Of a stretch of DNA of 64,000 bases, positions 1 through 64,000 are shown piece after piece. The DNA is from Ciborinia camelliae. Lineage: Eukaryota; Ascomycota; Leotiomycetes; Helotiales; Sclerotiniaceae. The stretch covers positions 2,432,006 to 2,496,005 of the forward strand of contig JANPYM010000002.1 in NCBI GenBank assembly GCA_025890175.1. The letters run 5' to 3'. Position numbers and translations under genes: made by a program. The notes below the pieces were generated by a model that was not told the DNA's origin, made no database searches, and saw only the letters and a program-made list of their open reading frames with translations. Within the stretch, counting starts at the first letter, position 1, and the number at the start of each line of letters is the position of its first letter.

Positions 1-1223
1 CCCCCGCCTCTTCTTTTCCACTCCATAGTTTTAGTTTTCGAAGAAATTATATTTTTTTCCTTTTCTTCCTCTTCCTTTCATTCCCTCCCTTCCTTCCTTT
101 CCTTCCCTTTCCTCCTCCCTTCCTTCCCTCCTCTCCTCCTCCTTCCCTTCCCTCACTTGGAAGGATCTACATATTCATCTCATCTCATCTCATCTCATCT
201 CATTTCAATATCTCAAAATCCAATATATAAATCCAATAAATAAAATTTTCCACAGAAAGATAGATACCCTAGATCCTTCCTTCCTTCCTTCCTTCCTTCC
301 TTTATATCTACGAAACCACGAAACCACGAAACTAGCCCTCCCCCGCCCGCCCCCCCAAAAAAATGGAACACTACACTATCTGACTATCTGACAAGACAAG
401 ACAATACCGATAGGATCTTGAAACCCCCTCTTCCCCCTCTTCCCCTAGAAGAAACATTCAACACCCAACACCCAGCATATGATAGAATAGTAGAATAGTA
501 GAATAGAACCAGACAGATAGATAGATATCTCCAAGAAAAAAAATCAACATCAAGATCAACATCAGCATCAGCATGTATCAAATCAAGATCAAGATCAAGA
601 TCAAGATCCATTGTGTATTTCATTTCATTTTATTCTATTTCAATTCATACAAGTATTCTCATTCAAAACCTATATATACATAACATCCCATCCCATATCA
701 TACCTAGGTAGGTAGGTAGGCAGCCCACCGCTGATCCCCATCCCCAAGTCCATCCCCACGCCCAGCACAATCCCAAGCACGGAACCATCTCATCTACCTA
801 CCCCCCACCACCACCACCCATTGATTTCCCATTACAAAGTCGCAAATGCTTGGATTATTCTCCTGCGATGATCGCATCGCCATATGCCCAAGCAAGCAAT
901 CTATTCTAAACGCCACTCAACGCCCTGTTGATGAAGAAGATCAACATTCGGAAAACCACCCAGCCAATAAATACCCTTCCATGACTAGGGACCTAGGTAT
1001 AGGTATGTATGCAAAAGTTTATAACCAAAAAGTCCATTGCATGGAAGCAACGCAAACTACCACCCAGTGAGCACGCGTATGATACAACCCAAATATGCCA
1101 TGAGATATTGGCATCCTATGCGTATTTACAATCTCCACCATGTGGATAGGAATCCCATCCTTGGTGATATTTGGGAATAAAGCAAGAGGGCAAAGAAGAA
1201 AAGACAGAAGTGAAGTCGGTCAA
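1..1223. other. Intergenic, low-complexity pyrimidine-rich tract and microsatellites
   Basis: I see no gene here. The stretch holds CT-rich low-complexity DNA (about 60-160), a CATCT pentanucleotide array (about 176-203), a CCTT tetranucleotide array (about 275-303), a GATCAA hexanucleotide array (about 582-608) and an AGGT array near 704-720. The long Asp-Leu reading frame crossing 384-623 on the minus strand is just a translation of the hexanucleotide array. Confidence 0.8.
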
Positions 1224-3194
1224 TCACCAAGTCTCGGCAATATATTGCCCAGCCTCATTCTTCAACTTCCAAAAGTTCTTTGCCTCCTCTCGACCCAGAT
1301 TACCCTTCTCCATGGCAACATCCACAAGTGCCTCCTCAACACCTTCACCCATTCCCTTACTACTACCACAAACAAACACTCTACCGTCCAAAGCATTGAT
1401 GATAAACCAGACCAAATCTGCTTGATGTCGAACTTCATCCTGTACATATTTACCCTTCTGTTTACTTCCTGGTCTTCGACTTTGAACGACCTTCTTAACT
1501 TCCGATTCATGTACACCCCATTCACCAGAATATAATTCATCGAGAAGAGAATCCCTAACTCCTTGAAGAACCCAAACTTTATTTGCGCAATTGGCATTCT
1601 TGAGGCGACGTTGGACAAATCCTCTGAATGGAGCAACTCCTACACCTGCACCAATTAAAAGCATAGGTCCATCAGAAACAAATTCTCTGGCGAGAGGATT
1701 TGCCATCAATCCTTTGAACATTGGGATTCTAAGGTTGACCTTTTTTCCTTCGTTTTGTGCTGCGATGAATTTTCTTGCTTGTCGTTCAAAGAATCCTGAT
1801 CCAACACCAATACGATTTCCCCCACGCCAGTTATTTGTTTCATGAACAGTGACTGCAATTTCGATGAGTCGACTACAACCTTCAACTGGTACACAATTTT
1901 CCTGAGGATCATTGGACATTGAGTAGAATCGAGGTCTCAATGTTTCAAGTACCGAGAGAAGATGATCGAGAGGTGGTTTACTGGATGTGAATGCGTTTAG
2001 AAGTTGAGGGATTGTGATATGTGGTCCAGTTCTGAAATCGCAGAATGTTCCTTGTCCTTCTCCTGAGCAAAGATATAATAAAATCTTCTTCTCTTCTGGG
2101 TCGATGGCATATTCGGCGAGTAATCGTAAAATCTTCTTGTTAGGTGGATATGATTGGATATCAGAACACCAAGTTAATAAGTCGCGTCTGGTTGTGATTA
2201 ATTCTCTTGGTTTATCATCTCCCCAAATTGTAGGCCATCTGCCAGAATGGGTGTTCAATAAGATCTTTCGATCACGAAGATATCTTGGGATAGATAACAA
2301 ATCCAATAATTCTTCAACCATTGACTCTTCATTTGGTGCCATGACACCAATTGCACCACCGACCTTAAAATCAACCCCACCTTCTTCCGGGTAATCCGTA
2401 ACATCCAAATCAAAATGATATGTTCTCTTCTCAGCACCAGGTTTAGTCAACTCTCTAGCATTAAATATTCTCGCCGAGTAAACTTCGTAAGGTGGATGTG
2501 GTTGAACGAATGAAGGTGGTTGAATTTTGGTGTCGACATTTAACTTGGCATGATGTGGCGTGAAATCAATCGAACCATTTTGCATACCAATTCCGGAATC
2601 AATATTCGAAGTGACATTTTTGATATCTGCGGCATCTGCGACATCCATAGGGGGTTCGACATTGATCGCTCCTCTGTTTTCATTGACCTCCAAAGATCCC
2701 ATACTTTTGACAATATCCCGAACCTTCTCCTCCTTCAGAGAGAGAATATCCATCGTCTTCGGTGGCAAATCTGGTAGACTCGTCAATCGTGTAGGAATCA
2801 ATTCAATCTTTAAAGCCAAGCTCTTATAAGCATCGTTATCTGGCAATCTTGGTCTTTCATATGTGAGTCCATCTGTTTTGGTAATTGCCATACAGCAACC
2901 CCCACCACAGCATTGTTCTACCAATTTTGTGCCCGCCTCCCCAATAATTCTTCGCATATCGGTAGCATTTTGTGATATAAGTTTGGTTGAAGCTCGGCGA
3001 CGACGTGGCTGGATCTCTTCGGGTTCGAGGTCGGAGGAAGAAGAGGAGGAATAAGTGAGGGAGGGGACTTGAGAGACCTGGGAGCGGGGTGACTCAGGTT
3101 GTGGTTCTTGCGGTATACAATGGGATGTAGTAGCCATTCTTGAGATTTGAGGACGCGACATTGTTCGAAGTAGAATTGTTGAACGACGGAGCAT
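1224..3194 (-). CDS. FAD/NADPH-binding oxidoreductase of the cytochrome P450 reductase / sulfite reductase flavoprotein type, lacking an FMN domain
   Basis: This is a single-exon gene of 656 residues when read from the ATG at 3194. The frame stays open to 3284, but the 3194 start gives an Arg/Ser-rich presequence (MLRRSTILLRTMSRPQ) that looks like a mitochondrial target signal; that localisation is inference. Diflavin-reductase hallmarks are visible: RFYSMSND near residue 420 (the RxYS FAD-pyrophosphate motif), GAGVGVAPFRG near 513 (the NADPH-binding glycine loop), VCGSS near 606, and a C-terminal Trp that could stack on the flavin as in P450 reductase. The connecting domain upstream is also recognisable. 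There is no flavodoxin-like FMN domain. In its place is a short N-terminal region with a CCGGGCC cysteine cluster near residue 93. The protein therefore probably passes electrons from NADPH through FAD to an unknown acceptor, perhaps through a metal centre at the cysteines. The fold assignment is fairly sure; the substrate is unknown. Confidence 0.85.
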   Translation of the reverse strand: MLRRSTILLRTMSRPQISRMATTSHCIPQEPQPESPRSQVSQVPSLTYSSSSSSDLEPEEIQPRRRRASTKLISQNATDMRRIIGEAGTKLVEQCCGGGCCMAITKTDGLTYERPRLPDNDAYKSLALKIELIPTRLTSLPDLPPKTMDILSLKEEKVRDIVKSMGSLEVNENRGAINVEPPMDVADAADIKNVTSNIDSGIGMQNGSIDFTPHHAKLNVDTKIQPPSFVQPHPPYEVYSARIFNARELTKPGAEKRTYHFDLDVTDYPEEGGVDFKVGGAIGVMAPNEESMVEELLDLLSIPRYLRDRKILLNTHSGRWPTIWGDDKPRELITTRRDLLTWCSDIQSYPPNKKILRLLAEYAIDPEEKKILLYLCSGEGQGTFCDFRTGPHITIPQLLNAFTSSKPPLDHLLSVLETLRPRFYSMSNDPQENCVPVEGCSRLIEIAVTVHETNNWRGGNRIGVGSGFFERQARKFIAAQNEGKKVNLRIPMFKGLMANPLAREFVSDGPMLLIGAGVGVAPFRGFVQRRLKNANCANKVWVLQGVRDSLLDELYSGEWGVHESEVKKVVQSRRPGSKQKGKYVQDEVRHQADLVWFIINALDGRVFVCGSSKGMGEGVEEALVDVAMEKGNLGREEAKNFWKLKNEAGQYIAETW

Positions 3195-6100
3195 ATACCA
3201 ATGTACAAGTATGTGGGATGAGGACGGAGAAACGGAAGAAGGAAAAAGGCAGTCGAGCCAGGTTTTTTGAGGTGTGCTAGTCAATGCAACTTTTGAGTTT
3301 ATACGGCCGTTAGTATTGATTGATCGTCGGAATGGGATGATGTAAGAATTGACTGAAATCGATCGAATCGATTGTGTGGGTTGGTGGTAGATAGGCAGGT
3401 ATGGGATTTGCTTGATTTGAATTTGAATGATTGTTATATTATGACTGTAGGTTTCCCAATGGTTTTTGATTGTATCAGAATGAATGAGGGTTGGAATAAA
3501 TAAATATATTATTAATTGATGAATTGGTGATGAATTTTCCTTTTCTTAAAGTAAAAAAGTCAATTTTCAATATGAAGTGGCGCGGGAAACGGAGAGTTGA
3601 TATCTTATGGATTTTATGCTGGGGTTCCTCTATGTTGGTCGATGTTGGTGGATGTTGATTAGGCCACCGTATGATGAAAAAGGACCTAGTCCGACACCGG
3701 GATTGATTAGCCTTACGAAGAAATATATGTAAGCTTTTATCATGTTTCACTCTTTGCTCATCATGTATGATCAGGAAATCTACCTTGGCTTACGGAGAAT
3801 TGTTAAATATTACAATCATATGCATCAAGTTTATACAAGCATGATGAGAAGATATCATTCATTCTCTTTTGATTATGGCTAAGATTGTCTGACTTACCTC
3901 TTTTATCCAAATCAATTATCATCACATCAGCTCAACCTTGATCACTCTAATCCATCCATTCAACACATACATACTCCATAAATACATACATGACCCGATC
4001 GACATTCATCTCTCCTCTCCTTCTATTAAAACCTAGAATTACCCATTCGGGGGATATAAGCCCTTTTAAGTAGGTATATCGGGTAAAGGCAATACCTACC
4101 CTCTTGCTGTTCATAGTTAGTACGGAGTATACACTTACCATAAGCCACATTGGGGAAAATATTCCCTGTCATAAGCAAGCCTGGTCATGGACCTTGTCAT
4201 GAAATGGGTCTTATCACTCGTTACTTATCAGATCCGAAATGTGGGCTAAGGTTCCGAGGGAATGAGATTCGGTAAGTGGTAATTGATCTGGCATGATGAA
4301 TGATATGATATATCATATGAGAGACGGTAAGATGATGGGGTGGGAAAATGAGCTGAAGAATGGATAGTATTGTATATCGATAATTCAGTACAAGAATAAG
4401 GTATGAATATGAATAGAGCTACTCTAAACACTACCTACCTGTCTTTGGGCGGGAAAGTTATTTGGACACTGATACCTAGTATTTCCACGGATAAATACCT
4501 ACCTACATACATACCTTCCTCTACCCCCTTTCCTCAATTTCCTCACCAATACATGCACAATGCACGATACACATTGGATGTTTCTTCTTACACCACCATC
4601 CATCATCATCCATCCCACTCACATGCAAATCTTCAAATTCTTTCCTCGGAGTCGCCTAAATTCTTAGTATTATACGTACAGGATGGATCTTCAAACGAAC
4701 AATAAATAAATAACCTCGGGCTTCAAGGGTAACCCAACCCAACTGACTCAGGTCTGAGACATGGCTTTTATGCTAGACAATGCCAACCTACGAAAACGCC
4801 AAGCGGAGAATACCTAGAATGAATAGAATACGGGGAGGGGTTGGTTTGATCTGATAACTTTAAATTCCTATGAAGCGAAACAAAACAAAAAAAGGAAGAT
4901 ATGTGGACATACATACCTACTCCGTATAGGCTACAGTATTGAATCTTGATGAATAAGTGAGTCGGTGAATGACCTACCGATACTCAAGTCTGGTCGGTCC
5001 ACGGTATCATTCATAACTTCCCAACAAAAAAAATCATCCTTGATCTATCCCATCCATCCATTCATTCATCACATCACATCACATCCAACCGGGCCATACA
5101 CCTCACATTACATTCCACCTGCAGCTCCATCGGGCATGAAGAAATGAAGAAATGAAGAAACGGAACACACCTAGTACATAATCTCATCAGATTAGATCAA
5201 TCAGATTAGATCCTACTTTATCTTACCTTACTTACCTTACCTTACTTTACTTCTCCCCCTACCTCAACTACCTTGGCATACATGTAACTATAATCCTCCA
5301 TTCGTCTATTCTAGACATATTTTTATTTCCATTTTTGTTTTTGTTTTTATTTTGATCAACTGCTAATAAGTTCTAGGTAACCGTACCAAAGTTCTAACGA
5401 ACTATATATACGATTTATATTACCTATTCATAGGTAGGTACCTATCTAGGTATTATTAGGTAGATAGCAGTATTCTATATATATGGAAGACCTAGTCAGT
5501 CCATATCGACTTCAGTTTATCAATACTTATAAGTTACATGACATAACCTCCTAAGGACCTAGCCTCTAGGTACCTAGTAGTTCAACTTTTTCTTTTCTTT
5601 TCCTTTCTCCTCTCCTCTGCTCTTCCATGTAATGTAATTGTATATAAGGGAACGGCGATACGATAGATGGATATTTTCCGTGTCCAGTTGCCAGGGCTTG
5701 CCGATCAGTGAGTTGGAACCTCTTTGTGATCGCTCGCTAATAGTTAGCTATACTGCATTGTCCTTGTCCTTGTCCGTGTCCTGAGAACATAACGCGTGGT
5801 TACGACTCATGTTATCGAATCAAATAAGGAAGTGATGAATTTGAATTGCGATTGAATGGAATATTGATTACAATTGTGAGGGTTGGTGTTGGTGTTGAGA
5901 TGATCAGATTGTTGGATGTTGGATCTGGGGTTTGGATGTTTCAATGTTTGTCTTGTTTTGTTTGGTTTTGGAATGGGATGGGGGCCGAATTCGGAGATGA
6001 GATGAGATGATCTGATATGATATGATTGATATGATTAGATAAGAATGGGTGAGACGTTGAGTGAGACAAAGAAAAAAAAATAAAGTCGATATGATATGAC

Positions 6101-7304
6101 CGGGCAAGTAAGCAAGCGGTGGAATTGGACCTCGGAAAGAATATGTGGATGGGAGATGGTAGCACGTGATTTGTAGGATGAAGGGGTATGGATTTGAATT
6201 CTGTGGATGGATTGTTCTTCATGACTTTTAACTTACCGGTCCCTTTTTTCTTCATTCCTCTTGAGATTCAATTTGATCGAAATGATGATATTTCTATTTT
6301 TTTATTCCTTTATCTAGGTCATTTATTCATTTATTCATTCATCTATTCTTAAATTCTCATCCGCATAAACGAAATTTATCAGTTGAAAGTTTGAAAGTGG
6401 CTTCCTTCCTTCGACGTCTTTACATGCTGTTTTCATTTTAGGACGGGACTGTCGGACTGTCATCAGGAAATGCTCCTTGCAATTTCTAGCTACCATCTTT
6501 CCTCGGTTTGAATTGGACGAGATGTGATGAGTGGATTCTCTTTCTGGAAGTTACGTTACGGGTCGTGCTGCTTGGGCTCAGATTCAGATCTACTCTTTCC
6601 TTCTATACTCACTGCACTGGAAGAGATTGAAGATTTTGCTAAGTTTATCTTTATGACCGACTGCGACTTCCTTTTCTGACGACTTCTGTTTTTGCTAGTC
6701 ATCACTGCCATTTTTCATGATTTGCCCTTCATATTACCATATCTAAACTTTTCTTCTTCCCGTTTTTGGGTCTCAGCGTTTGTATTTCGTTTGTTGGAAC
6801 CCTTCCATCATTTTCAGGACGAGATATCTTCCGGGTTTTCTATTTGTGGTGATTGCTTCATTTGTTTTTGATTGCTCTTTTCATTGAGGATATCCATCAT
6901 CGTGGATTTCCTTTTAAACCATGAATTATACTATGTAATTGAGATATTGTGGTATTATGGTGCTGGCTATGTTGGCTATGTTGGCTATATTTAAACTTCT
7001 GGAAAGCAGATGTTTATCATTAGGGAACTTGCGAAGCACAATATAACCGACAGACTCAGAAATTTACTACTCCTTCCCATAAAGTTTATTGGAATAAGTA
7101 AGTCATACCCGCAATTCATTTTCTGGTCTCCTCTCCTACCCTATATCTTCCATTCAAAGATTCGAGAACCAACTTCTATATCCATACAACATATTTCGGT
7201 CGACAAAATTGCAATCAACTTCTATCCCTTTTTAATATCGATATTCATTTAAGCCCCCCCAAGATTATTGTGCTGTTTTCGATTGATCATCGCAAATATT
7301 CATT
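3195..7304. other. Intergenic region with no supported gene
   Basis: About 4.1 kb between the oxidoreductase and the gene at 7305. The open frames are short, lack recognisable domains and run through AT-rich or repetitive DNA. Several AGGTAGGT/TACCTACC-type motifs occur (about 4430, 4495, 4910, 5430-5460), and TACGGAGTA or its complement at about 4118 and 4918. The 6.9-7.3 kb part is probably the promoter and leader of the next gene. Confidence 0.6.
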
Positions 7305-8088
7305 ATGGAGACTCATTCTTGTCCTTCTACATCAATGGTTAGTTGTTTTACTGAAATATCTACCGCCATCTTGTCTTTAACACCAAATTAGAACCCTCAG
7401 CTACCCGATGGGGATTACGACACCGAATTTCCACCACTGAATGCCCAGTCAACTGTAAGCCATATTTCCGAAGCCTATAGATAAACCCTGTCTAATATAA
7501 CACTAGCAACCTACCAGTCTTAGCACACCGGTGTCTGGGGCATCTCGAGTATCTTCAGGAGTAGAAAAATTATCGCTATCCCCACTTGAAAACGAATTAT
7601 CCACATATAGATGCAATTGCAAATGTGGTCCATTCCCAGACGACCCTTTGAAGGCCGCTTATATCTCTTTCATCAACTCCTACCACAAAGTGACATGCAA
7701 CAAACTCTTCGTCCTCGATTTCCCTCTATTCTCCAGATTACTCCACGAGTTGATGCTTTGGGATCGTATGAAACAAAAAGTTCTACCTGAGCTCGAAGAA
7801 AAAAACTTCGATGAATGGGTGATAAGAAATTTCGACTGGTTCAAGGGAACATCTCTTCATGGCCAAGCATATCTCAAGACATGGCGTAAAATGATGAAAT
7901 TAACATGGAAGGAAGACTCTGCCAGAATCGTTAATTGGCAACTTTTACGTTCGACAATAAGCACGGATTCTGAAAAGCAGAAAGTGAGGACGCTTAATGA
8001 GGAATATAGGACCATGCTTGGTAAGAAGGAGCAAGAATCTGGCGGTTTTGTACGTTTTTTGTTAGGTGCAAGGTTTTTATCAAAATAG
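7305..8088 (+). CDS. Hypothetical protein, three exons
   Basis: I do not recognise the family. The model has exons 7305-7337, 7392-7454 and 7507-8088, with introns of 54 and 52 bp that start GTTAGT and GTAAGC and end TTAG and CTAG. Both introns fall between codons and the joined frame gives 225 residues. The start is the ATG at 7305. The first 40 residues are Ser/Pro-rich and probably disordered. The rest looks like a compact, mainly helical domain with a CNCKCGPF cysteine stretch near residue 54 and several Trp residues (for example FDWFKGT and LKTWRKMMKLTW). No signal peptide or membrane segment is visible. The consistent splice phase argues that the gene is real; the function is unknown. 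Confidence 0.65.
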
Positions 8089-8740
8089 CGTCTTTGCAAC
8101 ATGACTTTCCACTTATAAACTGGGGATAATGCGCAAGATGGGAGTCGTGGTTCGGAGGATAAGTGCGAGTATTCATAGGTGGAGTTTTTGATGGTCTGGA
8201 CAATGGAAAGAAGTGCAGAGCGGGAGCCTTTCGCACTTTTTATGGTTTGATCGGAAGGCATCCCAGATGCATGGTTTTGTTACCTACTTTATGTGGTAGC
8301 CAGCGGCATAAAATGCACAGTTCTTATAGCTTCTTTGTATCATATGTTACAGCGTTTCTTCTAGCCATAGCCTTTCAATATGGATAGGTATTTTTCAGTT
8401 ATATCTTTCTCTCCTGCAACGCTGCTAATTTGTGAGGATGAGAACTCTACGCTCAAATGATATGGTATTTACTTTTTTTCTTGCGTTACTCTGTTCGCTG
8501 AATGGGATTATAGGGTTATCATTTGCAAATTTCCATGATCCGGAACGGGAATCTTGTTGCTGATGGCATGTGAGATTTTGAGCGGGGTACAGAATATGGA
8601 ATGTCTAAGTGGACTGACTGACTGCCTGTACGGATATCCTGCGATTTTGAGCTTCTTTTTCGGAGAGAGGGGAATGAGAATGGTCGTAGCATGTATGATA
8701 ACCATTGCAAGTTTATTGAATCGGAGTATACGGGTTGTCT

Positions 8741-8774
8741 AGGTAGGTGGGTAGGTAGGTAGGTAGGTAGGTAT
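8741..8774. repeat. AGGT/GGTA tetranucleotide microsatellite
   Basis: Uninterrupted or nearly uninterrupted copies of a 4-bp unit. The same AGGTAGGT word recurs in many intergenic places in this window. Confidence 0.85.
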
Positions 8775-8856
8775 TTAAATCAACCTCCTCCTCCTGGATA
8801 TGGGCGGGATGATCTCGTCATTGTGTATTAATTCAAGAAGTGCTAGGGAAAATTTG

Positions 8857-8901
8857 GAGTGGGGGTGGGAGTGGGAGTGGGAGTGGGAATGGGAGTGGGA
8901 G
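8857..8901. repeat. GTGGGA hexanucleotide array
   Basis: About seven imperfect copies of a GGGAGT-type unit. The G-runs on the plus strand could form a G-quadruplex, which is inference. Confidence 0.8.
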
Positions 8902-11248
8902 GATGCTTGGAATTTATGGAATGCTTATTGGTGTGTGGGTTGGGGAGGTGAGGTGAGGTGAGATGTAGGTTAGGTGAGATGTAGGTTAGGTATAGATGAG
9001 AAATAAGAGTAGAGATAGGAGAATGGGAATGATAGGATGATTGCAGTTTTCTTTTATTTGAGATTTCTTTGGTAGTTTTTCTTGTCCTTTTTGCTTTCGG
9101 GGTTATCAGTGTATCAGTATTTTGCGATTGAGAAGGTGATAGGATGGGATGATAGTTCCCCCTGGCCCTCCCACAATCTCCCCGCGTCTAGAATACATAC
9201 AACACAAGGTGTTGATGATGAAATGTGATATATTGTCATGATATAACGCTCACAAAATGGTTGGCAGAGACCCATATCCCTCTCTAGAACTTCAGGATTT
9301 TTCGAGATTTGGAGCGGGTGTTGATGGTTAAAGGGTTGGTAGGTACCGCGTGTTCTTTTTATATCCGCGTGGTGAGCATTGGAAGGGGTAGGGGATGAGG
9401 GTCAATAATTTATGGGGTTGGTGAGTGAGTGAATGAATAAATCCCATATACAATGACCTTGGGAGCGCATAGAGATCCAACCTTGGAGACTTAGCTATTC
9501 AGTATCGGTGAATGATCGCTTGGTGTTTTTAGATGGCAGAGCTGGTCGAGGAAGGTATTTTGGGAAGGGAAAGAGGGAAAGGGGTGAGATGTTTATCGTC
9601 TTTTTTTACTGATGGGGTATTGTTATTGTTTCTTTAATCCTATATAATTTTCACTCTCTGTATCAACTCATCTCATCTCCCTCATCTCATTCCATCCCAT
9701 CCCACCCGTTTATAAAACAGTCTTTCCCATGCTTCCCCTAAAACACTTCAATCCAAGACACGTGTTGCAAAACTTATTTATGATTGAAGCGTAAGCCCAA
9801 TCTTCGCTCCGTGAACCTAGGCTAGAATTTCTGTAGTCATAGAAATATTTTTTGCACTTGATCGCTGAAGGTCCTGGGAAGAGGTGTTTATATATTGGGT
9901 TTGTGGGTTCTTGAGCTGGAGCTGGGGATGGGGATGGGGAGGGGAAGGGAATTTTGTGGGGAACTTGGGAGAAGGAGGGGTATGTATTTACTACGAATGG
10001 ATTGGCTGAGCAGTTGAGGGGTGGTGTTATGACTAATAGGGACTAGTGGGGAGGAGTTGGGAGGGGGGGTTAGCTTACTAGGTGGAGATGGAGAAACGTC
10101 TATTTAAAAGACTGCTGACAGCCCTTGATTTGAGTTAATCACCTTACTGTTTTGGATCATCGGAGAAGGAATATTTTGAGGTTGAGATTGGAAAGGGATG
10201 ATGAGGTTTCGTGTCCGAGACAAGCTTCTTGGGGGGAGATGTATTGGCCGTCTTGAGATTCTCTTTGCTTGGTTATTTTGTTGTCGTTTTTTGTGTAGAA
10301 ATGCTGTCGCTGTTGTTTTAAGCGTATCAATGGGATCATTTTCCTTTTTCTGAGATGGCAGTGAACGGCGGGGAAGGTAGACTCGGGAACTGGATGAATT
10401 GAGGGAACGTTGGGTGGGGATACGTTGCCGAACTGTTTCCTCTGTTTTGCTTCGAAAATAATGGATTGTTTGGAGATTAATGGGTGGAGTTTGAGAGTTC
10501 TTTTATGTTGAGTTGGTAGTTGATGATTGAGAGGGGGGATGCGGGGCTGTGATTATTGTGGGGGAACATGAGAGGCGTGGCGGTGAATCTTTGACTACAG
10601 GTATGTTTGCTATTATACGGAAAAGGAGACTTCTACTGTTGTAACCAAATGTTGTAGATGGTGCCTATAAAAATGCTTAAAGGCATGGTATTTGATATTC
10701 ACTTACTGAGGTGCGCTCTATGAGCAATATGGCTTGTTAATGTTAGTACTACCTCTTTCCCACTTCTGATAGTTCAGAGGTACGTTAATATGAATATAAA
10801 TTTGAATTCATACTCAACCCAGGTAACTCAATTCATTGATTCTTAATTTATTCCCAATAAACTTGGTATATCTGTATATTCGTGACAGCCTCGTCGCTCT
10901 CAAATCCTTCAGAGTATAGCATTGCATTTGTACAGAGGGGCGTTGGATTTTCTCTTTTCCTGCAAGTGGGAAAAGTGTGCCTGAAGTTGCTATCATGATG
11001 AAGTTCTCAAAACACGCGCACGCACAGAGTATTCTTGATTTGCCGCTTTGATCGCAGGCCGCAATATTTCTATCAATTCTGATCTTTCGTTCTTAGTCCC
11101 AGGATATATTTTGCATTCGATTAGGAGCGACTCGTGGAACTTATTTTTACCCCCTTTTGGAGATCTCGAAGTACACTTCTACTCCTCATTACTCCCTACC
11201 AACTTGGAATCCTTCAGGATTATAGTCTGATTCAAGTGTAATTTCTGC

Positions 11249-11855
11249 ATGGTTTCTGAAAGTCCCTCAAATGAGGGGCAGAGTGAAATGGACGAGTCGA
11301 GGTACACATACCCGGTAATCCTCCCAGACCATATACAGCACCCTGATATCGAAAATTCTTCCCATGAATCTCCAGTTGAAGCTGAAAACAGTGATGTACT
11401 ACTTATCACAGTCCGAATTCTTAATGGGGGCTTTATATCTTGGTTACACGTTCCCGGATCTTGGTGTATATTCGTGAACACTTGGTAGCTACAATCCCAA
11501 CCTGCATTCCAAGTCTCACAATCTCTAACCTTTTCGTCGCATGGTAGGGGGATCATAAACGCATTTGGTGTCTATCAGACGGTCTACCAAGCCGACTTTT
11601 TAAATTTTGAATCTGCGTCTACTATCTCTTGGATTGGTTCCGTTCAAGCTTCCCTTCTGTACATGGTAGGCGCTGCAGCCGCCCTATATTTGGACCGGTG
11701 CCATTTTGAGTCTTCTGGGAATAATACTTACTAGTATTGCCAAAACTTATTGGCAGATGATCTTATCCCAAGGAGTCATTGTGGGATTCGGTACTGAGTG
11801 CTTGTTTGTTGGTGCTATCTCCATCATTCCGCAGTACTTCACCACCAAGAAGATG
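11249..11855 (+). pseudogene. Broken MFS monocarboxylate-transporter-like gene (N-terminal part only)
   Basis: From the ATG at 11249 an acidic N-terminal tail leads into LNGGFISWLHVPGSW, matching the start of the first membrane helix of fungal monocarboxylate transporter-like MFS proteins. An intron at 11485-11547 (GTAGCT, internal CTAAC, ending GTAG) then joins cleanly to GIINAFGVYQ, which is how this family continues. The frame next runs through SWIGSVQASLL and stops near 11731, but from about 11700 the family sequence continues in another frame as ILTSIAKTYWQMILSQG and IPQYFTTKK, so there is a frameshift or small deletion. The match ends at about 11855, after roughly the first four of twelve helices. 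The gene is dead by both frameshift and truncation. Its 3' end lies beside a similarly truncated methyltransferase on the other strand. Confidence 0.7.
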
Positions 11856-11964
11856 TTCGCACCATGCCACAAGTACTCGTTCAATATTGTTGTTATAAAA
11901 TAGTTCTACACACACTAGCTCGACACACAATAACAATAAGTTCAATAATAACACCCGTCTCAAC

Positions 11965-12255
11965 TCAATCGGTCCAATCGTTCTTTGAGATGGCATTCTC
12001 AAGAAGGGCTATCATCCCCGATGCTACATCTGCAGCGTATACATGCGCCTTGGGGTAGGCTTTTAAAATAGCCTCTGTAACCATACCGGGCCCACATGCG
12101 CTATCTAGTATGATTGGCCTCTCGGGTAACCCGGAAAGTAGAGGAATTGCGTGGGCAATGACACTGCGAGTACTACCTCCAAGACGACGCTCATAAGTTG
12201 AGGTCTGCGTATTGAAGGAATCGCAAAGAGGAGAAACATCGGCTGTTTTACTCAT
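11965..12255 (-). pseudogene. Truncated SAM-dependent methyltransferase
   Basis: The ATG at 12255 opens a 96-residue frame. Residues near 48-62 contain ILDSACGPGMVTEAI, the glycine-rich motif I that binds S-adenosylmethionine in class I methyltransferases; AHVYAADVASGM follows as the acidic end of strand beta-2. The reading frame then stops after NDWTD, where intact class I enzymes have a further 150 or more residues (motifs II-III and the substrate-binding region). I found no continuation downstream on the minus strand. This is most likely a decayed remnant, possibly of a secondary-metabolite gene set together with the adjacent transporter fragment. A short real protein is unlikely because the fold would be incomplete. 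Confidence 0.65.
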
Positions 12256-15200
12256 GATTACTCAAGAAGCTGGGTGTCGTTTTGTTTGGTGGTAGAAAAA
12301 TATCCCAAGCAGCGGGGAGTTCTAAGACATGTAATTAGTCTTTTGTTTGTGAAATCCGGATGGTGACTTGCTTATAAGAGAACCATGGTTCTCCTCGGTG
12401 TTGGTACATTAATCGAGTTTGGTACGTATCCATTTATTGGGTCGTGGATGTAACTATGTATGTTTATTTGTTTTATTTTTGGCCACCGACATAATCCTAG
12501 CGGCACAGCATAGGAGGATATCTCATAGATATGCATGATTATCCGCGTTTGAGCAAGTCCTAATTCATTCATTCCTACCTATGTATAACAGTCTTAAAAA
12601 ACTTCTAATTCTTATAAATTGTGGGTATCTATACATGTCAACAACAGTTGGCAGGCCTAATCCGTTGAAGCTAAGCTTGCAAATTCTTAGATGCACCTCA
12701 TTACTCTAAGAAGTGGGTGGATTGGGACAATAGACTTTATGAGATCGGCCATGATTCCAGAGGATCGTTTTATGTTCATATTGTGGTGGATAAATTGGAG
12801 ATATGTAGTGCGGGGTTGGAAAGGGGATGAGTCCATCGTGGTTGGTGGCTTGAATTTGATATTTTATAATTGATGCAATATAGAGGGTACTTCGGGACTC
12901 TGCCAAACTCTGCCAATCTAGGTAAGATTATAATTTATCATTCATCCCAAGTGCAGTGAATGCCAAATAAACCAAAGTACCTACCTAGGCGTCCGTAAAT
13001 TCTCATCGTCTGGCTATGAGCAAAGCCCAAGGAGAATCTCGCGCTGGTCCGATCGACCCTTACATTGCAAACCACGGAAATAAAATACTGTAGGTGTAGG
13101 ATGTCTAATTCTTTGTGCTGGGGTTTTAGTTTCGTCTGATGATCCGTCTTGAAGGGTGTTTTTATCATTCAATCTCCATTATTGTTGTCATTTGATCTCG
13201 TCTTTCCAGGGTTGTTTTGGGTGGTTTTTTCTGTATCTTCTCATCTCAGGCTTGATTCCGAAGTTGATTAATTTATATGCCGGTTGCTTCTGGGCATTGC
13301 ACTACACGCACCACTCAGGTGGTACTCTGAGATATCTCTAAAGCATCAAATATTAGGAAGTTTGGAAGTTTATATACCTTCAAAGGTTCCTGGAGAGTTG
13401 GTAACGCGGGCCTGGGGCTAGGCTTGAATAGTGGGAGGAGAAGAAAAACGGACTTTGGGGGTGAAGTGATGTAATTTAGATGATCATGTCTCGTGGATGG
13501 ATATAAGCCATGGGCACGAAACGAAGTTTCATTCCAGTGCACATTTTTCTGAAAGGCACAAGAAGAGTGGGGACATGTATTTGACTAAATAGACTGAGCA
13601 TTATATAAGAGCTTACAGCCGTTCCCATTTTTTGACAGAAATACGCAACCTGAACCATCCCACCATTCTCAATAGAATCTCTGTAAAGTGTATAATTGGA
13701 AGTCGGGTCCGGAAACTTGATATGGTATTACTGAGTAGGTAGTGGATGCAATCACTATTATCTTATCTTATATTAAAAGATTCCTATGTATGAAAGCATC
13801 CCGCTCAGACTTTGGTTTCTCGCTGTCATTTTTCGGTTTTATATTTAATAATTACGGACCCTAGTTGAGAAGATAAGACCATTCAAAAAATTTCCTAATG
13901 TGACGTCTGGCCCCGACTTCCATTTCCAGAACCTCTTCCCCTTTCAGTTCATATTTTGCCTGTCCATAATTTGTTCCGTCATCAAGATCAAGCCATAGGT
14001 ACCTATGTAATGCCTATCAAGCTCTGATAATTCCATAAGAGAATGGCCATTAGTTTTCGACCAGAGATCAGAGCTCCTTCTATGTTGAGATTACACCGAG
14101 TAATTGAAAATGAGATATATGTTGATTCCCCGGCTTCAAGAATGGATTTGATTTAATTATTTTGGGTGAATTGAGTGTGTGAATCATTGTGGCGTTAGAG
14201 GTTCAATGGCGGAAATAAGCGCGAATATTATAATTAAGCGAGTTTATGGGAGGGGTAGGAAAGCGGGGGTTTGGAGCTGGCGAGTTGGAGCTGGCGAGTT
14301 GGTAAGGGTCTTGATCTCAAACTGAAATGGCACTGTGCAAGAGCAGAGTGCGAGACCCTGCGATGAGATCTGAGATAGAATTTGGGGTAAGACATTCAAT
14401 TAAATGTGTCGAGTTGAACTCTCGTAGATTTTGTTCTTCTTTGTTATCGATTAAGGAGAGGATTGGTCTACTTTTTGGCAGGTAGTCTCGACTTTTGTTA
14501 TCGTCGATGGAAGTGCATAAGAGATGAGAACAGGAAGTAGTCTAGAATAGCTTTAGTGCTAAACTCATTAGGTATCCCAATTCTAACCCGAGATTGCGTC
14601 TAATATAAGCAGAATCTCTGAATTCTCTCCAATTTTCCCCTTTGAAAATCCTGTCGAGAAATATCTTACTAAGTCGCTACTTGGACGGATATTGGGGATA
14701 TTCACTTGCTATTACGAGGGGTAACCTGAACCATCGTATCCAATTCTGTTTTAATTCGTTCGACTGAGGGGGAATTTGTGATCATTCACTAGATACCGCC
14801 AAAAATCATATTACCTTGAGAGTTCATTATTGTTCCCACAAGATGCATAAATAATGTTGTATAGCCGCTGTACAGGGTAAAACTGACACAGTTCCTAGAG
14901 CACAAGTTTCTCTACAGGCTGCGTTTAAAAAGAAGGGCCTTGATTCTCATACGTTTCAAATATGATTGGCGGGTTACTGCTTAATATTTTCCTCTTTCAG
15001 ATTAATGGTGGGAGGAAGAAAGATGATGGTGTGAATGAAGTGATTGCTGTCGAATTTAACCAAATATTACTCGCTATCGCTGGGTTAGACATCTTAAAAT
15101 CTAAAGATATGACACCGGAGAAGATGATTTTCTTATTCTAAAGACCGAGAGTTCATGTGAACCACCAATCCCAACAATCCCATCTTGGAAGCGTTTTCTT

Positions 15201-17259
15201 CTCTATTTCCGTTTAGTTTACCTCGTTATGTTTTGAGTGTCTTTTATGAACTAGAAGTTAGACAGACTCTGCCCCGCGAAAATAGTCATAGTCCTTATGG
15301 CTCAATCGATTTCTGACCAGTCTCACTGTACACCACACACTTCTTGACCGGCAGTATAAAATACTTTAAGATCCATCACTTAGATATTACATGGGCACAA
15401 GACCCCAAAACAAAGGGTAGCATGAATTCTAGTAAGCTTGGAAAATCTACATGGTTCTCTCAGACAAGCGTATATCGAATCTTAGAGCATAGTTGAGAGA
15501 TTTAGTATTTTATTACGAAAACTTCAAGTTGTTTGTCTCAAATGAGATATTATTGCCGTCATACATTGTCCTAGCTTGACTCGATGCAAAAAAGGTATTT
15601 CGACAGCAGTGATTGAGACATCAGAAGATGACCGTACACTAAAAGGACCGTGATTGATTGATAATCTTGTCCACTTGAACATGATGTCCGAAAGGCCTCC
15701 ATTTCAAACAAACAAGTTTTCCATTAAACTACAAGATAGGCCTTTTGATGTTGCAGTATACCCACATACATAGAGATCGGGCTCAATACTTTTATAGACC
15801 TCCCTTCTATTCGCAATACACACATGAACTCACCCACCATCCATGCCCCTCTCATATACTGCACCAAACTTAGTGAATTGACTGGATGAGCAAGGCATTG
15901 GAATTTTCTCGGCTTTTGAGTTCCACGTCGCAGAGACTGCATAAAAAGGGTGGAAATCCAGATAGGAGGATTGTTGAGGTATAGTTTTATCAATTGATAC
16001 ACCCATGGCAAGACTTGCATGAACAATTCAGAAATGGACGATCTGCTGAATCAAGGAAAACTTGCTTTGACGGTCAGAAAAGGTCAGATTATCATATTTC
16101 CTGGTATATATCATCCACACTGTCATTTCTTTTGTTAATATTGACTTACATATTAGTTTAGATGATAATAATTTCATGAGATTGGTGAACTTGCAGGACC
16201 AAGTTTATATTGGCGAGATTGAAAGCAGCAGGAGTGGAAGGGGAAAAGGAGAACTGGCCAACTTGACAAGGCAATCTACAGCTGTGTGATTCAGTATAGG
16301 CAGGAAGGCGCGCTTCTATGCTTAATGGTGTGGTAAAGTTGTCGATATGAAGAGTGAATAGATAGCGAATCGGCTTTACAAAGATCCATCTTTAACAGAC
16401 CAAATATGTCTACCAAAATTCACTTGAGGGGGTTAGGTTGTTGTGAATGGGCTCCAGCATTTTGAATAAACTGGTGAATGTGGAGCCATTGCCTCAAGCC
16501 CCTCAATATTTAAGGAATCGCTTTCCCTAGAAATTCGAGTCCAAAAACATTTACAATACCAAGTGAAAGAGATGACAAAGCTATGGTGATCAGCAAACTA
16601 GCGTTAATTTAACCCGGTATAAACACAACTTCAAGTTGGAAAAAATTAAAACTTCGATGATATTTACTGGACATTTTGAGATGGAAAATGCAAATTAGAA
16701 AGACAACAAAAAGGCCTGTCGGTATATCAAGGACGGCAGTGGCCTATATGGAACTTAATGGGATGACAATCACAATACACAAGGACAGAATACAACTCTC
16801 TTCCTGGTAAGTAATCAATTGACGGACTTTTTGACAAAACTTGCCTCAGACTCGAAGCAAGTTATAAAGATAGAAATTGCTCAGAGGCCAGGAACTCATA
16901 AAATCAGCTCCCTGATACTTTAAAGTTGATTTTGAGTTCGTGGACTCTTACAGGTAGCTAGGTCTTTTATATGCGCATACGCCGCCTAGAGTGCTAGGAT
17001 ACCATCATCTTTAAGAAACAGATTCACCTACGAGCTCATGATTCATATGTTCAATACCTTTCTGGTCCGCAGCTTCACTGTCGAACAAGCAAGCAATGAC
17101 AAAGAATGGTTGAATTCACTTGATAAAATTCATATATTGTACAGTATGCCCAGGTCTGTTGCCGTTTCCTGTTCCGAATAAATCCAAAGAGATAGTTGGG
17201 GGATTCGCAGAGCAGGCCAAAGCCATTTACTCATACGACAGTTGGTGTGATATCTGAGA

Positions 17260-17295
<36 letters not shown>

Positions 17296-17838
17296 TTGTT
17301 ACTTTCGTTCAAATTATTTATGTAGACCAACCCATCTGTCTAAGAAAATGGTGGCGATGATTGTTCATATCAAAATTAACCTTGGAACGCATTCACATCG
17401 TTAATTTTAAACCTCGAAGGCCAAAAGACTTCTCATAGTATCGCAGGCCCATTTTCTCAATCAGTAAATGATGCGGAACATAATCTTTTTACATGAGAAA
17501 ACAATACCACCAGCTCTAACGCAAAGTGTTCCGGTGGCTCAGTACGAAAATTTCACCATCAATGTACAGCGGGCACTTGCCATGATCAATATGAATTGGA
17601 CTCTTCTCGTAGTGAGAAAATAAACCCATTACCATACTCACATAAAAATTCATCACCACAACTCAAGACAATCACCTCAACTGTTACCAAATATCAAACC
17701 CCAATCCAAACAAGGAAAGAACCACCCCTTACCAGCCCCTCTCACCCCACCTTCCCCGACACCACTACCACACCACTCACTTAATTCCACCTACATAATC
17801 CCAAATAAACAATCCTCATGCATCAAACAACACCAAAA
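12256..17838. other. Long intergenic region without a supported gene
   Basis: Over about 5.6 kb the open frames are all under about 100 codons, on both strands, without domains, splice-consistent partners or coding-like wobble. Visible structure is limited to a short tandem duplication of GAGCTGGCGAGTTG near 14274-14300 and a TA dinucleotide tract at about 17261-17293. The region probably is silent or carries non-coding transcripts that cannot be recognised from sequence. Confidence 0.55.
17261..17293. repeat. TA dinucleotide microsatellite
   Basis: About 16 uninterrupted AT/TA units. Confidence 0.9.
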
Positions 17839-17966
17839 GGTCGCGTAGCTCAGCCGGTTAGAGCACCGTACTAATAATGCGGGGGTCGTGAGTGTAAGTT
17901 ATCATCTGAATATCCTTCCATGTATCATTACTAATTATCTTGTGTAGTCAAGCCTCATCGTGATCA
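17839..17966 (+). tRNA. tRNA-Ile (anticodon AAU) with a 54-bp spliceosomal-type insertion in the T-loop
   Basis: All parts of a cytosolic tRNA-Ile are present: acceptor strand GGTCGCG (17839-17845), TA, D-stem GCTC/GAGC with GG in the D-loop, anticodon stem CCGTA/TGCGG around loop CTAATAA (anticodon AAT at 17873-17875), a 5-nt variable loop, T-stem GTGAG (17888-17892) and CTCAT (17954-17958), 3' acceptor strand CGTGATC and discriminator A (17966). Between T54 and T55 lies a 54-bp segment (17894-17947) that begins GTAAGT, contains TACTAAT with its branch A 13 nt before the end, and ends TGTAG. Removing it gives a 74-nt tRNA with T-loop TTCAAGC, a perfect match to TTCRANY. Known eukaryotic nuclear tRNA introns sit at 37/38 instead. 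The A box (TAGCTCAGCCGG) is intact but the B box is split. Three G-U wobbles (one in the T-stem, two in the acceptor) could mean mild decay. The structure is clear; whether the RNA is made and spliced is not known. Confidence 0.88.
17894..17947 (+). other. GT-AG intron-like segment inside the tRNA T-loop
   Basis: 54 bp with 5' site GTAAGT, branch-like TACTAAT at 17929-17935 and acceptor TGTAG. The length is the same as that of two mRNA introns in this window (7338-7391 and 63421-63474), and the signals match them. It has no resemblance to a tRNA-endonuclease intron, which would need a bulge-helix-bulge at the anticodon. Confidence 0.85.
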
Positions 17967-17985
17967 TTTCTTTTTTTGTTTTTTT
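17967..17985 (+). terminator. RNA polymerase III terminator T-run behind the tRNA
   Basis: Starting directly after the discriminator base are runs of three, seven and seven T residues separated by single other bases. This is a standard polymerase III stop signal and supports that the gene was, or is, a polymerase III unit that ends where the structural model ends. Confidence 0.8.
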
Positions 17986-19376
17986 GAGGCTCGATGGGGA
18001 GGTTTTGGAAGCTGGTTGTATTTTGAGTTGGGGCTGCCAGTAGAGTGCTGTTCTAGGAGTACCTAGGTTGGGTTGAATGAGGTCAAACGCTCGATATTAT
18101 CATGGCAAGAATTCTACAAAGGATGTAAGATCTTATACTAGGTATATAAAGCATAAGGTTAACGAACCTGTGAATGTTGGAAGGTCCTTGATGATTTTGC
18201 CTGCGTCGATATTTTCCCATCGATCTAAGTAAAGTTGATAGATTGTTGAGAGATATCATCATTTTTGCCACCACTCATTACACTTTCAACGAATTGTGAA
18301 TTGCATTATCGTCGATTCACATATAAATTACGTTGGACTGTCGTCAGGCATCGCTGATGAATGATGATATTGCGAACAGATTGACGAGAAAGAAACCAAT
18401 TCATCTTGGATCGCAATTGTGATGGTGATATCCAGGGTCCCGCCTAGTGAACCAATTGGTTAGACATTTTTGGATGGTAATATCTGAACAACTTGATGTA
18501 GAAGTTAACATACTATATGCTGATAGCGTATTAAGGTGAATAATATATATTCGTGGCTCGGAAGGTTTTATCAAACCACAATGGGAGCCCAAATTAATTC
18601 CAACATTAACATTCCCCACAAAAGATATTTATCACGAGAACTAAATTATGAGAATGAGGGTCAATTTTGAATAAGTGTGCAATATGGGGGACTTCGAGAT
18701 AATGGCTTGAAAAAAGATTGTGGATTGATTGTACTGTGAGAAAAAGAGAGCCAAAATAGGCAGTGTCGCTTGACCCCACCTACCCCTATCGGACTTTGTC
18801 TATGCTGACTAGGAAAGAGAATGAAGGTACCTCTTTTGTATGCCGTGTCACAGGAGCTCGAGGTATCCTGGGGGTCAATAGTTGCAGGTAATATCAGGCC
18901 ATATCATTTTAAAAGAAGACTAATCATTCCGATGGCACACGGGTTTTTAGAATGTAAAACAGTGTTGTGATGTGATGATGACGTGGCATCAAGACCAGAC
19001 TATGGAATTTATATTCATCTATCTGCTCCTCATTCTAGCCCTGAAACTGAGCCATGTCGTAGGGTACATATCCGGTTGAAAGGGAGCGAAGGCAAGGAAT
19101 ATTTCATTAAAGGCCCTCATCTAGAAAGGTCTGATGTTGAAGTTCCACTCGGATAATCTCTGCATTGATATCATCGCTCATGTTACGTTAAAGTTCAAAG
19201 GAATGCTGATCAGCTGGTCATTTTGCAACTGTCAGTCGTTTAACGAATCTAGAGGGTCCTCCCATAGTTTTTGCGATATTATATCGAAGGAAAGTCTTCA
19301 TAATAATTAAATTGTATTGATCAGAGAAATGGCATTGGATTTCAGAATCTTAAGTCTGTCATACGGGTGTCTGATA
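17986..19376. other. Intergenic, no supported gene
   Basis: About 1.4 kb between the tRNA and the Sel1-like gene. I see no coding region or strong repeat. Confidence 0.55.
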
Positions 19377-20566
19377 TCAATCCGCGATGAAACTAGTTTT
19401 CATTTTTACCGCTTCGTCGTGAACTTCAGGGAGTGCCTCAGCCCGCTTCAACCATTTCATACCCTCTTCCTTTTGACCCTGAGATTTACATATGGAAGCC
19501 AAGTTCAACATACTCAATCCAAATCCACCTTCAGCTGCCACTTCAAACCATTCTTTAGCATACCCGTACCTTCGGTTTGCCGGCTTTTTGTGGGCTTGAT
19601 CGCCATATTTTGATAACTCAATGGCACCAAGATTGTGACATGCTTCAGGAATGCCTGCACCAGCCGCTTTAAGTAAATAAACCATTCTATCATCCTCCTC
19701 ACCAGGACCCGTGTGTTTAGAGAGATAAAAGAATGCTGAAGGATAATCGAGATCTAATGCTGCTTTTTTTAAAACCTGCTTTGCGGCTTCTTTATCAGAC
19801 TTTTCGAGAATCAAGCCAAGAACAACGAGTGCCTCCGCAGCTCCTTCGAAAGTTGGCACTTCTGGTCCGGAAACAGCTTTCTCCAACCAATCTCGAGCTT
19901 CAATTTCCTTTCCTTGACTGTAAAGAATTTGACCAAGTAGTCCCATAGCCTGGACGTTCTGCTCCTTCTTTGCTAAAATACCTAGACGTTTAAAAAAACT
20001 TCCAGACCTTGCGGTATGTAGCTGGTTCCTTCGGAAAGCATCAGATACAACCTCTAATGTAGCCGCGGCATCACCCATCACTGAAGCCAAGTCTATCAAC
20101 CTTCTTCCTAGTGCTTTTTGTGCCAGTTCTTTGCATCTCCCCAACGAGATAGATAATTGTGTCACATCAGATCCCGTGAGACCGTGCTCTAAGGAATATT
20201 AGTATCTTATATACGCCACAAAAATTGCAACTTACTATTGCAAACTTCAGTCTCCCAACCTGGCTTTGCTTTCCGATGGCAAATTTGATAATCTCGTAGG
20301 AATTCCATGGCTTTGTAAGGGTCTAGTTTTAAGACTCCAGCTTTATGATCCGTCACTAGGATAAAAAGTGGCGGGAGAGCATCAGGAGAATCAATTGGTA
20401 CCGTCTTCCGCATCTTCACTGGATCAGCAGCATTTCTCTTTGCTACTGTTTGCTTTCTTGATGGCTTGACACTGGTGGCAAGTAATCTGGGGGTAGTATG
20501 GATTGACCTTTGGTTTAACAATCGGAGGCCATGTCGAAAATGAGGAATTGCTCTGGAAGTCGACAT
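19377..20566 (-). CDS. Mitochondrial Sel1/TPR-like repeat protein
   Basis: Two exons, 20566-20236 and 20188-19377, joined across a 47-bp intron that starts GTAAGT, carries TACTAAT and ends CTTAG; the product has 380 residues. The N-terminus (MSTSRAIPHFRHGLRLL, then IHTTPRLLATS) is Arg- and Ser-rich without acidic residues and has the look of a cleavable mitochondrial presequence. From about residue 110 the protein consists of helix-pair repeats with alternating Ala, Gly and Leu (for example AKEWFEVAAEGGFGLSMLNL and VYLLKAAGAGIPEACHNLG), typical of Sel1-like/TPR repeats that scaffold protein assembly. Yeast Mss2, a TPR protein of cytochrome oxidase assembly, is a possible counterpart, but this is only a suggestion from architecture and length. 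The gene shares a divergent promoter of about 300-400 bp with the U3-associated gene. Confidence 0.8.
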
Positions 20567-20868
20567 GATTCCAGGTTTGTATATAGACGATCAAATAATG
20601 TCACCTCAGTCAATGATGGATTTGATATCTCGTCAACAATTCAACAATTCAAGAATCACAAGTTTGAAGTTAACCAACCTTACATGACAGGGCAAGCTTC
20701 TGCCATCCTGGAAGCAAGAAGGCGGTGAACCCAATAAAATCTAGCGTCATAGCTTTTTCCCGGGCACTAAAGAAATCTCACAGATTTTTTACAGCTTGTT
20801 CTACAGACAAGGCCCACACACACCTTTTACAAATTATTTAAAGTTCAACCCAATACAGGTTTTTCTGC
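20567..20868. promoter_or_regulatory. Divergent promoter between two housekeeping genes
   Basis: The only space between the oppositely oriented Sel1-like and U3-associated genes, so both promoters must lie here or reach up to the likely downstream start at 20974. No sharp element is visible. Confidence 0.5.
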
Positions 20869-22403
20869 ATGTTCGCCAGATTTTTAGGATCGTCCTCGAA
20901 AGATTGTGTTCTATCGGACGACCCATTAACTCCTAGTCAGCAATTGCGCGAAGAAAGTAGGAGAACTCTAAGTATGGTTACTACGCGGGGTAGAGCTCGA
21001 GAATTGGCAGATACTCCTTCTACGGTTGGTAAAACTCGCGAATTTACGGATACTCCTTCTGTGGATGGAGACTCTATAGCTTTTGATGAGGGTACTCCAG
21101 TTCCAAAGAGGAGAGGGCGACCGCGCAGACTTCCGGTGGAGGATGAAGAGGTTGTAGTTACTCCGCGACCCACGAGAAGCTCAAGCAAATTACCGATCCA
21201 GGCAAACGATGGAGAAGTTACGCCAAAGCAACCCCCCCAAGTGATTGCGGAGGTACCTGATTCTGTGGATCAAGATATGGGCGATAAAATGGATATTATT
21301 GAATTGGATGAAGGGAAAGATCAAGAGGGTGATAAGACGAAGGAGGAACCTGCTTCTGTAGAGGAACATGCTTCTGCAGAAGGACCTGTTTCTGTGGAAG
21401 AACCTGCTTCTGTTGAGGAACCCGTTTCTGTGGTGGAATTGGAAGAACCGCAAACCATTGAGGCAGATGAGGAGGTAATAAAAACGACAAGTGCCAATGG
21501 AGATATCACCACCTCATCGAAAACAACTACCACGGTCACAACTCCAGTCGCGAAAAAGCACAAGAAATTCGACAGTGCGGAGCCTGAGCCAGTACCAGAA
21601 GAGAAGATTGAAATAATTGAAATTGAGGATGACGAGGAAGAGAGTAGCGATGACGATGCACCTGAAGAGGTCACAACAAATCAGGCTGCACAATCCGCGA
21701 AAGAAAAGGAAAGGGAAGCGGCAAAAGCAATTGAGGAGTATGTTTCATCTTATTTTTGCCTACATAAATCGCTAACAAGGATACCAGGCAAGAGGCTGCT
21801 TCCAAAAAGAAACGCCAAGAGAAAAACGCCCTTCTCCAGCGCCAATCTGAAGTTTCGAGCAAGAAGCGCAAGCTTGATGTCACTTCCGGACAAGACGAAA
21901 TGTTACCTCCTGCTCAAAAATCGAAGATCGAAGAAACATTGGTCCCAGGCACTAATGGAAGAGGAGATATCGAGATGGATGAGGAATCAAATACTTTGGA
22001 AGGAGAGGGGACTGCAGATGGAAGATTAGACTCCGAGGATGATATTGAGGAAATAGATAGGACCTTCGCACCTCCTGGGCATTTACCCCTCCCAGATCTT
22101 TTGCCAGCCGAATATCTGGAAGACGACGATGATACACCAAAATCTACTCATCTCCATTCAAGCCTACCTACAAGACTCCCGAAAGCAAACAAGCTACGAA
22201 ATCTATTGGAGAAACGACCGAAGGACAAACGAGTGGGCTCAACTACATTCAGGGTTGCGGAAAGTCGAAACACACATTTACCCCCCAAAGCATCGAATCA
22301 AGCACGCGCGCTGAAAGAATCATGGTTACAAGGGCGGGCAGGGACCAAGACCAAGCCAAATCGGAAACCTTTCAATCAAGGCTTTATCAAGCCTAAGAAT
22401 TAG
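20869..22403 (+). CDS. U3 snoRNA-associated protein, Utp16/Bud21-like
   Basis: Exons 20869-21737 and 21788-22403 are joined across a 50-bp intron (GTATGT, CTAAC, CAG). The first ATG gives 494 residues; the ATG at 20974, which starts MVTTRGRAREL, gives 459 and is the likelier start because the 35 extra residues look unstructured. The middle is an acidic, low-complexity tract with a repeated SVEEP/SAEE unit, followed by a Lys-rich coiled segment (EAASKKKRQEK, SSKKRKLD) resembling a nuclear localisation signal. The conserved core is at the C-terminus: TFRVAESRNTHLPPK, then ALKESWLQGR and KPFNQGF, as in the fungal U3 snoRNA-associated family (Utp16/Bud21), a component of the small-subunit processome in the nucleolus. 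The acidic N-terminus is much longer than in yeast Bud21. The family call is fairly confident, the exact orthology less so. Confidence 0.78.
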
Positions 22404-24493
22404 GGTCGAAGCTATGTTTGGAGATTACGATGATACAACCGAAGCTATTTACGGGGATTCTTGCTCGACACAATCTGTATTATATATGATCACAGAATCT
22501 CATGTTCAGAACATACCCATGATGTTTGGATAAGAGGCATGAATTTTAGGGGATGAGAGAGGAGCTAGTCTATGATGGGAAGAGACACCACAAGCGGGAA
22601 TAGAAACCCCGAAGATATCAGGATATGGTTATATAAGATGGGTGTTTGGTTGAGTTTGGCGCATGGGAACAAGGGAGTAACGAATGGGATTCCCAATTTA
22701 AATCATTGATCAATAAGGATCGAGAATAGAAGTCTTTGCTAGATGAGAATCAATTGAATTCAACTGAGTTCAACCATACACTCTTATTACTGCGCGATGT
22801 TTTCACCGTCCCATACTTACTTATATTCGACATATTGTATCATGCTGCCTTTCACTCCGTGAACAAATGCTGCTAACTGAATTATCTCTCCATCCCAAAT
22901 TTCTCTATCCTGTAAAACTCGCCTGGAACCCCTTCTAGGCAGTACTCGCTTGCTACACGACTGCCGACTATGTCACGGTCGGCAAACTGCAATTGCCTAG
23001 ATATAGTCGCCTATATAAATTATCTCTTTATTGATTATATAGTTTAGCTTTTAGATTATCTTCAATTTAATTACTTTTTCTTATAAACTGTATTAGAGAA
23101 TCTGGGAAAAGAAAGAAAAAGACAGAGATGATAAGAATATCTAGGCGAAAGTTAAAGATGACCCAAAAGCTTTTCTATAGAGTTGCTAAAAGAATGATTT
23201 ATAGAGGCGATTACGTCTAATCGTCGTCGCCGATCGTTACATAGTCGCCGATCGTAGCAGTATAATCGCTAGCGACCATATGCCAGAATCACCTAGAGTT
23301 CCGATTGTAACAGAATTTTTATTAAAAAATCATTAATAACTAATTGATATCGATTGAATATTATAATGTTATATATAAAGTCTTTTTACAAGGCAAGAAG
23401 GAATAGGTATTGAATCGATTATCCATCAGATCGCCGTCGGGCAGCTGTCGATCGACGGCGATTCGATTTCGTAGTACCAAGTTTTACTGATTTCCTTTTC
23501 TTTGGCTGTTTCGTGAATCGTAGCATTAAGGGAAGGATGGCTGCATATTTTAGGCTTCAGACGTTTGGCCGTCGGGGATATGGCGGGAACATGGCGGGGG
23601 CACAGCAAGAAGGAGGTACGTCTCGTTTATAAGTATATTATGATTATATTATTGATTGGTTATAATTTACTTTGATTACAGTTTGATTATAGTTTGGGAA
23701 TAAAGTAGATGATTACATTAGAAATTCGACTTGCATATATGCTCCTCGTTGCACTCGCCCTTTTATGCGACAGTTGTATTATATATTCTATTTTGTTACG
23801 TATGTTTGATCAACGCCGTATAACCATCGAGGTGATACTAACATCTCTTTTCTTGTTTCTTAAATCGAATCAGTTGATTGGATATTATACCTGAAGTGAC
23901 AAGAAGGGCGTTACAGACTAATATCTGTCCGGCTCTCTATATAATCTCTTTTTTAAGCTTCTGTGACAAAAATACCATTACAATCGTTGTGGACTGTACA
24001 CTGTACGATTATTCAATATGAGAGGTTTCCGACGATGATTTGTATCACGGTCGATTTAACAATTGTCTATATAAAGATCTTTTTTTCCGATTTAGTTAGA
24101 ATTAGATATCATCTTCAATACAATCACTTCTTCTTGTGAACTTTTAGTACGTGATAGCTTCTAATAAAAGAATACCTTAATCACTTCGATAGATTTCAAT
24201 TTTGTAAACTCTGAAATATATATAATAGCTATACATTAAAAGGGATCACGCTGTTATCAATAGCATGTCGGGGCGAAAAGACGGGTCATCAACCTTATAA
24301 TTTTAGAAAGACTTACAACTTGTTGCAGATTATATCCCTATGATTAAACTTGAACTGAAGAGATTCAAAGTTTGTATTGAGGATGCTCGATTTGTATGGC
24401 TGGATTATTGGAATAAGCGATGGCCGGTTTCGTGACATGGTGGTGAAATGCATTTGTACATTAACTTTAGGAATGGCTAGAGTAGAAATACGT

Positions 24494-24529
24494 GTACTCG
24501 ATTTCACCCGCGCGGGCGAAATCAAGTAC
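24494..24529. repeat. 36-bp near-perfect palindrome
   Basis: The left arm GTACTCGATTTCACCCGC faces a right arm that is its reverse complement except for two transitions. A related 26-bp palindrome lies at 24592-24617, and both are preceded by a similar AATGCATTTGT segment, so the unit looks duplicated. Confidence 0.8.
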
Positions 24530-24591
24530 GGGAATGCATTTGTGCCTTAACTGTTATAGTCGCTAGAGGTCCTCAGGAATAATACCCGCAT

Positions 24592-24617
24592 GATTTCACC
24601 CGCATGCGGGCGAAATC
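24592..24617. repeat. 26-bp palindrome, second copy
   Basis: GATTTCACCCGC and GCGGGCGAAATC flank a central AT; there is one mismatch in the arms. It shares its 12-bp arms with the palindrome at 24494-24529. Confidence 0.8.
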
Positions 24618-27164
24618 GAGTATGACAATTCAGCTTAAAAATCCAAGGTAAAAAGAATTTAGGACAACTTACCATTTCACAAGCATGCTCATGAAATGCT
24701 TTTCTTTGCTAAAAAATGAAATTAAAAATGAGGCATCTACTCTTAGAATAGACTTACTTTAGCTGAATTGTACTCAAAGCCTAAAAGGCCTCTAGCCTCT
24801 ATAATTCTCTTCGAAAAAGCAACATTAGAAGATTATAGTAGATGTAATCATGAAGTTCACACTTTCTCTGTCCCCATAGCACAAAAGGGCTCAATTATTT
24901 CACAAGCCGGACTCGGGAAATATCCGAGTCACGGTCTGACTCGGACATCTATCTTGCGTACTTAAAGATTGAGGGCGCGCCAGGGAACGCATGTATTTTA
25001 GAGCCTTTTTTATGTAGGATTTACTTTTCCTCAAACTCTCACCTCCCATTTTATCGAGTGAAAGGAAGTGGAACAAGGGTGGTCATATGACTACCAATTC
25101 TCATACCCTGGTTTAACTTATGTACGTTATAAAACGAAAGATGTTACGCAGGATAACCCTTTTTTTGGCCAAGGTTCTAAAGCATTTCCTTCGCATTCTT
25201 GATCAATATGTTGATCACTATTAAGATATACTGAATATCTTAGAATGCTATAGAGTAACGCGCCAGACTTCATTAAGTTAGTCGAGTCGGTCGGTCTTAA
25301 ACCCCCTTGGGAGAAGGGGATTTTGTGGAGACGGCTCACTTGAGAGTAATGATGATGATGACGACGATGATGAAGTTGAGGGTAGGGTTGGAATGGGTGT
25401 TAAAGTGTTGAAGTCTGCGTTGACGTTAAGGGTGATATGCATCATGCGAGCTCTCAACTCTATGCAGTGTCTCAAGGTCGGTCCCACGGGCATTATTATG
25501 TGAAAAAGAAATATGAAAAGGATTAATCACAAGGAATGAGAACGCATGAAAGCCCAAAATTCAGGCGGCAAGTAGTCGATGAAGATGATTTCTAGAAAGT
25601 ATATATAAGATTATATATACTTTTTACGGCTAAAGCAACTGTTGGATATAGTTATAGCGTATAAAAAGTATATAGAAACTTAAATATACTTTTTATTAAA
25701 AGAATGAATGCTGAGAATATAAATCCTGTTTGGAAAAGTTCGATTATGTATTTCTGGAAAATTCTAATACCCTTGTTTAGAATCTAGTTGGAAATCACTT
25801 ATCTTTAATTTTCTGTATATCACCATAAATCGTATTGCAACTTTGTGAAACTGAATATGGATTTCTCCGACACACATCCTAGTTTGTAGCATCTTGTACT
25901 GCATATATCACAACGATGTTGCATCGCTTGCTGTGAAGTCAAACCCATGCAGACATCGGAGACTATTAGTCGCCAACCATTGGCAATCAGTGATCAAACC
26001 CCCCTGTCGACTACCCAGGTAGGTTGCGAGACTATCGATGAGGAGAACCAATTCCCACATAGCAAGGAGCCTGCCAATCGAACTGGCCAACATCGATATG
26101 ACTGGTATCGAAACGATGGTCGTCGATAAAACTGATCCGAAACTGCCGATCAAGAAGGATGGTTATATGAAATCGATTTCGTTAGAAGTATAACATTGAA
26201 GCTATTCCTCGGTACTAGTTGTAAATCGTGTTATATTCATCATTACGATTTGCTGTTCAAAGAGATTTATACTGTTTGTATTCCCTCTGTGGCAATCCGG
26301 GTTGATCAACTCGTATATGTCAATATAGAATATAGGATATGATTCTTGTGTTGAAATTTAAGTGCTACAACATTTAGATATCATCTTATATAATATTATT
26401 TATTGCCTTATGATATTTAGACTTCATCAGGTTGCAACCTATTGAGGCCTAACGAAATGTGGATAGGGGGAAAAAGTAAATGACAAGCATCATGGGATAA
26501 AGATACGCTCGTCTCCCCTAATTCAATCAATTCAAATTACTCCGCCGCCAACGCCGTAAGATTTTAAAATAATTTAGTGGTACAGTATCGCTTAAGCCAC
26601 CACTGAGTTAGCGGAGTCGACATTTGTTCACTTTGAGAATTCCCTATAGCCATATTTGAAGTTCAAAATTTCTGGAGTAAATTATACATCCAACCTATCA
26701 AGCATTCAAGACTTTCAACATTCGGGTTTCCTCTTCAAATAACTCCAATTTGGAAATCGATGCAGGCAAATATAGGACCAATTCAGGGAAGATACCGGAC
26801 CTCAGTACAGTGCAAGGTTACCAAACGAAATGCTTCCATTTCCAACATGAAGATGTATGGGACAATTCTTGACAGACCTCTGTACCTTCGTCCATGCTCA
26901 CGATCAAATTATTCCGTCAATTCCGATTAGGCGTTGCGTTCAGAGGCGGCGGGCAAATTAAAGTGAGGACTTTCACTTTGGTATAGCAGCGAATGCAGTT
27001 TCGATAACAAAAATATACCTCGAGTGACTGACACTACCGTCGCTGTGGTCCTTGAAATATCGCAGGTCTTGATGTATGATGGTTTCTGAAAGAACGAATG
27101 GCGAAAGAGTTGGAACGTAAGGTTTTGAGACTTTATCCTACCTCCTCATTCCTGAAATATTTAC

Positions 27165-27401
27165 TCATACTCCTCCAGAATCTCTTTTTCGGGCCAATTT
27201 CTCAGGGATAGAAAGAGTGCTTCTCATTGATCCCATTATGTCCTCAAGGGCTTCACTCTCGCTTCCTTCCTCGATTTCGATCCACATGTGCGGTGAGTCC
27301 CTGGTACTTTCTTCCTTGAGATTAGGGAGACGTGTTTCCCATACCCGTAACACAAATGTGAGAGAAGGAAGGGGACATAGAATGATGGACGATGCGCGAC
27401 G
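27165..27401 (-). pseudogene. Orphan coding-like C-terminal exon
   Basis: A 78-residue open stretch begins after a TAG that could be a splice acceptor (27402-27404) and ends in a normal stop. It contains VWETRLPNLKEES and an acidic part, WIEIEEGSESEALEDIMG, which look like real protein. No ATG-bearing upstream exon could be joined, and I recognise no family. It may be the end of a broken or unresolved gene. Confidence 0.3.
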
Positions 27402-29388
27402 CTACTGATGTCTACCATCCACAGCTATACCATCTAGGCTACATCTACCTACATTTGGTAATAGAGCTTAGCTATGCGAGTACGATTTGGTCATTGCAGC
27501 TTCGATCTCAGGATGGCCTAGCCCTGGCAACCTACCATTCCATATAGATCTTGAGTCCGATGTGCTGTATTGCCAAATTCGAGATGAGCTAGAGAGCAAG
27601 GCCTGAATTCTACGCCTGGATACCGAAGTGATGGAAGCAGAAATACTCAGTTGACCTCGCACTCGTTGTATAGTTTCTAGTGTGAATATAAGAAGCACGA
27701 AAGAAGAGTCAAAGAAGAGCCACGAGGAATACTACCCCAGAATCTCTCTTCAATGAAAAGTTTGCATGAACTTCACAAAATCATGCGTCCGTACATTGCA
27801 TCACATTCTGTGGTACAGAAACTCGATGTTCATGCTTACAATAGACTCGAATACATTTCTGGCTTTGATAATACATGGGCAATTATGCGACGTTCACCAA
27901 GGCGATTCAACTTGCTTCCGCACTATGGATACTTGAATGTCTTCCGAAGTGCAAGAAAATCGCCCAAGCTGGACCGCAGTGTTTGGCGATATAATGAACG
28001 ACTTCCGGATCAAGTCGATGTCTCCATCCCAGCGTTTTAGAAATAAAGTCAAGACTGAGAGGAGCTCTTTGCTGGTGCATTGGGCTAGTGGCGACTTCAC
28101 CAGTATTCCGGAGATCCAATTTTCAAAAATCTATATCAGTCACAAAAGATGGTGGCAATTACATTTGGCTGAGACCAATATTGGGATTTGCGCGCGTGGA
28201 GCGAGACCGGAAAGATACAATTGAGAAAGTCGAGAGTCACTCGATGTTATCCTAAACATTCCAACTTGGCGGAATAGACAGACCATCCAACCGAGTATTT
28301 CACATAAGTTTATGTGTGACGTCTATTTTGGAAAGTGTGATTTTTTTATCGGAGGGCGGGGTTCAATATTTAGATACCTATCGAATCAGTATTTGGACCG
28401 AAATTCAACAATCAACATCAAAGATTAATTTCGAGGTTCGATATACAATATCGTGGTGCAATGTGCTGGTGGGATATCAAAGATCAATACAAACAAGCCG
28501 AAGCGGGGTAAAAATCTTACTTTATGGGTATGTTCTAAAAAATCCCAGGAGAATATCATTTTTCGCGGTGGAGTTATATTTGGTACTACGACAATCCGAG
28601 ATTGATGTGTATTTATGCCAGCATGGTGCACGACTGCACGACCCAGTACTCTGCTGTTGCTGTTATGATTAACATTAACCGCTATGACTATCTAGGTACT
28701 AACAAGAAAGAACTATCTATCTATCGATGCTTGCTGCATCCGTACATCTCATAGAAAAGAACTAGGTTTCATGCAGGAAAACCTTGTCTGGTCACCTGTC
28801 CACGCGTATACTTCGCGATTCGTCTGCCAGGCAACCGCGCCCCACGTTCCTGCAACCCTTGTCAATACACCTAGTCATAGCCTGAAGCGGGACTTCCGCA
28901 GTTGGGAAGCGGGAGTCGGGACAGGCAGAAAGAATTTTACAGATATATGAAAACTCTTGGGTGGGGGCGCCAACATCCTTGAAAAATAATGGATGTAGGA
29001 GGAAATTCAGTTAGACGACGTAGCATCCCGACTGCAAGAAAACTTTTGACAAACTTCTTATTGGACCCCCGCAAGTGCGAGCCATGAATAACGTCGTCCA
29101 TGAGATTTATACCGTAGACGGAGTGCGGACCGTTTCATGTAATAAAACATGAATTGTGGGACACGTACCATTTAAGGATATGCAGATCTATTTGACTTTG
29201 CTGAACCAGGTACAATGGTACTTCATTAGGAGATACTTCCGTATGGCTATTAGTGGCTCGAAGATAATGAATAGACCATGCAAGTGCTTCCATATGGTAC
29301 TACGGAATCACCAAACAGGTAGTCAAGGCCTCGGAAATAATGGTTCAACTGCCTCCATAAACGAAGGCACTTGCCAGGTTTTGACCGC
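27402..29388. other. Accessory intergenic DNA, no supported gene
   Basis: Short overlapping frames occur on both strands between 27468 and 28672, but none has consistent coding character. The stretch from 28.7 to 29.3 kb shows nothing. Confidence 0.5.
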
Positions 29389-29688
29389 TCATTTATCTTT
29401 GTAGTATTTCCAGCAGCATACACTTGTACTCTCTGCACGCCAAGAACCTTTCCTTTCTGCTCCAATCTCAGTGTAATTTTCCAAATGAAGCTGCCGCGGA
29501 AACTTCTCTTGCGATGTATGAAACGAGAGCTCTTGTTCTTCGCGGCATTGTTCGAATGAATAGTCGTCTGCTCCATCGCATCTTTGTGTAGGCGCATTCT
29601 TCTTGAGGGTATCTGATAACTAGCACTCAGGAAGGCTAGTATGGCATTGATCCCTCTCGCCATCCCAGAATGAAGTATGAAGACTCAT
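29389..29688 (-). pseudogene. Small Cys-containing ORF interrupted by an in-frame TAG
   Basis: From the ATG at 29688 a frame of 99 codons reaches a TGA at 29389-29391, with one internal TAG at 29620-29622 (codon 23). The downstream part (for example RCDGADDYSFEQCREEQEL and ENYTEIGAERKGSWRAES) has the amino-acid balance of a real soluble protein and several Cys residues. TAG differs from CAG (Gln) by one C-to-T transition, the change that RIP or deamination makes. The TAG could instead be a splice acceptor (GTGCTAG), but I see no matching upstream donor in phase. The family is unknown. Confidence 0.4.
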
Positions 29689-29885
29689 GTTTACTTGTTT
29701 TGTGAACAGAGCGCCCTCATCGATCCAGGTCAGAAGACACCGTGCGCAAACTCGCAGTATGTTCCAGCTTTTCCCCCCTAATCATCGTCGGTACTCTCCA
29801 AGTTGTGTTCCAATTGACGTTTTCTGACAATAGATATTCTACCAAAGTGGCAGATTGTCCAGCGCAATTCAGTATGCGTTTTATT

Positions 29886-30127
29886 TCAATATCCAAGCCC
29901 CACATCGTCTTCATCCTCTTCTGCGATGCCTTTCTCTTCGTATTCAAGTTCATCGGCGTATGTTTCGTCATCAATAGTCTCGAAAACCTCGTCGCGTCGC
30001 GGCGCCAATCCAACTCAATCGAAAAGCGATTCCCTTCAATGACAAGATGGGAATATACAAAAGATAAGGGGCAACTCGGGCGAGGAGCGTGTAATCTTGA
30101 GGCCATCAGATCCGAGTGAGGTCTCAT
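29886..30127 (-). pseudogene. Small acidic ORF broken by a 5-bp tandem duplication
   Basis: The ATG at 30127 starts a frame that includes HLVIEGNRFSIELDWRRD. It then meets a directly repeated GTCGC (29991-30000 on the plus strand). Reading as though only one copy were present, the frame continues through a very acidic tail (VFETIDDETYADELEYEEKG) to a TGA at 29886-29888, for 78 residues. With both copies the frame shifts and the acidic tail is lost. The duplication is therefore a simple frameshift allele or an assembly error. The family is not recognised. It lies about 200 bp upstream of another broken ORF on the same strand, so both may come from one decayed gene. Confidence 0.4.
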
Positions 30128-33100
30128 TTTGGTCCCCAATCGATGAATGCCATTGTCATTACAACACAATAAAAAGTTATCGGATTCGTTTCTGCATTCG
30201 CAATCACTCCGGAAGGACAATGCTGTACATCTTCAAATTTTGTGAATCTGTAAATTCCATCTCCAAAAACCGTTGTATGAAGTTTTGAAATGATTCATTG
30301 AAAATTGAATTGATGGTGATACTTGGAAATCGAGTATGCTATGCCAACAATTATCGCGTGAGATGTTGAGTATTTTGGGACTAGCGAGTTGCCCTTCTCA
30401 GGTCTGTTTGGGTCGCTTAAGGCATATATTGCTCTACGGATTGCCAAGATAGCACTAAATAATAGCCCTTGAAAAATTGGCGACGTTGGCGGCGTCAAAA
30501 TTTAAAACATATTCAAAAAATTGGCGACGTTGGCGGCGTCAAAATTTAAAACATATTCAAAAAATGGGCGATGTCAAGGGCGTCACGTTATTGGTTGATG
30601 TGGGCATGTGTGGCACAATCTGAAAATTAATCCTGTAAGATATGCGGCAAAGCTAAATAAGGTTTTGATGTATAGGCCCTACAGGCCCTATAGAATCTTA
30701 TAATAGTATAGAATCCTTCATAGTATCTCAACGCCAGCTTCAATTATAATATAAATTATATCAATTGAAAGCTCTTTAAGAGCCCTATCCCCTAATATAA
30801 ATAGGATTTATTAAATAAGTTGTATTCATAGAGGAAATGAGTGTATGCCGGGGCGCTGTTGATCGAGTGTCTCGCCTTACGTAGAGTTGTAATCCTACCA
30901 CCGCTGCCACATAGGTCATTCGTGGGATAGTTCCTCTATTTCATTCCAGGCCTAGCGCCGCAATCATTAGTGTGTGTATAGCATCCATAGATCCCATCTA
31001 CAAGTGTTCTTCACTAGTAGATTCTAAGTAGTCAATAGACGTTCTCTGTACTCATTTGGTCACACGTTGATACCTCGCTTTTTATAGAATTGAACCTTTT
31101 TGAAACGTTATAAAAAATAACGAAAAATGTTTTATCTTTTATTTACTAAATATTTCATACTTCTCAATACAATTCGCAAGTTTCAAAAGCATAAAATGAT
31201 ATTTCAATTTTATTGTTAATATTGAATAGAGTGAGTTTTAATGCGAAAACAGCGTTTCGTTTACTTACCTACCTAGTACTGTATCTATTCACAGCCACCC
31301 GCTCACAGTCCTCGTACTGCCACATCCAATGTCAAAATAATTATGGTGCCTTAATGACCAGGCTAGAAGCAGATTGTAGGGAAAATTAGGTAGGTAGTAC
31401 CGGTAATGAAAGTCACTCATCCAGATATTTTGACATGCCTAAACACAGCAAAGCAAATAGCATCTACCCTCATGTGCACCAATGAAAATAGCCGCTGTCA
31501 TGTCAACAAGCGTTTGCGGTTATTCTTTAACATTTCTCTCCTCTCAAATGGATCCCTAATTTCTTCTACACAGATGTGGCATGCCAATGCCTACATGAGA
31601 AAGGAAGGGTTCGTTAATGTTACCTAGGTATCAAATCAGTCGGGTTTACATCTCCAGTGCTATGATGCTATGCTTATGTAATAAATGGACGGTCACATTT
31701 CCTCCCACACCACGAAAGCCTTCCAAAGTTGAATCAAACACAGGAAACCTTTTGGTTCGAGCTACCTAGGTACTCGATTCGAGAGAGAATACACATCGAT
31801 TAAACATAAATCATGCGAAAACCCGACTGTATCCTTGATTCTTTTTGCTCTCACGATCATATCCATACCATGGCTTGACGGAAGGAGATACCGGTATGAG
31901 ACAACGATTCTGTTTGTAAAGAGTTGCAACGGTTGCAACCAAAGCCGAGATTCTCATCATACGCAAGCTGCACGTTTTTTTTTTGTATTAAAATCTTGAT
32001 TGTGGATTGGGTCCTTATTTCAAGTTAATTTCTTCGCAAACGATGGCGCTTCTAAATGACAGATATCAGTCGTTGTAACACCACCAACTTTCACCTACCG
32101 AAGCCTGGATAAAACGAGTTTTTTCCCCGTGGCTGCAATTATCCGATCCGTGTCTTACAAATCCGAGATATAATGTTGAGAGTAGCCAGGGCCGTATGAG
32201 CCGTACGGACCGCGAAGCGGCCCGTAGGCCTAATACGGTCTAGCGCCCTATCTCAAGCTTAAATAGCATACAAGGTTCAATCTTAGTTCTAGTAGTAATT
32301 TCAAATAACATCACACAACTTGCACCTTCACGTGATCTACCTTTTCAACATATAAGATAGCATGGTACTGTACGAGGACACATGCAATCAATACATCACA
32401 CCCAAGTATGAGGATTTGACAAAATTGTGCAAGAACTTCACACGGATCGCCGGTTGGTGAGTCGATTGGACAATATGAGGAGTATTTGGATGCTTCATGC
32501 TTCATGCTTCTTATGATTTTATTAAATGTCTTCGTCCAAGTCGTCCGAAGTAATAACATAGGTTACGCATTATAGGGCACATTTGTTGGCGATTTCAGGG
32601 GTCTTTCGGTACCCAAACCCCCAACAAATAGGATCATGAAAACCAAGTTTCCCCCAAGTTTTTAATTGCCCCATTCAGATCTACTGCAACATGCTGACTG
32701 AGGATGGCACCAATTGATACCTTCCAGAAGAAATTATTAACTCGGCACGCATAAGTAAAGACTCCATGGCAAGCCCTGTTCATGAGCTAGTAACCACACT
32801 CAGAAACACATCCCGCCTCATTGGTTTGGACACTGCCCAGGTACTTCAACCTCGCAAACTCTGACAGGAGCCTGGAAATTGTTCCGGGCATTTGCATTGA
32901 GATCAAATCGGGGATGCTTGAGCTAATGTCGAATTCTCCGCTTAAGTGAGTGCCGGCATATCACTGCTTGTCAGCTCTCTTCCGGGAATTCGCCCTCGCA
33001 CAACAAATAGATGTTTGCATTTTTTTAGGCACTAATCTTTGAAATCGACGATGTACAATAAGTTTGCTCATCGATATTTCCACAACGCCACATATCCACC

Positions 33101-34047
33101 ACCCTGCCGTTTGCTACCAAGAACATTCAGTTATTTCAATTTCAGACTGTCGCACAACGCTTAATGAATCCTATCCCCCGCCATTCCTTCTTGCTCATCC
33201 CATGCTCATCCTAGTCTTGACAAAAAGTTTGAACTTCACACTTAGCCTATCCTGGTTTCTCATGCTTCGATCGTATACAACCTTCGCGTGGCTGCAGTGT
33301 CCTTTTATTAATTTGTCTTATATATCCCTCACCTACGTGCATTTGGTGCTCATAAATTTCATCTAGTGACTACAGATTGCAACGGCTCAAACGTTGACAT
33401 CCGATAAGCAAAGCAAATACATGATCGATCCAAGGACCTGGTAATTCCTACAGTCACTGATATGTTAGACTGACATGCAGGAGTGTCAGAAATAAGAGAT
33501 AGTACTTGCTGTTCATGGCGAAAAGGGAAGTTTCAAGGGATTTGTTACAAGTCAACACTGGCGGGTACTACCACACCTTACCACTCTCCCTGCGTGGGTT
33601 TGTTTGCTCACATATTCGGCTGCCTTCAACGCTTTAAGCCATCAGTATGTTCTTTGCATATCATGTCAAGCAAACAGAACTTCTATCATAATTTCAGACC
33701 TTGAGTCAGAAAAGCAAACAAGTGAGTTGATTTCCATTTTCGACGATGCCCCTTCCCGTCGGGCTTTACGGATATCTTACCGTCTGGACTTGAATTTGGA
33801 TCCGTCGGAAACTATCAGGATGACCAGAAACTTACAGCATTGCACTTGGGTTCTCGATCAGTGTTTGCTGCACTGGGACTCGCCGTTATTCGGAATGGCA
33901 GATGCTCGTGAATTTATTTAAGTGTTGAGGGATTCCTTCGATGGATGACGGTATTTTGAATCTCTACTTCTATTACTCAAATTTCTCTGCATTGCACTAC
34001 TTCTCTACATCAAATTTCGACACCTAAACATCCAATTCGCAATCATT
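30128..34047. other. Accessory intergenic region with a tandem repeat and a structured hairpin
   Basis: About 3.9 kb without a supported gene. It contains a 44-bp-period tandem repeat (30472-30586) and a strong nested inverted repeat (32192-32238). Plus-strand reading between about 33515 and 33921 looks partly coding (for example the C-terminal run SETIRMTRNLQHCTWVLDQC), with GTATGT near 33647 and TTTCAG near 33702 as possible splice sites, but I could not build a consistent frame. Confidence 0.5.
30472..30586. repeat. 44-bp tandem repeat, about 2.6 copies
   Basis: The words TTGGCGACGTTGGCGGCGTC and TTTAAAACATATTC recur at a period of 44 bp (starts near 30477 and 30521; a diverged third copy starts at about 30565). 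The first two copies are virtually identical, suggesting recent duplication. Confidence 0.85.
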
Positions 34048-34701
34048 ATGTCCTTCCGTTGTTCACTAGAGACACCCGCAGGTATATGCGGAAAGAGCTT
34101 TACAAAGTCAGCGAACCTGAAAATTCATAAACGCTGCGTGCACAGGGAACGAAGTGAATGCTCTATCTGTCACAAGTGGCTCAAATATTTGGCCCAGCAC
34201 AAACGCAGGGCTCACTCATTGATGGCGAAGAGAAAAGAACCTTTTCGCTCAATGCTACCAAAATCTTCTAGTAACAATGGCGCCCCTCCAGGCCCCCCCT
34301 CAAAGTATGTACATGGCACATTGGCAAGCTACCTCCCAACCTAACAAGATATAGGCTCTGTTCCATCTTTGCATATCCCCCCTCCACATATCCCTCCATA
34401 TATCCCTCCTATACCGCCGGAACAACAATTCCACATCATCAGCCAAGATCTGCTCTTTGATCCCACAAAAGTCTCCCCAGAAACTGCTGCAACATTCCCA
34501 AGCAGCGTTTACAGTACCCTGTCCTTTGCTCTCAGCCCCGCCCTGTATAGCGAAAACATCGAAAGCATGGGCGGATTATCGTCAGGTTATCCAAGTGCAG
34601 GATATCTTATACCGGATTGCGATATCCCACTGCCAAGCGTCGAGCCTCCTGACTTCGACATGAAGAGTCAATCACCGCTGGCTGTGGGGTGGATGGGATA
34701 A
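34048..34701 (+). CDS. Small C2H2-like zinc-finger protein (gene model uncertain at the 3' side)
   Basis: The ATG at 34048 opens a frame with two finger-like units within the first 60 residues. The first has Cys at 5 and 14 and ends NLKIHKRCVH, so its cysteines are more widely spaced than in a classical C2H2 finger. The second, CSICHKWLKYLAQHKRRAH, has C-x2-C-x9-H-x4-H, shorter than the classical x12 loop. The frame stops at 34342-34344, but GTATGT at 34305 suggests an intron. An acceptor at 34442 would join in phase with a Pro/Ser-rich C-terminal frame ending at 34701; a nearer TATAG at 34354 would lead to an early stop. The protein is probably a DNA- or RNA-binding regulator, by analogy only. 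Confidence 0.5.
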
Positions 34702-37187
34702 CATATGGGGAATTCATGGGTTGGTTGGTAGTTCGGTGAGCTGTTGTGGAGTCGGGGGATTGTATAAAAGCTTTGTGTGGGGAAAGGGACACCATCGTCA
34801 TGGATCAAGGTCAAAAGGTGTTCGCTGTTATTGGTACTTGCGCATATATGGAATTCGCTTGTTTGGGGATATGTATCATCAAAATATCACGGGCGGGGTA
34901 CTTGGGCGGTGGAGTTCACATGGCTGGGAATATATATCAAGATATCATGGGCGGATGATTCGATCAGATACTGGTCTTGTATTACTAGTGTATATAATTG
35001 TATCCAAATACATCTCGACCTAATTTTCACCACCACATCTTATGATAGTTTCCTATAGTGATATCGCAGATACCTCCTACCTCGTCAGTATACAATCATT
35101 CATACTTGCTTGGAAGGGAAGCGAAAAGATCTTTTTTCAGTTTACTCGGAACACCAATTGCGATACATTTTTCATCCCAACCTTCTCTTGAAATACCCAG
35201 GAGTAAAAACATCCACAACCTCGCTTCTCGCGTCCCACTCTCCTATCTATCTAGTACCTAGGCAGGTAGGTACTTACAGCTTATCAAAGTACCACAACTA
35301 CATGCATCCCATTGACTTTTTATAAAATGAAAGAAGTACACATTAGCAATAGTGAATATACCAAAATACAAAAAAGACCTTGCCGGGGTCAGAGCAAAAG
35401 CCCTAGGTGTAGAAGGACATTTTTTTCTCGAGGACAAGGTGCGAAACTTTTACCCACCAAGCCAAGGAAAATATCGGTTGTCTCTTTGTCGTGTTTTTCG
35501 ACGGAGAAGTTATGCTCTTAGTGATTATATATATATATATATATATATGTGAAGCTATCCTATCTGATGGGATATTGTGTCACGTCACTTTTAACGATCG
35601 GTATAGAATTTAAATTTACAATCAAGAATTGTGCAGTGCAGTTGTGGATGAAATCATATCTGAACCTCGCAGGAACTGCATCGGGCCTGCAAAGGGGAGG
35701 AGGGAAACTCATCTCATAACCTTATACATTTATTCTACAACTACCTATTTCTATTTCTATATGCAAAGCAAAGACGCAGCTAGTAACAACACTGCAAAGA
35801 AATCCCACACCATCGAAATATGCCTGGTGATATGTAGAAATTTAAGCTTCAAGCTACACAAGCAGTCCCATCGAAGTCCCATAGCCTTATATCCCCTTTT
35901 CCAGCCTCGCATATAAAATTCTCCAGGAGATTCGCAGACCATATATGATATTCGCATCGCATCGCACAAACCATTTCTTGCAAATCGTAGTATATCGCAA
36001 CCGTGCGACCGCAACTGAGCACAGTAGTCGCGTTAAGGTTTCGTTAAAGTTAAAGTTAAAGTTTGCGTCTTCCATTGATTTGTGGAGCAAAAACGGCTCG
36101 TCCCGCCGATAAGTAGGTATCATATCAAACCACATGTGCAACCATAACCACGACATGACATTCCCGCGGGCGCCTCGTGGAATTGGTGTACAAAAGTGGG
36201 GTTCGGTTCATCTGATCTTTTCCGTGTGCCATAAGCGTATTAAGATTAAGAATTTGAGAGCCGACCTTCCATCCCTTCTCGTGGCAAATTGGAATTCGGA
36301 TGTCGTGTTTGTACTCCATTGTTGTCAATGGATGGATGGATGGATGTCTTGGATTTCAGCTCGTGTCGGTCGTGTTTGTGGCCGGTGTAACTTCGTCATC
36401 GCACGTGGGTGGCGGGGGCTTGTGGCTTCATTCTATGCGCAATGTTGTGGATAGGTGGCCTTAAGGAGGTATTGAGGCCTTGCTATTTTGTCACTTCCAT
36501 ACAGTTTATCTGTATCTCATTCAGCTATTTGATCTAGTTGTTTGTAGGTATTTGGAAGCCCCCACGATGGTGGGAGACTGCTGCCAGCCTTGGAAATATG
36601 GGAGACACGATCTTATACACCCATATGTACACTAGAACAGCCTTGCGGTCGCATCAATAAGTGTTGACGATCCATATTCTCCTTGATTGGGGCGCCCTAT
36701 CTTTAAGTTATCATAGGATGCCATACATTATGATAATTTCATCCGGTCAAGTATGACGAGAATGATTCTAATATCCAGATGCATTAGTTTGCCTGTCTCG
36801 TATCTTTTTAGCAACATACATGTATCAACAAATCTCGGTCTCACCCTCGATCAGATCAATGATCGTTATCTCTCCATATAAATATCAAAAACGTTGCCAG
36901 AGCTTAGTCCACAAATGGAGCAGATATCCATCTCAATTTCATCCTAACCAATAAACGCACCATCGGCTTTGAAGTCGGGGCACTTGGTTTTCCTATTGAG
37001 TTCAATGCCATTTTCATGATAGACTAGCGGTATCTATCCAGCACATGTGCTCTCTCGCGGACCCAGATATTGGCCTTGATGGTGGCGATTCGCGTGTATC
37101 CTCTGATGGGGACAGGTCCGGTACTTTTAGCACTATCCAACGGCGTCTTTTTGGAACAACTCTAGATACATGCGTATATTCACCTCC
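34702..37187. other. Intergenic, no supported gene
   Basis: About 2.5 kb. Frames here are short and without domains. A TA dinucleotide run lies at about 35526-35549. Confidence 0.55.
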
Positions 37188-37705
37188 TCATCTTCGCCAT
37201 AAATAAATGCTCTTATATTTTAGATGATTTTTCAGAAAATCCAAAAAAGTATAAACAAATATATATGATTGTAGATGTGCGATCCAACAATACTGCATAC
37301 AATACCCGAAACAACATCTTAAATTATAATAGGGTTTTACAATTCGCGAAATAAAACCACCTATGTACCATCTACAATAGAAGTCAAGGCATATATCTAG
37401 AATTGTATCAACCCAAGAATTTTGGTAGGTGGCATTGAAATAATCATCCATTACTTTTTGATAACTATGAACATCCCGGTCTCGAATTGGAATTGTATCG
37501 GGCCAATCCAAGAGTCCAACTGTATTTGAATCACTATCGATATTCATTTCATCTTCGGATCCAACACGGGCATGGCGAGTTTGATCAATATCTTTGAGTG
37601 CTGGATCATTGATATCCATTTCATCATCTTCAAGATTTTCGAATCTGCCCCTCTCAGAACCAGACACTGGCTCTTTTATCGTGAGGAGGAAGATGTGGGA
37701 TGCAT
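37188..37705 (-). CDS. Hypothetical acidic protein with uncertain or broken 5' end
   Basis: The minus strand is open from about 37690 to 37188 and encodes about 159 residues after a GTG at 37667. The first half is acidic and coding-like (FENLEDDEMDINDPALKDID and VGSEDEMNIDSDSNT), then WPDTIPIRDRDVHSYQKV and a Cys/Tyr-rich C-terminus. No ATG lies in this frame. An ATG at 37705 starts MHPTSSSSR in another frame and runs into TAA at an A-run, just where a single-base indel would connect the two frames. Either the gene is frameshifted at its start, or the first exon is elsewhere and the frame starts at an acceptor (GATAAAAG). I recognise no family. Confidence 0.4.
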
Positions 37706-39144
37706 AACAGAATTACACTTATTCAATCTGATGGTTTGGTTGGAGATGTGAATGTACGGAAGAGGAACAGGGCGCTTATATCATGTCTGTTTGGTTGTGC
37801 TGGGAATCGCTTCTATTTTCATCATCTCCATCTTCTATATAACTCTGATGTATGCTCTGTATTCTACTATTAAGTGTGCGTCTCTCTCCCAGTTCCATAT
37901 TCATATTCAAGCCTTCAACAATATTTCTATACCTCTGGCGAAAATCACCATCGTATTACTGAGTGTCGGTCCTCTCGATATCAAAGCATCAAAAGCAGGT
38001 GCACGCCACATCGCAATCCGGGTTTCCAAATATACAGAATAGGGACCAAAAATACCTAGGGAATCCTCGATTCTTGACCTTATGTGAATAGTTTAAGCTA
38101 TCGGATATGTTATCGTTTGGGTCATTCACTTCCTCTAGAACATTCAATTATCCCCCTTTCAATACCCGACCGTAACCCGTCGGGACTTTCATGTTGAAAC
38201 CCCTAATCATAATATCCATATTGACTGCCAAACATCCATCACTCCATCACTTCATCACTTCATCACAATCCCCAATTCCCTCCTCATTACACCCTACCTA
38301 TCCTATCCTATCCTATCCCATCCTATCCTATTCCATCCACCCAAACCGTCCGAAACATCTTGAATCTCAAGACGTCCATACATATAATCCACAGCTCTAA
38401 CCCCATAATCGAGAGAACAAAATGGTATAAATTTAACTAAGCAATGAGATGACGAGGTGATAAGGGGACCTCCGTTCTTATGTATTCCATACCATCTCCT
38501 TTCCCATTAAAATACGCCAACTTACATCCCGACGCCCCTTCCCCCTTCCCCCTCCCCTTCCCCTCATATCCACACCTATAACTAATACTCTTCTTCATTT
38601 ACGATAATGTATCTTCATATTATACTCATACCATACAACACCGATCTATCAATCCGTATATCCAATCCCCCTCCCCCTCTCTCCCACCCAAAAAAGACTC
38701 CCAATTCAACCTACCTTAAAGGAAAGGGGATAACTAGGTAGGTATTTAGTACCTATCTATACCCACTTAGATCAAGATGAAGATGAAGATGAGTGGTTAA
38801 TAATGGGCTCGTGAGGAAGATCCTGGGAGACCTTGGGAGGGGAGATACGTTTGAAAAGTGCACCTATTCGGTAGAGACTCTGGATGGAAAGTATGTCTCT
38901 CCATGTATTATTATCATTATCATCATGTCCAGCGATGAAGTTTCCTCTTCCAATACCATATATGAACCTCAAGTTCTCATATATCAATTCATCTCATTCC
39001 TTTCAATTCATTAAAGCCTCATAAACCCATTAAACCCCACCCCTGACTCCGTATTCCCAATCCCCAATCCCCAATCCATATTCCCCCATCCATCCCTCTA
39101 GCCCCGCAATACTAGGTATCTATAGTATCTCACGAGATCTAAAT
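37706..39144. other. Intergenic with pyrimidine-rich and TCCTA/TATCC repeats
   Basis: No supported gene. A short TATCC array lies near 38300-38335, and an AGGTAGGT motif near 38733. Confidence 0.55.
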
Positions 39145-40244
39145 CTAATGACCCCCCGTAGTAGGCAACCCCAACGCCACCTTAAAACTATCATAAATCA
39201 ACCACTGAAAGGCAGTCAAGGTACCAATCATAACAATTCGAACCGGCAATCCATTCCACAGCCCCGTAAATCCAATATTTCCATAAATTCTCGACATGGC
39301 TTTCCCAGCCGCCTCGCCCGCTTTCCTATCACTGTTTAATTTCGAGACCATGACATCTGCCGGGTGAGAGATCACCGCACATCCGATACCCGCGATATAA
39401 CCTCCGAGGAAGGATACTCCGGTTTGTTGGAGACTGGAATAGGAGGCTTTGGGTTTGCCGAGGTAGGTGTAGATTTTGTTGACGGTGGTTTCGAAGGTTG
39501 CGAATTTTACCATCGTGTAGGGGATTTGTCGGCCCCAGAGGGGATAGAGTCCTTTGTAGAGTCTGCGATATATTATCAGCACTGCATGCTCATACCACAA
39601 GAACAGCTCTTCAGAGACAAGGAAAAACTCACCCTCCATATCCCTCCTCCTTAATAACCTTCCCCATCCCCTCCCTCAAACTATTCGCAAACGGTGGCAA
39701 GGTCGTCTGCATCCTCACTTTAATCGCCTCAAAGGGACAAAGTGCCATATCCGCCAAAAACTCCGCACTAGCACTAGCTCCCAAGAAAATAGCCGTTTGA
39801 TTCGCATGTGGGAATAATTTCTCGCCATATAGGTATTTGAATACTTCATAGAATCCATATTTTCCACCCCCTTGGAAACAATACCCGACGAATGTGGGAG
39901 ACCAGCCAAAGAAGACTCCGCGGATTCCTTCGGCGCGGTAGATTTTAGACCATGCCGAAAGGTTCGAGGTGTAGAGTTTGGAGTCGACTTGGCGCCGGCA
40001 TTTGACAAGATCGAGTGGGGTTACCGCTGTGTGGGTTGGGCCGCAGGCTAGAGGGTGGAGTATGTTAGTATGAATTTTTGGACGTGGGAAGGTGGGGATG
40101 GAGGGGGAGGAATGAGGGGATAAAGGGGAGGGGTAGTAGAGGATGTGACATACCGATTATACCACCAAGTCCACAAGCTACAAAGTATTTTCCGCTGTAG
40201 AGCTCAATTTTGGGTTGAGGGAGGACTTTCTCGAGAGAAGACAT
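39145..40244 (-). CDS. MIR1: Mitochondrial phosphate carrier (Mir1/Pic2 type)
   Basis: Three exons, 40244-40154, 40047-39633 and 39562-39145, are separated by introns of 106 bp (GTATGT...CTAG) and 70 bp (GTGAGT...CGCAG); the product has 307 residues, the usual length for the family. The three mitochondrial-carrier signatures P-x-D/E-x-x-K/R are visible, one per repeat: [16 protein letters not shown] and PADVMVSK (the last with a non-standard position). [16 protein letters not shown] and [13 protein letters not shown] are characteristic of the phosphate carrier that imports inorganic phosphate with a proton across the inner mitochondrial membrane for ATP synthesis. Six membrane helices are expected. 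I cannot separate Mir1 from Pic2 with certainty. The start is the ATG at 40244, followed by the short N-terminal tail normal for the family. No sign of decay or transfer is seen. Confidence 0.93.
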
Positions 40245-41221
40245 TTTGATTGAGGATCAATTGGTTGTTTGGGGAGAATTGGTGGTTATTTCTTGATGTC
40301 TTGAGGTGAGAATTCCTTATCGTGATTGATATCCCTCACAATGATAGAAAGTTCTATGTCTTATTCTTGGGGAAGAGAACAATTGAATGAGAAAAGAGGA
40401 GAGCTCCGAATTAAATACAACAGACAGATGAAAGAAAAACTTGGAAGAATCACAAGGAATTTGTGGTTCTTCAAAGTTATTTTCGCAGTAGGACGTCAAA
40501 ATGCGGGTGCCGGCGTTCCTTGATAAGCTTCATGCGGTAGCTGTAGGTTACGTCATTGGAGGGTAAAGCGGAAGTCGGATTTAACTCGCAATTCCAATTG
40601 CATTTGAGATGAATGCGCATGTGAATTGGGAAACTCGGGAGGGTAGAAAGGACATGTAACGACGAGATTGCTCTCAGGAAGGGAGTATACTCATATGGAT
40701 CACACATTCATTGCAGGAATTGGAAATGGAAGGGGGAAATGATAGAAGACGACGAAGAGGCGTGATCTACGGTCACGTGAGTGCCATTTTCGGCTTGGAT
40801 GGCCTGAGCTTTGCATTTCGCCTTGTCGAGATAGTTTTCACTTCACCAGAAATCACGTTACATTGTACGTGGGAACTTGTACGTGGGAACCAGCGTTCCG
40901 AGATGAAAAGAAAAGAAAATCAGCCTTATGTTTAACACTTTTCTGCATGGAATTTGATATGAAATTGCATGTTAATTGTTCTTAAGTATTCGTCGAGTCT
41001 CAGATAGCCAGTGGCTCTTGATCTAAACCCCAAGGGGAATGAGACCCGTTATCCCAAAGTATATGAAATCCCCATCAAAGATACTTCTGATTATCTTATC
41101 CTACCAATCCCTCACATATCTTCCCCCAAAAACAAAATCTGCTCTATGTACCAATTGTCGGGTATCATCCTCCCAAACATGAATGAATTTGTCATAACGC
41201 ACCGAAACCCCTTAATCACCG

Positions 41222-42076
41222 CTACTTTTTCTGTAAACAAGGTTCTCCTTTTGCGTGCTCATGAAACTGGCAATATGGTGGGATCCAAGGGGCTCTGAAT
41301 GGTGTTCCTACTGGATGCGCTCTGAGCATCTTGAGAACCTCAAGTCTGAGATACCGATTGATACCGAGAATTGAGTCCAATTTCTCAATTTGAAAATCAT
41401 CATTTTCCTCTCCTCCGCATTCGCATAACATATAACATATGATGACAGCAAACAGTCGAGACAACCCACTGGACTTGCGAGGTGGAAAATACCAATTGAA
41501 GTCCGGCTTGTCCACTGTTGGCATCGAGACATTTCCATCAATTTCATACTTAATGGCTAGAAGAAGTGCATCCAAAGTTTGATCCATCAGGTGTGGAAGG
41601 CATAGTTTGTCTGCAAGTATATAAAATCTTCCAGCACAAGATTTGGAAAGAGGATTTTCGCCATAAAATTGAGGTAGCTGGCCCGAGTAAATCCACTAAA
41701 TTGATCAAACGTCAGTACGCAATCCAGAGTTGATTATTTATGAAACAGAAGTATCTTTTTTGTGTTACAGAGCTTCACGCCAACATTGCCATGATATGTT
41801 AAAAAAATCCACATATTATAGAAGATGAAAGAGAGGAGTATTGTCCAGTATCAACTAAGATATCCAACTTGCGGAAACAAGTATGTTGAAAGCTTCGGGG
41901 TCATCATCGGGTAGAGTTGCAGAATTGGTAGTGCCTTCCAAAAAGTTTCCATTGAACATCTTTTCAAAATATGGTATCTTCTGGCAGAGAATAGATTTCT
42001 GGAGTTTAAAGTGTCCTACTTTCTCATCTGTTCCAAACGTGGATATCAACCATCTCCGAATCTGCGAATCTTCCAT
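41222..42076 (-). CDS. BTB/POZ domain protein, cluster copy 1
   Basis: Two exons, 42076-41873 and 41695-41222, give 225 residues from the ATG at 42076. An upstream exon is possible, since CTGACAG just before the ATG resembles an acceptor and the first BTB strand looks atypical. The BTB core is clear: KSILCQKIPYFEKMFNGNF and LPDDDPEAFNILVSWIYSG, then ILADKLCLPHLMDQTLD. The intron uses GCAAGT as donor, not GT, and TTTAG as acceptor; only this choice restores the family sequence FNILVS-WIYSG in phase. The intron is long for the window (177 bp). The C-terminus ends CQFHEHAKGEPC, the Cys-His motif shared by the cluster. It is the only member on the minus strand, divergent from copy 2. BTB domains mediate dimerisation and Cullin-3 binding in general; the role here is unknown. 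Confidence 0.72.
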
Positions 42077-42653
42077 ATCTGTCAGTAATAGGACCCGAAT
42101 TCAATAACAGGTTGATTGTTGAAGTTGATCTGAATCTTTCCAGGTGCAGAAATTTATTTCAAGATAAAGTAGAAGAAAGTCGAAGGTACCGCTTTGCAAT
42201 CAGTGATGGGATTAGTGTATGCTAGTATTATGATGGCTGATTTGATGCCCTTTATGTTACACCAATATGTGCAAATAGCCGTACTACTTACAGCAGTGTA
42301 TATTAGCTATACTGTATAAGTACTAAAAATATACCGAAACACTGGACTTCTATACATTCTGTTGAAGCTCCGCGCTTCACCATATAATATTATTGTTGAA
42401 AGAACACATGAATATTCTACATTCACTTTGTAAAGTATATGCTACGGAAGAGTGGAAATACTAAGTAGAGAGCACTGGCTACAGCCAATTAGTTACGGCT
42501 TTGGTCTTGTCTGCGGTAGTTTCGAGTTTATATAAACTCATCATCTCTCCCTAAACTAAAGGTTCTTTTTTATTTCTAGTATCAGAAATTGATATCAACG
42601 CATTGCCCTCTCGAAAGATTCCTGCATTTCTAGTATCACAAAATTGTATCAAA
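42077..42653. promoter_or_regulatory. Divergent promoter between BTB copies 1 and 2
   Basis: This 577-bp spacer serves two oppositely transcribed BTB genes. It contains a perfect 16-bp palindrome, GAGTTTATATAAACTC (42524-42539), with a TATA box in its centre about 115 bp before the ATG of copy 2, and a short direct repeat of ATTTCTAGTATCA near 42575 and 42627. Confidence 0.55.
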
Positions 42654-43644
42654 ATGGAGAACACAGAAATTTCCAAAGGCAAAGAAGATGCGGAAAAGTT
42701 ATCTATGGGTACACAGTAAGTGGAGATTATCTCGTCCTTAGAGGCACCTACTTACAAGTTCACTTATCGCATCCAACAGGGTCGCAGAGAGTGTAAATTT
42801 AGAAGCGCAACCCGAAAGAGAAGAAACGGATAACGCAGCAGAAGTCAAAAAGAATCGAGATATAGCAGAACAGAAGAGAGCAGAGGCTGTGTCTTTGAAG
42901 AGATCTGGAGGTCAGACTCCTGAATTTCTCGAGTTGGTTTCTCTTTCCCCTACCAAGTGAATTGCCCCGTGCTAATCGTTTCTCAGGACAATTGGAACGC
43001 AAATGGTTGATCTTTATGTCGGACCAGAGAAGAAGCTTTTCCGAATCCACCGAGGTATTCTTTGTGACAAGGTTCCATATTTTCAAAAGATGTTCTCGAG
43101 TGGCTTCGTCGAGGGCCTTGAGCTCAAAGCATTTTTCCCTGAAGATGATGTAAAGGCTTTCGACCTATTCATTGGCTGGGTCTATTTTGGTACTTTACGG
43201 ACGGTAAAGCATGCCTCAAATGGTGGCTGGTTCTGGGACGTAATTTATCTTTATGCTCTTGCGGACAAGTTTTGTTTGCCTGAACTCATGGATCTGGTCT
43301 TTGATGATGAGCTTGCGAACGACTTCTTATTTCAAGGTTTTTTCCACATCGAGGAAGTGTACAGCCTAACACCACAGGGTTCACCTCTTCGAAAATTCTT
43401 CTGTTACAGCATGTATTATATTTTTGCTGCACCACGCCACCATGAATCAGCCACACTCTGGCCGACAAAGGATCTAGCAATGGTTATGAAGTCCCACGAG
43501 GATTTTGCCATAGACTTTCTCAACCTGATGAGGACACAACCTGTCGGTGTTGCCCCCACAGATCCAACAAAGCTTCCAAGATGCGAATTTCACCATCACG
43601 GAAAGGACGAGCCTTGCTCCCAGACTCCCAAAGGAAACCCTTGA
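42654..43644 (+). CDS. BTB/POZ domain protein, cluster copy 2
   Basis: The model has exons 42654-42715, 42780-42956 and 42987-43644, giving 298 residues. The first intron (42716-42779, GTAAGT...CAACAG) is ordinary. The second would be only 30 nt (42957-42986: GTGAAT, CTAAT, TTCTCAG), but it is the only way I see to avoid the TGA directly after ACC AAG and to join in phase into GTQMVDLYVGPEK, which other cluster members also have. Without it the gene would start at the ATG at 43003 and encode 213 residues. The BTB core spans about residues 86-155 (RIHRGILCDKVPYFQKMF, FDLFIGWVYFGTL), followed by a helical part (YALADKFCLPELMD) and the C-terminal CEFHHHGKDEPC. The N-terminal extension is acidic and charged. 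Confidence 0.78.
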
Positions 43645-46600
43645 GATCATGAGGCTAGTGGTATCTGAATAGATGACAGCCTGGGTCTTCACACGTTGGT
43701 GGAGATGCTCTTAGACTCAGCTGCTGCACTTGTCTCCACACCGCTATCAATACAGACTGGTTCTTACGTTCGCGAAAATAGGGAAGAAGGATGGTTTGCC
43801 TAGGCAACGTCATATAAATATAGTTAATACATAATACAAATTTCATAATCATGATGCATCCTGCACACCTTTGTTTCTCATAAATTGAACAATTGTTTAA
43901 TGGGGGGTCATTCGCTCTGAAACCAAATCGTGTGAAATTATAAATCTGCGACTCCGTGATATAATAAATTGAGCTAGTTATGGCCTCGTTCGTCCCGACA
44001 TTCACTTTGTCATCTTTCTTTCCCTCCCCAACTCTATATAAGCTTACAGGGTCTCCTAATTACTTCCCACAAGTCCGGAGAGGGATATGAATATAGTACC
44101 TAAGAGGTGTCAAAAGATATCAAGCCAAGATTGTCTTTAAGAATCAGAGATTATATCACCTTAGAATAGGACACTGTTAGTGGGTGGATAAATGGGCGTA
44201 TGGCAATGTTTATTGTTAATTTGCTCTCTTCTTTACCTATATTTGCTCTTATTATCGTTGTTCCTATGGTTGATTTTTGGTTTTCGGTGCTGATTTCTAT
44301 GTTGCTAATATTCCGATTATTCGGTATCTAGATCAGAGGATACCTTCAGAATGAGTAACTGACTCGAGGTGTAGAATTAGTTACACGACCAACTCGAACA
44401 TTCCGATACCCTTTCTCTAACTTGTTATTGAGGAACGATTTAATAAATCTTCGTACCAATTAGTACGAGATAAACACGATCTCAATCAATACATGTTCCA
44501 TATTCCTATCTACTTTCCAACTTACACCTCCGCATTCAATCTTTCCTTGTCTAAAAAATCTTCTGTCCATATAAAAAGGGAAGTTTGGAACTTAAACTCA
44601 TCCTTTAAGAATTCTAGTTGAAATCTCGTCCAAGCACCAGCCCAGGATTGTGTTTAGAGCAAGATCCCAAGGTTCTGACTCGTCGAGATTACTGATTAGA
44701 ATTTCTCACTTGGGTATATTAGAGTAGATTAGAGAGAGAGCATCATGTTGGTTGATTTCTTTGTTAATAGTTGTTGACTATGTTACTACTGCCGTTATTG
44801 TTACTCTCATGTTGTCTTTTTTGGGTGGCATGCCCGGTATTTGACATATAGGTAATAATTTGGCCTCCTCATCATACCTAATCTTGCAACATCACATCTA
44901 CAGAAAGTGGATCTCGAGCTAGGTTGGACGCTAGAAAGCACTCTTATCGGTGCATTCAACAGGTTCCAGTGTTCTTTGTGTGTGTCCCTGATAACATATA
45001 CTCTTGATATATATACATCCCCTCAAAGGGTTGAGATCGGATTCTTTCGCATTCACTGGGGAGCGGATAAATCACCAGTAGAAGAAATGCAAAGCCCCAC
45101 TTTCATGTCGAGTTTGTGGACTCTTATTGTGTTGTTGGTTTTAACATTCACCCTGCTTACTAGACAGGCCTCTCTGCACTTGCGCGATCTTTATAAGAGT
45201 TGCTCAAGTCAACGAGTCTAACATATGGAATGAAAATTATACAGAAAAATTGGCTATTCAAGGGGCGCTGGCCACATAGTATACTCCTGGTCTCCATTCC
45301 AACTTCCTCATTTCATCTGCTAGGCGAAAAAATATTACCCCTCTGACAGTTTCATACCCCACCGAAGAAATAAGCGACCCACTAGAATCTGAATGATTCA
45401 TAATTTAGCCTCTATATTCAAGAATACCGAATGACTACCGAGAAATCCATTAGAATCTGTATTTTGTAACAGAAATTCAGACTCGCTAGAATGACATGTG
45501 CTAAAAGTCCGCGGGTAACATCCGATAGTATCAGCGGGTAGCTTTTTGTATGCTTAATAATGAGGGTAAATGATGAGCACTATCTAAAGTTTCAGGGCTA
45601 TAGATGGAAACTATACTCCTTTATCAATATAACCAAGAGAATTTTTCCCGAATATTCTGAAAGACAACTCTCCAAGACATGTAGCTCCAGCTCCCAATGG
45701 TTGAACCTAGAAGTGGCCCATTTAGTCTAGGACAATGAAATAGTCTGCATCCATCTTTGAAGATTGGAATTTAACAATAGCCATTTCATTTGTACCATTG
45801 AGTTGAATCTGCTTCAATGCTAGAATGCGATGCCTAGGTTAACCTCTAAGTGGCTTAAATAGTTAACATGTATTATGATCTAAAGTTCTAAGAATAGAAT
45901 TAACCATGGCCTTTTGTAGTCTAGATGGTTCATACTGTTACGTGAGTTTCTGAAGGCTGGAAATTAGGAAAGTCTAGTTCTATTAAGTTGTTAAACAATT
46001 TGTATCGAATCCTGAGAATGTGAGTTATTGATTATTTGATGTGTCATTTGAGAATTAATTAGAGTAAACTTCAGGTCTAAAACAAGAAATGGGGATTGTT
46101 CTGGTTTCTCCCACGCAATGAATCTCATTTCCTTCAACCTTAAGACGATTGAAAACAACAAAACAACTAATCTTTAGTCTTCTGGGTGAGATATATGTTC
46201 AAACTACTAATAGATAACTCTTGAAAGGAGAGATACAGTTTTCAAAGGAACTCATGAATACTGGAATTACCGAACTAAAACTCATGAAATGAGACAAGAA
46301 TCTGCCTGATGGATTGATTAACTTGATAACTACTAAGACACACTCAGAGTGGGACATGCGTTTTTCTACCTGATTTTTCAGCATATATCCTCCTTAAATT
46401 TGTGATGGAATGAAAGTATTTCTGTCACCCATATTATCACTCCCAGTCTATGGTCAGTGCACGTGATATTCCTCTACCTATTGGCTAAATCGTGAATATT
46501 ATCATGTCTATACACTGGTAAAAAAAACATCAATTCAATCGGTCCATGATAACTGTGCATATACGCTTTCAATTGCTCAATCAATTGATTGGCTGCATCA

Positions 46601-46905
46601 ATAGAAGATATTGTCGCTTAAATTGTAACAATGGGGTTGTGGAGCCTCGCTTACCATTTCTATTGTAGAACGATTGCAGGGCTATTCTGATTGGTTTAAA
46701 CTGCTGTATCCAGGTGATCAATAGTTGAATTTGCAATCTTCGCAAACCACTATCAACCCCGACCGTAAATAATTGTCATAGGTACATATTTTCTTTCTGA
46801 CTTCGACAACTTCTAAAACCTTCTTTGGCGGTACCACTTCTTCAGAATTCTTCCACCCTAGTCGGTACTCCTTCATTTACACTTTTTCATCATCGAATAC
46901 CAGCT
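43645..46905. other. Intergenic within the BTB cluster
   Basis: About 3.3 kb with no supported gene. TATA-like words occur near 44034 and 44570. A minor frame at 44907-45221 has one hydrophobic stretch, but it lacks an ATG and any family resemblance. I looked for a decayed BTB copy and saw none. Confidence 0.5.
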
Positions 46906-48397
46906 ATGTCTTCCCCAAAGAAGACTCTTTCGCCCGATTTGGAGCGCAAAGCTTCTCTAAGACCCCGCACTCCAAAGGTAGAGGCTCAAGAACCACCAAA
47001 GTCTCCTTCAAAGGCCCCCGAGCTTCCGACCAAAGCTCCAACTAGAGAGACTAAAAAGACGGTTGCTTTCTCTCCAACCGACCTTGCGATCGAAGAGCCA
47101 GCTATTGCTGTTACGGCTGGACCGTACCGACTAATCCTTCCTAAGCCAAATATCGCAGCGGTAACAGGTGGACCTTTTAAGGCCACTGCGACGGCCTTTC
47201 CATCTTCTTCTTCTTCTTCTGCCGCACCAGCAAAGAATATAAATCGTAACCACACACCATCTTTGATACCAAACATCAACACCACATCCTCTACATCATC
47301 TTATGCTCTCCCAGCTCCATCCGCTATTGCAAAAGCTACAACAAAGAAGTGCACAGCAGCCAAGAACAAGCAGCTCGCTACTGGTGCCCCACCATCTATT
47401 CCTCCTCCTCGAGCCAATAGCACAACCTCCAACCCCGACTATAAAAGTAAAGGTAAAGAATCTGCTGCGGAGCCATTCATACACTCTCAATCTTCCGAGA
47501 TGCCTTCGGCAAAGTATAACAAGCGTAGCCGCGATCAATTTGAGGAACTTGAGGAGGAACTCTTCAAGAAGTATCTAATCTCCCCTATGATTTTGATTAT
47601 CACATCTAATAGTTGTATAGCTCCGCGGGGAATTATGTAATTCTTGGTGGTACTGACAATGACCAAATCGAGTACGAATTAAGCAGAGGTGCTTTTGGCA
47701 CTTTGCTTGAATTCGCACCTCACTTCAAGACATATCTTGAGAGCCACCTCTCCACCACCATAAACATCACCGATTTCCCTGGATCGTCCCTAAAAGTTCT
47801 AATGCAATGGATCGCCAACGATGAACTGATGGCACTTAATGCTCGTAAGCCAGGAAGACGATTAGGCCTTGCCGACTACCCCCTTGTCGACACCTACACC
47901 ATGGCAGATACCTTTGGTCTCCCTGATCTATGCGACGAGATTATGGACTCGGCTATGAAGGAGCTCTGGGGCAAGGATGACGAGGAATGTATCTTACCAG
48001 ACGTTCGTGAGCTCTACAAGGTCTATTCTCGAACCAAGCCAGGCAATCCACTGAGAAAGCTATACATAGCATTCTTCCAGTATGTTTTTTACCTTTTCCC
48101 TCGTATTCCCACCATTGACCACAGGCTAATATTTCTTATAGCTGGTATCTAATTTCCGAAGAATCTAACCGACTTAGAAGCAATTCGAAGCCCTCCAGCA
48201 TCGAGCTCTGGGATCTCCTCAAGAGTTCTGGCCATGCCGGAGTAGACTTCATTAATTACGCAAGGAGCCAGTTCACCTACCGCGGAGGCTCTGCTCATCC
48301 CATCGATCCACGAAAGTGGAACACTTGCGAACTACACCAGCATGATGTCCACAAACCTTGCCCTTCTACGGAAAAGCGCAAAGCTACTTCTGCTTAA
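46906..48397 (+). CDS. BTB/POZ-like protein with long disordered N-terminus, cluster copy 3
   Basis: Three exons, 46906-47570, 47621-48079 and 48142-48397, joined through introns of 50 bp (GTATCT...GTATAG) and 62 bp (GTATGT...TTATAG), encode 459 residues. The first 200 or so are rich in Pro, Ser, Ala and Lys (for example SPKKTLSPDLERKASLRPRT) and presumably disordered. A diverged BTB-like domain follows: ILGGTDNDQIEYELSRGAFG, then PHFKTYLESHL and LKVLMQWIAND in place of the usual PYFxKMF and FDILIxWVYSG. The helical part MADTFGLPDLCDEIMD matches the cluster pattern LADKLCLPxLMDxVxD. The C-terminus has CELHQHDVHKPC, the shared Cys-His motif. It is the most diverged copy and the only one with such a long N-terminal extension. 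The BTB call rests on the position and pattern match to its neighbours. Confidence 0.72.
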
Positions 48398-49750
48398 GCT
48401 CTGAACCTTTTGTCAAACAATTGGGTTATTTGATTCTTGGTGCTATTATCAGACAATTGGGCTGCTATGCGTTTGGGGAAGTTGCTACTATATCTGGGGA
48501 GAATTGATACGGTGTGAGAGGATTTGATAACCTGGACTCGCGGGATCGGGATTCTGCTTTGGAGTGGGATTTTCTGAATTCTAGTATGCCCTTTCTGATA
48601 CAATATGGGGAGAAAGATAGAGTTTCGCACGTTACGATGGGATTTCTTTGATTCTATTTATGAGCATGGGAAGCTCTGAGGATTTGGGTGCTTTTTATTG
48701 CACTCTGGTAAATAGTTTACTTTCCAAAATAACAAATTCGATGTTTTATGTCTCTGATATGTTCCCTACACGTTCTTTTCTGAATCGTGACTGCCAATCG
48801 ATCCATCTTTGGTTGAAAATGGCATATTCCATATTAGGAAGCTTCGTTCAAAGCTTACAAATTGTAAATATTTCTCATTATTTTCCGGAATCCTAACCTT
48901 TTGCTCTCGCATCACAGTAGCAAGTTCACCTATAAAATTTCGTTTTATTACAGGACACTTGACTCAAGAAATCATTCGGTTGCTTGATTTATCGATTCAT
49001 TTCATAGATCCATATGGAAAAGGAGATTGACATAATCTAGTTAGGAAAACGTCCAGCTCGATACCTCTCATTTCAGAGGATGGGTTTCTTTTCTATATGG
49101 AGGGGCTGTAATATGAGAAGTTAGAATCATGAATGTAGCACCTCCGTAGAGTGGTTCGATTATTCATTGTATTAGTCCTTTGACCTAGTATACCTGGCAT
49201 TAGGTGATTGCAAAGACAGCAAATGCAGTGATAGCGAGTCATGAGTAATAACTTGGTTGGCAAGATTATGACTTCAGTATTAGACACAGAGAAACAGTCA
49301 CAGTAATGTCCAGCGTAGATCCAATATCTTGTAAGTGACTGGTGTAGTAGTTCAGGGCTGGCTGCTCAAAGTTTCAGGTGAGCAGACGCTATATTACAGG
49401 GCATACTATAGGCTTTGGTGCTGTGTGGTGAATCTACCCCGCATGACTAATACAGTAGCCCTAGCGGGGTGCCCTTCCCCATCTTCCTCCTCATTTGTAT
49501 CTAGAACTTTCATCGCACAACCATCATACATCAATACGGTGTCAAAATACTGTGAGCTGTTATTCAAGCAGCCAAAATTACCTGATTCCTAAACCTCAAT
49601 TCTTTTATCTCTTTATTATTGATGGGAGAATGAGGGCTTTGTCTCATCTGCCTTCTGAATCTGCCGTGTTGCAGAGCAAAGGTTGTTTTGTCCGACCTTC
49701 CGAATTTGTCAAATTCAACTTCATTCTGAGGAACCATCCTAAGATACAAC
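48398..49750. other. Intergenic within the BTB cluster
   Basis: About 1.35 kb between copies 3 and 4, with no supported gene. Confidence 0.55.
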
Positions 49751-50809
49751 ATGGTTAATAAAAGGAAGAGAAGAGCGTTTGAAGATGAGATTTTACAGCT
49801 ACTTCACACTTCAGACGAAGAATTGGGGGCCGAGCTGCCGGCTGCGGCGAGTGGCAGAATGTTACCAAAGAGACCTCCTCAAAGGCACCCTGCGACAATT
49901 TTTCCAAAAGCGCCTCCACTAAAGACCCTAGTCGCTGGTGCTCAATCCAGTCCATCACTATCGACCTCAACTATTGGCAAGGCAGAAACATCAAACTCAT
50001 TTCTCGCAAAGCATGGTACCCAGATGGTAGATATATTTGTTGGGGAGGAGAAGCAATTGTTTCGTGTAAGTCTTGAAGATTAATTTCAAATATTGTTATT
50101 GAACAACTTATAGGGATGTCAAAGCTAACAAACATCGAAGGTTCACAAAGACCTTATATGCAATAAAATTGAGTTCTTCGATAAAATGTTCAACGGAAAC
50201 TTCAAAGAAGCAACAGAGAACACAGCAATTCTCCCAGAAGATGACCCTGAAGCCTTCGATATGCTGATGTGCTGGGCTGCATATGGCACAATCCGATCAC
50301 TTCAGTTTGAATACTTCCGGAAGAGTTTACATCTTTGGATTCTCGCCGAGAAATTGTGCCTGGGTAGCCTACAGGATCATGTCATGGATATGTGGCGAAA
50401 GAATGACAAACTGACGGACAAGTACTATACAGCTGAGGAGGTTCAATACATCTTCCAGAAGGCACCAACCAAATCATCTGCACGCCAGTACGCAGCACGT
50501 ATGCTTCGATTCCAATCACTGAGGTCACCGGCGAGAGACCTAGACTACTCAGTCGACTGCCGCGGCGATCCTATTCCATTGTCCAACATGAATGTGGCTA
50601 CTCTGTCGAAGTTCTTAATTAAGAACGAGGATATTCTGGAGGATTATTTGGATGTCGCAGATAGATCCCAGGTTACAAATGTGAATGAGATGGATCCTAG
50701 AGTGACGCCTTTCAGTTGCAGATTCCATCATCATCCTGCTTCCCAATTCCCATGTCCTTCTAGAAGAACTGGAAAATTGGCTTTTAAATATATAGATGAC
50801 GAGACTTAG
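49751..50809 (+). CDS. BTB/POZ domain protein, cluster copy 4
   Basis: Two exons, 49751-50065 and 50141-50809, are joined by a 75-bp intron (GTAAGT, GCTAAC, ATCGAAG) exactly between codons; the product has 327 residues. The first 90 residues are basic, then Pro- and Ser-rich (MVNKRKRRAFEDE near the start could be a nuclear localisation signal). The BTB core begins GTQMVDIFVGEEKQLFR before the intron and continues VHKDLICNKIEFFDKMFN, then LPEDDPEAFDMLMCWAAYG and WILAEKLCLGSLQDHVMD. The intron therefore splits the BTB domain between its first beta strands and helix A1, a position different from copy 1 and from copies 2, 5 and 6. The C-terminal motif is CRFHHHPASQFPC, with one extra residue before the last Cys. 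No partner domain is visible. Confidence 0.85.
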
Positions 50810-51965
50810 GTATCTTCACCCGAATGACGAAATCCAACACATGGGCACTGGCGGCATTCTTTTATTCATTTTTTTGGAGTTATGGGGGAAGATATGGGGA
50901 CATGATACCATATTAGTTGCATCAGAAATTGCAGCATTCAATTCAAGATCCAAATGTTTATAGTTTTTACAATCATACAGAAGCATCAATAGACCAAGAA
51001 GTCTACAAGCACATTTTAAGTCATCAAGAAGTATGGCATATTAGTTAGACCCCCCATTCCAGACCGAAATAGCATCCTCATAAAATCTGCCATAGAAGAA
51101 ATCAACCTTTCATCTCACACATTTCTCGAAACTTCACTCAACTGTCCCCCAAGCCGTAGTGTCGCAAGAAGCGCGACAGTGAATTAAGTCGTAGCCTTAC
51201 CCATTGTTTTGCTTAAGTAGTATTCACTGTATTTCCTATATTGGCCCATATAGTACTATATATATATCAATTCTTTTCGGGAATATCTACAAAAGTAATA
51301 AAGCATTCTTTTCTTACATATCAACTTCCGTACTAAATCCTCAATACGCATTATGGTTGTACTATATAGTATACTAAATATCATCGGCCGTATCAACCCC
51401 AACCTCAAGGTTATATATTCCTTCCAAAACTACCTACTCTTTAACAACATCGCCATTTCAACTCTTCATCTACTCAATCTCTTGAACTCTACAAAATTAT
51501 TCTGTTGATAAGAATTAGAGGTGTCTTTCGTCCTTTGTGACAAAGTTCTAGTCCATCATAGCGCCTTTTATCTTGGTCGTTCTTCTTGTTTTCTCTTTTT
51601 CGAAGGGTCAAGTGAGATACTTTTGACGGAGTCGAGAACTCTCCAAATATTAAGCAACTACATACAAATAATCACTAGGTGTATATCGGAAATCATCCTT
51701 GTTTCTCTGCAATTCTGTACCCTCGCTGGGATTTTAAAAGGCTTGTATGTATTGGTGTCCTACATTCTTCAACTGTGCCCAGAAATCTTCCAGTGAATTC
51801 TACCTTTCCTTCGAATCATCTTTGTTATTCTTCTTTTTGGAGACATAATTTTACTCATTTTCGGATACATTTTCACATCCTTTAAAGTCATACTGTATAA
51901 GTTTGGGAATACATCAGGTTCTGTGGATGGCAAAACGAAAGCTAATATTTTGGTTTAGATCAAAC
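50810..51965. other. Intergenic, promoter of BTB copy 5
   Basis: About 1.16 kb with no supported gene. The stretch from about 51156 to 51550 is duplicated, in diverged form, upstream of copy 6 (about 53097-53310). Confidence 0.6.
51156..51201. promoter_or_regulatory. Conserved upstream element of BTB copy 5
   Basis: A 46-bp stretch that includes TGTCGC/GCGACA as an inverted repeat and ends AAGTCGTAGCCTTACC. A close copy lies upstream of BTB copy 6 at 53097-53141. Confidence 0.6.
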
Positions 51966-52731
51966 ATGGATACCAAAAAGAAGTCTATCAACTTGAACAA
52001 CACGCCTTTCATTGAGTAAAGGCTCCTATCTTTCACATGTCGCAGCCAGTCTTGCTTGCTAACTATTTGCTAGGGCTGCAGGTACCGAAATGGTAGATCT
52101 TTACATTGGACCAACCAAGACACTCATCCGCGTCCATAAAGAGATTCTCTGCAAGAAAATCGACTACTTCGACAAGATGTTCAATGGTACTTGGGTTGAA
52201 TCTACCAATAAATCAGCAACATTTCCAGAAGATACTGTCGAGTCTTTCGAATTACTTGTCGGATGGGTTTATAGCGGAAGCCTGCGTCCTCTCGTACAGT
52301 CAGACAAAAAATTTAGTATCCAATGGAATGCATTGGATCTCTATTCACTTTGCGACAAGTTGTGCATTCCAGCAGTAATGGATGAAGTCATGGATCTGGA
52401 ACGAGACTCAAATCGGACTTCTGGAGCTTTTGTTTCTGTTGAGTATTGGAACATCGTATACAAGCAGCTCCCGGAACGATCAAAATTTCGCCTCTATGCA
52501 CTAAATTTCTTGCTCTACCTTTTCACTACATACCCAGATTTGGATATTTCCATCATTGAAGATTCCCTGGATAATAAGGACTTGCGTAAAGACTTTCTGT
52601 ATGCTTTATGGGAGCAGGTATGCAAGAAGAAGACCGTGGTCGATCCGAGAACCGAAGACGATTGTATCTATCACACTCATAAGCCGGGCGAAGAGTGCAT
52701 TAGAAAGCAGAACAAGCTCAAAGTCAAGTAA
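51966..52731 (+). CDS. BTB/POZ domain protein, cluster copy 5
   Basis: Exons 51966-52015 and 52074-52731, with a 58-bp intron (GTAAAG, GCTAAC, GCTAG), encode 235 residues. The first exon carries only 16 codons plus two bases and joins in phase to give FIEAAGTEMVDLYIGP, matching the GT-x-MVD entry of its neighbours. The BTB core follows: IRVHKEILCKKIDYFDKMFN, FPEDTVESFELLVGWVYSG, then LYSLCDKLCIPAVMDEVMD. The C-terminus ends CIYHTHKPGEEC plus a Lys-rich tail. It is the shortest of the confident copies, nearly BTB domain plus C-terminal helices and nothing else. It shares promoter sequence with copy 6, so the two probably arose by tandem duplication. Confidence 0.87.
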
Positions 52732-53566
52732 CGGAGTGGATTTCTAGGGGAGATGAGAATGATTGGTGTATCTACTCGGAAAGATATGTTGATCATTAGA
52801 TTTTTGACTCACTTTAGCCGAAGAAAGTTAGTGGGCGACTTTAGGTTAAGCATACTCTAAATAAATAAATAAATTTATATACCAATGAAACTGATTATTT
52901 TTCTTCGTATCGCCTCGGTGTTGATGCTATACCGTGATATAGAATGTGAAAGAAGTAATTCTAATTGATTGTTCCATAGTAGTTGGAGTGCGACGGCAAG
53001 CATGCATAATCACTTCTATAAATTCACTCATCCCGCGACAATTTGAAATCAAAACATAGGTATGTTTATAAAGTTTATTATAAAAGAAATCAAGCGGTAG
53101 CCTCGCAAACAGCGCGACAATGAATAAGTCGTAGCCTTACCAACTTCAAACTCTAGGTCATCTTTTTCGCAAAACTATTCTTCAACAACCTACCTCCTCA
53201 ACAACAACATCACAATTTCACCTCTCCATCTACCCACCCTCTTCAACTTTACGAAATTATTCTGCTGATAAGAATCTTAGGGTTTTTCTATCCTTCTATC
53301 GCCTTTTACTCATCCAATCCACAATCACGACGGATATCTTCTGTGCCGCCGCAGACAACTTAGGTTGGTTCTACTGCAGAATCTTATTCTTCACCTTCAG
53401 TCAACGATCTTTGTGGGATTTCTTTTTGAGATTTTGATACGTAAGTCTTGCTACCTTTTGCTCCACGTTAAATTGTTGTTGTGATTCTGATTGCTTTATG
53501 TAGTTCTTGTGCTCAAGCGCATTTTGAAGAGCTCTTTACTGGAGTTCGCAATTATCATTCTCAAGC
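52732..53566. other. Intergenic, promoter and leader of BTB copy 6
   Basis: Contains the copy of the promoter element at 53097-53141 and a probable intron in the untranslated leader (53441-53503: GTAAGT...TATGTAG), ending 63 bp before the ATG. Confidence 0.55.
53097..53141. promoter_or_regulatory. Conserved upstream element of BTB copy 6
   Basis: A 45-bp stretch matching 51156-51201 at most positions, including GCGCGACA and AAGTCGTAGCCTTACC. Similarity between the two upstream regions continues, in diverged form, down to AAATTATTCTGNTGATAAGAAT. Confidence 0.6.
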
Positions 53567-54450
53567 ATGGAGAGACATCCCCGGAGTGACAGGTTTGGCA
53601 AAAACTATTGGAATCGGATTGGGGAACAACCCAAGGCCGCTACTATCGTCGAGAAACCTGCTATTTTTGAAGAGGCTATTGAAGCTGAAAAGCCTGTCGG
53701 TTTTAATAGAGCACCTCTCGTTACATTCCTCAAGTATGGTTCTTGCATTTCAAATCATGATGATTCCAACTAACTTTGATCAGTAAAACAGAAATGGTAG
53801 ATCTTGTCGTAGGCCCCGAGAAAGCGATTTTCCGCGTCCATAAATCCTTCCTGTGCAACAAGATACCATACTTTTCCGCGATGTTTAACAGTGGATTCAA
53901 AGAGGCAGAGGAGAATTCAGCAACATTTCCGGAGGACCTTCCTGAGTCTTTCGACATACTTATTCAGTGGGTATACTCTGGACATATTCGACACTATGAA
54001 TGCCATGGGCCTGCACGTCCTGAGACATGGAACTTTCTACAGTTTTACTCACTAGCTGAAAAGCTATGTCTTATGAAAGTCCAGGATCGGGTACTTGACA
54101 TATATCGTAATAGCTGTCGTGCAGAAAACTGTACCTTCAACCTTTCATGGGCCACCGAAGCATACGAAATTACTCCCGACCAGTCTGCACTTCGTCGATT
54201 TGTCATACAAATGTTAGTCTTCATGTTTCACACTACATCGGACTCAGGTCAAAATGGCAATGAACATTTTATCCAGGCAATGAAAAGCAACGATGAAATT
54301 TTCACCGATTTCATGCTTGCCCTCCGTAAGCATGTAAAGTCATCAATCCCGGTAGACCCACGAGTTTCCGATCCAAAGTCTGGGGCCATAAAGTGTGAAT
54401 ATCACACTCATACCAAGGATGAGGACTGCTATAGGTTCAAGAAAACATGA
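53567..54450 (+). CDS. BTB/POZ domain protein, cluster copy 6
   Basis: Exons 53567-53733 and 53784-54450 are joined by a 50-bp intron (GTATGG, CTAAC, GATCAG) in phase; the product has 277 residues from the ATG at 53567. The N-terminal 55 residues are charged and end FNRAPLVTFL. After the intron comes KTEMVDLVVGPEKAIFRVHK, then CNKIPYFSAMFNSGFKE, LPESFDILIQWVYSG and YSLAEKLCLMKVQDRVLD, a full BTB domain with its following helices. The C-terminus has CEYHTHTKDEDC. The intron position just before MVDL is the same as in copies 2 and 5, supporting common descent. Its promoter is partly shared with copy 5. Nothing in it suggests decay. Confidence 0.87.
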
Positions 54451-55914
54451 GGTGTGTTGTTAGGAGCTCGGGGGAGGGGGTGGCAGTTGATGTTATTCAT
54501 AAGCATAAGCTTCATTTCATAGGCTAGTTTTCTATGCAGAGCTCCGGCTCAAGCTAGATTTGTTATGTTGACTTCCTGCGCTCACATAATCTTACATATC
54601 TCATGTATCGTACCGAACTATCATGATAATGACACTTTCAAATGATATTTCCATTTTCTCGCATGAAACCAAACGTCTTGCTAGCACAAACCCCGAAGTG
54701 ATGTATTTACATTCATAAATCTCATATTAAACTAAACATCCACTCTATAGGCCTCTACCGAGATACCCGTTTCTCGAATATTCATCATTAGCTTCAAGTT
54801 TTCGAATGAATCTATCTCTTTCTCTCTATTAGCCGAAAATTAATGTCACGATTCTGAATTCATCGAGCATTGCATAGGTCGATGGTATAACCAACAGTGA
54901 CATTTTATCTTATATCTTCTACTTATAGTTTAGGTATAATCTAAGCATAAATTAGACATTGAAATACCACGTTTAGTTACATTATTCACCGATCAAAAGA
55001 TTTTTCGGGTAAATCAATATTTTCACGTGACCTATTTCCCAGAAAATCTTTCAATCCCCGTGACCTTCGTGCCTTCTCGATCTGTGATTTGATCACAGCC
55101 CTCCTCCAAATATCCAATTGAGATGGATAAAAGTGCTTTCATCCCGATATTGCAAAGTGCATCACCTATTTTCAATTTACTTTCCAAAATCGTGACACAG
55201 ACACATATCACGAGGTGTCGTGTTGGCTGGCTACCAAAAGCTAAACCTGAGAACTCGCACACCATGGACTGTTACTGCGACGAAATCCTAAGTTTAAGAT
55301 TCCAAAGATTAATAGATTATGGAGAATAGTTGCTGACTAGTGTAGCTTTCGTCCACTGAAGCGTGAGCTTGCTCCACATAAGCAAAAGTGAGTTGGCTAC
55401 ACCCACGATGGAAGCTTTTACGCATTTTCAATACGTTTCAAGACAGAAATATGGAATTAGACATATCAATAGGAGCGTGGGAGGACCCTTTTCCCCTTTC
55501 CCTTTTTCATTTCTTTGAAACCTTCATTTTGAAGATTTTTCTTTTAGCCAATTATTTTGGACGATAGTATTTCATTATATATAATATAAAATGATATAGT
55601 ATAAGTTCGAACGATAGCTTCAATTCCTTAATTGTTGTTATGTAACGCCTTCGAACTTTTTGTATATTAAATATTAAATCAAATACATATCGAATTATAT
55701 TTTTATTATATATTTGAATTCCCTAGATTATACTGTATATATTACATTAAAAAAATTAAATTGAATAAGAATTTCTTTATTAAGTGAGGTTTGCTTGTTA
55801 TCGACTGTATACAGATATACGATCAAATCAAAATTCAACAACAAAATATATTCCAATCACATTTTCACCATACATTACACTCCCCACACCCCACTCGTCA
55901 CAACAGCCTCTCAC
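54451..55914. other. Intergenic, AT-rich
   Basis: About 1.5 kb with no supported gene; very AT-rich between about 55560 and 55760. This marks the right edge of the BTB cluster. Confidence 0.55.
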
Positions 55915-58900
55915 TCACCTCGGCATCCCCTCCCTAAAAACCCCATCCATTGCCTCCTCCAACCAGAGACTCCTCTCCGCGGGCGTCCTGATCGGTCCCC
56001 TCCCCGGCCACCCCTTTGTAAACCCACTCACCCCATCCGCCTCTCTCACACACTGCGCCCATTCCCTTCCCCTCAAATTCTCACCCTCACCCAACATAAC
56101 TACGACCAAATTTTCCCAATTCCTAAACCCCTCTTCCCTTAACGTTTTACTTCCATGTTTCAACCATCTACCACCTAGCCTGAGTCGCATGATTCTTTCA
56201 TCCGGATCACCTTTTCTAATCATGGTCCCATCCGGTCTTGTAAACCCTACACAGCCGGGAAAGTCCTCTACTATCTTGCCAGAGAAGATTTGTTGTTCTC
56301 TCCGGGCTGCCAGGAAGCGTTTTAGTTGTGATATATTCCAATACAAGGGAATATTTCCATACACCGCGTAGTGATGTTGCACAGATGGTTTTGGCAAATA
56401 TTGATCCGGGCTACTGAAAATCGTGAGGTGTAAAGTAATTGTTTCAAGAGGAAGAAGCTCAGGGTCACGATGTGGAGGCCAGTAATGGGAATCAGGTGGG
56501 GAGTTGGGATCGAAAGAAGGAGGAGTAGGAATTGGAGAGAGAGAGCCGTGATCGGAGTCTTCATCGGTGCTGGAAAGATGAGCAGAAGGTTCCGTCGGGG
56601 TATGTTCGGGATCATTTCGTCGGAACCACCGTAATCCGTAGACATTGAGTTCAAGAATATTTCGGAGAGTGGAAATTGCTTCGCGCGTAAAAAGTCGGAC
56701 AATTCCAGCGAATTCCCTAGGTTCGGGTTCGATATCGGGTTCGGATTCGGATTCCTGATCTTTTTCTCGCGGTGCTTTTTCTCGTTCTTTTCTTTCTCTC
56801 TCTTCTCTCTCTTTTTCTTCTCGTTCACGTTCCTGCTGTTCTCCACGTTCACGTTCCTGCTCTTCTCTCCGTATGTTTCTCAATCTTTCTTGTTCCTTTC
56901 CCTTCTCTTCTGCTTCCCTTTTCCGCTTTTCAGCACCCTGGTCCTCGGTTTCCAATTCCCAAGAAAAGGGTTCTCTTTCATCTTCGGGCTCTTTTCTTTT
57001 CTCTGCTTCTTCTTTCTTTTTCTTCTCCCTTGCCGCCGTCTCCAATCTCTCTTTTGCTTCTCTAACTCTTACCACCTTCCTCCGTTCCTCACTAGCAGTA
57101 TCAGCAACGACGAAAAAAGGTTTTGCCAACTCAGCCTTTTTCTTTCTCTCCTCATCCAAATCCGCCGGCTCCAAACCAGTCGTTTGCATCTCCCTCCTGG
57201 CCCTTTCCTTCGCTATATCTTCCAAGAGCGCAGCAATATCACGATCAGTCTCGAATTTCTCATCTTTTCTTTGCTCTTGAATCGGAGAAATCTGTGCTTG
57301 AGCTGTAAAAGGTTTAGGTTTTGGAGGTAAAGGCGGGGTTCTAAAAGGTGGAGGTGGTATATACGGTTCAGGTGGTATATACGGTTCAGGTGGTATATAC
57401 GGTTCAGGTGGTATATACGGTTCAGGTCTTTCAGGTTTAGGTGAACTCTTTCCGGGGGGTTTCTTTTTACCAACATCTGGTTCTAGCTCGGGCATCTGTC
57501 GGAATTTAGAAAAATCAATTCCTGTAGATGGTTTCGTTTTACCAACATCTGGGTCTAGCTCGGGCATCTGTCGGAATTTAGAAAAATCAATTCCTGTAGA
57601 TGGTTTCGTTTTACCAACATCTGGGTCTAGCTCGGGAATCTGTCGGAATTTAAAAAAATCACCTCCTGTAGATGATTTCGTTTTACCAACATCCAGCTCT
57701 ACCTCAGGCATCTGTCGGAATTTAGAAAGATCAAGGAGTCCCTGTCTTCCCCCCTGAGGCCGACGACGCCCTCCAGGTTCCCTTCCGGCATCGGCCCCAG
57801 GAACATCCTCCCGTCCTTGTCCCCCCTCTCTTTTACCCATGGATTCTTTTTGACCTCCATCACCTTCCTTTCCCCAATCAGAATCAGAACTTGGAGACGT
57901 TTTCGAAGATGGTTTCCTTGGCGGAAAACCAGCTTTTCGTTTCTTTTCATCTTCGGATTCCAACCACGCTACTCCGCGCTCAGCCATCACTTCTTCGGCT
58001 TCCTTTCTCCATAGTTCAATCAATTCTTTTTGCCTCTCGAGTAAGATGGGTCGACGCATGTTCTCTAACCTTTCAAACTCGGCCACTTGTTTTTCTTTTG
58101 TAGACAAAAATTCTACCTCCAACAGCATACTTTCAAAGGATGAATCTTCATCTTCCCATTTTTCACGCAATCTCTTTTCAGCTGACGATTGTTTTACTTT
58201 TTCGGGAGGTCTTGATGCGACTTTTGGTAAGGTCTGTGCTGGGTGTATTCTTAAAGCAGCTCGTTCAGCCGGTGTCATATCAGCTACTTTTTGGACTTGT
58301 AGAGGATGATCGATAGGTTCCCTCATAAAACGTTTTATTCTTTCTTTTTCTTTGATCTCGGCAACCTCAATCTCAATGTTCAAGTCTCTCAATCGGTCTC
58401 TGAATTTGGCCTGGAAAGTAGGGCTTGTTTCAAGCTCAAATTGATCTTTTAAGGTCTTTCGCTCTTCACGTTTATCCTCCAATTCCCCAGCTTCTTTTAG
58501 ATAACCATCACACCTGTCGATTATGTGCTTCATTAAATCAGTCGTCTTCGTATCTCCCCGTTCCATCATATCCTGCGCCTTACGTTTCTCGGCAAGAAGC
58601 GAAGCTATGTGCTTCTCGCGTGCATCCAACAATTCTCTTTCTATATACCCTTCAATTTCCTCGGCAGCAGTATCTTCCCGATAACTTGAGCCTTGATCTA
58701 TCCACTGCTTGAACTTTTCCTCCATCGTTGGTGATATCGCTGGTTCAGCCGCCCATATACGATATTTCTCGCTTCTGGTTGGTGATACTTGTTCCATACC
58801 TGCCATAGGCTTGTCAGGGAATTTACGACCCAAGCCAGATTTTCCTTCAGATGGTGAAGGCTTTGGTGGTTCGGATTCAGTCAGAGATACAGTATATAAA

Positions 58901-59697
58901 TCACCCTCTCCCTCAGGTTCATCTTCCACAGTAGCCTTCTTTCCACTACTAGCCTTTTTCTTTGACCCTTTCGAATCATCTCCCAATGAAGCTTTCCTTT
59001 GATATACAGCAGATATACCCTTCTTACTAGAAGCCGGAGTAGTCCTCTCAGATATTTTACCGAGAGGGGCAAATAGTTCCTGCCCTGTTTTCTGCCAGTC
59101 CCTGCGAAATTCACCACGCCGTTCAACCCGGGGAGGGTTTTTATACTTAGACTGCCGTTGCGAAGAATCCATCCTAGGTCGCGTATTTAGAAGTGTCTGC
59201 TTACGCTTTTTCTCTTCTTGTGCAATTTGATATTTACGTGCCAAAACCACTTGGAGCCTCTCCATATCATAACTACCATCTGGTTTTCGGAATATATTGA
59301 TATCAATTTGCGTGGGGGTTGTTCCGAGTACGCTCTGCCCAGAACGCGTATCCGCTGGGGGTGGGTTCTCTTCAAGTGGATCCTCCGAAGGTTCATTCTG
59401 TTGAGGAAGCGGATTCTCTGGGGGTAAATTCTGCGTCATACGTCCAATGCCCGAGAGATCAAGATCACCATCACTTGTTTGGGGTAAATTAAGTCCGGCA
59501 GGATTCGCCGGGGGAGGAATTTGTTGAGGACCTGCTGGTGGTAGATTTGGATCTTGAATCGTTCCCGAGAGATCCTGTTCATCAACGGAACTTTTTCCCA
59601 ATGCAGTCGTTCCACTGAGTCCTCCTGTTCCTCCTGTTGACTTTTCTGATCCCAAGCTTCCTGCCTCTTGTCCACCGGATCCAGGTGCGTCCGCCAT
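55915..59697 (-). CDS. Large charged, repeat-rich protein with a possible ubiquitin-like C-terminus
   Basis: A single exon of 1260 residues from the ATG at 59697, which starts MADAPGSGGQ; the frame is open 31 codons further, but those are hydrophobic and AT-derived. Residues 1-130 are Gly/Pro/Gln-rich. A long Lys/Glu/Arg-rich helical part follows. At about 655-750 there are four tandem copies of a 24-residue unit around FRQMPELDPDVGKTKPSTG, encoded by a 72-bp DNA repeat (57470-57740). Next come four EPYIPP hexapeptides (about 757-782), then a strongly charged coiled-coil region (about 816-985). At about 1085-1205 is a globular part ending LRLGGRWLKHGSKTLREEGF and NLVVVMLGEG, which resembles the second half of a ubiquitin fold (strand, Thr-Leu-x-Glu-x-Gly turn, strand). 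Function unknown; it may be a scaffold. The ubiquitin-like idea is inference. Confidence 0.8.
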   Translation of the reverse strand: MADAPGSGGQEAGSLGSEKSTGGTGGLSGTTALGKSSVDEQDLSGTIQDPNLPPAGPQQIPPPANPAGLNLPQTSDGDLDLSGIGRMTQNLPPENPLPQQNEPSEDPLEENPPPADTRSGQSVLGTTPTQIDINIFRKPDGSYDMERLQVVLARKYQIAQEEKKRKQTLLNTRPRMDSSQRQSKYKNPPRVERRGEFRRDWQKTGQELFAPLGKISERTTPASSKKGISAVYQRKASLGDDSKGSKKKASSGKKATVEDEPEGEGDLYTVSLTESEPPKPSPSEGKSGLGRKFPDKPMAGMEQVSPTRSEKYRIWAAEPAISPTMEEKFKQWIDQGSSYREDTAAEEIEGYIERELLDAREKHIASLLAEKRKAQDMMERGDTKTTDLMKHIIDRCDGYLKEAGELEDKREERKTLKDQFELETSPTFQAKFRDRLRDLNIEIEVAEIKEKERIKRFMREPIDHPLQVQKVADMTPAERAALRIHPAQTLPKVASRPPEKVKQSSAEKRLREKWEDEDSSFESMLLEVEFLSTKEKQVAEFERLENMRRPILLERQKELIELWRKEAEEVMAERGVAWLESEDEKKRKAGFPPRKPSSKTSPSSDSDWGKEGDGGQKESMGKREGGQGREDVPGADAGREPGGRRRPQGGRQGLLDLSKFRQMPEVELDVGKTKSSTGGDFFKFRQIPELDPDVGKTKPSTGIDFSKFRQMPELDPDVGKTKPSTGIDFSKFRQMPELEPDVGKKKPPGKSSPKPERPEPYIPPEPYIPPEPYIPPEPYIPPPPFRTPPLPPKPKPFTAQAQISPIQEQRKDEKFETDRDIAALLEDIAKERARREMQTTGLEPADLDEERKKKAELAKPFFVVADTASEERRKVVRVREAKERLETAAREKKKKEEAEKRKEPEDEREPFSWELETEDQGAEKRKREAEEKGKEQERLRNIRREEQERERGEQQEREREEKEREERERKEREKAPREKDQESESEPDIEPEPREFAGIVRLFTREAISTLRNILELNVYGLRWFRRNDPEHTPTEPSAHLSSTDEDSDHGSLSPIPTPPSFDPNSPPDSHYWPPHRDPELLPLETITLHLTIFSSPDQYLPKPSVQHHYAVYGNIPLYWNISQLKRFLAARREQQIFSGKIVEDFPGCVGFTRPDGTMIRKGDPDERIMRLRLGGRWLKHGSKTLREEGFRNWENLVVVMLGEGENLRGREWAQCVREADGVSGFTKGWPGRGPIRTPAERSLWLEEAMDGVFREGMPR
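57351..57426. repeat. 18-bp coding tandem repeat (EPYIPP hexapeptide)
   Basis: Four virtually identical 18-bp units (GGTGGTATATACGGTTCA) encode four EPYIPP units on the minus strand. Confidence 0.9.
57497..57735. repeat. 72-bp coding tandem repeat
   Basis: The word TGTCGGAATTTA recurs at 57497, 57569, 57641 and 57713, exactly 72 bp (24 codons) apart. The inner copies differ by only a few bases, so the array is young or is being homogenised. Confidence 0.9.
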
Positions 59698-60220
59698 GTT
59701 GTTATCAATTACTATTTCGAGTGAATTGGTGAAAAGTGTAATGATGAATTGGACAAAGTTATAATGGGCAATAACAACGATGCTGATCATATATTTGCTT
59801 TATTCGCGTGGCCTGTCTTTGTTTAATGTGAGCTTGATCCGGCCATCATATTAATGCTTGTGGTCAAATGGTTTGTTTTGCCACATTAATCCCAATAACA
59901 AAGAAAGACGTCATGGTCAGTAATTGGGATACAGAGCTTTGACAAGCAAGATTGGCACAAGCTAACAATATGTGTTTGTTCAATGTAATTGGTTAAACTT
60001 CAAAGCAATTGTATTAGCATATCGAATTACTTGTAGGATAAAATAAAGTAGAAATGATTCGAGAGACCCTTAACTCCAATGCGCATTAGAGATCGCGAGA
60101 GGCGAATATAAAACCAAATGGCTCTGCAGGAGCTCGCTCAACCATTTCAGAGGAAATTATTCTCAATAAAACATCCACGCCAGAGACTTGAACTCCAGAA
60201 GGCTCAAAGCCTCCAATCCT
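59698..60220. other. Intergenic, no supported gene
   Basis: This is the spacer between the large repeat protein and the 2EXR gene, and it holds the promoter of the former. Confidence 0.55.
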
Positions 60221-61090
60221 TCATCTGTCTGCTTTCTCGAATTTATAAGCAATGCGCACTTGATTCAGGATTTTCTCAATGGCAGCTGTCCTCTCCTCTC
60301 TACTCAAGTGCTTAAGATTTCCCCAACTTTTTGATGCACGCTTCTCGAGTTCATCGATGAGCATTGTTCCTGTGTATTCCAGAAGTGTATCTCTCGGAGA
60401 TATATCTCTCCGAGGTAGATCCAATTTTGAATACTTGTTCCTGTCTTCAATCCTTTTCACTGCATCAAATCCAATGATATCTGGTCCAATATCACGATCC
60501 CAGTCCTCTCCATGATTAAAGACAATAAGTTCTTTAATCTGAGGATTCCACGGAAGCAGACGCGCCACACTCAGGAGAACATCGAAGTAAGATCCCCGCA
60601 GAAGTGAAAAGTAATCATCAACATCAGCCACATCCCAGGCCATAAATCTCAATCCATTCCGAACACATTATGTACATAGATGATCGAATTCTTCTAGTAT
60701 ACTTGAAAGTCTATGGTAAGGAGGCAGAGTAGACGAGTAAAGCGGTACCAAAGATTTGAAACACAATCGATCAATTTTCCAATTGATGTAAAGTTGGGAA
60801 GACAATGTCTGGCGAGCTACCGATGACTTCCCAAGTTGTACATGGCAATAATGCTTGAGAGCTTCCTTCCTAGATTCTCTGTTGACATTTAGGATTGACG
60901 GCATTTTGGTATGTGAAATAACTGCTCCTTCAGTATTTGACATTTCCGCTGCTGAGATCGGTTCTCTTCGGTTGTTCGTTCGAAGTGTTATATAAATATT
61001 TCGCTGGTGAAAGGAAACAAATTTCCAAATCCGACGACGAAGTTCGAGTGGTAGAGACTCGAAAATTGCGAATGGGCTCAAGATACGCAT
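60221..61090 (-). pseudogene. 2EXR-domain protein with one in-frame stop codon
   Basis: From the ATG at 61090 the frame reads FAIFESLPLELRRRIWKFV, followed by PSILNVNRESRKEALKHY near residue 90. These are the two conserved blocks of the fungal 2EXR family (an F/LP-x-E-L-R-x-x-I-W block and a V-x-R-E-S-R block). A TAA at 60668-60670 interrupts the frame after HLCT. The same frame then continues without change for about 150 codons (LRFMAWDVADVDDYFSLL, LIVFNHGEDWDRD) to a stop at 60221. No intron fits around the stop. The total of about 289 codons is normal for the family. Most likely this is a recent nonsense mutation or a sequencing error; a truncated functional product cannot be excluded. 2EXR proteins are numerous in plant-associated ascomycetes and their function is unknown. 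Confidence 0.72.
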
Positions 61091-62411
61091 ATATGTTTGT
61101 ACATATTGTCGATGTATCAAACTCTTTACGAGTATGAGAATCTGAAAGTCGAGTTGATTGTTTTGGCGTATGAGGAGATAAATGTAGAGGTTTGCTCCGA
61201 GGATGGGTTTATGGATGCTTATTGATGAAATTATTGATGAAGTCCCCTCTCCTCTCTTCCGCGCCCATCTTTGTGATGATTTAAATAACACCCAAAACCC
61301 TCTCAAGCAGAAATGCCACCATCATCTACTACGAACATCTTCAATATTTCCAAGAGCTCAAGAGCTAAAACTGCCATCCAAAGTCAAACCTTTTCAATAC
61401 TTGACAAGAAGTAAAACTCCAAAGACGCTCCTGGGCCACCTCAAAGTATTCACTATTTACCTAGTCTCATTACCTAGAAGCCAAGCAATTCACGTATATT
61501 CTGATTCGCAAAACATGTCATAGTCCATAGACCACTTGATCTTTCCCTTGCGTACTAGACACCCACCCACACCAACACCAACCATCTGAAGAGAATAATA
61601 TACCCCCATCAAAGACCTTGAGGTCATTACGATCTTTTAATTTGATTTAAAGGGCGCCGTAAATACCGCGGTATGATGAAAGCATGAACATGAAGATCTT
61701 CTTTGAATGTACAGATACAGAATAATCTAGGACCTCTCCTCCCCCTTCCAAAAATCACATCACACGTGTAACCATCATCTTCCACCATCTCCACCTCCGT
61801 AATCTCGGCACTTCCAAACTTCATTCATATCCCACCATATCCACTACTCCAATAACCAAACAGAATCCAAGAATTACACGTCGAATTAAGGGAATGAATA
61901 GATAAGATTTTCACATCCGTATCTCCATCGATCGCTATATCCAGGAATGATATCCCCACCTCCTTACTCTCCCCCCTTCCTCCCCCACCCCCCATACAAC
62001 TAAAGCAAAGAAGCAAAGCAGGAAAACAAATCATAACTACTCTCTCCTATTGAATTTTCCTTCATATTATAGGACACTGGTCCATAATAATGTACCGTAC
62101 GTACATACACAATAATACGCCTGCGAACACTCTCTCTGCAATCTTCTACAATCAAGGGTTATAAGATGAACTGAACTATGTATCTAGCAGGGAAGGGTAT
62201 GCGCTTAATTCATCTCAACTACAGTAAACGAAACGAAGACAAGGTAGGTGGGTGTATCATAGGTGTGATGACGAACGAAAAAAGGATTTGGAGTGCATGA
62301 CTGCCCATCTATCATTCAATCATTCCACATCCTGCCGGCCACCCATCCATCGGTCATACTATACATTTCATTCTTCCAGGTTTCCCCTCATCTACCAGAT
62401 CTATTCCCAAC
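61091..62411. other. Intergenic; one small possible ORF
   Basis: The only noteworthy frame is 61627-61824 on the minus strand: 65 codons from an ATG, with a coding-like start (MKFGSAEITEVEMVEDDGYT). It could be a small gene or chance. I see nothing else. Confidence 0.4.
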
Positions 62412-63821
62412 CTAATAATAGTAGTTCTCATCGTTCGTCCTTCCTCTCATGTATTGAGGTTCACTTCCTCTAACATAGATATCCTCGTACAAAATTTGTG
62501 GTGTTGCATCTGGGAATGGCATCTCCTCGGCCTCCTTGACCTCTGCATCGACCTTTGCTCTAGCCTCCTTGTCGATTGACTTCAATTCATCCTCAGTTGT
62601 AACATTCCACTCAATCAACTTTTGTTTCAAACCAGCGATTGGATCTTGGGTGCTACGCATGCGTTGAATTTCCTCACGGGTACGGTATGTGGTTCCTGGG
62701 TCGGACATGGAGTGTCCTCCGTAACGGTAGGTGACGTATTCGAGGACTACTGGACCGTTACCGGCGGTAGCGAATTCCTTGGCGTGCTTGACAGCGGCCT
62801 TGACGGCGAGGACATCCATTCCGTTGACTTTAAGACCTGGGATGTATTGACCACGCTTGTAGTAATCGGTGAGAGCGGATGATCTGTTGGCTGCGGTACC
62901 CATACCGTATTTGTTGTCTATAGATATTAGCACATCTCCGGCATAGTAAATTCTTCAAAACTTACTCTCGCAACCGAAAAGGACAGGCAAGCTCCACAAC
63001 TTAGCCATGTTGAAAGCCTCGAAAACTTGACCTTGGTTACTAGCACCATCACCATACAAAGAAACAGAAACATTCTTGTTGCCATTGTACTTGTGAGCGA
63101 AAGCCAAACCAGCACCGACCGGAACCTGAGCACCGACAATACCGTTTCCACCATAGAAACCCTTGGTAAACATGTGCATGGAACCACCTTTACCATGAGC
63201 AACACCCTCACGACGACCTAGCAATTCACCGATGATGGATTTCACGGAAGCACCACGCATTTGAGCGAAACCGTGACATCTGTAGGCGGTAATGACGTCG
63301 TCTTGCTTGGTAAGAGAGTGTTCGATACCGACGGCGACGGCCTCTTGACCAGTTGACAAATGGCAGAAACCACGAATTTTCTTCTCCTTGTAGAGTCTGT
63401 CGGCAGCCATTTCCATACGACTATATTTTTCCATCAGCGGAAGGTTCGGTCGTTGTACCAAAACATATTCTTACCGCATTGAAACCATATCGATATACAT
63501 CTGCTTCAACTCCTCCTTGGTAGTTTCCATGGTGTAGGATGGAGGATCGAGCTCGTAAGTCTCGAAGGACTCGTCGGACAATTGCAATGTGAATGGCTTG
63601 TCATCTTCCTGCATCCCGAAAAACCATTAGTATACCTATTACATCCACATAATCTCCAATTGAGATATCTCAACATGATATCTTACCTGAGGAACAGCAT
63701 CTTTATCGGCATGCGCGGAGGCGGCGTCTGTGGTAACCGTTCTCTTTGCAAGGGCAACTCTGGAAATGGCATTGCTGCGCAAAGGCGCGGCAGATCGTGC
63801 CTTTAATGCTCTCGAGAACAT
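62412..63821 (-). CDS. PDA1: Pyruvate dehydrogenase E1 component subunit alpha, mitochondrial
   Basis: Four exons, 63821-63687, 63608-63475, 63420-62966 and 62917-62412, with introns of 78, 54 and 48 bp, all GT-AG, give 409 residues, normal for fungal Pda1. The N-terminus ([20 protein letters not shown]) is an Arg-rich mitochondrial presequence. The thiamine-diphosphate motif runs from [19 protein letters not shown] to CENNKYGMGT across the third intron. The heterotetramer and substrate regions [27 protein letters not shown] and GKGGSMHMF are present, as is the regulatory loop [12 protein letters not shown] with the serines that are phosphorylated in eukaryotic E1-alpha. The enzyme decarboxylates pyruvate with the E1-beta subunit and feeds acetyl groups to the E2 core in the mitochondrial matrix. 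Nothing is unusual in it. Confidence 0.97.
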
Positions 63822-64000
63822 GGTTGTGGTGGTAGAGAATGTGTTGTAGGGAGTGAGGGAAGATAACTCGTGGAAATTTCTCAGCAGCTGCCAAACAAAA
63901 GATGTTGATGGTTGGGATGCTTCGATTACAGTAGTCCTGTTTTGGATTAGTCTGACAGATTGTTCCTCAAGGTTCCGACCTCGTGATCACGTGAATGGTG
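63822..64000. other. Upstream region of the pyruvate dehydrogenase gene
   Basis: 179 bp of leader and promoter, cut by the window edge. I see no distinct element. Confidence 0.5.

What the first reader, a model, noticed from the sequence alone, without database searches (positions are those of the whole stretch)
17839..17966. A tRNA-Ile gene split in its T-loop by a spliceosomal-type GT-AG intron
Seen: both halves of a complete tRNA-Ile(AAU) flank a 54-bp segment lying exactly between positions 54 and 55. It begins GTAAGT, has TACTAAT with its A 13 nt from the end, and ends TGTAG, and its length is the same as that of two mRNA introns here. Precise removal restores T-loop TTCAAGC and a 74-nt cloverleaf with every stem paired, followed by a polymerase III T-run. 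Known: nuclear tRNA introns of fungi sit at 37/38 and are removed by the tRNA endonuclease through an anticodon-region structure; this segment has neither the position nor the structure. mRNA-type introns are known in U6 and a few other non-coding RNAs. Inference: either spliceosomal processing of a tRNA precursor, or an intron-insertion scar in a tRNA gene.
Basis: partly seen in the sequence, partly recalled or inferred. Interest (0 to 1): 0.93.

Follow-up and report, generated by a model that had tools for sequence, protein, structure and literature searches.

The report
mRNA-type intron inside a fungal tRNA
A fungal gene for a transfer RNA that carries isoleucine is interrupted, at a place where fungal tRNA introns are not normally found, by a 54-base segment that looks just like the introns of protein-coding genes, so that this tRNA, if it is still in use, would depend on the cell's mRNA-splicing machinery.

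Summary
17839-17893 plus 17948-17966 form a complete 74-nt tRNA-Ile(AAU); ARAGORN finds it only with 17894-17947 removed. The 54-nt insert begins GTAAGT, has TACTAAT near its end and ends TAG, exactly at the borders the tRNA fixes; 5 of 2,000,000 simulated 54-mers met a looser form of this signature. The tRNA is real: 21 changes against the main tRNA-Ile, 7 stem pairs changed on both sides, 0 of 21 pairs broken. Its flanks carry the strand skew of tRNA genes (rank 4 of 45; 0 of 4999 other window positions). Best reading: a U2-type spliceosomal intron inserted between T54 and T55. Whether the gene still works is open. The insert splits the polymerase III B box and I found no substitute. At least seven other tRNA-Ile(AAU) genes with anticodon-loop introns exist, so it may be dispensable. 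No second case appeared among the 41 tRNA 5' halves that the tool scored. My literature searches listed no report of a spliceosomal intron in a tRNA gene (listings and passages only). No RNA data and no other fungal genome were available.

The parts
17839..17893 (+). 5' exon of tRNA-Ile(AAU), up to T54 (55 nt): acceptor 5' strand, D arm, unsplit anticodon loop CTAATAA, T-stem 5' strand, T54
   Evidence: ARAGORN on the joined sequence; the only match to it in the genome at E up to 0.001 is itself
17894..17947 (+). 54-nt spliceosomal-type (GT-AG, U2-like) intron between T54 and T55: donor GTAAGT, branch site TACTAAT, acceptor TAG
   Evidence: direct reading; signature scans and chance estimates; one match in the genome at E up to 10, itself
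17929..17935 (+). branch-site-like TACTAAT, 12 nt before the end of the insert
   Evidence: direct reading; that this is a branch site is inferred from the recalled fungal consensus
17948..17966 (+). 3' exon of the tRNA (19 nt): rest of T loop, T-stem and acceptor 3' strands, discriminator A
   Evidence: ARAGORN on the joined sequence
17846..17857 (+). A box TAGCTCAGCCGG, intact
   Evidence: matches the loose pattern T[AG]N3-5AN2-5GG, as do 35 of 35 distinct tRNA 5' ends
17971..17977 (+). polymerase III terminator-like T7 run
   Evidence: a run of 4 or more T within 40 nt is present in 32 of 44 other tRNA genes
17639..17838 (+). upstream flank, A/C-rich and G-poor, with leader CATCAAACAAC at -18
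   Evidence: CATCAAATAAC stands at -18 to -25 in 5 of the 7 other tRNA-Ile leaders printed
17888..17893 (+). second, tandem donor-like GTGAGT formed by the T stem itself; its use would destroy the tRNA
   Evidence: ARAGORN finds no tRNA in that product

Best explanation
This is a genuine nuclear tRNA-Ile(AAU) gene of a fungus related to Botrytis/Sclerotinia into which a spliceosomal (U2-type, GT-AG) intron has been inserted between T54 and T55. When the locus is transcribed, the spliceosome can remove the 54 nt (U1 on GTAAGT, U2 on TACTAAT, cut at TAG), which restores T loop TTCAAGC; only then can positions 54 and 55 be modified and the tRNA elbow fold. Shown: the exact anatomy, the structure-preserving divergence of the exons, tRNA-type flanks, no strict bulge-helix-bulge at the borders. 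Inferred: splicing itself, and origin by reverse splicing or another route of intron gain. Likely lowered: present polymerase III transcription, because the insert splits the B box.
For: The joined sequence is a full tRNA-Ile, the genomic one is not. Donor, branch and acceptor signals sit at borders that the tRNA fixes independently; 5 of 2,000,000 simulated 54-mers meet the loose signature. Frame-joining introns: 7 in the window, 47-75 nt, one of 54; 19 by a second rule in 58 held records, 41-123 nt, median 58, some surely false. Exons: 21 of 74 positions differ from the main tRNA-Ile; 8 of 21 pairs differ, 7 on both sides; 21 of 21 still pair; the best of 20,000 random mutants kept 20. Flank skew: 3 of 44 tRNA genes exceed it; 0 of 4999 other window positions reach it. 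Best leader match among 44 is a tRNA-Ile gene, L034, 18 of 26. Of 10 genome places with donor, branch and AG before TCRANNC (reversed control: 3), only this one has a T stem around it, 5 of 5 pairs against 0-3.
Against: No RNA evidence of transcription or splicing. No B box in the genomic sequence: best score 1.1 in 17839-18366 (+), about usual for such stretches of the window (median 0.6), against 7.8-19.4 for 66 real ones; the junction scores -10.5 and the joined box only 8.5. At least seven other genes supply the same anticodon. A competing donor, GTGAGT, lies 6 nt upstream. No second case among the 41 tRNA 5' halves scored. U6 here shows no intron. The flank signature is not universal: 26 of 44 tRNA genes exceed the 99th percentile of other positions. 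Leader likeness is uneven: the seven tRNA-Ile leaders score 9-18 of 26, other tRNAs 11.4 on average and up to 16.
Confidence: 0.62

Rival explanations
1. Insertion scar: the intron landed recently in a tRNA gene, broke its B box and silenced it. The parts look intact only because there has been no time for decay; the sister genes carry the function.
For: B box split with no substitute found; redundancy; the insert occurs once and no other case among 41 halves scored; four G-U pairs and a weak joined B box.
Against: The cloverleaf and all three splice signals are undamaged; flank skew is still among the strongest of the tRNA genes held, although it may predate the insertion.
Confidence: 0.28
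2. The tRNA copy lies inside a polymerase II transcript (non-coding RNA or untranslated leader), so the intron is an ordinary mRNA intron and the tRNA shape is a fossil.
For: Polymerase II transcription would explain access to the spliceosome and needs no B box (inference; no call shows such a transcript).
Against: Leader, skew and T-run are those of tRNA genes. The next plus-strand frame of 150 aa or more downstream starts at 20842; shorter exons are not excluded. All 21 pairs are kept.
Confidence: 0.06
3. An atypical tRNA intron removed by the tRNA splicing endonuclease, as I recall is supposed for the T-arm introns of red algae.
For: T-arm introns at 53/54 exist in Cyanidioschyzon merolae tRNA-Ile(UAU) (PMC9602550, abstract and passages).
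Against: No strict 4-bp central helix of a bulge-helix-bulge in 144 registers; the test is weak, since only 422 of 2000 shuffled inserts show one, and relaxed forms were not tried. The precursor is no more stable than its shuffles (z 0.60). The GT, branch and AG signals would be coincidence.
Confidence: 0.02
4. Chance: an unrelated 54-bp insertion or an assembly error that happens to look like an intron.
For: A window is read for oddities, so some selection is at work (no call).
Against: 5 of 2,000,000 simulated 54-mers reach the loose signature; the contig is 4.3 Mb and 16800-19000 holds no N.
Confidence: 0.02

Closest known systems
mRNA-type intron of fission-yeast U6 snRNA (a polymerase III transcript)
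   Same: A spliceosomal intron in a short non-coding RNA made by polymerase III; spliced, and thought to have arisen by reverse splicing (PMC10484740, passages).
   Different: U6 sits at the heart of the spliceosome, which explains its insertion near the catalytic nucleotides; a tRNA does not. I recall (not seen) that the fission-yeast U6 intron holds a B box; here none was found. U6 of this genome matches in one run of 107 nt.
Spliceosomal introns in ascomycete ribosomal RNA genes
   Same: mRNA-type introns in non-coding genes of ascomycetes (PMC11889510, passages citing Cubero 2000 and the title of Bhattacharya 2000). Those passages propose reverse splicing for group I and Ple.18S1 introns, not expressly for the spliceosomal ones.
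   Different: Ribosomal RNA, not tRNA.
T-arm introns of Cyanidioschyzon merolae tRNAs
   Same: Intron in the T arm of a nuclear tRNA (53/54 in tRNA-Ile(UAU)); cmPus4 does not make pseudouridine 55 while it is present (PMC9602550, abstract and passages).
   Different: Further introns in the same gene; the passages seen do not give the intron ends and say that little is known of how they are processed; endonuclease type is recalled.
Canonical 37/38 introns of nuclear tRNA genes
   Same: The seven other tRNA-Ile(AAU) genes found here have an insert in the anticodon loop.
   Different: Other position, no GT-AG signals in those read, removed by the tRNA endonuclease (recalled).

Membership tests
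U2-type spliceosomal intron | 5' GT and consensus donor at the exact border | tested here: met
   GTAAGT at 17894
U2-type spliceosomal intron | branch site at usual distance and AG at the 3' border | tested here: met
   TACTAAT at 17929-17935, TAG at 17945-17947
U2-type spliceosomal intron | length in the range of the genome's mRNA introns | tested here: met
   54 nt; frame-joining introns 47-75 nt (7) or 41-123 nt, median 58 (19)
U2-type spliceosomal intron | removed from RNA by the spliceosome | not testable with these tools
   no RNA data
Nuclear tRNA gene | complete cloverleaf after removal of the insert | tested here: met
   21 of 21 pairs
Nuclear tRNA gene | intact A box and B box in the DNA | tested here: not met
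   A box met; B box split, none found in 17839-18366
Nuclear tRNA gene | terminator T-run and tRNA-type flanks | tested here: met
Canonical endonuclease-type tRNA intron | located at 37/38 | tested here: not met
   lies at 54/55; the anticodon loop is continuous
Ectopic bulge-helix-bulge tRNA intron | two bulges separated by a 4-bp helix at the borders | tested here: not met
   strict form in 0 of 144 registers; relaxed forms not tried; fold z 0.60
Group I or group II self-splicing intron | catalytic core of well over 100 nt (recalled) | tested here: not met
   54 nt; no Rfam match over the gathering score in the window
Introner-like (multi-copy) intron | near-identical copies elsewhere in the genome | tested here: not met
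   1 match at E up to 10, itself; the tool skips very common words

The most novel reading that the evidence does not exclude
A living tRNA whose maturation needs the spliceosome: a polymerase III tRNA precursor with an mRNA-type intron in its T loop, transcribed without a normal B box and spliced by snRNPs, so that supply of this tRNA-Ile is tied to mRNA splicing.
Probability: 0.35. Interest if true: 0.93.

Novelty: new variant of a known kind. Interest (0 to 1): 0.78.

Why it matters
tRNA splicing and mRNA splicing are treated as separate pathways (PMC13149111, passages, class tRNA splicing as spliceosome-independent). A spliceosomal intron placed precisely in a tRNA gene would show that gain of such introns can reach tRNA genes, and gives a clean test of whether a polymerase III tRNA precursor can enter the spliceosome. 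Even if the gene is now silent it is a snapshot of intron gain in a non-coding gene whose borders the cloverleaf fixes to the base. tRNA finders that allow introns only in the anticodon loop miss such genes, as ARAGORN did here.

Tried and rejected
Origin of the insert by duplication of the tRNA: the best local match is TACTAATTAT against the anticodon arm TACTAATAAT, but 76 of 1000 shuffles score as well. Mobile intron copies: none found. A tRNA-Ile(UAU) ancestor: 7 exact pattern matches (reversed control: 8), none a tRNA by ARAGORN. Relatives: one exact pattern each gave nothing in viral or prokaryote contigs, as expected; no other fungal genome is held, so conservation could not be tested. 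A substitute B box: none above 1.1 on the plus strand in 17839-18366, best 0.3 on the reverse strand of 17639-18366. Census of split tRNAs: the tool scored 40 of 119 candidates and listed 41 tRNA 5' halves, all on contigs C1-C5; 34 had an exact 3' half nearby, 2 were already held (L049, L052), and 5 were fetched and are complete. For that pairing I used 36 of the 40 listed 3' halves and dropped the four on C6, where no 5' half was listed. Only tRNA families already found were in the query. ARAGORN labelled four of the seven other tRNA-Ile genes Thr or Trp by placing their introns differently; I assign them to Ile from their shared 5' exon. One search was a failed script, repeated corrected. 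Paper searches (0 papers; 1 listed, not opened) gave nothing.

Full report
What is there. The window is part of a 46.2-Mb genome in 27 contigs (C12:2432006-2496005). The 773-aa frame at 1227-3545 (-) has as its best listed protein match one named from Botryotinia calthae (90% identity over 85%), then one from Rutstroemia (80% over 83%); 120 of 1603 matches were listed. From this one protein I infer a fungus of or near the Sclerotiniaceae (lineage). Positions 17839-17893 and 17948-17966 join into a 74-nt tRNA-Ile(AAU) that ARAGORN recognises with all stems paired; with the 54 nt in place it recognises nothing. Rfam's tRNA model reaches 24.7 bits on the genomic DNA, under its cut-off of 29.

The insert. 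It starts GTAAGT and ends TAG, and TACTAAT lies 12 nt before its end: the three signals of a fungal mRNA intron sit where the tRNA structure alone fixes the borders. In the window 1 of 127,892 54-mers has even the looser signature, namely this one; in a Markov simulation 5 of 2,000,000 did. Introns that join reading frames in the window are 47-75 nt long (7 found), one of them 54. One other strict match has frame support, the intron at 20235 (-) between two frames of a TPR gene. The insert occurs once in the genome at E up to 10. Its borders show no strict bulge-helix-bulge (0 of 144 registers, a weak test: 422 of 2000 shuffled inserts have one) and the precursor fold is unremarkable (z 0.60).

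The tRNA. At least seven other tRNA-Ile(AAU) genes were found by pattern (the same seven), with inserts of 29, 38 or 75 nt in the anticodon loop (lengths; placed at 37/38 by reading the exons, ARAGORN puts them at 34-39). The finding's gene has no insert there. Against the main tRNA-Ile sequence it differs at 21 of 74 positions; 8 of 21 pairs differ, 7 of them on both sides, and none is broken. Of 20,000 random mutants with as many changes none kept all 21 pairs (this null ignores mutation bias). The nearest relative held is another tRNA-Ile gene, L037 (58 of 74). So the exons descend from a tRNA that was long under selection for its fold.

The flanks. Among 44 distinct tRNA genes with enough flank held (those in short loci, near locus ends, or identical were left out), upstream flanks are on average C-rich and G-poor and downstream flanks G/T-rich. 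By a combined skew the finding ranks 4th of 45 (5th by upstream, 11th by downstream skew alone), and 0 of 4999 other window positions reach its value; 26 of the 44 tRNA genes exceed the 99th percentile of those positions. The leader CATCAAACAAC stands at -18; CATCAAATAAC stands at -18 to -25 in 5 of the 7 other tRNA-Ile genes. The best of 44 leader matches is L034 (18 of 26), but the seven tRNA-Ile leaders range from 9 to 18 and a tRNA-Thr leader reaches 16. A T7 run begins after 4 nt. This marks the place as a tRNA gene that has been transcribed, but the signature could predate the insertion.

The weak point. The B box, the second internal promoter element, coincides with the T loop (PMC5095917, passages) and is cut by the insert. 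With a matrix from 66 distinct tRNA sequences of this genome, real B boxes score 7.8-19.4, the joined one 8.5, the best place in 17839-18366 only 1.1 (inside the D arm; window stretches of that size have a median best of 0.6), and the junction -10.5. The A box is intact. Polymerase III could use other elements, as U6 does with a TATA box and a B box beyond the terminator, but none was shown here. I therefore keep two outcomes open: a weakly transcribed, spliced tRNA, and a recently silenced gene.

Is it alone? A census by halves listed 41 tRNA 5' halves, all on contigs C1-C5 (40 of 119 candidates scored); 41 of 41 belong to complete genes: 34 have an exact 3' half nearby, so that any insert lies between nucleotide 36 and the last 36, and the other 7 were called complete by ARAGORN with an insert near the anticodon. 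The rest of the genome was not covered in this way. A genome-wide pattern for a GT-AG intron before TCRANNC gave 10 places against 3 for the reversed control; only the finding has a T stem around it (5 of 5 pairs; the other nine 0-3). U6 in this genome matches in one uninterrupted run (85.6 bits; a second match of 29.9 bits is below the cut-off).

Known and new. mRNA-type introns are known in U6 of fission yeast (PMC10484740, passages) and in ribosomal RNA genes of ascomycetes (PMC11889510, passages). T-arm introns are known in a red alga (PMC9602550, abstract and passages). tRNAscan-SE 2.0 calls eukaryotic tRNA genes limited to one intron and describes models of off-site introns for archaea (PMC8450103, passages). 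Searches of 5.39 million open papers for spliceosomal or GT-AG introns in tRNA genes listed 0, 5, 2, 1 and 0 papers. I looked at passages of three of these eight and saw no such report; the other five I know from the listing only. Most subscription papers are missing from that library, so a report may exist. I rate it a new variant of a known kind: a spliceosomal intron in a non-coding gene, but in a tRNA.

Noticed in passing
L046, L051, L059, L069, L070 (G000 C6:1288571, C3:697299, C3:1965561, C3:1967672, C2:2159636): Five tRNA-like genes with organelle-looking bodies (short D loop; AT-rich acceptor in three) on contigs of 1.7-2.4 Mb, most with leaders and T-rich trailers like other tRNA genes, and inserts that ARAGORN puts at 46-87 nt near the anticodon. 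Identity and intron type are unclear; by eye one insert (L059) can be read GT...AG without a good donor.
   Followed up: partly
17888-17899: The T stem of this tRNA (GTGAGT) is itself donor-like directly before the donor GTAAGT, and the tRNA-Ile anticodon loop (CTAAT) resembles a branch site; both could have favoured intron gain here (inference).
   Followed up: partly
flanks of 44 tRNA genes in loci L003-L040: Strand skew around many tRNA genes of this genome (A/C-rich before, G/T-rich after, over about 200 nt), a possible marker of transcribed tRNA loci.
   Followed up: partly
19380-20590 (-): TPR-repeat protein gene with a 47-nt GTAAGT/TACTAAT/TAG intron at 20235, close in signals to the tRNA insert.
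   Followed up: no
about 17262-17292: (AT)n simple repeat some 550 bp upstream of the tRNA.
   Followed up: no
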